Source: a virus
Virus record (IMG/VR): IMGVR_UViG_3300011013_000072
Location: 1 to 26,124 of that record
Length of the DNA: 26,124 nucleotides
Strand: one strand, 5' to 3'
The notes under the pieces are model-generated. The model was not told where the DNA came from. It did not search any database and worked only from the letters and a program-made list of their open reading frames with translations. The translations under genes were made by a program, and so were the position numbers. This document shows, piece after piece, positions 1-26,124 of this stretch. Numbering within the stretch: the first letter of the stretch is position 1; the number at the start of each line of letters is the position of its first letter.

Positions 1-378
1 AGAGTCGGAGACATCGGCATCCATCTCAATCCAAACACCACCTGATAGGCCGTCATTGTTATTCTTCGAAGAGCCACTTGCGTTTCCGAGAGAGATAAGG
101 GTTGCCAAGTCATTCGCAGCCGTGTCACCTCCCCCATAAGAAAACCCGGTTCCAACTCCGAACTGTTGGAGGTAGATAGCAAATGAGTTAACCGGATCAA
201 CTAAGCCGTCGTGTCGGACGTAGATATTCTGACTCCCTGTATTGTTCGCCTGGTTCGTCAACGGAGTATAGGTTCCATTGGCCACTTGACCAACGTCAAC
301 TCCGGCACCTCCACCGGCCAAGGCATCGGAAACCTGCGCCCCTGTTAGCGTGCTGCTTACAATTAAATTACCTGGCAT
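1..378 (-). CDS. Partial phage tail-tip or tail-fibre-region protein (N-terminal 126 codons)
   Basis: The reading frame is open from an ATG at 378 to the left edge of the window, so the C-terminus is missing. A strong Shine-Dalgarno (GGAGGA, 6 nt spacing) lies inside the last codons of the upstream gene, and the start follows that gene's stop by one base. The product begins MPGNLIVSSTLTGAQVSDAL and is rich in Gly, Asn, Ser and Thr, with no Cys in the visible part. No domain is recognised. Position downstream of the tail hub-like gene suggests a tail-tip, fibre or other virion protein; that is an inference from gene order only. Confidence 0.72.
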   Translation of the reverse strand, partial: MPGNLIVSSTLTGAQVSDALAGGGAGVDVGQVANGTYTPLTNQANNTGSQNIYVRHDGLVDPVNSFAIYLQQFGVGTGFSYGGGDTAANDLATLISLGNASGSSKNNNDGLSGGVWIEMDADVSDS

Positions 379-379
379 C

Positions 380-2098
380 TTATTCCTCCGTTATCACTGC
401 ATCAAAACCGCCAACTGTTCCGGCAAAGCCCGGCTCATATCCAGAGAACGGAGTCATTTGAAAAGACCATAGTTTAAGTTTTATTCTTCCAGTCGCATCG
501 TAGCCAATAGAACGAACCATACAAGGTACACCGGAAAAGATGACCGCTCCGATACTAATATCTACCGAGATTATCTGACCAAGTTCCAATAGTAAAGATC
601 TAGGTGTAACACTAACCTCGATGATCTCAAAATATGAAGACGCAAGCCTTAGTATTTCTATCGACTGATTCTTCGCGTCAGATTCCAGGTAAAGGTTAGG
701 AAAAACTATTCCTTTACCAATCAGTTTACCTTCGGCCAAGGTTATCGCTCCTGAATTTCTTAGAAACGGAGTCGTGTTGTTATTGTCATTGATGTCAGGA
801 AGGAAGTTAAAGAAACCTCTCGTCCTGTTGAAGTTATTCCGGGTATCTAACCTAGGCTTAAACGTGCCTTTTTCTACATCCCAATTTCTGACAACGAACG
901 AAGGTACAGGGACAAGGTCGTCGAAGTGATAACTTGAAATACTTAACTTCAAATCTCGATTGACAAATGCTTCAAGTCTGACTTGTTCTAATAAAGACAG
1001 TGCAAATGTTATCGCTTGAGCTTCGTCGTCTCTATATATCCTGCTCTTAATCAAAGATATGGCGGACTCGGCAGGCGTGGCCTTGTCCCTAAATGTCGCC
1101 CAGGTCGCGTCGAAATCTCCCGAGACGGCATCGGTATAAGTTAAGAGAATATCTCTCGCTTGCCAGACAATATTGTCATTGTAAATTCCTCCCGATCCTA
1201 AATCTTTACCGACTACACGGACGAAAAACTTATCTCCTTTTTTAAAATCAAAAGCAGATCCGTCAATTAAGGTCGTACCTCCGTTTCCTGACGCCCTAAT
1301 CTCGAACCGATTCTTATTCGCGTCGATATTGACTATATCTGCCGTGTCGATTGTAAAGAAATCACTGGATCTCTTTAATACTACGGTTGTCGCGTCGAAA
1401 GAAAGATTTGTTGTAGCCGATATTAGGAGATCAAGGTTAGTCGATCCCGAGATTACCGTCGCATCTTTTCCATTTAGCGCAAGTGTTGGGATCGACGAGC
1501 CTGATTCTACATTTAAGGCCGTTGTCCAATCTCCATAGATGATTGGTTTAAGTTTGCCTATCAGGTTGTCTTCCAAATTTGGAAAAGAAGATATCGTTAA
1601 CGACTCGGTTGGGAATTCTACGTCCAGTTTTTCGAAGTCATCCCTCGCGACGATCTTGATCGAGAAGGTTGACCTTTGAGTTCCGCCTATTTCTGTAATC
1701 TTACCCTTAAAAACCGAAGTATAAGTAGAAGCGATATCGCGCAGTCCGATTTTTATCTCAACACTTTTTTGAAGCCAACCGCCAAAATCGACTCCACCTT
1801 GAAGTAGGGAGTTAAAACGAGAATCGGCATTGCTCACCTCTAATGTTATCGTAGAAAATTCAAGTTCCGGGGACAACCAATCGCCAATCGTCCTATTCAC
1901 GCTCGGAAACTTTAACAAAGCCTCATAAAAAATATCGCCGACGTATTTATTTCTGTCACTGGCGTAGATGAATCCGGTTGGAGTTTGAATCTCAGCAACC
2001 ATCTCCAACTCATTGACGAGATTGTCTTGCGAGTCGTCAAGGAGATCTTGATCCAAGACGGTTGCCGAAAGATAAGGTTTTCGATCTGAATTACTCAC
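380..2098 (-). CDS. Putative tail hub / baseplate-like minor tail protein, 572 aa
   Basis: A 572-residue, mostly beta-rich protein with no signal peptide or membrane segment. It is the second gene after the tape measure, where siphophages usually encode the hub or tail-associated protein that closes the tube and carries receptor-binding parts. An N-terminal stretch with GWLQKSVEIKIGL followed by FKGKITEI resembles the beta-barrel entry of gp27-like hub proteins, but I cannot confirm homology by eye. The start ATG at 2098 overlaps the upstream stop by 4 bp (ATGA), implying translational coupling. Function is inferred from synteny; being a tail protein is much more certain than the exact role. 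Confidence 0.7.
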   Translation of the reverse strand: MSNSDRKPYLSATVLDQDLLDDSQDNLVNELEMVAEIQTPTGFIYASDRNKYVGDIFYEALLKFPSVNRTIGDWLSPELEFSTITLEVSNADSRFNSLLQGGVDFGGWLQKSVEIKIGLRDIASTYTSVFKGKITEIGGTQRSTFSIKIVARDDFEKLDVEFPTESLTISSFPNLEDNLIGKLKPIIYGDWTTALNVESGSSIPTLALNGKDATVISGSTNLDLLISATTNLSFDATTVVLKRSSDFFTIDTADIVNIDANKNRFEIRASGNGGTTLIDGSAFDFKKGDKFFVRVVGKDLGSGGIYNDNIVWQARDILLTYTDAVSGDFDATWATFRDKATPAESAISLIKSRIYRDDEAQAITFALSLLEQVRLEAFVNRDLKLSISSYHFDDLVPVPSFVVRNWDVEKGTFKPRLDTRNNFNRTRGFFNFLPDINDNNNTTPFLRNSGAITLAEGKLIGKGIVFPNLYLESDAKNQSIEILRLASSYFEIIEVSVTPRSLLLELGQIISVDISIGAVIFSGVPCMVRSIGYDATGRIKLKLWSFQMTPFSGYEPGFAGTVGGFDAVITEE

Positions 2099-3141
2099 CT
2101 TGCTTCATCCACATTAATAGAAAAATCCACGAAATCTAAATTCTCGCCCTTAACATTATGAGTCTCCCTCGGTATCTCCGTTAGTTTCCCGAAGATAGAA
2201 AACCGTTTTGGAAACTGAGGGGTAGGAACCCAAAAACACTTTAAAGTTGTCCTGGCAGTGTTGAAGATATCTATCATATTGGCGTAGTTTGCTTTTTTAA
2301 AATCGAGGTTTTTAAAATTCAACTTCAATTTCTTCTTTATTCCTCGATCGTTCTGAACATTTGTGAAAGCTTCCGTACTAATGCCGTCTGTGAAATTGAC
2401 CAACTGTCTTTCGACTTTATCGACAAAGCATTCACCTTGGAAGATGGTAGCCGAACCGAAGACAATCGTACCAATCGAGATATGGTCGGCCACATTACTT
2501 GCATCTGAAATCTCAAACCGCCAGTACCTAAAAGCAGTTAAAGGTATGGTTTGAGAAATAAAAATAATCTCCCCGTTTCCATCAACCTCTAGGAACTCGT
2601 CGAATCCTATCGTCGCAAAAGTTGAACTTGTCGAACCGATTAGTCTAACTGTTGCCGACGAAGACAAGTTGGTGTTTAGAACTCCAACAGTGTCGTTAAA
2701 AATTCCTTGAGTTAACTCAGTATCGCAGTCGAGGGTTATCGAGGTCTTAACTCCCGTTGCACTTCGCCATATTTGTTCGACAACGTCTGTGTTTAAGTTG
2801 AACTCCGAGAAGTCATTAGTAGACGACGGCTCGGTCGAACTTGCCAACCAATTCTGTCCGGTGGCAATAGGATTTCCCCAAGAATTGTTACCTGCCCCTG
2901 TAACCGCACCTCGACTTGGAAACTCGCAAAGGATTCTAAGGTTGTTTGTGTTGTATAAAATTACCCTCGCCTGCCAACCGAAAGGAGAAGGAGAAACAAA
3001 CTGTGACTGCCAGCCGATGGCGTCAAAGTTACGATTGAACTTCCCTTGCCATCCCATAAAGCCAAGACGGCCGCCAACTCCGTAGTTAGCCTGCCCGTAT
3101 GCCGTTCCACCATATCCAGTCGTTTGATAGTTGATTGTCAT
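2095..3141 (-). CDS. Putative distal tail protein-like minor tail protein, 348 aa
   Basis: This 348-residue protein follows the tape measure directly (stop and start share bases as TAATG at 3141). The N-terminus is rich in Tyr, Gly and Trp (TGYGGTAYGQANYGVGGRLG), followed by repeated GWQ motifs. The middle looks like a beta-sandwich, and the C-terminus (LNFKNLDFKKANYANMIDIF onward) resembles the part of tail proteins that meets the hub or tube. In long-tailed phages the gene after the tape measure typically encodes the distal tail (Dit-like) protein, so that is the best guess. It is coupled to the next gene by a 4-bp overlap. No enzymatic motif was seen. Confidence 0.68.
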   Translation of the reverse strand: MTINYQTTGYGGTAYGQANYGVGGRLGFMGWQGKFNRNFDAIGWQSQFVSPSPFGWQARVILYNTNNLRILCEFPSRGAVTGAGNNSWGNPIATGQNWLASSTEPSSTNDFSEFNLNTDVVEQIWRSATGVKTSITLDCDTELTQGIFNDTVGVLNTNLSSSATVRLIGSTSSTFATIGFDEFLEVDGNGEIIFISQTIPLTAFRYWRFEISDASNVADHISIGTIVFGSATIFQGECFVDKVERQLVNFTDGISTEAFTNVQNDRGIKKKLKLNFKNLDFKKANYANMIDIFNTARTTLKCFWVPTPQFPKRFSIFGKLTEIPRETHNVKGENLDFVDFSINVDEAR

Positions 3142-6100
3142 TATGCTCTCAATCCTTGTTTGGACATGATGAACTCACCGTCTAAACTTCTTCTTTTTAA
3201 TTCTTCGAAGATAAAAGAAGCGATTGACTCCTTGTCATCTGATCCTTCGATCCGAATAGCTCCTTCGGAGATATTCAAGTTGGAAGTGTTCGAATCTCCC
3301 CCAGTTTGTGGCAAACTTCCGGTTCTATTCAAGGCATCAACTCCAGATGATCCGATTGAAGCCACCGCTCCTTGATTCAAAACCGCCTCGCCAACCTGTG
3401 CCCTGATCAAACGGTTGTCGATTGTACCTCCCGTCTGGTATCCGGGGATTGAGGCCATAAGGCCGCCAATGTCTGCGCTATTTCTTGGAGTAATCATTCC
3501 GCCTTGCGCGAATCCAAACAACTTAGCGACTTTTTTGCCGCCTTTTGCAATCGCACCTCCGGCTTTTTTCGCGCCTCCTGTGACTTTTCCGACGGCTCCA
3601 ACCAACTTCTCTATTAGTTTCTTCAAAGGTTTGATTACTTTGTTCATTGCGCTTTTGATCTTATTAAAAACTTTCTTTACAGGATTGAATGCCTTAGTGA
3701 CTGTGTTTTTCAACCCTCTAAAAATTGACTTAATTGGCTTAACTGCCTTTGAAAAGATGCCTTTTAATCCGCTAAAGAAAACTCTCACCGGCCTAAATCC
3801 TCTTGAGATCGTCGAACCAATTTTTCCGAAGAAATTGATGACCCCTTGGAACGCGCCTTTGATATTTCCTTTAAAAATATTCCTGAAGAAGTCAATTATT
3901 GTCTTAAAAGCGTTCTTAACCAAATTCCCTATCGGCTTAAAGACGTCATTCCAAATGGAAGTGAACACGGCTTTAATGTTTTTCCCTATAGCTGCGAAGA
4001 CTTCTTTGATGGATTCCCATGTCGCTTCGAGAGCCGTCACAATCTCATCAAAAATACCTTTAATCGCCTCCCAGACGGCATCAAAGGCGACGATAATTAC
4101 ATCAAATATTACCTTGATCGCCTCCCAAACGGTTTCAAAAGCCAAGATGACCGCATCGAAGATAACCTTTATCACCTCCCAAACGGTTTCAAAGGCGATA
4201 ACGATAACCTCGAAGATAACTTTTATCACTTCCCATGTTGCCTCCAAGGAGTCAATTATTGGCGTGAAGATGGTATCCCAAACCCATTGGAAAAGAACGG
4301 TGAAGGCATCAATTATAGGTGAGAATATAGTGTCCCAAACCCACTCAAAGACCACAGTGAAGGCGTCAATTATAGGAGAGAAAATCGTGTCCCAGACCCA
4401 TTGGAACACTTCGGTAATAGCGTCAATTATAGGAGAGAAAATAGTATCCCAAACCCACTGGAAGGCGTCTTTTATGCCGTTAATGATAGGATCAAAAATC
4501 TTTTCCTTAACCCACATCCAAATGTCTTCTAGGGCTTTGATGAACTTATCCCACAAAGATCCTAACCTTTCCGAAACAGCTGCAACTGCCGTCTTGGTCT
4601 GTTCGACTATGTCTTCCGGGGACTTTGGAAGCTCTTTCGGAGCTGCATCTTCAAGTCCGACCAGGCCGAATAATTCTTGCGATACTTTCGTCGCGGCTTT
4701 ACCGGCTTTTTTAATTTGTTTGTCTAACGACTTTCCGATCTTTTTGACATCGACTGAAGCCGCAGGAAGTTTGACGCCTTTAAATAGAGAATCAAAAGCC
4801 TTCTTTAACCCTTTGACAATACCGTTAACCAAGGCAAAGACAATCTTAGGAATAGCCTTTATAATGGCAGCTATAATTCGAACTATTCCACCTTTAAAAA
4901 TCAACTCATCGACTATTCCTATTGCAATATCCGCAGAGCCCGCGACGAGTCCCGTTATCAACGCCTCAATTATTTTAGGTAAAGCCGAAAGTATTCCTTC
5001 GATGATAGCCGGGATGGCAGCTATCACCTTAGTTATGATAGCAGGTATCGACTCGGCTAATTTCTGAATAATCATCGGAAGGGCGTCAAGGATCGAATTT
5101 ATTATTTCCGGCAAGGCGTCTAATATCGTCCCAATTATTTCGGGAAGTTTTTCTATCAGACCCGCCAAAGCAAGCATTAACCCGTCAATTATCTGAGGGA
5201 TGGCATCGACTATCGACCCTATGATCTGAGGCAGTTGATCCAAGAGGGCGAAGAACGCTTGTAGTAGTGCGTCTATTATCTGAGGTAGTTTGTCGATTAT
5301 GGTTTGAATAATCTCCGGCAGTTTGTCGATTAGTTTTAAAAAAGCATTTAAGAACTTATCAATGAAAACATCCAAGTTATCAGCCAAAGAAAGAAATGCT
5401 TGTAATAAATTCTCAGGAAGCTCAGTCATGGTCTTCACCGATCCGGCCAGGCCGTTGATAAAATCAGGACTGAATATCTTTCCTGCGATCGACGCGACGA
5501 CTTCAATCGAAGTTCCAATGACATCGGCTACCGCTCGGCCCATTAACTTACCAATCGACAAAAGGTCGCCTTTTGTGGCACCTGCCAACTCGGAACCGAA
5601 TTCTGAAACTCCCGCACTCAACTCACCGAAAAATGCTGCCGTCTTTGGCGATGCACCTTCGATTAAGGCCGCAACTCCCTGGCCTGATTTCTTTAAAATC
5701 TCTCCACTTCGAACAAACGTTTCTTGTATTGCCTTTCCGTCAAAAGCCTTAGCTGCCGCCTTAAATATCCCTCCAATATCTCCGTCTTTGATCTGTGCAA
5801 CTATGTCGCCTCCGACGGCCGACAGCTCTTGTGCTACCGAAGAAAACAAGGCTGGATCAACTATATTGGCGACCGACTCCGCGATAAGTTTGAAGGTAAT
5901 AGGAGTCGCGGCTTCGACGGCCATATCTTTTTGAATCTCTAACTGCTTGCGAAGGAAATTTAAATTCTCTGCGGCTTGCCTTCCCGAAATGGAAGATAAA
6001 TCTAATTCTCTCTTCTTGCTTTCAATCGCCATGGCTTGAAGGGAAAAAGCCAACTGCAATTGTTTGACTTTATCGCCTTCAAGTTCGGCAATGGCGAGTA

Positions 6101-8375
6101 GTGATTGAAGTTCAATTTGCCTGTTTTGAGATTGAATTTTTAGTTGGTCATCAAAAACCTTGTTGATCTCTTCTTGTGCTTTTTTGAAATCTTCAGCGTC
6201 TTTGATCTTCAATGCCTCAAGATCTCTCGTCGCTTTCGTTTGAGCTGCGGTTCTTGCTTCTTCGAGTGTGGTTTGAACTTTGGCATCATTTAGCTTGCCG
6301 ATCTTTTCGAATTCTTTTTCTAACAACTCAATTTCGGCGAGCTTTTGCTGTAGGTCAAAAGCTACAAGGTCCACACCTTTTTCATTAATGACAAGTGTTT
6401 CCCTTTGAAGACCTTTAAGTTTGGTTTGTATTTCAAGAAGTTTCTCAGAGTCGGCCAACTGTTTCGCAGCTGCCTCATTCAAAGCCTGTTGTTTTTTCTC
6501 ATTTTCTGATGTGACTTCTCCTACTTCTTTCGTCTTTTCGGTAAGGCTTGTCATGAGTTTCAAGCCTTCTTTTATAGCCTTACCCGTGAATCCCGTGTCG
6601 AGTCCTTCGAAGGCGACGTCGGCTGTCTTCTTAACCGACTGAATCTCCTCGTCGAGTTTGTCCATCTCCCCGGTTAGTTCGCCAATCTTCGCCCCTGCGT
6701 TGTCGATCAGTCCGAAGGTGTCAAGCCACTCGACCGCTGCTACTTGCAAACCTTTGATTAGGATTAAGACATTCCCCATGCCTGCCATCAAAGTATTCTT
6801 AACACCAGTCCAGACTCGATCTAATTGTCCTAAATTTTTTGCCAAAACTTCAAAGGCAGCAACAACGGTTAGAATTCCTGCCGAAACTACCGCGAACTTT
6901 AATCCCGAAAGAGTCAACACACTTATTTTTTTAGCCGTCTTAAGTATTACTTTCCCGAATAGTTTCGTCTTAGCTATTAACTTCGTAAGCGGCCCTTGCA
7001 TCGACAACATGCTGGCGCTCCACTCGGCGCGTACAAGTATTATTGCAGCTAAGATTCCAGGGCCACCGATCAAGAACAAAACCAACTCGGCTGCGCTTGA
7101 TATTAGTCCTGAAAAATCTACTTGACTTACAGCTCGAATGAAGTCGGTTAGTCCGTTTACCACTGAAGAAAAAGCCGACAAGACCGACCGAGCTGCCGGT
7201 GCTAACAACTCACCTAATTCCTTGGTTAGTTCTGTCGAAGCGTTTTTAGCTTTCTTAACCTGAGAACTGAAGGTGTCAAAAGCCCTCGCGGCCTCTTCAT
7301 TTAAGGCAGAGGAGTTTTCAAATTCTTTATTCGCCGACTCCATCGCTTTCGTTAATATGTCTGATCGTTTTGCCAGGACGGGTATGACTTGAGAAACGCC
7401 TTCTCCAAGAAGTCCCAGCTTCTCTAAACTTGTTGAGAATTTCAAACCGCCTTCGTCTGCCTTGTTTAATCCGTCGAGGAATATTTTAAATGCTGATGGC
7501 GCGTCCTCACCGAAAGCCTTTGTAAACTCATCCCCAGTCAGGCCCGTTAGGCGGGAGATGAATTCTAACGACTCACCTCCTGATATCGTCGCTTGCTGTA
7601 ACGTCCGAAACACCTTCCCTACGGTCGTCCCTCCTAATTCGGCCCTAACACCCAAGGATTTCATCGCGGCCCCTAATGCCGCGGCCTTTTCCGCTGAGAC
7701 CCCAAATTGGCCGGTGGCCTGTGCGACCCTCGTCGTCATGTTGACGATCTCAGATTCGGTCGCAGCGAACGTGTTTCCTAATTGGACAACAACCGAGGCA
7801 AACTCGTCGATCTTATCAATGGGTGCGCCGGTGACGTTTAGGATTCGAACGAAGGAAGTAGCCGCCTGATCGCCTACAATATCCGTCGCCACTCCGACCT
7901 TCGCCAAAGTTTCGGCAAAATTTTCTAAATTGGCAGATCCAGTGACTCCTAATTGACCAGCCTTCTCGGCAAGGCCAATCAACTCAACGGAAGACACAGG
8001 AATAGTGTTGGCCAGGTCGTCCATGGTATCGCCGAAGTCGGCCAATTCTGTTTGGGTTAACTCGGTTACCTTCGCAACTCCCACCATCGCTGTCTCGAAG
8101 GTTGAGAAATCATCTAAAACCGACTCAACTCCACGAGAGATGTTCCCAAAAGTGGCATCGAAGGCAGCCGTGGCAACTTGTAAAGACTGATTGATGGCAG
8201 TCATCGTAATGGCTGTTTGTTTGATTTTTCCTTGGAATGAGGATAATTCTTTATCCGCGGCCTTCGCACTACCGCCAAAATCTTTCATCTCGCCTTTGGC
8301 ATCTTTTAGGCCCTTGACGGCACCAGAAGAATCGACGGTAAGTTCAATTGTAAACTCGTCACTGTCAACGGCCAA
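3141..8375 (-). CDS. Tail tape measure protein, TP901-type core, 1744 aa
   Basis: The longest gene in the window; it sets tail length during assembly and is later ejected with the DNA. I chose the TTG at 8375 because GGAGGG lies 7 nt upstream; the start overlaps the end of the upstream chaperone frame. Regions: TP901-type core at about residues 85-400; hydrophobic segments near 422-452 and 492-512; a charged, probably coiled-coil part near 560-800; about ten LPxII-type amphipathic repeats near 1010-1135; Trp-rich repeats of 19 then 18 residues near 1304-1452; a basic Lys/Phe-rich stretch; and a C-terminal GY.TGG...GEAVLN segment near 1620-1690 that is common in tape measures. At about 0.15 nm per residue the tail would be roughly 260 nm if the whole protein spans the tube. 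Confidence 0.95.
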   Translation of the reverse strand: MAVDSDEFTIELTVDSSGAVKGLKDAKGEMKDFGGSAKAADKELSSFQGKIKQTAITMTAINQSLQVATAAFDATFGNISRGVESVLDDFSTFETAMVGVAKVTELTQTELADFGDTMDDLANTIPVSSVELIGLAEKAGQLGVTGSANLENFAETLAKVGVATDIVGDQAATSFVRILNVTGAPIDKIDEFASVVVQLGNTFAATESEIVNMTTRVAQATGQFGVSAEKAAALGAAMKSLGVRAELGGTTVGKVFRTLQQATISGGESLEFISRLTGLTGDEFTKAFGEDAPSAFKIFLDGLNKADEGGLKFSTSLEKLGLLGEGVSQVIPVLAKRSDILTKAMESANKEFENSSALNEEAARAFDTFSSQVKKAKNASTELTKELGELLAPAARSVLSAFSSVVNGLTDFIRAVSQVDFSGLISSAAELVLFLIGGPGILAAIILVRAEWSASMLSMQGPLTKLIAKTKLFGKVILKTAKKISVLTLSGLKFAVVSAGILTVVAAFEVLAKNLGQLDRVWTGVKNTLMAGMGNVLILIKGLQVAAVEWLDTFGLIDNAGAKIGELTGEMDKLDEEIQSVKKTADVAFEGLDTGFTGKAIKEGLKLMTSLTEKTKEVGEVTSENEKKQQALNEAAAKQLADSEKLLEIQTKLKGLQRETLVINEKGVDLVAFDLQQKLAEIELLEKEFEKIGKLNDAKVQTTLEEARTAAQTKATRDLEALKIKDAEDFKKAQEEINKVFDDQLKIQSQNRQIELQSLLAIAELEGDKVKQLQLAFSLQAMAIESKKRELDLSSISGRQAAENLNFLRKQLEIQKDMAVEAATPITFKLIAESVANIVDPALFSSVAQELSAVGGDIVAQIKDGDIGGIFKAAAKAFDGKAIQETFVRSGEILKKSGQGVAALIEGASPKTAAFFGELSAGVSEFGSELAGATKGDLLSIGKLMGRAVADVIGTSIEVVASIAGKIFSPDFINGLAGSVKTMTELPENLLQAFLSLADNLDVFIDKFLNAFLKLIDKLPEIIQTIIDKLPQIIDALLQAFFALLDQLPQIIGSIVDAIPQIIDGLMLALAGLIEKLPEIIGTILDALPEIINSILDALPMIIQKLAESIPAIITKVIAAIPAIIEGILSALPKIIEALITGLVAGSADIAIGIVDELIFKGGIVRIIAAIIKAIPKIVFALVNGIVKGLKKAFDSLFKGVKLPAASVDVKKIGKSLDKQIKKAGKAATKVSQELFGLVGLEDAAPKELPKSPEDIVEQTKTAVAAVSERLGSLWDKFIKALEDIWMWVKEKIFDPIINGIKDAFQWVWDTIFSPIIDAITEVFQWVWDTIFSPIIDAFTVVFEWVWDTIFSPIIDAFTVLFQWVWDTIFTPIIDSLEATWEVIKVIFEVIVIAFETVWEVIKVIFDAVILAFETVWEAIKVIFDVIIVAFDAVWEAIKGIFDEIVTALEATWESIKEVFAAIGKNIKAVFTSIWNDVFKPIGNLVKNAFKTIIDFFRNIFKGNIKGAFQGVINFFGKIGSTISRGFRPVRVFFSGLKGIFSKAVKPIKSIFRGLKNTVTKAFNPVKKVFNKIKSAMNKVIKPLKKLIEKLVGAVGKVTGGAKKAGGAIAKGGKKVAKLFGFAQGGMITPRNSADIGGLMASIPGYQTGGTIDNRLIRAQVGEAVLNQGAVASIGSSGVDALNRTGSLPQTGGDSNTSNLNISEGAIRIEGSDDKESIASFIFEELKRRSLDGEFIMSKQGLRA
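4020..4240 (-). repeat. 54-bp tandem repeats coding for 18-residue WE.IK.IF units (about 4)
   Basis: Directly following the 57-bp array, about four units of 18 codons encode variants of TVWEAIKVIFDVIIVAFD. The Trp spacing changes from 19 to 18 residues at the junction, so the two arrays are related but distinct. DNA similarity between units is visible (repeated cctcccaaacggtttcaaa). Confidence 0.8.
4240..4466 (-). repeat. 57-bp tandem repeats coding for 19-residue Trp-rich units (x4)
   Basis: Four successive in-frame units of 19 codons in the tape measure gene each encode a variant of FQWVWDTIFSPIID followed by a variable tail. DNA copies remain clearly alike (for example repeated gtgtcccaaacccac and gcgtcaattatag variants). 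Such repeats in tape measures form regular helical or membrane-interacting stretches and can change copy number by recombination. Confidence 0.85.
4970..5350 (-). repeat. Degenerate LPxII amphipathic repeats in the tape measure
   Basis: About ten degenerate units, often 11 residues apart, carry the pattern LP.II..I.D.LPQII and continue over roughly 125 residues. DNA identity between units is low, so the periodicity is mainly at protein level. This is a typical tape-measure feature, probably a long hydrophobic helix inside the tail tube. Confidence 0.7.
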
Positions 8376-8772
8376 TTTTTCGCCCTCCGCTTAAAGATGA
8401 CCGATTCTTTTTCTTCTTATCGTCGCCATCACCGAGAATCATGTAAGCCTTCGAAGAAAACTTAGCCCCATCATACACTGGAATGAACCACGTTAACATT
8501 TCGATAAACCAACTTGGCTGATCGACGATGCCACCTGAGTTTAAAAGGGCTCCTGTCTCCGCAGCTAAGGACAAGATACGATAGATTTTAACTGTTTGAT
8601 AGTCGGTCATCGCCTTGCCGGGACAGAACCCATAGGTGGCGCCGCCTTTGACGATTGCAATTGGAAAAATAGAAGATTCTTCTGATTTGTGATCCCATCT
8701 CGGGGTCTTACATCTGCGGGCGGCTGCAATGTCTTCACTGCATTTAGAACAATCGAAGTTCCGGCCCGCCAT
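8365..8772 (-). CDS. Tail assembly chaperone C-terminal (T-like) frame, 135 aa
   Basis: This frame lies one gene upstream of the tape measure and in the -1 frame relative to the preceding chaperone gene, exactly where phage lambda has T. The frame stays open upstream of its ATG back to the A9 run at 8817-8825, so it is probably translated mainly as the C-terminal part of a G-T fusion. No convincing Shine-Dalgarno precedes the ATG at 8772, which supports that view. The protein starts with a Cys cluster (C8, C11, C20; a further C49) that looks metal-binding, and ends in a Lys/Arg/Ser-rich tail overlapping the tape measure start. Independent translation from the ATG cannot be excluded. Confidence 0.75.
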   Translation of the reverse strand: MAGRNFDCSKCSEDIAAARRCKTPRWDHKSEESSIFPIAIVKGGATYGFCPGKAMTDYQTVKIYRILSLAAETGALLNSGGIVDQPSWFIEMLTWFIPVYDGAKFSSKAYMILGDGDDKKKKNRSSLSGGRKIGR

Positions 8773-9299
8773 TATTTGCTTCTGGGAGGTGTGAACTAGC
8801 TCTATTATCGCTTCAATTTTTTTTTCGTTTGTTCTGAATCAGACTCGTCTTTGCCTTCGATGGAGTGGTTTCGAGCAGATATCAACTCAATGGCAACCCC
8901 TGCCGAATACAACTTAGCGATAAGTTCCCGGGAGGCCATCTGATCGTTCTCTCTCTTGAACTCCAACGGCTTCTTCGTGTCCTTGGGATTGATGATATCT
9001 ACCAGAGAAGATCGGAGTTCTTCGAGAACGTACTTCATCGACGGCTTATGTCGACCTTTGTTGTCGGTTGTCATCTGATCGTCGAGGACGTTTTGATGGG
9101 CTTTGTAGGAAAGAGTCAGTCTTAGTTCAAAAAGCGTACACGTTTCAATGCTCGAACCCTCGGAGAATTTCAAAAGGGTTTCATCGGCTCCTGATTCGAG
9201 GTAAGCCGTGAATTCTTCTTCAGTCATTTTTAGAGATTTGTCTTTTGAACAAACTACCTTAATTGAGGACTTGGTATCGAGGTCTAACTCAAAGGCCAT
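8365..9299 (-). CDS. Predicted -1 frameshift fusion (G-T-like) tail assembly chaperone, about 311 aa
   Basis: Slipping back one base in the A9 run joins the 164-aa upstream frame to the 135-aa downstream frame with no stop between. The fusion would read through lysine 161 of the first frame, then 15 new residues (IEAIIELVHTSQKQI), then the 135-aa T-like sequence. Lambda-like phages use this strategy to make a small amount of G-T fusion, which binds the tape measure and recruits tail tube subunits. The open frame is seen directly; actual frameshifting is inferred. Confidence 0.72.
8805..9299 (-). CDS. Tail assembly chaperone N-terminal (G-like) protein, 164 aa
   Basis: A 164-residue acidic protein between the tail tube and tape measure genes, the conserved place of tail assembly chaperones. 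The ATG at 9299 has GGAG 8 nt upstream. The protein looks mostly helical, with a charged, Lys-rich C-terminus (EQTKKKLKR) encoded by the slippery A run. In lambda-type systems the G product and the G-T fusion coat the tape measure before the tube polymerises; neither enters the mature virion. Sequence identity to known G proteins cannot be judged by eye, so the assignment rests on location, size and the frameshift arrangement. Confidence 0.8.
   Translation of the reverse strand: MAFELDLDTKSSIKVVCSKDKSLKMTEEEFTAYLESGADETLLKFSEGSSIETCTLFELRLTLSYKAHQNVLDDQMTTDNKGRHKPSMKYVLEELRSSLVDIINPKDTKKPLEFKRENDQMASRELIAKLYSAGVAIELISARNHSIEGKDESDSEQTKKKLKR
8817..8825 (-). promoter_or_regulatory. Programmed -1 ribosomal frameshift site (A9 slippery run)
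   Basis: On the coding strand nine consecutive A fill three in-frame Lys codons (ACG AAA AAA AAA TTG) near the end of the G-like gene. The 0 frame ends three codons later (LKR stop), while the -1 frame continues into the T-like gene. A homopolymeric A run allows both A-site and P-site tRNAs to re-pair after slipping. No strong downstream pseudoknot was recognised by eye. Confidence 0.72.
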
Positions 9300-9319
9300 T
9301 AAGTTTTCTCCACTCTGCA

Positions 9320-9350
9320 GAAAACGGATGAGGTTCTGGGCCTCACCCGT
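9320..9350 (-). terminator. Rho-independent terminator-like hairpin after the tail tube gene
   Basis: On the minus strand a 10-bp stem (ACGGGTGAGG / CCTCATCCGT, one G-U pair) closes a 7-nt loop (CCCAGAA) and runs into TTTTC. It lies 26 nt after the tail tube stop and before the chaperone start. The U tract is short, so it may be a partial terminator or an mRNA 3'-end stabiliser that raises tail tube output over the downstream genes. Confidence 0.7.
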
Positions 9351-9360
9351 CTAAGATAGA

Positions 9361-9374
9361 TTAACAATTGTTAA
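9361..9374. repeat. 14-bp perfect palindrome TTAACAATTGTTAA
   Basis: A perfect inverted repeat begins directly after the tail tube stop codon and lies just upstream of the terminator-like hairpin. It could be a protein-binding site or a small RNA structure; AT-rich palindromes of this length can also occur by chance. Confidence 0.5.
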
Positions 9375-9375
9375 A

Positions 9376-10620
9376 TCAGAGATAGGATACTGTCACTTCG
9401 TCTGCATTGTCAAGGGCGGTTTGGAAACCCATACCGGAGAAAGTCACAGGGATTGATCCTTCGGATGGAACCGACACGCTGGGAACGTCGAAGATTGTCT
9501 TTGGAAGATCCATCTTGAAGTGTCGAGTCGTCGCATCTCCAAGAATCATGTCGATATCTTGTGCGGTAAACTCTTCAAGGTCGTCGAGGAACTCAATCAA
9601 TAGATCGTTCAAGTTGAGCTCTAGTTCTGTCTCGACATTTAACCTACCTCCCGGAACGAAGAACGGACTTGCAAGGGCGTCAGTGCCATAACAATAGTCA
9701 ACATACTCGTGATTATTGGTAAGAGTGACACTTGCACTTCTGACACAGCCGACGATCCCACCGAGGCCATCAACTGAAATGGAACCGACTAGGCCGGTTT
9801 GAATATTCGCAATTCCTACCGGAGCATCCGGCTCCGCATAGGCGAGGTAGACCGGAGTACCCGAACCGTCGGCATCGGCAAGGGCCGCACCGTCTAGTGT
9901 AACAACCCCTGTTCCCGTATCCCTTGCGGTAACTGTTCGATAAGTTCCAGGAGCAGTATCAGCAGATCTTGTCAATCCGTCAGCTTCAATGATCATGACT
10001 AGACTTCCAACCGGAAATCTTTTTGCTTCGGTCGCAGCCTGTAAGGTGATGGTATTTCCTGCATTGTTATCGGCATCACTTCGCCCAACACCTACCCGTT
10101 TTCTGTCTGCTCCTCGACCTGACCACTCGAAACCAGCCTCCCCGTCTCCTGGTAGGGAAATAGCGTTTGACTCAACTGCGCAACCAAAGGCTTGATGTGC
10201 CCACTTATCTCCGTTTTCAAAAAGGGAAAAGGTGATGTCGGGATCAGTTGTTGAATCGAAGATCACACCTGAAGAAATTGTGGCCTTTCCCAACAAAGAT
10301 TCCCAAAGGAGTTGGATCCCTTTTTCGACTTCGGTAATACCTGCAGCAACGTCAACGTCTATATTGACGAAGGTAGGAATGTTCCACTCCGTGACCTTCT
10401 TCTTTCGAATAATGTCCGTGTTATGTCTTCCGCTTCGGTGAGATGAGCTTTCTTTAGGATGGGTGTGTGTAATAGCTCCGCCGTCTTTTGTGAAGAAGAA
10501 ATCGTCGTTAGCCGGTCCAACTATCAGACCTTTTGTTATCTCCTTGACGGCAAAAAATTTCTGATTCAAAGCAATTGAATCGCCTGTCCTGTTATAAATA
10601 TTCGCGAAGTTCTTAGCCAT
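9376..10620 (-). CDS. Major tail (tube) protein, 414 aa
   Basis: A 414-residue beta-rich protein with a strong Shine-Dalgarno (AGGAGA) before the ATG at 10620. It sits between the tail completion gene and the chaperones, the standard place of the tail tube subunit. The C-terminal part (SVPSEGSIPVTFSGMGFQTA) resembles the closing beta-strands of tube proteins. It is longer than the usual 150-300 residues; a probable Ig-like or decoration insertion lies near residues 200-270 (Gly/Thr/Ala-rich, TAPGTYRTVTARDTGTGVVT). Assignment is from synteny and composition, with no sequence search. Confidence 0.82.
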   Translation of the reverse strand: MAKNFANIYNRTGDSIALNQKFFAVKEITKGLIVGPANDDFFFTKDGGAITHTHPKESSSHRSGRHNTDIIRKKKVTEWNIPTFVNIDVDVAAGITEVEKGIQLLWESLLGKATISSGVIFDSTTDPDITFSLFENGDKWAHQAFGCAVESNAISLPGDGEAGFEWSGRGADRKRVGVGRSDADNNAGNTITLQAATEAKRFPVGSLVMIIEADGLTRSADTAPGTYRTVTARDTGTGVVTLDGAALADADGSGTPVYLAYAEPDAPVGIANIQTGLVGSISVDGLGGIVGCVRSASVTLTNNHEYVDYCYGTDALASPFFVPGGRLNVETELELNLNDLLIEFLDDLEEFTAQDIDMILGDATTRHFKMDLPKTIFDVPSVSVPSEGSIPVTFSGMGFQTALDNADEVTVSYL

Positions 10621-10633
10621 GTCGGTCTCCTAA

Positions 10634-11095
10634 TTAGCATTCACTTGAAAAAGGTTCCTCGAACAACGCCTGATAGTCGAGCCTTGCCATAAAATATGGG
10701 CTTAAAATATGAAGATCAGTTAGCCCTCGAATGTATTTTATATGTTTGAAGCGTCCTTGGGAAGGAACCAAACTCCCTAAACCCAAAGTAGGATCTTCTC
10801 CAAGCTTTCTTTTTATCTCAAGTTTCCGATCGAAAAGCAAACCTTGGTCTGCTACGTCGTCTTGTAAGGGCCTTAAAATCAACTCAATTGTTAATGTCCA
10901 CTCGTTCTCGGTTCGACCTTGCACGGTCCTTGCCGTCTCCCCAACGTCGTAGATTTGAATTGCTGGGATCTCGTGATCCTTGAAATCACTGGAGTAAAGG
11001 CGTATCCGTTCAAACTCAACAAGAGACGGCCAGGTCAATTCTTCGAGCTTTGTTTTGATGTTTTGTAAAACCAGTTTTTGAACTGAATCAACCAA
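10634..11095 (-). CDS. Putative tail terminator / tail completion protein, 153 aa
   Basis: Start TTG at 11095 (GAGAGG 6 nt upstream) overlaps the end of the gp10-like gene by 8 bp. The 153-residue protein has an N-terminal helix (LVLQNIKTKLEELTW) and then alternating beta-strands with a conserved-looking PAIQIYDVGE and EWTLTIELILRP pattern, as in gpU-like or gp17-like tail completion proteins that cap the tail and bind the head connector. Placement directly before the tail tube gene supports this. No catalytic motif. Confidence 0.72.
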   Translation of the reverse strand: MVDSVQKLVLQNIKTKLEELTWPSLVEFERIRLYSSDFKDHEIPAIQIYDVGETARTVQGRTENEWTLTIELILRPLQDDVADQGLLFDRKLEIKRKLGEDPTLGLGSLVPSQGRFKHIKYIRGLTDLHILSPYFMARLDYQALFEEPFSSEC

Positions 11096-11591
11096 GATTA
11101 GCCTCTCTTAGGATGTCAATTATTTTCCTTTTGTGTTTTGTAAAAGCCGGGCGGAGGTAAGGTCGGGCCTTGATATTCATCTCCCTTTTGTGGGCTCTTA
11201 CCCTGACAACCAAAGGAGCTATCTGTTGGCCAAATGCCTGGGTGATTGTCCTATCATGGTCTGGGATCTCTACCTTGTCGGTCGATCCGAACTCGTGGAC
11301 CCTTGCATAGGGAACCGCGAAGGAACCGACGATGACCCTGATATCATTACCTACCGCCTCGATCTCGTGTTTGATGGAATTTAAAAGTCGCCCGGTATCT
11401 ATCAAACGTCGGGATCGGATATTGAGTTTCGCTTGTGCTTCGATCAAAAGGGCGATCCGCAACATCGCCTCCCTCCGCCGTGGCTCACGGGCTTGAAAGG
11501 ATTGTATGAACCTATCGGCCCTCGCGATCATAACTGATTCGATCTTCGCAGGGGAAGGGACTGTGAACTTCTTTCCCTTCTTCTTAGCCAT
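11088..11591 (-). CDS. HK97 gp10-like head-tail joining / tail component, 167 aa
   Basis: The sequence contains VPYARVHEFGS, the signature of the HK97 gp10 family (Y-A-x-x-x-E-F-G), preceded by a helix-rich region with DTGRLLNSI, also typical. This family acts at the neck joining head and tail. An upstream GTG at 11600 is possible, but ATG 11591 is preferred because AGGTG lies 7 nt before it. It overlaps the connector gene by 8 bp. The N-terminus is Lys-rich, and a C-terminal RPYLRPAF motif is another family hallmark. Confidence 0.87.
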   Translation of the reverse strand: MAKKKGKKFTVPSPAKIESVMIARADRFIQSFQAREPRRREAMLRIALLIEAQAKLNIRSRRLIDTGRLLNSIKHEIEAVGNDIRVIVGSFAVPYARVHEFGSTDKVEIPDHDRTITQAFGQQIAPLVVRVRAHKREMNIKARPYLRPAFTKHKRKIIDILREANLG

Positions 11592-12246
11592 TTCGAACAC
11601 CTACTTCTGAGTTCGCAAACTCTTCTCGAATATACGGCTCCAAAAGGAGTTGGATGTGTTGAGGCAATCGCTGCTCAAAACTTGTGCTCTCGCCGGTCTT
11701 ACCTCTGTTCAATATTCCTACACGCTCTGAACTCGTCGAATGATAGAACCACGACACCAGCTCCAGACACGCATACTCCAAATCTGACGGCAGGGTATTC
11801 GTTCCGGTACCATCAATGTCGGATTGAGTAACAATGCCGTAGCCGTGATCATACGTGATCTTGACGTTACGATATCCCTTCGAGAAGATACCACGGTATC
11901 GAAGGATGCTCGTTTGGCGGTCAGACACGTCGTACTCGTCGATCGGGACAACCGTCTCGGAGCCGAAAACAGATTCGCCATCGAGAAAAATCTCCGGCTT
12001 TGATCCGACGGCAGGGCCGCCGGTAATTGGCCACTCGTAGGTTTGCATACGATTGTTGGCTCGGCCATCGTGGAATTCTGTAACCGTCCTATCTGTCAAC
12101 TTCCTCTTCGTCAATCGCTCAATCATACCACTGGCGACATTTATCAGCATGTCAATCCGAGAGTCATATTTAGTCGTCGCCAAAGGAATCTGAACATGAT
12201 CTTTCGCATTGTTTCTATATGTGAGAGCGTTTGAGTTGACAGACAT
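11584..12246 (-). CDS. Head-tail connector protein, gp6-like, 220 aa
   Basis: A 220-residue protein whose start overlaps the upstream stop (TAATG). The N-terminal helix-rich part (DMLINVASGMIERLTKRKL) and the later YDHGYG...LPSDLEYACLELVSW region match the layout of HK97 gp6-type connector (head completion) proteins, in which helices line the neck ring below the portal. Its place just upstream of the gp10-like gene agrees. No enzymatic residues. Confidence 0.85.
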   Translation of the reverse strand: MSVNSNALTYRNNAKDHVQIPLATTKYDSRIDMLINVASGMIERLTKRKLTDRTVTEFHDGRANNRMQTYEWPITGGPAVGSKPEIFLDGESVFGSETVVPIDEYDVSDRQTSILRYRGIFSKGYRNVKITYDHGYGIVTQSDIDGTGTNTLPSDLEYACLELVSWFYHSTSSERVGILNRGKTGESTSFEQRLPQHIQLLLEPYIREEFANSEVGVRNG

Positions 12247-12524
12247 TAGATTGGCACATCCTTATTGGAATAAGATTTAACGTCCTTGGTTTCATCTTTG
12301 ACTTCGTCTTCGGGCTTAGTCTCCACCATCTTCTTCTTCGGATTCTTTGTCCGGGATATTATGTCGCCATCTTTGGATAGGATAAGGTTAGCGATATCCT
12401 CGGGAACCTCGGCCGAGCTTTTCAAGGGAATCATAACGCTAATCGACTTACCGTCTTTTACGCCTGAGAAAATATATGGTCCTTTGATATGCGCTCGCCT
12501 AGCAGATGTATAATAAAGTTTCAC
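12246..12524 (-). CDS. Small phage protein of unknown function, 92 aa
   Basis: The start is GTG at 12524 with an excellent AGGAGG 6 nt upstream. The first half (KLYYTSARRAHIKGPYIFSG, then SVMIPLKS) looks like beta-strands; the second half is a charged Lys/Glu/Asp tail. It directly precedes and is coupled to the connector gene, so a small neck or head-associated role is plausible. No family recognised with certainty. Confidence 0.7.
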   Translation of the reverse strand: MKLYYTSARRAHIKGPYIFSGVKDGKSISVMIPLKSSAEVPEDIANLILSKDGDIISRTKNPKKKMVETKPEDEVKDETKDVKSYSNKDVPI

Positions 12525-12561
12525 TTCCGTCCTCCTGATTAAGGTTAGATCAAACTATGGT

Positions 12562-12855
12562 CTATTTCGACCAATCCCACAACTCTTTCGCGCCTTCGTC
12601 GTCTTCGATTGCATTGAAACAATGTTTCGGATCTTTAAACAGTCTATTGATCGCAGGCTCTTGGACATGGACGTGCCACCACTTCCCTGCGCGTGAAGCC
12701 TTCCCGGTCCTTCCCGACAAGGATTCGTCTGGATCTCCGCCGAGGACGGCCGATCCAAATTGAGATAATGAGACGCCAAGGTTGTAGACGTATTGTAATA
12801 AAATTGTAGCTTCGCCTTTATTGCACTGATCAATCCAGCCCATCCAGTTCCCCAT
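12562..12855 (-). CDS. Small conserved phage protein with DESLSGRTGK and DPKHC motifs, 97 aa
   Basis: ATG at 12855 is preferred (GGGGAAA upstream, no overlap); a TTG at 12876 would add 7 residues and overlap the neighbouring gene. The pattern LGGDPDESLSGRTGK followed by LFKDPKHC and a closing acidic helix resembles small proteins I recall from other tailed phages as hypothetical, often in late operons. The function is unknown; the Trp/His-rich centre (KWWHVHVQ) has no known meaning. Family resemblance is from memory and was not searched. Confidence 0.7.
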   Translation of the reverse strand: MGNWMGWIDQCNKGEATILLQYVYNLGVSLSQFGSAVLGGDPDESLSGRTGKASRAGKWWHVHVQEPAINRLFKDPKHCFNAIEDDEGAKELWDWSK

Positions 12856-12860
12856 TGTAT

Positions 12861-13406
12861 TTAAGGTTTTCCCCAATAAATATTCACTCGAAAAGTATCC
12901 ACAACGGAACTAGCTTTGGTTGCGATGAATCTAAAATATAACCCCGATTTTATTTCCTCCGAACCGCCTATAGATTCTACAAGCAAAGGATTTGTAGTCG
13001 GCATGTACCATCCCCTCTTTGCAGGCGCTATAACTACAGAAGGGTTCTCGGAAAAAGAACCGACCTTCGGATAGTCTGGGTAATCTATTGCCGCCTGAGC
13101 CTCGGCTTGTGCTTGTGTCAATCCAGCACTTACATAAGCAGCGACAATTATCTGATCAATATCCACGACATCAACTGAGTCAAACATATCACCAGGCAAA
13201 GGATTGTCGAACCATCCCGAACCACCTTCGACAATTCTTGATTCTACCAAAGGTGTTCCCGGTATCTTAAGATCAAGTTGAATGGCCCCACTGGCATCTG
13301 AAACCTGTGAGCCACACATCATTTGTAGCTTTGATCGTGAAGGAATACTGATAGCTAAAACGATAGAAGACGACAGTAAGAAATAAAATATAACAAACCT
13401 ACTCAT
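12861..13406 (-). CDS. Signal-peptide-bearing protein of unknown function, 181 aa
   Basis: Start and the previous stop share TAATG at 13406, so the two genes are probably translated together. The N-terminus MSRFVIFYFLLSSSIVLAIS is a typical Sec signal or membrane anchor (basic start, about 16 hydrophobic residues). After it the protein is mixed alpha/beta with a Gly/Pro-rich GSGWFDNPLPGDMF segment, an Ala/Gln-rich helix and a beta-rich C-terminus (GLYFRFIATKA...FRVNIYWGKP). A second possible start at Met 29/30 would remove the signal. Its C-terminal part resembles a virion beta-sandwich. The role is unknown. Confidence 0.7.
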   Translation of the reverse strand: MSRFVIFYFLLSSSIVLAISIPSRSKLQMMCGSQVSDASGAIQLDLKIPGTPLVESRIVEGGSGWFDNPLPGDMFDSVDVVDIDQIIVAAYVSAGLTQAQAEAQAAIDYPDYPKVGSFSENPSVVIAPAKRGWYMPTTNPLLVESIGGSEEIKSGLYFRFIATKASSVVDTFRVNIYWGKP

Positions 13407-14602
13407 TAAGTTTCTTCCTCAAATCCAAATGTTAAACATTCAAGATTAGAAATACCTGAAGTTATGTTGTCTTGAACTATAATAGTCACGTTGTCGGAAG
13501 TGTTCGGTTCCAAAGGTATTGGCTGCGCCGGTCTAAAATCTGAGATAAACTCATCACCCCCAGCTTGAATATCTAGCCGGAAATCAGAGCCGGGACTAGT
13601 TGAAAATAAGTTCTTCCAATCCTCAGTTGTCTTAATAGGAAAGAATGAAAATAATTCTCCTTGACTCTCGATGTTTATTTGAATGCCATTGGAAAGACCC
13701 GAGCCTGATTTAGATAAAAATTGACCGAATTTTATTCCGTTTCCGCCACCATAGCACCTGATATAGTTGAGTAGTCTTCTCTTGGCCGATATACCAGACG
13801 AATCCGCTAACACAATAAAATTCACCGGCGTACCCGAACCATTAACTAACATGTCGGAAGAACCACCGTCTTTAAATTTTTCTTGAAACTGATCGCCAAT
13901 ACCGCCTGGTAGGGTTGAAACAGTTCCACTAATCGCCTGTACCCCAAGGTTGTGAGGGTTGTTGGGATCGCGACCAAGGCTTGTTGGTTTTGCCCTGGAT
14001 TCTATTTTGTCAAAGGCGACAATACCAACTGCCGATCCTGTGACAGAAACTTGAAAATCTAATGTGTTTGATCTCTCATAGAATTCACCGGGTAAAGAAA
14101 ATTTGGTCGAAGAAACATGAATTATTGCCCTATCTCGAACACACGTAGCCTTTAAAAATGCAGCAATGAAGTTAGCATCCGAGTTTAGATCATTAGCCAT
14201 CAGAGAGCACAAGGCCAACTCATCACCATCTTCAGAGGCGGTAACCGTTGTAACCACACTTACCGATACAGTATCCCTGTCAGGAGTGGAAGGATCGTTA
14301 ACCGTACCGGAGATATCAACGGTCCAGGTGTCATTGAGAGCGCCAGCGTTGTCGATCGTGAAATAGGTATCGGGCAAAGGATCTTGGCCATTGGGAACAT
14401 TGACACTGGTCAATAAAGTTGTTGTCAACAGACGTTTTTTTCCTGCAATGTTTTCTACATCAGCTTTGAAAACTTCGTCGCCGCCCGTGATTTGAACAGA
14501 CATCACTGGGCTAACATCCTGGGAATTAGACCAGTCAGAAATAAATAAAAATACGATAGCAACAAAAGCCACTATCGTATGATTGAAAAATTTTGTTTTC
14601 AT
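13406..14602 (-). CDS. Signal-peptide-bearing beta-rich protein of unknown function, 398 aa
   Basis: The N-terminus (MKTKFFNHTIVAFVAIVFLF followed by ISDWSNSQD) looks like a Sec signal peptide with cleavage near residue 27-28. The mature part is beta-rich with Thr/Ser/Gly, contains a few Cys (CSLMAND, KATCVRD, IRCYGGG, LECLTFGF), and its C-terminal third (residues about 265-395, with GIQINIESQGELFSFFPIKT) resembles beta-sandwich virion proteins. The start overlaps the upstream stop (TGATG). An internal Met 34 with a weak AGGA could yield a cytoplasmic form lacking the signal. Export of a product encoded inside the capsid-connector interval is unusual. Confidence 0.72.
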   Translation of the reverse strand: MKTKFFNHTIVAFVAIVFLFISDWSNSQDVSPVMSVQITGGDEVFKADVENIAGKKRLLTTTLLTSVNVPNGQDPLPDTYFTIDNAGALNDTWTVDISGTVNDPSTPDRDTVSVSVVTTVTASEDGDELALCSLMANDLNSDANFIAAFLKATCVRDRAIIHVSSTKFSLPGEFYERSNTLDFQVSVTGSAVGIVAFDKIESRAKPTSLGRDPNNPHNLGVQAISGTVSTLPGGIGDQFQEKFKDGGSSDMLVNGSGTPVNFIVLADSSGISAKRRLLNYIRCYGGGNGIKFGQFLSKSGSGLSNGIQINIESQGELFSFFPIKTTEDWKNLFSTSPGSDFRLDIQAGGDEFISDFRPAQPIPLEPNTSDNVTIIVQDNITSGISNLECLTFGFEEET

Positions 14603-14844
14603 CAGTGTTTGAAATTCCTTTTTTGTTGTTTTGCGTCTTTCATTTCTTTTTTCCTGGCAACAAACTCAGGTTGGGAAAGAAACCATTGAGGGTACTTTGC
14701 AGCGACATGCGCCTCGTTGACAAATTCCATGCTTTTTCCGTTGTCTTCTGCCTTCAGAAGAATCCGCAAAGGCTTGTCGTTATCGTCTAAGTCTTCAATT
14801 ACCATCACGCCAGACCTAAAAGATGGTCGATAAAAAGTCAACAT
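14602..14844 (-). CDS. Small basic-tailed protein of unknown function, 80 aa
   Basis: ATG at 14844 follows AAGGGG by 8 nt. The protein starts with beta-like segments (GVMVIEDLDDNDKPLRILLK) and ends in a Lys/Arg/Gln-rich tail (RKKEMKDAKQQKRNFKH). No family recognised. It lies between two beta-rich proteins and is coupled to the signal-peptide gene downstream. Confidence 0.65.
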   Translation of the reverse strand: MLTFYRPSFRSGVMVIEDLDDNDKPLRILLKAEDNGKSMEFVNEAHVAAKYPQWFLSQPEFVARKKEMKDAKQQKRNFKH

Positions 14845-14870
14845 AGCAATACCCCTTCTCTATGATTATA

Positions 14871-15437
14871 TTACTGTACTTCTTCAACCGAAAGCGTAGC
14901 CCTTAGATCGCTTGCAGCATCTTTGTTTAGGCCGACAATTCTTAATTCCTGAGTTCCTACCGCCCCTGATGTGAAGTTAAGACAATCCAACTGGTCGGAC
15001 GATGTATAATCACCTGGTCCTACCAGAAATGTGGTGATCTCGGTTTCAACATCAGTGACGCCTACATCGGAAATTTGAACAACCCTATATTCCGTTTGGC
15101 GGAAGTTTGAACCGACCCATCCAATTTTTTTATAAACTTTGTTTTGCTGTAAGATTATTGTCGCTATAGTCTGCTCAAGGGTATTGCTACCTGTAACCTT
15201 TGCCGATGCGGAAAGACAAGCAACATCAGCCGATTCAGAGCTTACAACGACTTCATTGTTGGCGTTAACTTTGGCGTATTGTAGATTCCCGGCAATATCT
15301 TTAAAAGTCAATGCCGCGAAAGCTCTTTTAGCCGCCGATGCATCGCCTTCTAATACCTTTGCTGGCGATACACCTGAATTATCGGCTAGATCTTCAAGGA
15401 TCGGCATTGCTTGTGGTTTGTCTGTTGCTAATGTCAT
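14871..15437 (-). CDS. Putative virion-associated protein, 188 aa
   Basis: ATG at 15437 with AAAGGG upstream. The N-terminal 45 residues are Ala/Asp-rich; the rest alternates beta-strands (YAKVNANNEVVVSS; TEYRVVQISDVGVTDVETEI; ELRIVGLNKDA). No signal peptide and no catalytic motif. Location two genes after the major capsid protein suggests a capsid decoration or other head protein. I do not recognise a named family. Confidence 0.65.
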   Translation of the reverse strand: MTLATDKPQAMPILEDLADNSGVSPAKVLEGDASAAKRAFAALTFKDIAGNLQYAKVNANNEVVVSSESADVACLSASAKVTGSNTLEQTIATIILQQNKVYKKIGWVGSNFRQTEYRVVQISDVGVTDVETEITTFLVGPGDYTSSDQLDCLNFTSGAVGTQELRIVGLNKDAASDLRATLSVEEVQ

Positions 15438-15449
15438 GACTTACCCTTT

Positions 15450-16295
15450 CTAAATTGTCGATCCCATGAGATATGATTCGACTTGGTTTGAGGGAGTTCC
15501 CACATGAGCACGGAAAAAGACACGGATAACTTTGTTTTCCGCGACTGTTTCTCCCCGATCCCAATCGAAAGAAAAATTAGGATTCAAAGCCCTTGTCCTA
15601 CCGCTTGCAATTGTAACACCATCGACGTCAATTTCGAAGTGCGAGCTTGCACCTGTTGATAAAAAAAACTTTTTCAACAAAACAAACTGACCCGAAGGAA
15701 CAGTGTGTGAGATCAAAGTTTGATCTGCAAGTGGTGTTGTTGCACGTCGATCTTTAAGTTTTAAATCAACCCCTGGCTCGGTGATCTCAATAGGCATAGG
15801 GCATCGAACGAGTTCAAACTTCCCCGACGTCTCATTATAACAGGCGACCGGAAGCCCTTTGTCTTGCAATAGATCCGCGGACTGACCGTCAAGGACAAAG
15901 GCCGAGTCGATGTCGGTTGCCGTGTAGGCGACGAGGGTTCCGAAGACTCCGACTTCGACCGCACCTCCCGTAATGGTAATCTCACAGTTTACTTTGTTGT
16001 GTATTTTAGTGACGACGATACGATTGCTAACTCCTGCCGTCGAGATTGAGTTGTGTGATGTTAAGTTAAACTTCTCCCCGAAAGCCTTGCCAGTCGTGGT
16101 GTCGAAGTATTTAACCTCGACCGATGCACCTGCACCTACGGCCTTGACATAGACGGTCGAAAGGAGTGAATTGCCTTCCGTCAAAAGAGGAATGGTCGTG
16201 ACACCTGGGCCTCGTGAGATGACCGCACCGGAGGGATCCACCAACGGGAAGATGGTCTTTGATTCTTTGCTCCTGAATATAATTGGTTTCGTCAT
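15450..16295 (-). CDS. Putative virion-associated beta-rich protein, 281 aa
   Basis: ATG at 16295 is preferred over an in-frame TTG at 16310, because the latter lies inside the U tract of the terminator-like hairpin; neither has a good Shine-Dalgarno. The protein is beta-rich throughout, with an apparent two-domain layout: residues about 1-120 and about 175-281 (TVPSGQFVLLKKFFLSTG... then VIRVFFRAHVG). It is the first gene after the major capsid gene, a common place for decoration proteins. Weak initiation and the upstream hairpin suggest lower expression than the capsid protein. Function is inferred from position only. Confidence 0.66.
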   Translation of the reverse strand: MTKPIIFRSKESKTIFPLVDPSGAVISRGPGVTTIPLLTEGNSLLSTVYVKAVGAGASVEVKYFDTTTGKAFGEKFNLTSHNSISTAGVSNRIVVTKIHNKVNCEITITGGAVEVGVFGTLVAYTATDIDSAFVLDGQSADLLQDKGLPVACYNETSGKFELVRCPMPIEITEPGVDLKLKDRRATTPLADQTLISHTVPSGQFVLLKKFFLSTGASSHFEIDVDGVTIASGRTRALNPNFSFDWDRGETVAENKVIRVFFRAHVGTPSNQVESYLMGSTI

Positions 16296-16308
16296 ATCTG
16301 CGCCCAAC

Positions 16309-16341
16309 AAAAAAAGGGGCAGGGAATAATCCCAACCCCTT
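16309..16341 (-). terminator. Rho-independent terminator after the major capsid gene
   Basis: On the minus strand AAGGGG pairs with CCCCTT and, inside it, GGGA pairs with TCCC around a TTAT loop (two unpaired bases on each side between the stems), followed by a run of T. It begins about 25 nt after the major capsid stop. The good stem and U run make this the strongest terminator in the window; some read-through must occur since downstream late genes show no separate promoter by eye. Confidence 0.82.
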
Positions 16342-16366
16342 GGAGTCGAATGAACTAGTGCTGAAC

Positions 16367-17767
16367 TTAGATTGTAACGTCGATCCCGACTACAGTTGAA
16401 ACTTCATCGGCGTCTTGTGTTCGGCCTTTGAAGTCGATTCGACTGTAGCTTGAAAGTAACCAGCGATCGAAGTCGGCCAAATCCTGCATGACTCGAACCA
16501 CAATGGCTCGTCTCATTCCTACCCAAAACCGCTTCATGTTCACTAAGTGAACAAGACCTTTGTCGTTAGGCCCACCGTTGACATTGACGCCACTCGCTGA
16601 AACATCTTCCCGGATGAACTCAGAGATTGAAATCGGGATACCTCGGAACGCTGCAAGTGCTCCATTTAGGATTGTTGCTTGTGGTCCGAATTTCTCAACA
16701 CTTGAAACTTCGTCTAAGCTGACAGCTTGATGATAACCTGTTGGAGAGAACAAATAAGCTAAGTCCCGAACCGCAATTCCTAATCGACCTGAGGCCGTTC
16801 TCATCTCGTCGAGCTTCGCGGTAGTTACCGCAGACGAGAAGGTGACAACCGAGCCGTTTCCTGAGTTGTCAATCGCTAACTTCCTCAAACCTTTCGCTAA
16901 CTTCTGAGCATCATCGGCGGCAGTGATGTCGAAGTCCATGTGAGTTCCGGAGTCATCACCATTAAGGATGGCGGTCTCTCTCGCTCTTATTTGAGCTTCG
17001 GCAACTTCCTGTCTAGCGATTGGAAGGATTGCAACAGCACTATCCTCCGTTAGTTCTTCGGGCAGTGGGTAGAATTCACCCAGTTTTTTTGCATTAAAGA
17101 TGATCTTATCAGTTCCGAAATTCGCACCGGAAATCTGTGCACCTTCAGCCGTCAGACGCGCGGTTGTAATTCCCGTCTGCACAGGGAGCTCAAAAGGGTT
17201 GGTCTGCATAGGCATTTCAGGAAACATCATTGCAACTTTTTTCTCTAGTTCGAATTCTTCTAGGAACTGACTAGAGATTGCGGTAGGAACCCACTCGGCA
17301 CCTTCGCCTGCAACGGTTGAGCCAAAAGCTTTGACCATTGGCTCCAAGACGTCACGGCCGTATTCATGTTCGAGTATATGACTGATGGGAGAAGGATTGT
17401 AATCTTTCTCGTCGGCAGGCATCCGATCCTTAGGAGCACCGTGAAAGATTTGAGCTATGTAGCGAGCCACATCGACCGACTCTTTTAAGCTGGCGACCAT
17501 CGACTTGTAGACCGGATCGACGCCAACAAACCTCTTTTGAGCTGTGTTGGTTTTCAAAAGGTCGGCAGGTGATCGCGCACCGAAAACGGCCAAACACTTC
17601 TGTTCCATCGAGTCAGACATATGTCCGTATGCCTTGCGACGGCCGCCAGTGAAGGCATCCGTCTTGTCTTTTTCTAATTGTTTAGAAGCAGCTTCGATCT
17701 TAGAGATCCTGTCATCCATTTTCTTTTCTTTATCCGATAAGGATTTCGATGTTGCTTTCTTTCCCAC
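16367..17767 (-). CDS. Major capsid protein, HK97-fold type, 466 aa
   Basis: Forms the icosahedral shell. I chose GTG at 17767 because AGGAGG lies 7 nt upstream; the in-frame TTG at 17773 would be only 1 nt from it. About 130 N-terminal residues are charged and helical, fitting a delta/scaffold-like domain removed by the protease; the core from about residue 140 shows the HK97-type layout (FPEMPMQTNPFELPVQTG, GEFYPLPEELTEDSA, ETAILNGDDSG, FRGIPISISEFI, RFWVGMRRAIVVRV). It follows the protease gene, as expected. High expression is suggested by the strong ribosome site and the terminator right after it. Confidence 0.92.
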   Translation of the reverse strand: MGKKATSKSLSDKEKKMDDRISKIEAASKQLEKDKTDAFTGGRRKAYGHMSDSMEQKCLAVFGARSPADLLKTNTAQKRFVGVDPVYKSMVASLKESVDVARYIAQIFHGAPKDRMPADEKDYNPSPISHILEHEYGRDVLEPMVKAFGSTVAGEGAEWVPTAISSQFLEEFELEKKVAMMFPEMPMQTNPFELPVQTGITTARLTAEGAQISGANFGTDKIIFNAKKLGEFYPLPEELTEDSAVAILPIARQEVAEAQIRARETAILNGDDSGTHMDFDITAADDAQKLAKGLRKLAIDNSGNGSVVTFSSAVTTAKLDEMRTASGRLGIAVRDLAYLFSPTGYHQAVSLDEVSSVEKFGPQATILNGALAAFRGIPISISEFIREDVSASGVNVNGGPNDKGLVHLVNMKRFWVGMRRAIVVRVMQDLADFDRWLLSSYSRIDFKGRTQDADEVSTVVGIDVTI

Positions 17768-17817
17768 GGCCAAGCCTCCTAAAATTTAGAATTTACTTTT
17801 GTTAAAAAATCGGCCAA

Positions 17818-19455
17818 TTAGACCATGAGCTTAGACAGCCTGTCAGAGAAATTGTCTAGTATTTTCTCCCGCCGGTCAAGTTCCAATGACTTTTCCTCGT
17901 CTTCGTCCTCGTCGCTTCCTTTGTCTTCTTCGTCTTCTTCGTCGTCTTCGTCCATCTTAGAATCAGCGGTGGGCGCAGTCTTCGAGTTAAGGTCACGCAT
18001 AACTTCTAACATTTCCTTCATCGTTTGTACAAGTGACCCGGTTAAAGAAAGCTGCGACTTCATTAAGTCCATTTGAGGAGATCCGAAATCTGTCTCGTCA
18101 GATTTGGATTTACCTTTGCCTTTATCTTCTTCGTCTTCGTCGTCTTCGTCGTCTTCGTCTTTTTCGTCTTTTTCCTCGTCTTCATCCTCTTCGTCATAAT
18201 CTATTTTCTTTTCTTCGTCGTCCTCTTCATCTTCGTCTTCGTCGTCGCCTTTGGACGAATGCTTGTCGGCCAACTCAATGTAGGTCTTCATGTCTTCTTT
18301 GGAAACCTCACAGGTGCCGTCGGACTTCTCGCGACAATGACTGATGGCGGCCGCAACTGCCTCGTCTTGCTCCATACCTTCGTCAATGAACTTGGGAATC
18401 TTTCCGGTAACACAATTCTGAAAGTCTTCACCTTCGAGTTTTTCTTCGTCGTCCTCGTCACCACCTTTGTCTTCATCTTCTTCGTCGCAAGGGTTGCCGA
18501 GTGTATGCCAACGGGAGTGCATCTCCTCCATGAGGGCTTCAGGATCTAGGCCCTTAACAACTAAACGATTGTAGACCTTCATTAGTCCCTTCGCGGATGT
18601 GGCCTTTGTAAACAACGCGATGGCTGATTTAGGCAATGATATCTTATGGGTATGTCCACCTTCGATATCTTCCAACATTTTAAATTCTTCAATCTTGTGG
18701 GAGTGGGGAGAATCCAGACCGTCGGTGGAAAGGGTTTTTCCTTTCCCTGTTTCGGTATCGTATTCGAGGGTATGGGTGTGTTGCATCCCATCGGAAGCCG
18801 GTCCTGATTCGCTCTTGACCATCTCCTTGCTTTGAATTTTCTGAACCTTCTTGCTTCTTTTTTTCTTCGATGGTTTTCTTGATTTTTTCATAACAGACAT
18901 AACCTCTCTTTTGACTTCTGAATAAGTTTTAGTCTTCCACGAGTCAATGTCAATAACTTTGGCAACATCAAAGGTTGACTCTTGGTTCATTGGAAGACTG
19001 ACAATGGACACCTCCAACAAGTTTGCTTTGTTGATAACATTGTGCCCTTCATCGGCTTTCTCTTCGGAGTCCATGGGATCGAAGCCAACGGAAAAGGTCT
19101 TTAATATTCCTTCCTTAATCAGAGTCCTGATGTGTTTCATGAACTCAGAATCAGAATTTGACAGTAGGACCCGAATGATCAAACCGTCTTCGGTAACCTT
19201 AACACTAATTGCCCTGCCAATGGGAAGGTCACGGTTGTGATTAAAGAAAATAATCGGATTGTCTTTGAACTCTTCGAGCATCCAGGCTTTTGGCGGGATC
19301 AAGTCACCGCCTCGATCTATCACCGCCTTGTTGGCGAATCCTTCAATGACAAGGTCGGCCTCGTCGCCTTTTCCACCTTTGATCAAACGAAGTGGCATCT
19401 TCGCATAATGATTATCAAACCCATTTAAGACCCGGGCCGCTGATTTCTTCTTCAT
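17818..19455 (-). CDS. Prohead protease (HK97 / S78-type) with long acidic scaffold-like tail, 545 aa
   Basis: Cleaves the capsid precursor during head maturation. The start at 19455 has AGGAGA 4 nt upstream and follows the portal stop by 8 nt; an upstream ATG at 19512 would overlap the portal by 49 bp. The protease domain covers residues 15-180: His73 in FFNHNRDLPIG, Ser122 in TFSVGF, and LLEVSIVSLP (residues 146-155) fit the family. A His-rich segment follows (six His in HxH pairs, residues 226-270), then a Cys-pair segment (C348 and C374 around KIPKFIDEGMEQDEAVAAAI), then very acidic Asp/Glu runs (404-445 and 500-522) and a helical C-terminus. The tail probably acts as scaffold. It is much longer than a typical 200-residue protease. 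Confidence 0.88.
   Translation of the reverse strand: MKKKSAARVLNGFDNHYAKMPLRLIKGGKGDEADLVIEGFANKAVIDRGGDLIPPKAWMLEEFKDNPIIFFNHNRDLPIGRAISVKVTEDGLIIRVLLSNSDSEFMKHIRTLIKEGILKTFSVGFDPMDSEEKADEGHNVINKANLLEVSIVSLPMNQESTFDVAKVIDIDSWKTKTYSEVKREVMSVMKKSRKPSKKKRSKKVQKIQSKEMVKSESGPASDGMQHTHTLEYDTETGKGKTLSTDGLDSPHSHKIEEFKMLEDIEGGHTHKISLPKSAIALFTKATSAKGLMKVYNRLVVKGLDPEALMEEMHSRWHTLGNPCDEEDEDKGGDEDDEEKLEGEDFQNCVTGKIPKFIDEGMEQDEAVAAAISHCREKSDGTCEVSKEDMKTYIELADKHSSKGDDEDEDEEDDEEKKIDYDEEDEDEEKDEKDEDDEDDEDEEDKGKGKSKSDETDFGSPQMDLMKSQLSLTGSLVQTMKEMLEVMRDLNSKTAPTADSKMDEDDEEDEEDKGSDEDEDEEKSLELDRREKILDNFSDRLSKLMV
18115..18250 (-). repeat. Simple GAC/GAA/GAG codon repeats coding for an Asp/Glu run
   Basis: On the plus strand this reads as near-continuous tcttcgtcgtc triplets. 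It encodes the longest acidic stretch of the protease tail. Similar shorter runs occur at 17890-17955 and 18430-18490. Such trinucleotide tracts are prone to length change, always in frame. Confidence 0.75.
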
Positions 19456-19463
19456 CTTTTCTC

Positions 19464-21758
19464 CTATCCTAAGTCCGGGATGTCTTCTGCTGGGATCATA
19501 AGCATATCGCATCGGCAGTTGATAGTCTCCTCAATCGCCGCCTTCACGTCACGAGGATACCTGAGGCCGTTAGAAAATTCATCTTTTGGATTCACCGTCT
19601 CACCTTGGAGGACGATGTGGTCTGGATCTCCCGCCTCCCAATTCTTATCATTATCTTGTCCCCTAACCCGGTCGTCATTGGCATTGATCCAAACCTTTTT
19701 AATTGTCGGCAAGACCTTGACGGCCGACTCAAGTGCTGCTTGCTTACCAATGCTAACCGCAGTTAAAGTCTCGGTTCGAACTATAGTCTTGGCCCTTGAC
19801 GGTGAGACGTTTTTAAAATTCTCGGCCACACCTTTTGCTATTTGATCAATCGTCTTTTGTTTCTTAATCCCGTCGGAAATCTGATTCAGGACTTTGTTCG
19901 TCGATGTCTTCGAAATATTTTTAAAGGTAGATATTCCGCGAGCTTCCAGGATGTCGCGCCGGCCTTTCACCGACTCGCCGCGAAGGGTTTCGATCTCGTC
20001 GCGGGCCTCTTTGTCGAAGACTAAATCGAGTTGAGTATCAAAACCTGATTCGACGATATCAAATAATTCTTCGTACCCTTTTCCGAAACTTTCGTTTGTC
20101 TTTTTGTTAAATGCTTGCGTTAGCTTACGCCTCAACGTCTTCGCCCTTGGTAACTTGGATGGCTTGTCGCCCAACCCTTTCACTCGTTTCGGTAGTTTTT
20201 CCAATTCTTCTTTGATGATCTTCACGGCCGTCTCCGCATGGGAGGCCAACGTATCGAGGACAACTTCGGTGAAGTCGTTTTGCGGATCTTCAATAATGTC
20301 TGATATTTGTTTCTGACTCTTTGTTAACCACTCGCCATATTTTTCTTGATAGAATTTGTTACGAATGTCCTCCATCTCTTTTGTTGCCGGATCAATCCAC
20401 TCCTCCAATGACTCCTCTTGTGCTTCGAGATCTCCTGTTTGTTCCTCGTCTTCGGAATCTTCGATGACCTCTTCACCGGCAACCTCGGTTCCGACCTTGA
20501 CCGCTTGTAGGTTGGATTGCGTCTCCAAGACGTCGCCACCATCGGCAGCCTCCATGTCCCAAACGCTCTCTCTGATCTCGTTTGGAGTCCATTGGCCTTT
20601 TAGTTTTTCACCAAGTTCGGCCTTCTTCATTAGATCATCGGCTAGGACTTCAACCTCACTGTTATCGAACTGCAGAAATTGATCCGGCTCCAATGAGCCT
20701 TCGCCCATGAATCTCCTGGTAAGAAAAGCAGCAATTTTATTCTGATTAGGTATGACCGCTGATGTATAAAAGAAACGCAAGGCAACCTTCGCCTCTTCAC
20801 TCCCAAGGGATCCCGTTTCGGCAAGTGATAGGGCGTGTTTAGGTATGCGGAGGATGTTTATAATCTTCTCGCGGTTGTTGTTGATCATTTCGACTAACTT
20901 TTGATCACCCAAGCTTGGCGTCAATACTTGAACGTCAACACCCTTCGGCAACACGAGGGTCCGACGTTGGTTGCGACGGCCGGTGTGGGCCACCTCAAAC
21001 GATCTGAGGAACCGGAGAGCGGAGTCCTCGGCAACATTCTTTTCCATCTTCAACGCCAGGCCAGGGGTGGCGCCCTTCAAATAAAACGAGTTCAAATAGT
21101 CTTGTGTGTAACGATTGAACAGGATGGATTTACGATTAGGGATAAAAGGCGAAAGGCCCCACAACATAGACTGAGGATTAGGCCTCCTTTGATGCCAAAT
21201 TTCTTTAGCCTTCAAGGCCATCCCGACGGGCAGTTGTCCTTCGAAGGCCGATTGGCCTGCATCGGTTATCACGTACTCGGATAGTTTCCCTTTATCGTCG
21301 AAGTCCAACATTGCTGATTCTGCCGGAATAATAATCAGCTGGTTGGCCGCCTTCGCCCTGAACTCGATAACGTTCCCCATCAAGAGGTATTCGACGCAGT
21401 AGAGGTACATCCAAGAATCATACTCGTGTAGTTCGTTTGGCATATCGAGGACAGCGTTGACGAAGTGATCGTCGACAGGTCGTGTGACCTCTTTGCCTTT
21501 AACTATTTCCTTCTCCATCACCTTTAGTCGAGACCTGGAGATGAAGTCAGAAAGGAGATCGACAATTAGAAACACCCAGTCCTCATGATAGAATAGACCT
21601 TTGAGGGTCGAGTTCTCCATGAAAGCCTTGATCTCTTGTGACCAAAGGCCCGACTCGAGATCGCCGCCAGTTATGTCGGCAAACCCTAACCCTTTGACCT
21701 CGCCTATTTTTTCATCTTCGGATCGGCCTTTTATAGGGATTATCTTTTCGTCACTCAT
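19464..21758 (-). CDS. Portal protein fused to a MuF-type head morphogenesis domain, 764 aa
   Basis: The portal ring docks the terminase and later the neck. Residues about 35-400 fit the HK97-type portal (SRSRLKVME, LLMGNVIEF, GLSPFIPNRKSILFNRYTQD, LRIPKHALSL, SLGSEEAKVALRFFYTSAVIPNQNKI). An acidic linker and helical region follow. The C-terminal 110 residues carry MuF hallmarks: ARTETL-like RAKTIVRTETLTA, KVWINANDDRVR, an H-x-x-L-x-G element, and a closing ETINCRCD. The normal arrangement is two genes; here they are one frame. Start follows the TerL stop by one base. Confidence 0.9.
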   Translation of the reverse strand: MSDEKIIPIKGRSEDEKIGEVKGLGFADITGGDLESGLWSQEIKAFMENSTLKGLFYHEDWVFLIVDLLSDFISRSRLKVMEKEIVKGKEVTRPVDDHFVNAVLDMPNELHEYDSWMYLYCVEYLLMGNVIEFRAKAANQLIIIPAESAMLDFDDKGKLSEYVITDAGQSAFEGQLPVGMALKAKEIWHQRRPNPQSMLWGLSPFIPNRKSILFNRYTQDYLNSFYLKGATPGLALKMEKNVAEDSALRFLRSFEVAHTGRRNQRRTLVLPKGVDVQVLTPSLGDQKLVEMINNNREKIINILRIPKHALSLAETGSLGSEEAKVALRFFYTSAVIPNQNKIAAFLTRRFMGEGSLEPDQFLQFDNSEVEVLADDLMKKAELGEKLKGQWTPNEIRESVWDMEAADGGDVLETQSNLQAVKVGTEVAGEEVIEDSEDEEQTGDLEAQEESLEEWIDPATKEMEDIRNKFYQEKYGEWLTKSQKQISDIIEDPQNDFTEVVLDTLASHAETAVKIIKEELEKLPKRVKGLGDKPSKLPRAKTLRRKLTQAFNKKTNESFGKGYEELFDIVESGFDTQLDLVFDKEARDEIETLRGESVKGRRDILEARGISTFKNISKTSTNKVLNQISDGIKKQKTIDQIAKGVAENFKNVSPSRAKTIVRTETLTAVSIGKQAALESAVKVLPTIKKVWINANDDRVRGQDNDKNWEAGDPDHIVLQGETVNPKDEFSNGLRYPRDVKAAIEETINCRCDMLMIPAEDIPDLG

Positions 21759-21759
21759 C

Positions 21760-23175
21760 TCAGAAACCTCTTGTTATGTTACTGACTTCCCGTAAACCTT
21801 GGGCCAAATCGTCTTCCGCTTCTTGGAGCCAATCGTCGAATGAACTCTTCCTTTCTTGCAATTCCTCGACAACCTTAACACCTAAATCCTGGTCGGCGTA
21901 CTCAACAACGGCAGACCACCCGAGTATCATACTACAAACGATATCATCATGGGCTCCTTCAGGAGCAGAGAAAGACATGATGCCGATGTCATTCGTTGTC
22001 ACCTCGAAGGAGTCCATCTCTTTACACAGTTCACTCCACCAGGGAAGGCTACATTCTTTTTGCTGGACAGCAAAAATTAGGGCGTTGACCATGAAGGATT
22101 TAGATTTATTTGTGAACACAATTCCTTCAAACGGCAGGGAGGTTTTATCGAGCATATCGTCGATGACCTCACCGATGCCCGTCTTGTCGTGATAGATCAT
22201 CTCGGTCTTTCGAAACTTGTTTGAGAACCAAACCAATCTCTTAATTGCTGTAATGTAGCTTTCTCCTTGAAACCTCATGTAACCGCACATCTTACGGGTC
22301 TTAAAGTCCCAGGCGGTGAAGACCGTGAAGTCTTTCTTCTTTGCCCAATCGGAACCGATCACAACCTCAACGTCGGCCTTCCCTTCGTCTGTCTCTTTGT
22401 AGCCGTCCCATATCCAGAATTGAGTGGAAGAGGTATCGACAATTTCTTTCTCCAAGTAAAGGCACGCCCTGTATCCGGCAAAAACATCTCCGTCATCAAC
22501 GAATTCTGCGAGGTAATATTGCCTCCAAAGTCTATCGGGGAGTGAAACCCTGGCTTCGATAACTACTTGCTTGTCCATGGTTGGATTAGCCAAGGTCGGT
22601 GCGGTAAGGTACATATGAGTGATCGGCTTGCCGTTGGCGATAGCCCACTCCATTTTATCTTTCGCCTCCATACACTTACGCCAAAACCAGTTCTTTCCCC
22701 TCGGTGTAGAGATGCCAACGATCGGTCCTTTCGTCCTCGACACGGTTGTCTTTGCCGAACTATAGACCTGTTCTTTTTGCTTAGAACACTCATCAATAAC
22801 ATAGCCCATCACACCTTCTCCTTCGAGTGATTCGGGATCTCCTCCATGCCAGAACTCAATCTGACTATCGTTCCTTGGTATGTAGATTCGAGGTGGTGAG
22901 CCGTTGTTAGACTTGGCGTAGGGCGCGGCCGGAAGAGTTTTTTTGCAATAGGCCATCCCGATCTTCGATTGGGAATAGATGGGAGCAACCCAACGGTAGA
23001 GCATACCTAGTTTAAGCCAACAGTTGACCGACATGCCTGAGGCCGCACCCATCGTCTTACCGAACTTGGTTCCCATCGGCATCCACAATTCTATAAGGTT
23101 GGGAGTGTCGAAGGCCATCATTAGGGCGTGTTGTTCTTTCGAGTGGGGAGCTGGCGTTGTCACGGTCAACTTCAT
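21760..23175 (-). CDS. terL: Terminase large subunit, 471 aa
   Basis: The motor that packages DNA into the prohead and cuts it. ATPase domain: Walker A GTKFGKT (35-41), Walker B GYVIDEC (124-130, Asp128-Glu129), coupling motif GISTPRG (154-160). Nuclease domain: Asp276 in VIGSDWAKKKD, Asp330 in MIYHDKTGIG and Asp410-Asp411 in GAHDDIV form an RNase H-like acidic cluster. All key residues look intact and the length is typical. ATG at 23175 overlaps the TerS stop by 4 bp (ATGA). It would act with TerS and dock on the portal encoded next. Confidence 0.95.
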   Translation of the reverse strand: MKLTVTTPAPHSKEQHALMMAFDTPNLIELWMPMGTKFGKTMGAASGMSVNCWLKLGMLYRWVAPIYSQSKIGMAYCKKTLPAAPYAKSNNGSPPRIYIPRNDSQIEFWHGGDPESLEGEGVMGYVIDECSKQKEQVYSSAKTTVSRTKGPIVGISTPRGKNWFWRKCMEAKDKMEWAIANGKPITHMYLTAPTLANPTMDKQVVIEARVSLPDRLWRQYYLAEFVDDGDVFAGYRACLYLEKEIVDTSSTQFWIWDGYKETDEGKADVEVVIGSDWAKKKDFTVFTAWDFKTRKMCGYMRFQGESYITAIKRLVWFSNKFRKTEMIYHDKTGIGEVIDDMLDKTSLPFEGIVFTNKSKSFMVNALIFAVQQKECSLPWWSELCKEMDSFEVTTNDIGIMSFSAPEGAHDDIVCSMILGWSAVVEYADQDLGVKVVEELQERKSSFDDWLQEAEDDLAQGLREVSNITRGF

Positions 23176-23633
23176 TCAGGAGTGACCTCGATGTCCTCAT
23201 TGGCCTTTGCGGCGACGTTAATAACCTGTTGCATCAATTGCCCTTGGGGTCCTATGCGAGCCTGGTAGATTATCTCCTCGGCACCGGAAGCACCCGTTGG
23301 TCCCAAAGGATTTAGGATAGGATTGAGGAGTAGTTCAATCGCCCTCAATGCAACCTGAGGATTATTCGACGATACCAACTCGACTAATTTCTGAGCCGCA
23401 ATCCTCTGACCCTTGAGCAGTATGTCTTTCGTCTCCTCCGCGAACTGTTTAAGCACACGAGTGAAAGCCGGCCTCGCAATCCTCTTCCGGTACTGTCCGT
23501 AGGTGATGCCGGAGAATTTACATATCTGTTTCACCTGTGCCTCGGGGAAGTTGGTCATGATTTGTAGCATTTTCCTGTCGACCTCATCCAACTCCCAATC
23601 GGACAAAACGTGATTTCTTCTTTTTTCAGTCAT
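23172..23633 (-). CDS. Terminase small subunit (putative), 153 aa
   Basis: The protein is helix-rich, with a helix-turn-helix-like N-terminal half (EAQVKQICKFSGITYGQYRK) for recognising phage DNA and a central helical part (AAQKLVELVSSNNPQVALRA) suited to ring formation. The C-terminus is less ordered. It directly precedes TerL. It is the first gene of the minus-strand late operon; only a weak AAGAGA precedes the ATG at 23633. The name rests on position plus fold; small subunits vary widely in sequence. Confidence 0.8.
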   Translation of the reverse strand: MTEKRRNHVLSDWELDEVDRKMLQIMTNFPEAQVKQICKFSGITYGQYRKRIARPAFTRVLKQFAEETKDILLKGQRIAAQKLVELVSSNNPQVALRAIELLLNPILNPLGPTGASGAEEIIYQARIGPQGQLMQQVINVAAKANEDIEVTPE

Positions 23634-23671
23634 TGTTCTCTTTTACATTTGTTAAATTTGATATACCTTTG

Positions 23672-23686
23672 CTTTGTACTACAAAG
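23672..23686. promoter_or_regulatory. Candidate operator: perfect 15-bp palindrome CTTTGTA-C-TACAAAG
   Basis: A 7-bp perfect inverted repeat with a one-base centre lies between the divergent TerS and ribbon-helix-helix genes. A TATATC-like element for the minus strand lies next to it, but no clear -35/-10 pair could be assigned on either strand. It would suit autoregulation by the adjacent small DNA-binding protein. Confidence 0.5.
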
Positions 23687-23736
23687 TTACAGACAAAGGA
23701 AGCCGCCAGTCAATGAAAGACATATGCAGGAAGAAC

Positions 23737-23955
23737 ATGAGTGTATTGGTGCAGTTCCGCTGTACCGAAGAGGACTATTGTCAGATGAAATTCTTGGCAG
23801 TTAAATTCGCTCGTGGTCGCCTCGCCGATTGGCTTCGATATGCCTCGGTCAACTCGAATCCTATGAAGGATATGTTAGGGGAAATAGATGAAAATGAGGA
23901 CGACGGCAACTCGCCGGATACAGTTTTGCGCGGGCCACAGGGTTCAGAACCATGA
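23737..23955 (+). CDS. Ribbon-helix-helix-like small DNA-binding protein, 72 aa
   Basis: Start ATG 23737 is preferred (AGGA 5 nt upstream); ATG 23713, eight codons earlier, is the alternative. The first 45 residues have the Arc/CopG/MetJ layout: a short strand (SVLVQFRCT), then a helix (EEDYCQMKFLAVKFA), a turn and a second helix (LADWLRYASV). An acidic C-terminal tail (GEIDENEDDGNSPD) follows. Such proteins bind palindromic operators as dimers, and a perfect palindrome lies about 50 nt upstream. It is the first plus-strand gene, so a control role is plausible. The 3' end overlaps the next gene by 68 bp in another frame. Confidence 0.62.
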   Translation: MSVLVQFRCTEEDYCQMKFLAVKFARGRLADWLRYASVNSNPMKDMLGEIDENEDDGNSPDTVLRGPQGSEP

Positions 23956-24352
23956 GTCAAAGTGCGCCAACCTCCATGGACATAACTACGTCGTCTTTAT
24001 TCACGCGATGGCTCCGGCCCTTGATTCTGTCGGTCGTGTGATTGACTTCAGCGTGTTGAAGGATCGCATCGGTGGCTGGATCGACAAGTGGTGGGATCAT
24101 ACTATGATCTTAGGCATCAATGACATTAAGACGATATCAGGTGTTCGAAAGTTCCAGAAGAACAAACCGCTGTTTATCCTCTCGGAAAACCCGACGGCGG
24201 AAAACATGGCCTCGTTCCTTTTAAACAATGTCTGCCCGTCGCAGCTTTTGGGGACAGGCGTCATTGTAACGAAGATAGTTTTATGGGAGACGGAGAATTG
24301 TTTTGCTTCCGTTGAACTTGATTTTGAAGAGTCTAAAAGACTCTGTAACTAA
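23888..24352 (+). CDS. queD: 6-carboxy-5,6,7,8-tetrahydropterin synthase (QueD / PTPS family), 154 aa
   Basis: QueD turns dihydroneopterin triphosphate into 6-carboxytetrahydropterin, the second step of the preQ0 (7-deazaguanine) pathway. Zinc ligands fit His17 (FCAGHRV), His30 and His32 (LHGHNY); the catalytic Cys is Cys26 (ESKCANLHGH); Asp70-His71 (WWDHTMIL) and a Glu in VLWETEN complete the active site. Motif GRVIDFSVLKD and PTAENMASFL are family hallmarks. Phages with such genes often modify their DNA with 7-deazaguanines, but no FolE, QueE, QueC or transglycosylase is in this window. ATG at 23888 has AGGGGAA upstream. A pure folate/biopterin PTPS role is less likely. Confidence 0.9.
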   Translation: MKMRTTATRRIQFCAGHRVQNHESKCANLHGHNYVVFIHAMAPALDSVGRVIDFSVLKDRIGGWIDKWWDHTMILGINDIKTISGVRKFQKNKPLFILSENPTAENMASFLLNNVCPSQLLGTGVIVTKIVLWETENCFASVELDFEESKRLCN

Positions 24353-24356
24353 CAAA

Positions 24357-24394
24357 TTAATCAAGGAGCTGGATAACCCATCTCCATCAACACA
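24357..24394 (+). repeat. Repeated 38-nt leader, copy 1 (upstream of the sponge-like gene)
   Basis: Matches the segment at 25150-25187 in 36 of 38 positions. Contains a potential hairpin GGAGCTGG-ATAAC-CCATCTCC with seven of eight pairs (one C-T mismatch). It ends directly before the ribosome-binding site (GAGGAG) of the gene at 24409. Probably a regulatory leader or translational control element; the function is unknown. Confidence 0.8.
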
Positions 24395-24408
24395 GAGGAG
24401 AATTAATT

Positions 24409-24816
24409 ATGGCTTTAGAGACTTTAAAAGGTTTAGAAGAAATTGGTGGGTATGACATTGTCGTCATGGACGAATTGAGAGAGAAGTACCCAGAAAAATT
24501 TAACCCAGACGGATCAATGCAGTGGGAGTGGTTTGAAGGTGAGATAAGGCCGAATAATTTTATCTATATCCGAAACGATAAGAATAGCCTTTCCTTTACT
24601 CTCCAAAAAGGTCCGATAAAAGAACATGGGGTGAATGGCTGTCAAGTAGATACACTAATACATGCAGCTATACAGATCATTGAAGGATTAGATAATAAGT
24701 TTACTTCTGTACATAACAAAGATGCAAAATCCCATCTACACCAGGCATTATATCACCTAGAAAAAAGGAGACTTGACCGAGAGGCTCGCGGAGTGGAAGG
24801 GACAAGCCAGACATGA
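24409..24816 (+). CDS. Tad1/Acb2-like signal-sponge candidate, 135 aa
   Basis: The C-terminal half (residues 76-135) has a helical-hairpin layout with GVNGCQVDTLIHAA, KSHLHQALYHLEKR and a closing DREARGVEGTSQ, which I recognise as the pattern of the Acb2/Tad1 hairpin family. The N-terminal half (35-67: WEWFEGEIRP, NFIYIR, SLSFTLQ) looks like beta-strands, matching Tad1 more than the shorter Acb2. Known family members bind cyclic nucleotides or cyclic ADP-ribose variants and block CBASS or Thoeris immunity. GAGGAG lies 8 nt before the ATG, after the repeated leader; the stop overlaps the next start (ATGA). The family call is from memory of the motif; which signal it would bind is unknown. Confidence 0.62.
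   Translation: MALETLKGLEEIGGYDIVVMDELREKYPEKFNPDGSMQWEWFEGEIRPNNFIYIRNDKNSLSFTLQKGPIKEHGVNGCQVDTLIHAAIQIIEGLDNKFTSVHNKDAKSHLHQALYHLEKRRLDREARGVEGTSQT
24761..24810 (+). repeat. 50-bp coding repeat, copy 1 (3' end of sponge-like gene)
   Basis: Matches 25089-25138 in 43 of 50 positions and in the same reading frame. Encodes KKRRLDREARGVEGTSQ-type sequence at the C-terminus. Four of the seven differences are silent (in Val, Gly, Thr and Ser codons). Confidence 0.85.
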
Positions 24817-25049
24817 GTGATCAAAAAAATATAGGACCTAAATCTGCTGAACTCCTTAGGTTCATATACGCCGATGTGATGGACAAGGATATTCTACTGT
24901 GGAAACTATACGGAGTCCATCCGGCATCCTCTGAGCGGGCTAGGTCCTCGGCTAAGACTGATATAAATAAGATGGTACAACGCCTTCGGGGCATTGGCTA
25001 TAGGCTCGTAAACGATACCAAGCGTATCTATTTTATCGAGGACTACTAA
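24813..25049 (+). CDS. Small winged-helix-like protein, 78 aa
   Basis: ATG at 24813 overlaps the previous stop (ATGA) and its own stop shares a base with the next start (TAATG), so three reading frames are chained. The second half (SAKTDINKMVQRLRGIGYRL followed by VNDTKRIYFIED) fits a recognition helix plus beta-wing, as in winged-helix DNA-binding proteins. No acidic effector or enzymatic motif is seen. It may regulate its own block, but the fold is a guess by eye and a function is not known. Confidence 0.62.
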   Translation: MSDQKNIGPKSAELLRFIYADVMDKDILLWKLYGVHPASSERARSSAKTDINKMVQRLRGIGYRLVNDTKRIYFIEDY

Positions 25050-25144
25050 TGATCTCGTATTTAAAAGACCGCCTTTCGGGCAGGATAAAAAAAAGGAGAC
25101 TTGTCCGAGAGAATCGCGGAGTCGAAGGAACGAGTCAGCAATAA
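25049..25144 (+). CDS. 31-aa ORF with RExRGVEGTSQ tail (partial duplicate of the sponge-like gene end)
   Basis: Starts with ATG in TAATG at the stop of the previous gene and encodes MISYLKDRLSGRIKKRRLVR then ENRGVEGTSQQ. The last 17 residues repeat the end of the sponge-like protein, while the first 13 do not. The two tails differ by silent changes in four of the eight codons of RGVEGTSQ, so the peptide sequence appears to have been held. It could be a translated, functional small peptide or the relic of a duplicated gene; the coupled start favours translation. There is no good Shine-Dalgarno apart from coupling. Confidence 0.5.
   Translation: MISYLKDRLSGRIKKRRLVRENRGVEGTSQQ
25089..25138 (+). 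repeat. 50-bp coding repeat, copy 2 (end of the 31-aa ORF)
   Basis: The second copy of the tail-coding repeat, 43 of 50 positions identical to 24761-24810, lies 11 nt before the second leader repeat. Confidence 0.85.
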
Positions 25145-25149
25145 ACACG

Positions 25150-25187
25150 TTAATCAAGTAGCTGGATAACCCAGCTCCATCAACACA
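25150..25187 (+). repeat. Repeated 38-nt leader, copy 2 (upstream of the GNAT gene)
   Basis: Second copy of the leader. Hairpin AGCTGG-ATAAC-CCAGCT is a perfect 6-bp stem with a further outer G-C after one mismatch. The two differences from copy 1 remove one pair and create another, so the number of pairs stays seven of eight. AAGGAG follows, and the GNAT start comes 10 nt later. Confidence 0.8.
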
Positions 25188-25202
25188 AGGAGTTTTAGAA
25201 AG

Positions 25203-25733
25203 ATGGACGTAAAAACACAGAGTCAAAAGATTAGTTTGTTGTCTGTTCTGGATTCAGGTGGATTAAAAGACAGGCTGAATAACTTGATAGTTGACAGTAT
25301 GAAAGATCCTCTGGATCGCTTCAACATGGGCTATGACTATATTCGTCTCGTTAAAGATTTAGATCACGACTATAATAACGAGCGCTACATAATAAATCTT
25401 GAATCTTCAACATATCCTGAGGATATGGGATACCTAAATATTAGAAAGCATCATCAAGACAGGGCTTGCTCTTTATCATTTTACCTGATGAAAGAGTATA
25501 GAAACCAAGGAATTTTAACTGGTCTCGTTGATTTCATCGGCACCAGATGTTTTCAACAGCTGGGATACAATCGAATTAGCGCTGAGTGTACATCGCTAAA
25601 CAAACCAGCGCTAAAAATTTACAGAGTCTTGTTAAAAGAAGAAGGTGTACGAAGAGAAGCTTCATACTACAACAGCCAGTATGTCGATGTACATGAGTTT
25701 GGAATCTTGAAAAGAGAAAGCAAGTTTAAATAA
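25203..25733 (+). CDS. GNAT-family N-acetyltransferase, 176 aa
   Basis: Acetyl-CoA-dependent acetyltransferase of the GNAT fold. Motif A-like LSFYLMKEYRNQGILTGLVD (acetyl-CoA pyrophosphate loop RNQGI) at about residues 90-110, followed by CFQQLGYNRISAECTSLNKP and ALKIYRVLLKEEGVRREASY, the usual motif B region with a Y-x-x-L helix. The N-terminal half is less clear. The acceptor (protein, small molecule or other) cannot be told. It stands behind the second leader copy in the accessory block, so a role in host takeover or counter-defence is possible but unproven. AAGGAG lies 10 nt upstream of the ATG. Confidence 0.82.
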   Translation: MDVKTQSQKISLLSVLDSGGLKDRLNNLIVDSMKDPLDRFNMGYDYIRLVKDLDHDYNNERYIINLESSTYPEDMGYLNIRKHHQDRACSLSFYLMKEYRNQGILTGLVDFIGTRCFQQLGYNRISAECTSLNKPALKIYRVLLKEEGVRREASYYNSQYVDVHEFGILKRESKFK

Positions 25734-25750
25734 CCATAAACATAGAGGAG
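25734..25750 (+). promoter_or_regulatory. Partial third copy of the leader end with ribosome-binding site
   Basis: CCATAAACATAGAGGAG matches the end of leader copy 1 plus its ribosome site (24384-24400) in 15 of 17 positions. The hairpin part is absent. It supplies the Shine-Dalgarno for the gene at 25757. Confidence 0.55.
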
Positions 25751-25756
25751 AAAATA

Positions 25757-26074
25757 ATGCAGATTGAACTAAGTGAATTATTACAACTAGCATCCGGCAA
25801 AGTAGCCCAAACCCATCCGTACAAAATCGGAGAGAAATATCTAATCCGAACAGTCACGATGATCTACACGGGTCGTCTGATAGAAGTACATGATCAGGAG
25901 CTAGTAATCGAAGACGCAGCGTGGATCGCTGAGACAGAACGTTGGGCTGATTGTCTGAAAGATGGAAAATTCAAAGAGGTAGAGCCTTACACCGACGGCC
26001 GTGTTGTCATTGGCCGAGGAGCTATTCTTGACGCTTCAATTTGGCAGCATGATCTCCCTCGGAAGCAAAAATAA
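25757..26074 (+). CDS. Uncharacterised family protein with LIRTVT, DAAWIAETERW and GRGAILDASIW motifs, 105 aa
   Basis: ATG at 25757 with GAGGAG 6 nt upstream. The protein appears beta-rich with Trp and acidic residues; the pattern KYLIRTVTMIYTGRL, ELVIEDAAWIAETERW, FKEVEPY and VIGRGAILDASIWQHDLP is one I recall from hypothetical proteins of phages and bacteria, always without a function. No signal peptide or membrane segment. It is the last complete gene of the accessory block. Recall of the family is not verified by a search. Confidence 0.75.
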   Translation: MQIELSELLQLASGKVAQTHPYKIGEKYLIRTVTMIYTGRLIEVHDQELVIEDAAWIAETERWADCLKDGKFKEVEPYTDGRVVIGRGAILDASIWQHDLPRKQK

Positions 26075-26124
26075 ATGAATCAAGCAATACTGAGAGAAGG
26101 AACGATTAGGAGCCGGAGCGGGAG
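26075..26124 (+). CDS. Possible start of a Ser/Arg/Gly-rich ORF, cut by window edge
   Basis: ATG directly follows the TAA of the 105-aa gene (TAAATG) and the frame stays open to the edge: MNQAILREGTIRSRSG. The last 18 bases are purine-rich with AGC-type hexamers (AGCCGG, AGCGGG), which could be the start of a low-complexity repeat protein. Only a weak GGAAG precedes it. Too short to be sure. Confidence 0.3.
   Translation, partial: MNQAILREGTIRSRSG

Follow-up and report, generated by a model that had tools for sequence, protein, structure and literature searches.

Comparison of g398 with known exported proteins

Virions of tailed phages are thought to be assembled entirely in the cytoplasm. 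Phages also encode exported or membrane proteins amid their virion genes, among them lambda Lom, which is an outer-membrane barrel, T5 Llp, which is a lipoprotein, and HK97 gp15, which is a small membrane protein. In Bacillus, the PBSX protein XepA is exported before lysis and is absent from the particles (PMC6834076). Bdellovibrio, the host of phage phi1422, encodes MATs, which are tail-fibre-like adhesins with signal peptides (PMC10769870). We compared these systems with two adjacent genes, g398 and g181, in the whole stretch of DNA analysed here (the window), which is a virus record of 26,124 bases. Like the MATs, g398 revealed a predicted signal peptide followed by a fibre- or adhesin-type body. 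The MATs are bacterial genes encoding trimeric fibres and share a conserved beta-rich domain of approximately 130 aa after the signal, whereas g398 belongs to the late genes of a phage, and its product showed neither an S74 domain (no Pfam match) nor a beta-helix call. A subgroup of the MATs ends in S74, as does the signal-bearing tail fibre of the phage carrying L011, one of the g398 relatives. Lom, gp15 and Llp resemble the predicted g398 product as exported or membrane proteins encoded amid virion genes; they differ from it in that its body is soluble and of virion type and in that some of its relatives lack a signal. The earlier note on this DNA regarded such exported proteins as unusual, which is partly true: late operons are known to encode exported proteins, as the same three examples show, whereas the export of proteins with virion-type fibre domains is undescribed in the literature searched, where searches for signal-bearing phage structural proteins gave nothing on point.

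Locus and operon layout

Profile searches of the ORFs revealed a late operon on the minus strand of the window, in which the gene order was terminase, portal, protease, capsid, three further proteins, g398, g181, g104, a 92-aa protein, adaptor, neck, tail tube and tape measure. The g398 ORF (13406-14602, minus strand), which is also covered by the family alignment, encodes a predicted secretory pre-protein of 398 aa, and g181 (12861-13406, minus strand) encodes the second predicted exported product, of 181 aa. The stop codon of the upstream 80-aa gene g80 (14602-14844, minus strand) shares one base with the g398 ATG (TGATG at 14602), and the g398 stop codon likewise shares one base with the g181 ATG (TAATG at 13406). 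The two ORFs and their coupling can be read directly from the DNA, and their coordinates and chaining were as the earlier note had given them. Its placement of the pair between capsid and connector genes was also correct according to profile matches. In particular, the major capsid protein (16367-17773, minus strand), which has a T5-like HK97 fold (PF05065 Phage_capsid, E 5.6e-13; phrog_10, 9.5e-19), lies upstream, and the head-tail adaptor (11584-12246; PHROG, 4.9e-18) and Neck1 protein (11088-11600; PHROG, 2.9e-12) lie downstream. The next gene after g181, g104 (12562-12876, minus strand), matched phrog_3342 (1.2e-16) and belongs to a GGDPDE(T/S) family with no assigned function; relatives of the locus hold a protein with C92-like motifs in this slot instead. 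In Caulobacter, Acidithiobacillus and Xanthomonas phages, the g104 family lies near genes for tail fibres, pinholins or cell-wall hydrolases.

Predicted signal peptides and translation starts

Signal peptides were identified with a home-made detector based on a positive n-region, an uncharged hydrophobic core of 11-12 residues and small residues at -3 and -1; the detector is heuristic, and its thresholds were set by the analyst. It was positive for only two of the 27 window ORFs, g398 and g181, and by this heuristic both showed the layout of Sec and signal peptidase I substrates, in agreement with the hydrophobic Sec-type starts described for both products in the earlier note. The predicted signal peptide of g398 comprises residues 1-27 (14522-14602, minus strand), with the N-terminus MKTKFFNHTIVAFVAIVFLFISDWSNS followed by QDV and cleavage between SNS and QD; equivalent segments were found in the relatives L006, L011, L003 and L008. 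The predicted signal peptide of g181 comprises residues 1-18 (13353-13406, minus strand), with the N-terminus MSRFVIFYFLLSSSIVLA followed by ISI and cleavage between VLA and IS. A lipobox (Cys at +1), as expected of bacterial lipoproteins, was absent at both predicted cleavage sites. Five textbook phages (lambda, T7, HK97, Mu and P22) served as controls. The calls in these comprised the known envelope proteins Lom, RexB, the Rz spanins, the Mu endolysin and Gtr proteins, a small number of ORFs whose status is doubtful or that have no known function and, marginally, the capsid protease Mu I (1.98); none of the annotated capsid and fibre genes was called in its annotated frame. These controls, taken with the two calls among the 27 window ORFs, indicate that the signals in g398 and g181 are beyond chance.

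The hydrophobic start might instead be a membrane anchor or a hydrophobic segment of the virion, or translation might begin at an internal Met so that the signal is never made. The latter was close to the earlier note, which had suggested two forms arising from internal Met starts or a hydrophobic part that is never translated. Internal Met codons are present at residue 34 of g398 and at residues 29 and 30 of g181. For g181, the Shine-Dalgarno sequence GAGGAAG (13414-13420, minus strand) favours the annotated ATG (-6.2 kcal/mol), whereas Met29/30 have no Shine-Dalgarno sequence (-0.1 kcal/mol), which argues against an internal start. The contrast is weak for g398, in which the Shine-Dalgarno sequence AAGGAA (14615-14620, minus strand) is weak and rather distant; the value was -5.6 kcal/mol at the annotated ATG and -4.1 kcal/mol at Met34. 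These nearly alike energies and the existence of signal-less relatives speak for an absence of export. However, the signal-less relatives of g398 carry replacement N-termini and do not begin at the internal Met, and the n/h/c layout with cleavage-like residues recurs in five family members and is accompanied by even Cys counts. We consider it quite improbable that export does not occur, and the internal-start suggestion of the earlier note is not supported by these comparisons.

The g398 family

Relatives of g398 were reached via the capsid gene and then by alignment, which yielded a family of 12 distinct members, all from uncultivated phage contigs. No named family was matched by g398 in the Pfam, PHROGs, NCBIfam or PADLOC profiles. 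No close relatives of g398 or g181 were found in viral contigs, and tblastn searches of phage records with g398 and its L002 and L004 relatives gave no matches. Likewise, one pattern scan of 84,980 genomes of bacteria and archaea yielded no family member, nor did the 13 genome loci bearing a related capsid gene. The members occupy the same late interval, in which the capsid gene precedes them wherever the record covers that region, and members also occur in phages whose capsid genes show no detectable relationship. Among the records read through, most showed the g398 member followed by a partner of 140-220 aa and then by an ORF with C92-like motifs. We evaluated these last ORFs as C92 peptidases and rejected the assignment, as only the L005 copy passed Pfam and the others were unmatched by profile to it; H and C-[ST]-E-like motifs were visible by eye in the others. 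The L005 copy (5159-5767, plus strand) is a Peptidase_C92 protein (YiiX-like, 6.4e-23) encoded two genes past the g398 relative. In the 36,513-base contig IMGVR_UViG_3300049844_000214 (L041/L042), the g398 gene spans the contig ends, so this contig probably represents a whole genome that is circularly permuted.

A signal-type start was present in five of the 12 members (the window, L006, L011, L003 and L008, with the L003 score of 1.65 lying under the detector threshold) and absent in seven. The N-terminal sequences of the five signal-bearing members were mostly dissimilar, and the sites resembling those of signal peptidase I were kept. In a tree of the protein bodies, the window, L006, L011 and L003 formed one group (support 86/87) and L008 was placed elsewhere, which requires at least two changes of signal state and puts the signal on at least two lineages. 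The seven signal-less relatives share the body, the locus and the adjacent genes, and export is thus not essential to the role of the g398 family. Since these members keep the body and locus, the common function of the family is probably exerted extracellularly or at the surface of the virion.

Cysteines and putative disulphides

The mature signal-bearing members contained 4, 8, 12, 4 (cut) and 2 Cys residues, and the signal-less members contained 1, 0, 0, 0, 1, 0 and 2. At least two mature Cys residues were therefore present in 5/5 signal-bearing members versus 1/7 signal-less members (Fisher p 0.008; Mann-Whitney p 0.003, both uncorrected for relatedness). In g398, the putative partners are Cys132 (codon 14207-14209, alignment column 255 in the window) with Cys154 (14141-14143, column 278 in the window) and Cys283 (13754-13756, column 425) with Cys389 (13436-13438, column 544), all on the minus strand. 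Columns 425 and 544 hold Cys exclusively in the window, L006 and L011 and switch together; the other members mostly have Phe and otherwise Met, Leu or Gly at these positions. The other pair is found at columns 259/276 in L006, L011 and L003 and is shifted to 255/278 in the window, by four residues on a predicted helix and two on a predicted strand, which preserves the same faces. This column pattern looks like that of conserved disulphides, as seen over only two independent contrasts between signal and no signal. There were exceptions: L008 has a signal but one Cys pair, which is located beside the cleavage site, and L018 has two Cys residues without a signal.

The presence of the signal in five diverged members on at least two lineages, with cleavage-like residues and paired Cys, gives good support to the export of g398 that the earlier note had proposed, and we regard Sec export of this protein as very probably real on these sequence grounds. 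The corresponding proposal for g181 stood in part. Its own N-terminus and ribosome-binding site suggest that g181 is probably exported as well, with thinner support, as it has a single, unpaired Cys and just two relatives, L004 and L018, neither of which has a signal. The structural model of g181 was too poor for use (pLDDT 47).

Predicted structure of g398

The AlphaFold2 model of g398 was modest (pLDDT 61, pTM 0.41), with residues 1-77 unmodelled, and comprised two components. The first is an α/β domain (residues 77-197; 14012-14374, minus strand) that resembled residues about 146-248 of T7 gp12. VIA-align placed six T7-like nozzle proteins at ranks 1-6, with Z-scores of 8.5-9.2 and an rmsd of 2.4-3.2 over 89-95 residues; in this modest-confidence model, the domain thus matches the fold of the inserted domain of approximately 100 residues in the T7 gp12 nozzle family. 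The resemblance to the 794-aa gp12 covers this one domain only; the rest of the nozzle was unmatched, and no sequence similarity was found. The second component is a beta jelly-roll (residues 227-398; 13409-13924, minus strand; VIA-align Z 6-8), a common fold, here resembling the jelly-rolls of capsid and carbohydrate-binding proteins. A Foldseek search of viral models gave nothing over TM 0.5, and a PDB sequence search with the g398 family profile gave chance-level matches only. The model suggests that the g398 body, with its nozzle-like domain and jelly-roll, is of virion type, which does not place the protein.

Like the predicted g398 product, XepA is phage-encoded, exported before lysis and has a beta-sandwich domain. 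One alternative is that g398 is an exported lysis or release accessory. The g398 jelly-roll was similar to XepA (Z 6.2), and in Caulobacter phage KSC, a member of the g104 family is encoded next to a pinholin gene. XepA, in the XepA/YomS group, forms a pentamer of C2-like domains. However, the g398 match was weak, below a meaningful level and equalled by dozens of unrelated jelly-rolls, and other records of the set carry their own holin-like genes elsewhere. To our knowledge, XepA has no signal peptide, which also counts against this explanation, and a function in lysis or release appears very improbable.

Other signal-bearing late proteins

Further signal-bearing proteins were found in the sister phages. 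The phage of L011 encodes a signal-bearing tail fibre with an S74 chaperone (Peptidase_S74, 4.4e-14), which had no sequence match among PDB chains, and the phage of L006 encodes a signal-bearing laminin-G protein (1.6e-26) and a 521-aa protein directly ahead of a holin-like gene. Two other sister phages have signal-bearing proteins of 439 aa and 584 aa, encoded where the tail genes end. The 584-aa protein comes from the phage of L015 (L052, 11350-13104, minus strand) and contains 16 Cys residues in its mature part. In L011, a gene upstream of the capsid protease gene (1609-2517, plus strand) encodes a predicted exported protein that is weakly metallophosphoesterase-like (PF00149, 0.0022).

The number of mature Cys residues was even in 12 of the 13 signal-bearing proteins, a set that includes g398, g181 and two small proteins, as opposed to 85 even and 128 odd among the other Cys-containing ORFs (Fisher p 2e-4, or 5e-4 when a truncated protein is left out). 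Because the 13 proteins came from the detector, this parity is a partly independent check of it. A signal peptide combined with an even number of Cys residues is a simple sequence test that can be applied to all phage genomes.

Similar proteins were present in Bdellovibrio phage phi1422 (NC_019525, L062). After the annotated tail fibre, gp68 (40429-42273) encodes 614 aa with 8 Cys residues, and gp75 (44298-44810) encodes 170 aa with 2 Cys residues; both have a signal-type start, and both are annotated only as hypothetical. The phi1422 genome paper (PMC3391216) nowhere uses the words "signal peptide". Like these two products of the tail-gene end, g398 is phage-encoded and combines a signal-type N-terminus with an even number of Cys residues. 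Unlike gp68 and gp75, which are encoded in the fibre region, g398 lies in the head region, and it is not homologous to them in sequence. The gp68 protein was also considered as a homologue of the 584-aa protein of G010 and rejected, as there was no detectable homology. As a cultured system, phi1422 with Bdellovibrio offers a setting for the question of whether such proteins are exported.

Proposed export and possible site of action

We consider it likely that g398 and g181 are late Sec pre-proteins and that g398 folds outside the cytoplasm with disulphides. The N-terminal signals would carry both proteins over the inner membrane, where signal peptidase I would remove them, and g398 would then fold extracytoplasmically with two disulphide bonds, 132-154 and 283-389. 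Because its mature body is of virion type, g398 may serve as an adhesin or as an accessory appendage of the surface. Where g398 folds may chiefly depend on the signal peptide, since the signal-less relatives keep the body, locus and neighbours. The sequences themselves show the family, the presence or absence of its signals and the co-occurrence of these signals with Cys pairs; from these patterns we infer that the proteins are exported, that disulphides form and where the proteins finally act. The host envelope or surface, on the one hand, and the extracellular space or the virion after lysis, on the other, are about equally probable as the final site.

The earlier note had suggested that the two proteins may act in the host envelope, in superinfection exclusion or release, and such action is conceivable. 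One explanation is that g398 and g181 are moron products acting on the envelope of the infected cell, for example by masking receptors, blocking superinfection or preventing progeny from binding debris, in a manner comparable to T5 Llp and HK97 gp15. Exported proteins of late operons are known, as in lambda Lom, which the detector called, and HK97 gp15, which is annotated as a moron product; the adjacent g398 and g181 also form a small exported cassette in the window. However, relatives with the same locus and body that lack the signal would be useless in the envelope, and the missing lipobox is a further point against this role. In addition, g398 and g181 matched no named anti-phage defence or superinfection-exclusion profile in PHROGs, Pfam, NCBIfam or PADLOC, although they may nonetheless have such a function. 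On balance, a role in the envelope is tenable, with a probability that we place somewhat short of even.

Alternatively, g398 may be a virion appendage that matures in the periplasm, where it would fold and become oxidized before attaching to finished virions at or after lysis. The virion-type domains of g398 are consistent with this explanation, as is the signal on the S74 tail fibre and laminin-G protein of sister phages, and the relatives with and without the signal differ in Cys and not in body or locus. Fibres normally attach in the cytoplasm before lysis, in contrast, and we know of no precedent for a virion appendage matured in the periplasm; this possibility is rather unlikely in our estimation. 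A broader proposal, that some tailed phages export virion surface proteins (g398, g181 and the S74 and laminin-G fibres) via Sec, form their disulphides in the periplasm and fit them to virions only at lysis, is unlikely; on that view, a signal peptide would switch the maturation route of virion appendages and would be optional for them. Should proteins of the fibre or decoration type be exported routinely, either the infected cell would carry surface adhesins made from virion parts or the virion would be partly completed outside the cytoplasm; in the second case, virions could contain disulphides that the cytoplasm cannot make.

Host leads and accessory genes

Distant relatives of the capsid protein were found in Abyssobacteria, Armatimonadota, Anaerolineae and Thermoactinomyces, and the g104 relatives point weakly to phages of Pseudomonadota. 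The small terminase of a sister phage mainly matched Vibrio phages, with phi1422 among the matches, and Bdellovibrio as a host is a lead only. The window also contains a 6-pyruvoyl tetrahydropterin synthase or QueD-type gene (23888-24352, plus strand; PF01242, 7.5e-25), which suggests a partial 7-deazaguanine pathway in this phage, and, at its right end, a GNAT acetyltransferase-like gene (25203-25733, plus strand; PF00583, 7.7e-08).

Follow-up and report, generated by a model that had tools for sequence, protein, structure and literature searches.

A Tad1-family protein with a reworked C-terminal hairpin from an uncultivated phage

Introduction

Tad1 proteins are wide-spectrum sponges, and the open reading frame at positions 24409..24816 (+) of the 26,124-base virus record analysed here (the window, by which the whole of that stretch of DNA is meant) raises the question of whether its 135-amino-acid product, P0001, belongs among them and which signals it would then hold. 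A preliminary description had called it a candidate sponge of the Tad1/Acb2 type lying in a phage accessory block, with a beta-rich N-terminal half and a sponge-family pattern in its C-terminal half. The tad1-like gene is intact, comprising 135 codons plus stop in a single open frame, and is preceded by a ribosome-binding-like GAGGAG box (24395..24400 (+), 8 nt before the ATG, read from the sequence); coding on the reverse strand of 24409-24816 was ruled out, stops being found throughout. Relatives are referred to below by the numbers of their loci (L001, L002 and so on).

Membership of the Tad1 family

When compared with the PDB by phmmer, P0001 matched CmTad1 (8kbb) with an E-value of 5.8e-10 across residues 64-134, the matches of this single-sequence search to phiKZ gp184 (E 0.01) and CbTad1 (E 0.95) being weak. 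A 30-member family profile, in which P0001 is included, gave 7.8e-38 for CmTad1, 2e-25 for CbTad1 and 3.9e-19 for phiKZ gp184, and PHROG 2428 matched all 30 of the profile members, P0001 itself at E 4.6e-20. P0001 is also 39% identical over 74 columns to the Tad1 of SBSphiJ7, which is annotated as Tad1 in its own record and comes from the phage that a review gives as the origin of tad1 (PMC12043709).

Further matches to P0001 were obtained by tblastn (E <= 0.1) in 51 phage records, 14 of which, picked for spread, were retrieved for analysis, and by a plasmid search in five Acinetobacter records with a single match each (39.6%). A single-sequence search of the genome collection, which reaches close relatives only, returned 90 stretches with none confirmed, and the NCBIfam and PADLOC scans gave no match for P0001. 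Two candidates were rejected: the Pfam model HP1451_C, found far under its cut-off in a short stretch of P0001 at about residues 13-31 (E 0.17) and similarly in 10 of the 11 other scanned subfamily members (E 0.029-0.15), and rotavirus VP4, whose PDB matches with L001 (E 0.018-0.087) were too weak.

The AlphaFold model of P0001 (mean pLDDT 78.5) ends in a C-terminal hairpin of two predicted helices, residues 80-97 (24646..24699 (+)) and 101-126 (24709..24786 (+), with R120 and R124), and the Tad1 trait of two long antiparallel C-terminal helices is present in it. When the model was compared with the PDB by Foldseek, ranks 1-15 were all Tad1 chains and rank 16 was unrelated, with a probability of 0.15, although the best match reached an E-value of only 3e-3 and a TM-score of 0.41. 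Comparison with 8kbb by VIA gave a Z of 7.9 and an rmsd of 1.4 Å over 55 residues, this Z being below the level which VIA deems clear for helical hairpins. For the model of the sister protein L001, fold ranks 1-10 were CbTad1 (best Z 7.8) and the matches included T4 Acb2 (7uq2; Z 6.2, rmsd 6.1 Å, 60 residues); Acb2 was absent from the PDB fold-match lists of the P0001 model, an absence which excludes nothing. The helical hairpin on which the proposed assignment depended is predicted and Tad1 chains head the lists, with scores that are modest for a lone hairpin, so that it is the sequence evidence which carries the weight.

On the evidence of its sequence, P0001 is a Tad1-family protein, a new member from an uncultivated phage of a kind that is already known, and its relation to Tad1 by sequence, profile and predicted fold bears out the family call made in the preliminary description. 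The pattern quoted there, GVNGCQVD...LEKR..DREARGVEGT, is present in the translation, with the qualification that its GVNG part precedes both predicted helices and so lies outside the C-terminal hairpin to which the pattern had been assigned. The beta-rich character ascribed to the N-terminal half stood in part: the model shows strands at residues 15-19, 51-55 and 60-63 but also helices at 20-26 and 39-46, making up an N-terminal fold of three strands and two helices at residues 15-63, while the fold comparison concerns mainly residues 64-135. This domain is likely the Tad1 beta domain (beta1-beta4) carrying an insert.

The environmental-phage subfamily

The N-terminal domain (residues 1-65, 24409..24603 (+)) is common to a subfamily of environmental phages. 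A search with residues 1-65 of P0001, L001 and L002 recovered 29 loci, all of which, with the exception of L122 and L111, read as Tad1 proteins (L112 and L115 being cut at the contig start). In this subfamily the domain is of the kind VMDELREKYPEKFNESGSMDYKWFE..IRP, for which the same two helices and three strands are predicted in the models of P0001 and L001, and in the tree P0001 falls inside a supported 25-row set with subfamily members (99/93); P0001 is thus a member of an environmental-phage subfamily with an N-terminal domain of its own. The invariance of K71-G77 follows by construction from the search pattern [IV]KEHGVN, and H73 varies among the loci recovered with residues 1-65. In the branch formed by L117-L121 and L123-L125 the Q-x-G-P-x-K-E-x-G-V-N-G stretch reads like MLTKPASEGGDLNRCQ, and both R101 and T108 are retained in seven of these eight loci, the exception being L117. 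L111 (257-625), a Tad1 of the subfamily, has neither the C-REN motif nor the conserved RGVEGT tail, and is either truncated or decayed.

The likeness of P0001 to characterised Tad1 proteins (CmTad1 8kbb/8kbc/8kbd; CbTad1 7uav/7uaw/8smd/8kbe/8kbf; SBSphiJ7) extends over the sequence of residues 62-134, the predicted hairpin, N103/R120/R124 and the VEGT tail; it differs from them in the subfamily-specific N-terminal domain with its two predicted helices, and in having V101/S108 where these proteins have R and T. With phiKZ gp184, the Tad1 of a jumbo phage (8y6v), it has in common that R and T are both absent, E and N being found there instead, whereas the solved gp184 chain has 230 residues and P0001 matches its last third. 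Its likeness to Acb2 (T4 Vs.4, 7uq2; PaP2 p26, 8h2j) is in the register of the hairpin around A-x-T-x-L; Acb2 is described, however, as a short helix plus two long ones, with no beta domain and with fewer than 100 amino acids, while P0001 has predicted N-terminal strands and 135 amino acids.

The reworked hairpin and Pfam PF24729

P0001 is 65% identical to L001, in which both R101 and T108 occur. The two are identical at 70 of the 94 positions of residues 1-94 but at only 18 of the 41 positions of residues 95-135, as against 77/94 and 32/41 in the N- and C-terminal parts when L001 is compared with L002. Across the 735 family pairs with enough aligned columns (out of 820), the C-terminal part averages 0.13 higher identity than the remainder, and the two P0001 pairs, with L001 and L002, are the most negative of all at -0.31, the next being -0.15, these values referring to a 94/95 boundary placed by eye once the alignment was known. 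The identity of P0001 to both relatives falls from about residue 91 onward. According to the alignment, residues 100-108 (24706..24732 (+)) read S-V-H-N-K-D-A-K-S in place of the usual family motif C-R-E-N-x-x-A-I-T, R101 being replaced by V and T108 by S, and the conserved C-terminal tail RRLDREARGVEGT follows at residues 120-132 (24766..24804 (+)).

When P0001 was scanned by hmmscan with the Pfam model of this hairpin, PF24729 (Acb2_Tad1_hairpin), at its curated cut-off of 27 bits, no match was obtained, in contrast to its sister L001 (33.2 bits) and the Tad1 of SBSphiJ7 (34.2 bits, 2.9e-8). All nine tested proteins having both R101 and T108 were matched (among them L002, L030 and L004 under the curated cut-off), compared with none of the eight lacking R101, T108 or both (P0001, L012, L104, L112, L113, L116, L098 and L102). 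The profile search that had been proposed as a check on the assignment therefore gave a divided answer, PF24729 being silent and Tad1 itself being matched by sequence and by profile. The double label Tad1/Acb2 can be kept for its Tad1 half but not for its Acb2 half, since the PF24729 hairpin signature is undetected and positions 101 and 108 are V and S.

Judged from the alignment, the part of the hairpin common to Tad1 and Acb2 is reworked in P0001 and likewise in many of its relatives. If PF24729 sees one state only, as it seemingly does, Tad1 genes may be under-counted, and it is the combination of a two-state hairpin with a public model that sees one of the states among the 17 tested proteins which takes these results above the routine.

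Two states of R101 and T108

Counted over 67 rows of the Tad1 alignment, of which P0001 is one, R101 and T108 are both present in 32 and both absent in 26, R101 occurring alone in three and T108 alone in six; inside the subfamily (n=26) the corresponding figures are 17 with both, nine with neither and no mixed rows. Without L013, L014 and L027 the count over 64 rows is 32 both, 26 neither, one R only and five T only, L013 and L014 having R without T and L027 having T without R, all of them contrary to a two-state reading. Loci identical to kept rows were dropped (L005, L016-L018, L020, L023-L025, L036, L101, L103, L107 and L114), L122 (a 28-aa fragment) and L003 (cut by the contig end) were excluded from the counts, L111, in which the tail is absent, is outside both the 64- and the 67-row counts, and phiKZ gp184 was not counted.

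When columns 99-117 are removed before the tree is built, at least 15 changes are required at R101 and at least 14 at T108. Nine independent pairs on supported branches were available, in which T108 follows R101 in 5.5 on average, does the opposite in none and shows no difference in 3.5 (sign test, median p 0.031, or 0.0625 with S counted as T); residues 109, 112, 115 and 116 tend to vary alongside the two. When column pairs were ranked, R101-T108 came 9th of 1176, and because most of the higher pairs, such as 79-81, are split by clade, the claim of two states rests on the repeated switches and not on the raw p-value. Naturally occurring pairs of proteins would allow the sequence rule given by this pattern to be tested. 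Literature searches, none of them aimed at exactly this split, did not find it, and it may be in print.

The presumed gcADPR pocket behaves differently from R101 and T108. Among aligned members R120 is found in 65/65, R124 in 64/65 and N103 in 63/65, and in the 26 rows without R101 and T108 these residues are kept in 26/26, 26/26 and 25/26, respectively. They correspond to R109, R113 and N92 of CbTad1 (7uaw numbering, in which model 134 is chain 123), which we take to be gcADPR contacts, and all three are retained in P0001 at matching columns.

As regards Acb2, hhalign placed residues 104-118 of P0001 on residues 64-78 of T4 Acb2, with S108 at T68, in an alignment that is weak (probability 10%). 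In PaP2 Acb2, R67, which presumably matters for cA3 binding, precedes the corresponding T by seven residues, just as R101 precedes T108, and T4 Acb2 has D61 in its place. According to PMC12657230, the T68M substitution lowers binding by T4 Acb2, an effect seen where the signal is a dinucleotide, and loss-of-function mutations in acb1 or acb2 are found in three T4-like phages with natural resistance to Panoptes. Panoptes signals through a dinucleotide, so that T68 may have its role in binding dinucleotides, and its site is not necessarily the one for trinucleotides, which in Tad1 is separate from the gcADPR/dinucleotide site, as described in a review (PMC12043709). Panoptes was triggered by CbTad1 and ColiTad1, two of the four Tad1 alleles tried, in a study in which it is also argued that the specificity of sponges may be adjusted by the phages (PMC12657218).

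Taken at its widest, this pattern could mean that R101 and T108 form a single functional unit homologous to the Acb2 T68 site, that phages repeatedly switch the whole unit off while keeping the gcADPR pocket, and that P0001, like some 40% of the family members sampled, is a narrow Thoeris-directed sponge without cyclic-oligonucleotide capture, possibly avoiding tripwire defences like Panoptes. We put this forward tentatively, and consider it unlikely to hold in full. If the second state were an escape from Panoptes-like guards, it would constitute a molecular trace of that trade-off outside the T-even phages.

Proposed function and alternatives

The reading that we favour, and regard as probable, is that P0001 is a sponge of the Tad1 type with a bias towards the gcADPR pocket and with an Acb2-like site that is weakened or altered, its ligands being putative. 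By analogy with the solved Tad1 proteins it would assemble as dimers into hexamers and would hold, without cutting, host nucleotide alarm signals, the effectors (ThsA or those of CBASS) thus staying off. The most likely ligands would be gcADPR isomers, and perhaps cyclic dinucleotides of the same pocket, held by N103/R120/R124; with R101/T108 replaced, the cyclic-oligonucleotide binding that depends on them, whether of tri- or dinucleotides, is predicted to be weak or changed, which is said with less confidence.

It is this last step that is questioned by the alternative that P0001 is a fully canonical broad sponge, for which V101/S108 are irrelevant and which binds gcADPR, dinucleotides and trinucleotides as CmTad1 and CbTad1 do. 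S108 retains the hydroxyl of T. The binding of cyclic trinucleotides (CTN) is given as conserved among Tad1 homologs in the review mentioned above (PMC12043709), which speaks against the predicted loss in P0001, and phiKZ gp184, with E and N at the two columns, is described in PMC13282480 as a functional sponge that blocks both CBASS and Thoeris, so that a protein can lack the pair and still function. However, R101 and T108 co-vary in 58/67 rows and in 26/26 in the subfamily, as a working unit would, and binding by Acb2 is affected by the residue to which T108 aligns (PMC12657230). We consider a fully broad spectrum to be rather improbable.

We assign a similarly minor probability to a chimeric origin, according to which the hairpin was acquired from a different Tad1 lineage instead of having evolved fast. 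The loss of identity that sets in near residue 91 relative to L001 and L002 would be expected in such a case, the hairpins of the L012/Troll type match P0001 slightly better (20/41) than that of L001 does (18/41), and the tad1 3' end occurs a second time 328 nt downstream (25086..25138 (+), 53 nt, 85% identical to 24758-24810), so that this end has been duplicated or recombined. No hairpin donor was found, however, and the triplet tests were not significant (p 0.19 for L012 and Troll, 0.17 for ABMM1 and 1.0 for SBSphiJ7).

There is only a slim chance that the hairpin has been freed of constraint in a decaying sponge that is no longer functional, as might be suspected from its far greater divergence relative to the N-terminal part and from the existence of the tail-less relative L111. 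The open reading frame is intact, N103, A106, R120, R124, R127 and VEGT are kept, and of the nine codons that differ between the last 19 of the two tail copies, four are synonymous, four change the amino acid and one is the stop, the proportion of synonymous changes (4/8 amino-acid codons) coming from a small sample. Slimmer still is the chance that P0001 is a virion or other structural protein having the Tad1 fold, since, although relatives in Lactococcus phage 1706 and Bacillus phage P59 are annotated 'structural protein' and the phiKZ Tad1 is said in PMC13282480 to be injected, the same paper describes the latter as a working sponge and the gene studied here is on the + strand, outside the - strand run, which has the terminase genes at its start.

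Genomic neighbourhood

When the first 25,000 bases of the window were compared by megablast with 50,697 phage records, no match was obtained. The - strand carries terminase genes (PHROG matches) followed by long open reading frames which, judged by eye, resemble genes for portal, capsid and tail proteins. Opposite this run, at the right end, is a short + strand block in the order 93-aa ORF, PTPS, tad1, 78-aa ORF, 31-aa ORF, GNAT and 105-aa ORF, in agreement with the accessory block named in the preliminary description. The QueD-like PTPS gene (23888-24352 (+), Pfam E 7.5e-25) is directly upstream of tad1 and may be connected with 7-deazaguanine modification of DNA or with queuosine. The 78-aa ORF (24813..25049 (+)), whose start overlaps the tad1 stop (ATGA), gave nothing above noise in Pfam, PHROGs, NCBIfam and PADLOC and had no relatives in the viral contigs or the PDB. 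Its stop is in turn overlapped (TAATG) by the start of the 31-aa ORF (25049..25144 (+)), at the end of which the second Tad1 tail, RRLVRENRGVEGTSQQ, is encoded.

A 59-nt leader repeat is found just upstream of tad1 (24336..24394 (+)) and, with 83% identity, just upstream of the GNAT acetyltransferase gene (25129..25187 (+)), this gene being located downstream of the second copy (+ strand, Pfam E 7.7e-8). The repeat was not found elsewhere in the window with up to three mismatches, had no exact matches in the viral contigs, and its 12-mer core was absent from 43 other loci, a further set of loci giving a 13-nt chance match only; it contains a small hairpin whose RNA fold z-scores (-2.07 and -0.78) are not convincing. 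Together, the tail copy and the leader are probably the remnant of a second tad1 copy or older allele that has mostly been lost.

The 105-aa ORF (25757-26074 (+)) is without a Pfam or NCBIfam match and has a relative downstream of tad1 in L001 (6611-6940; 54% over 92 columns). In both the window and L001 it is followed by an ORF starting with MNQAIL, which in L001 runs into a serine/arginine-rich repeat and in the window reaches the end of the record just after RSRSG.
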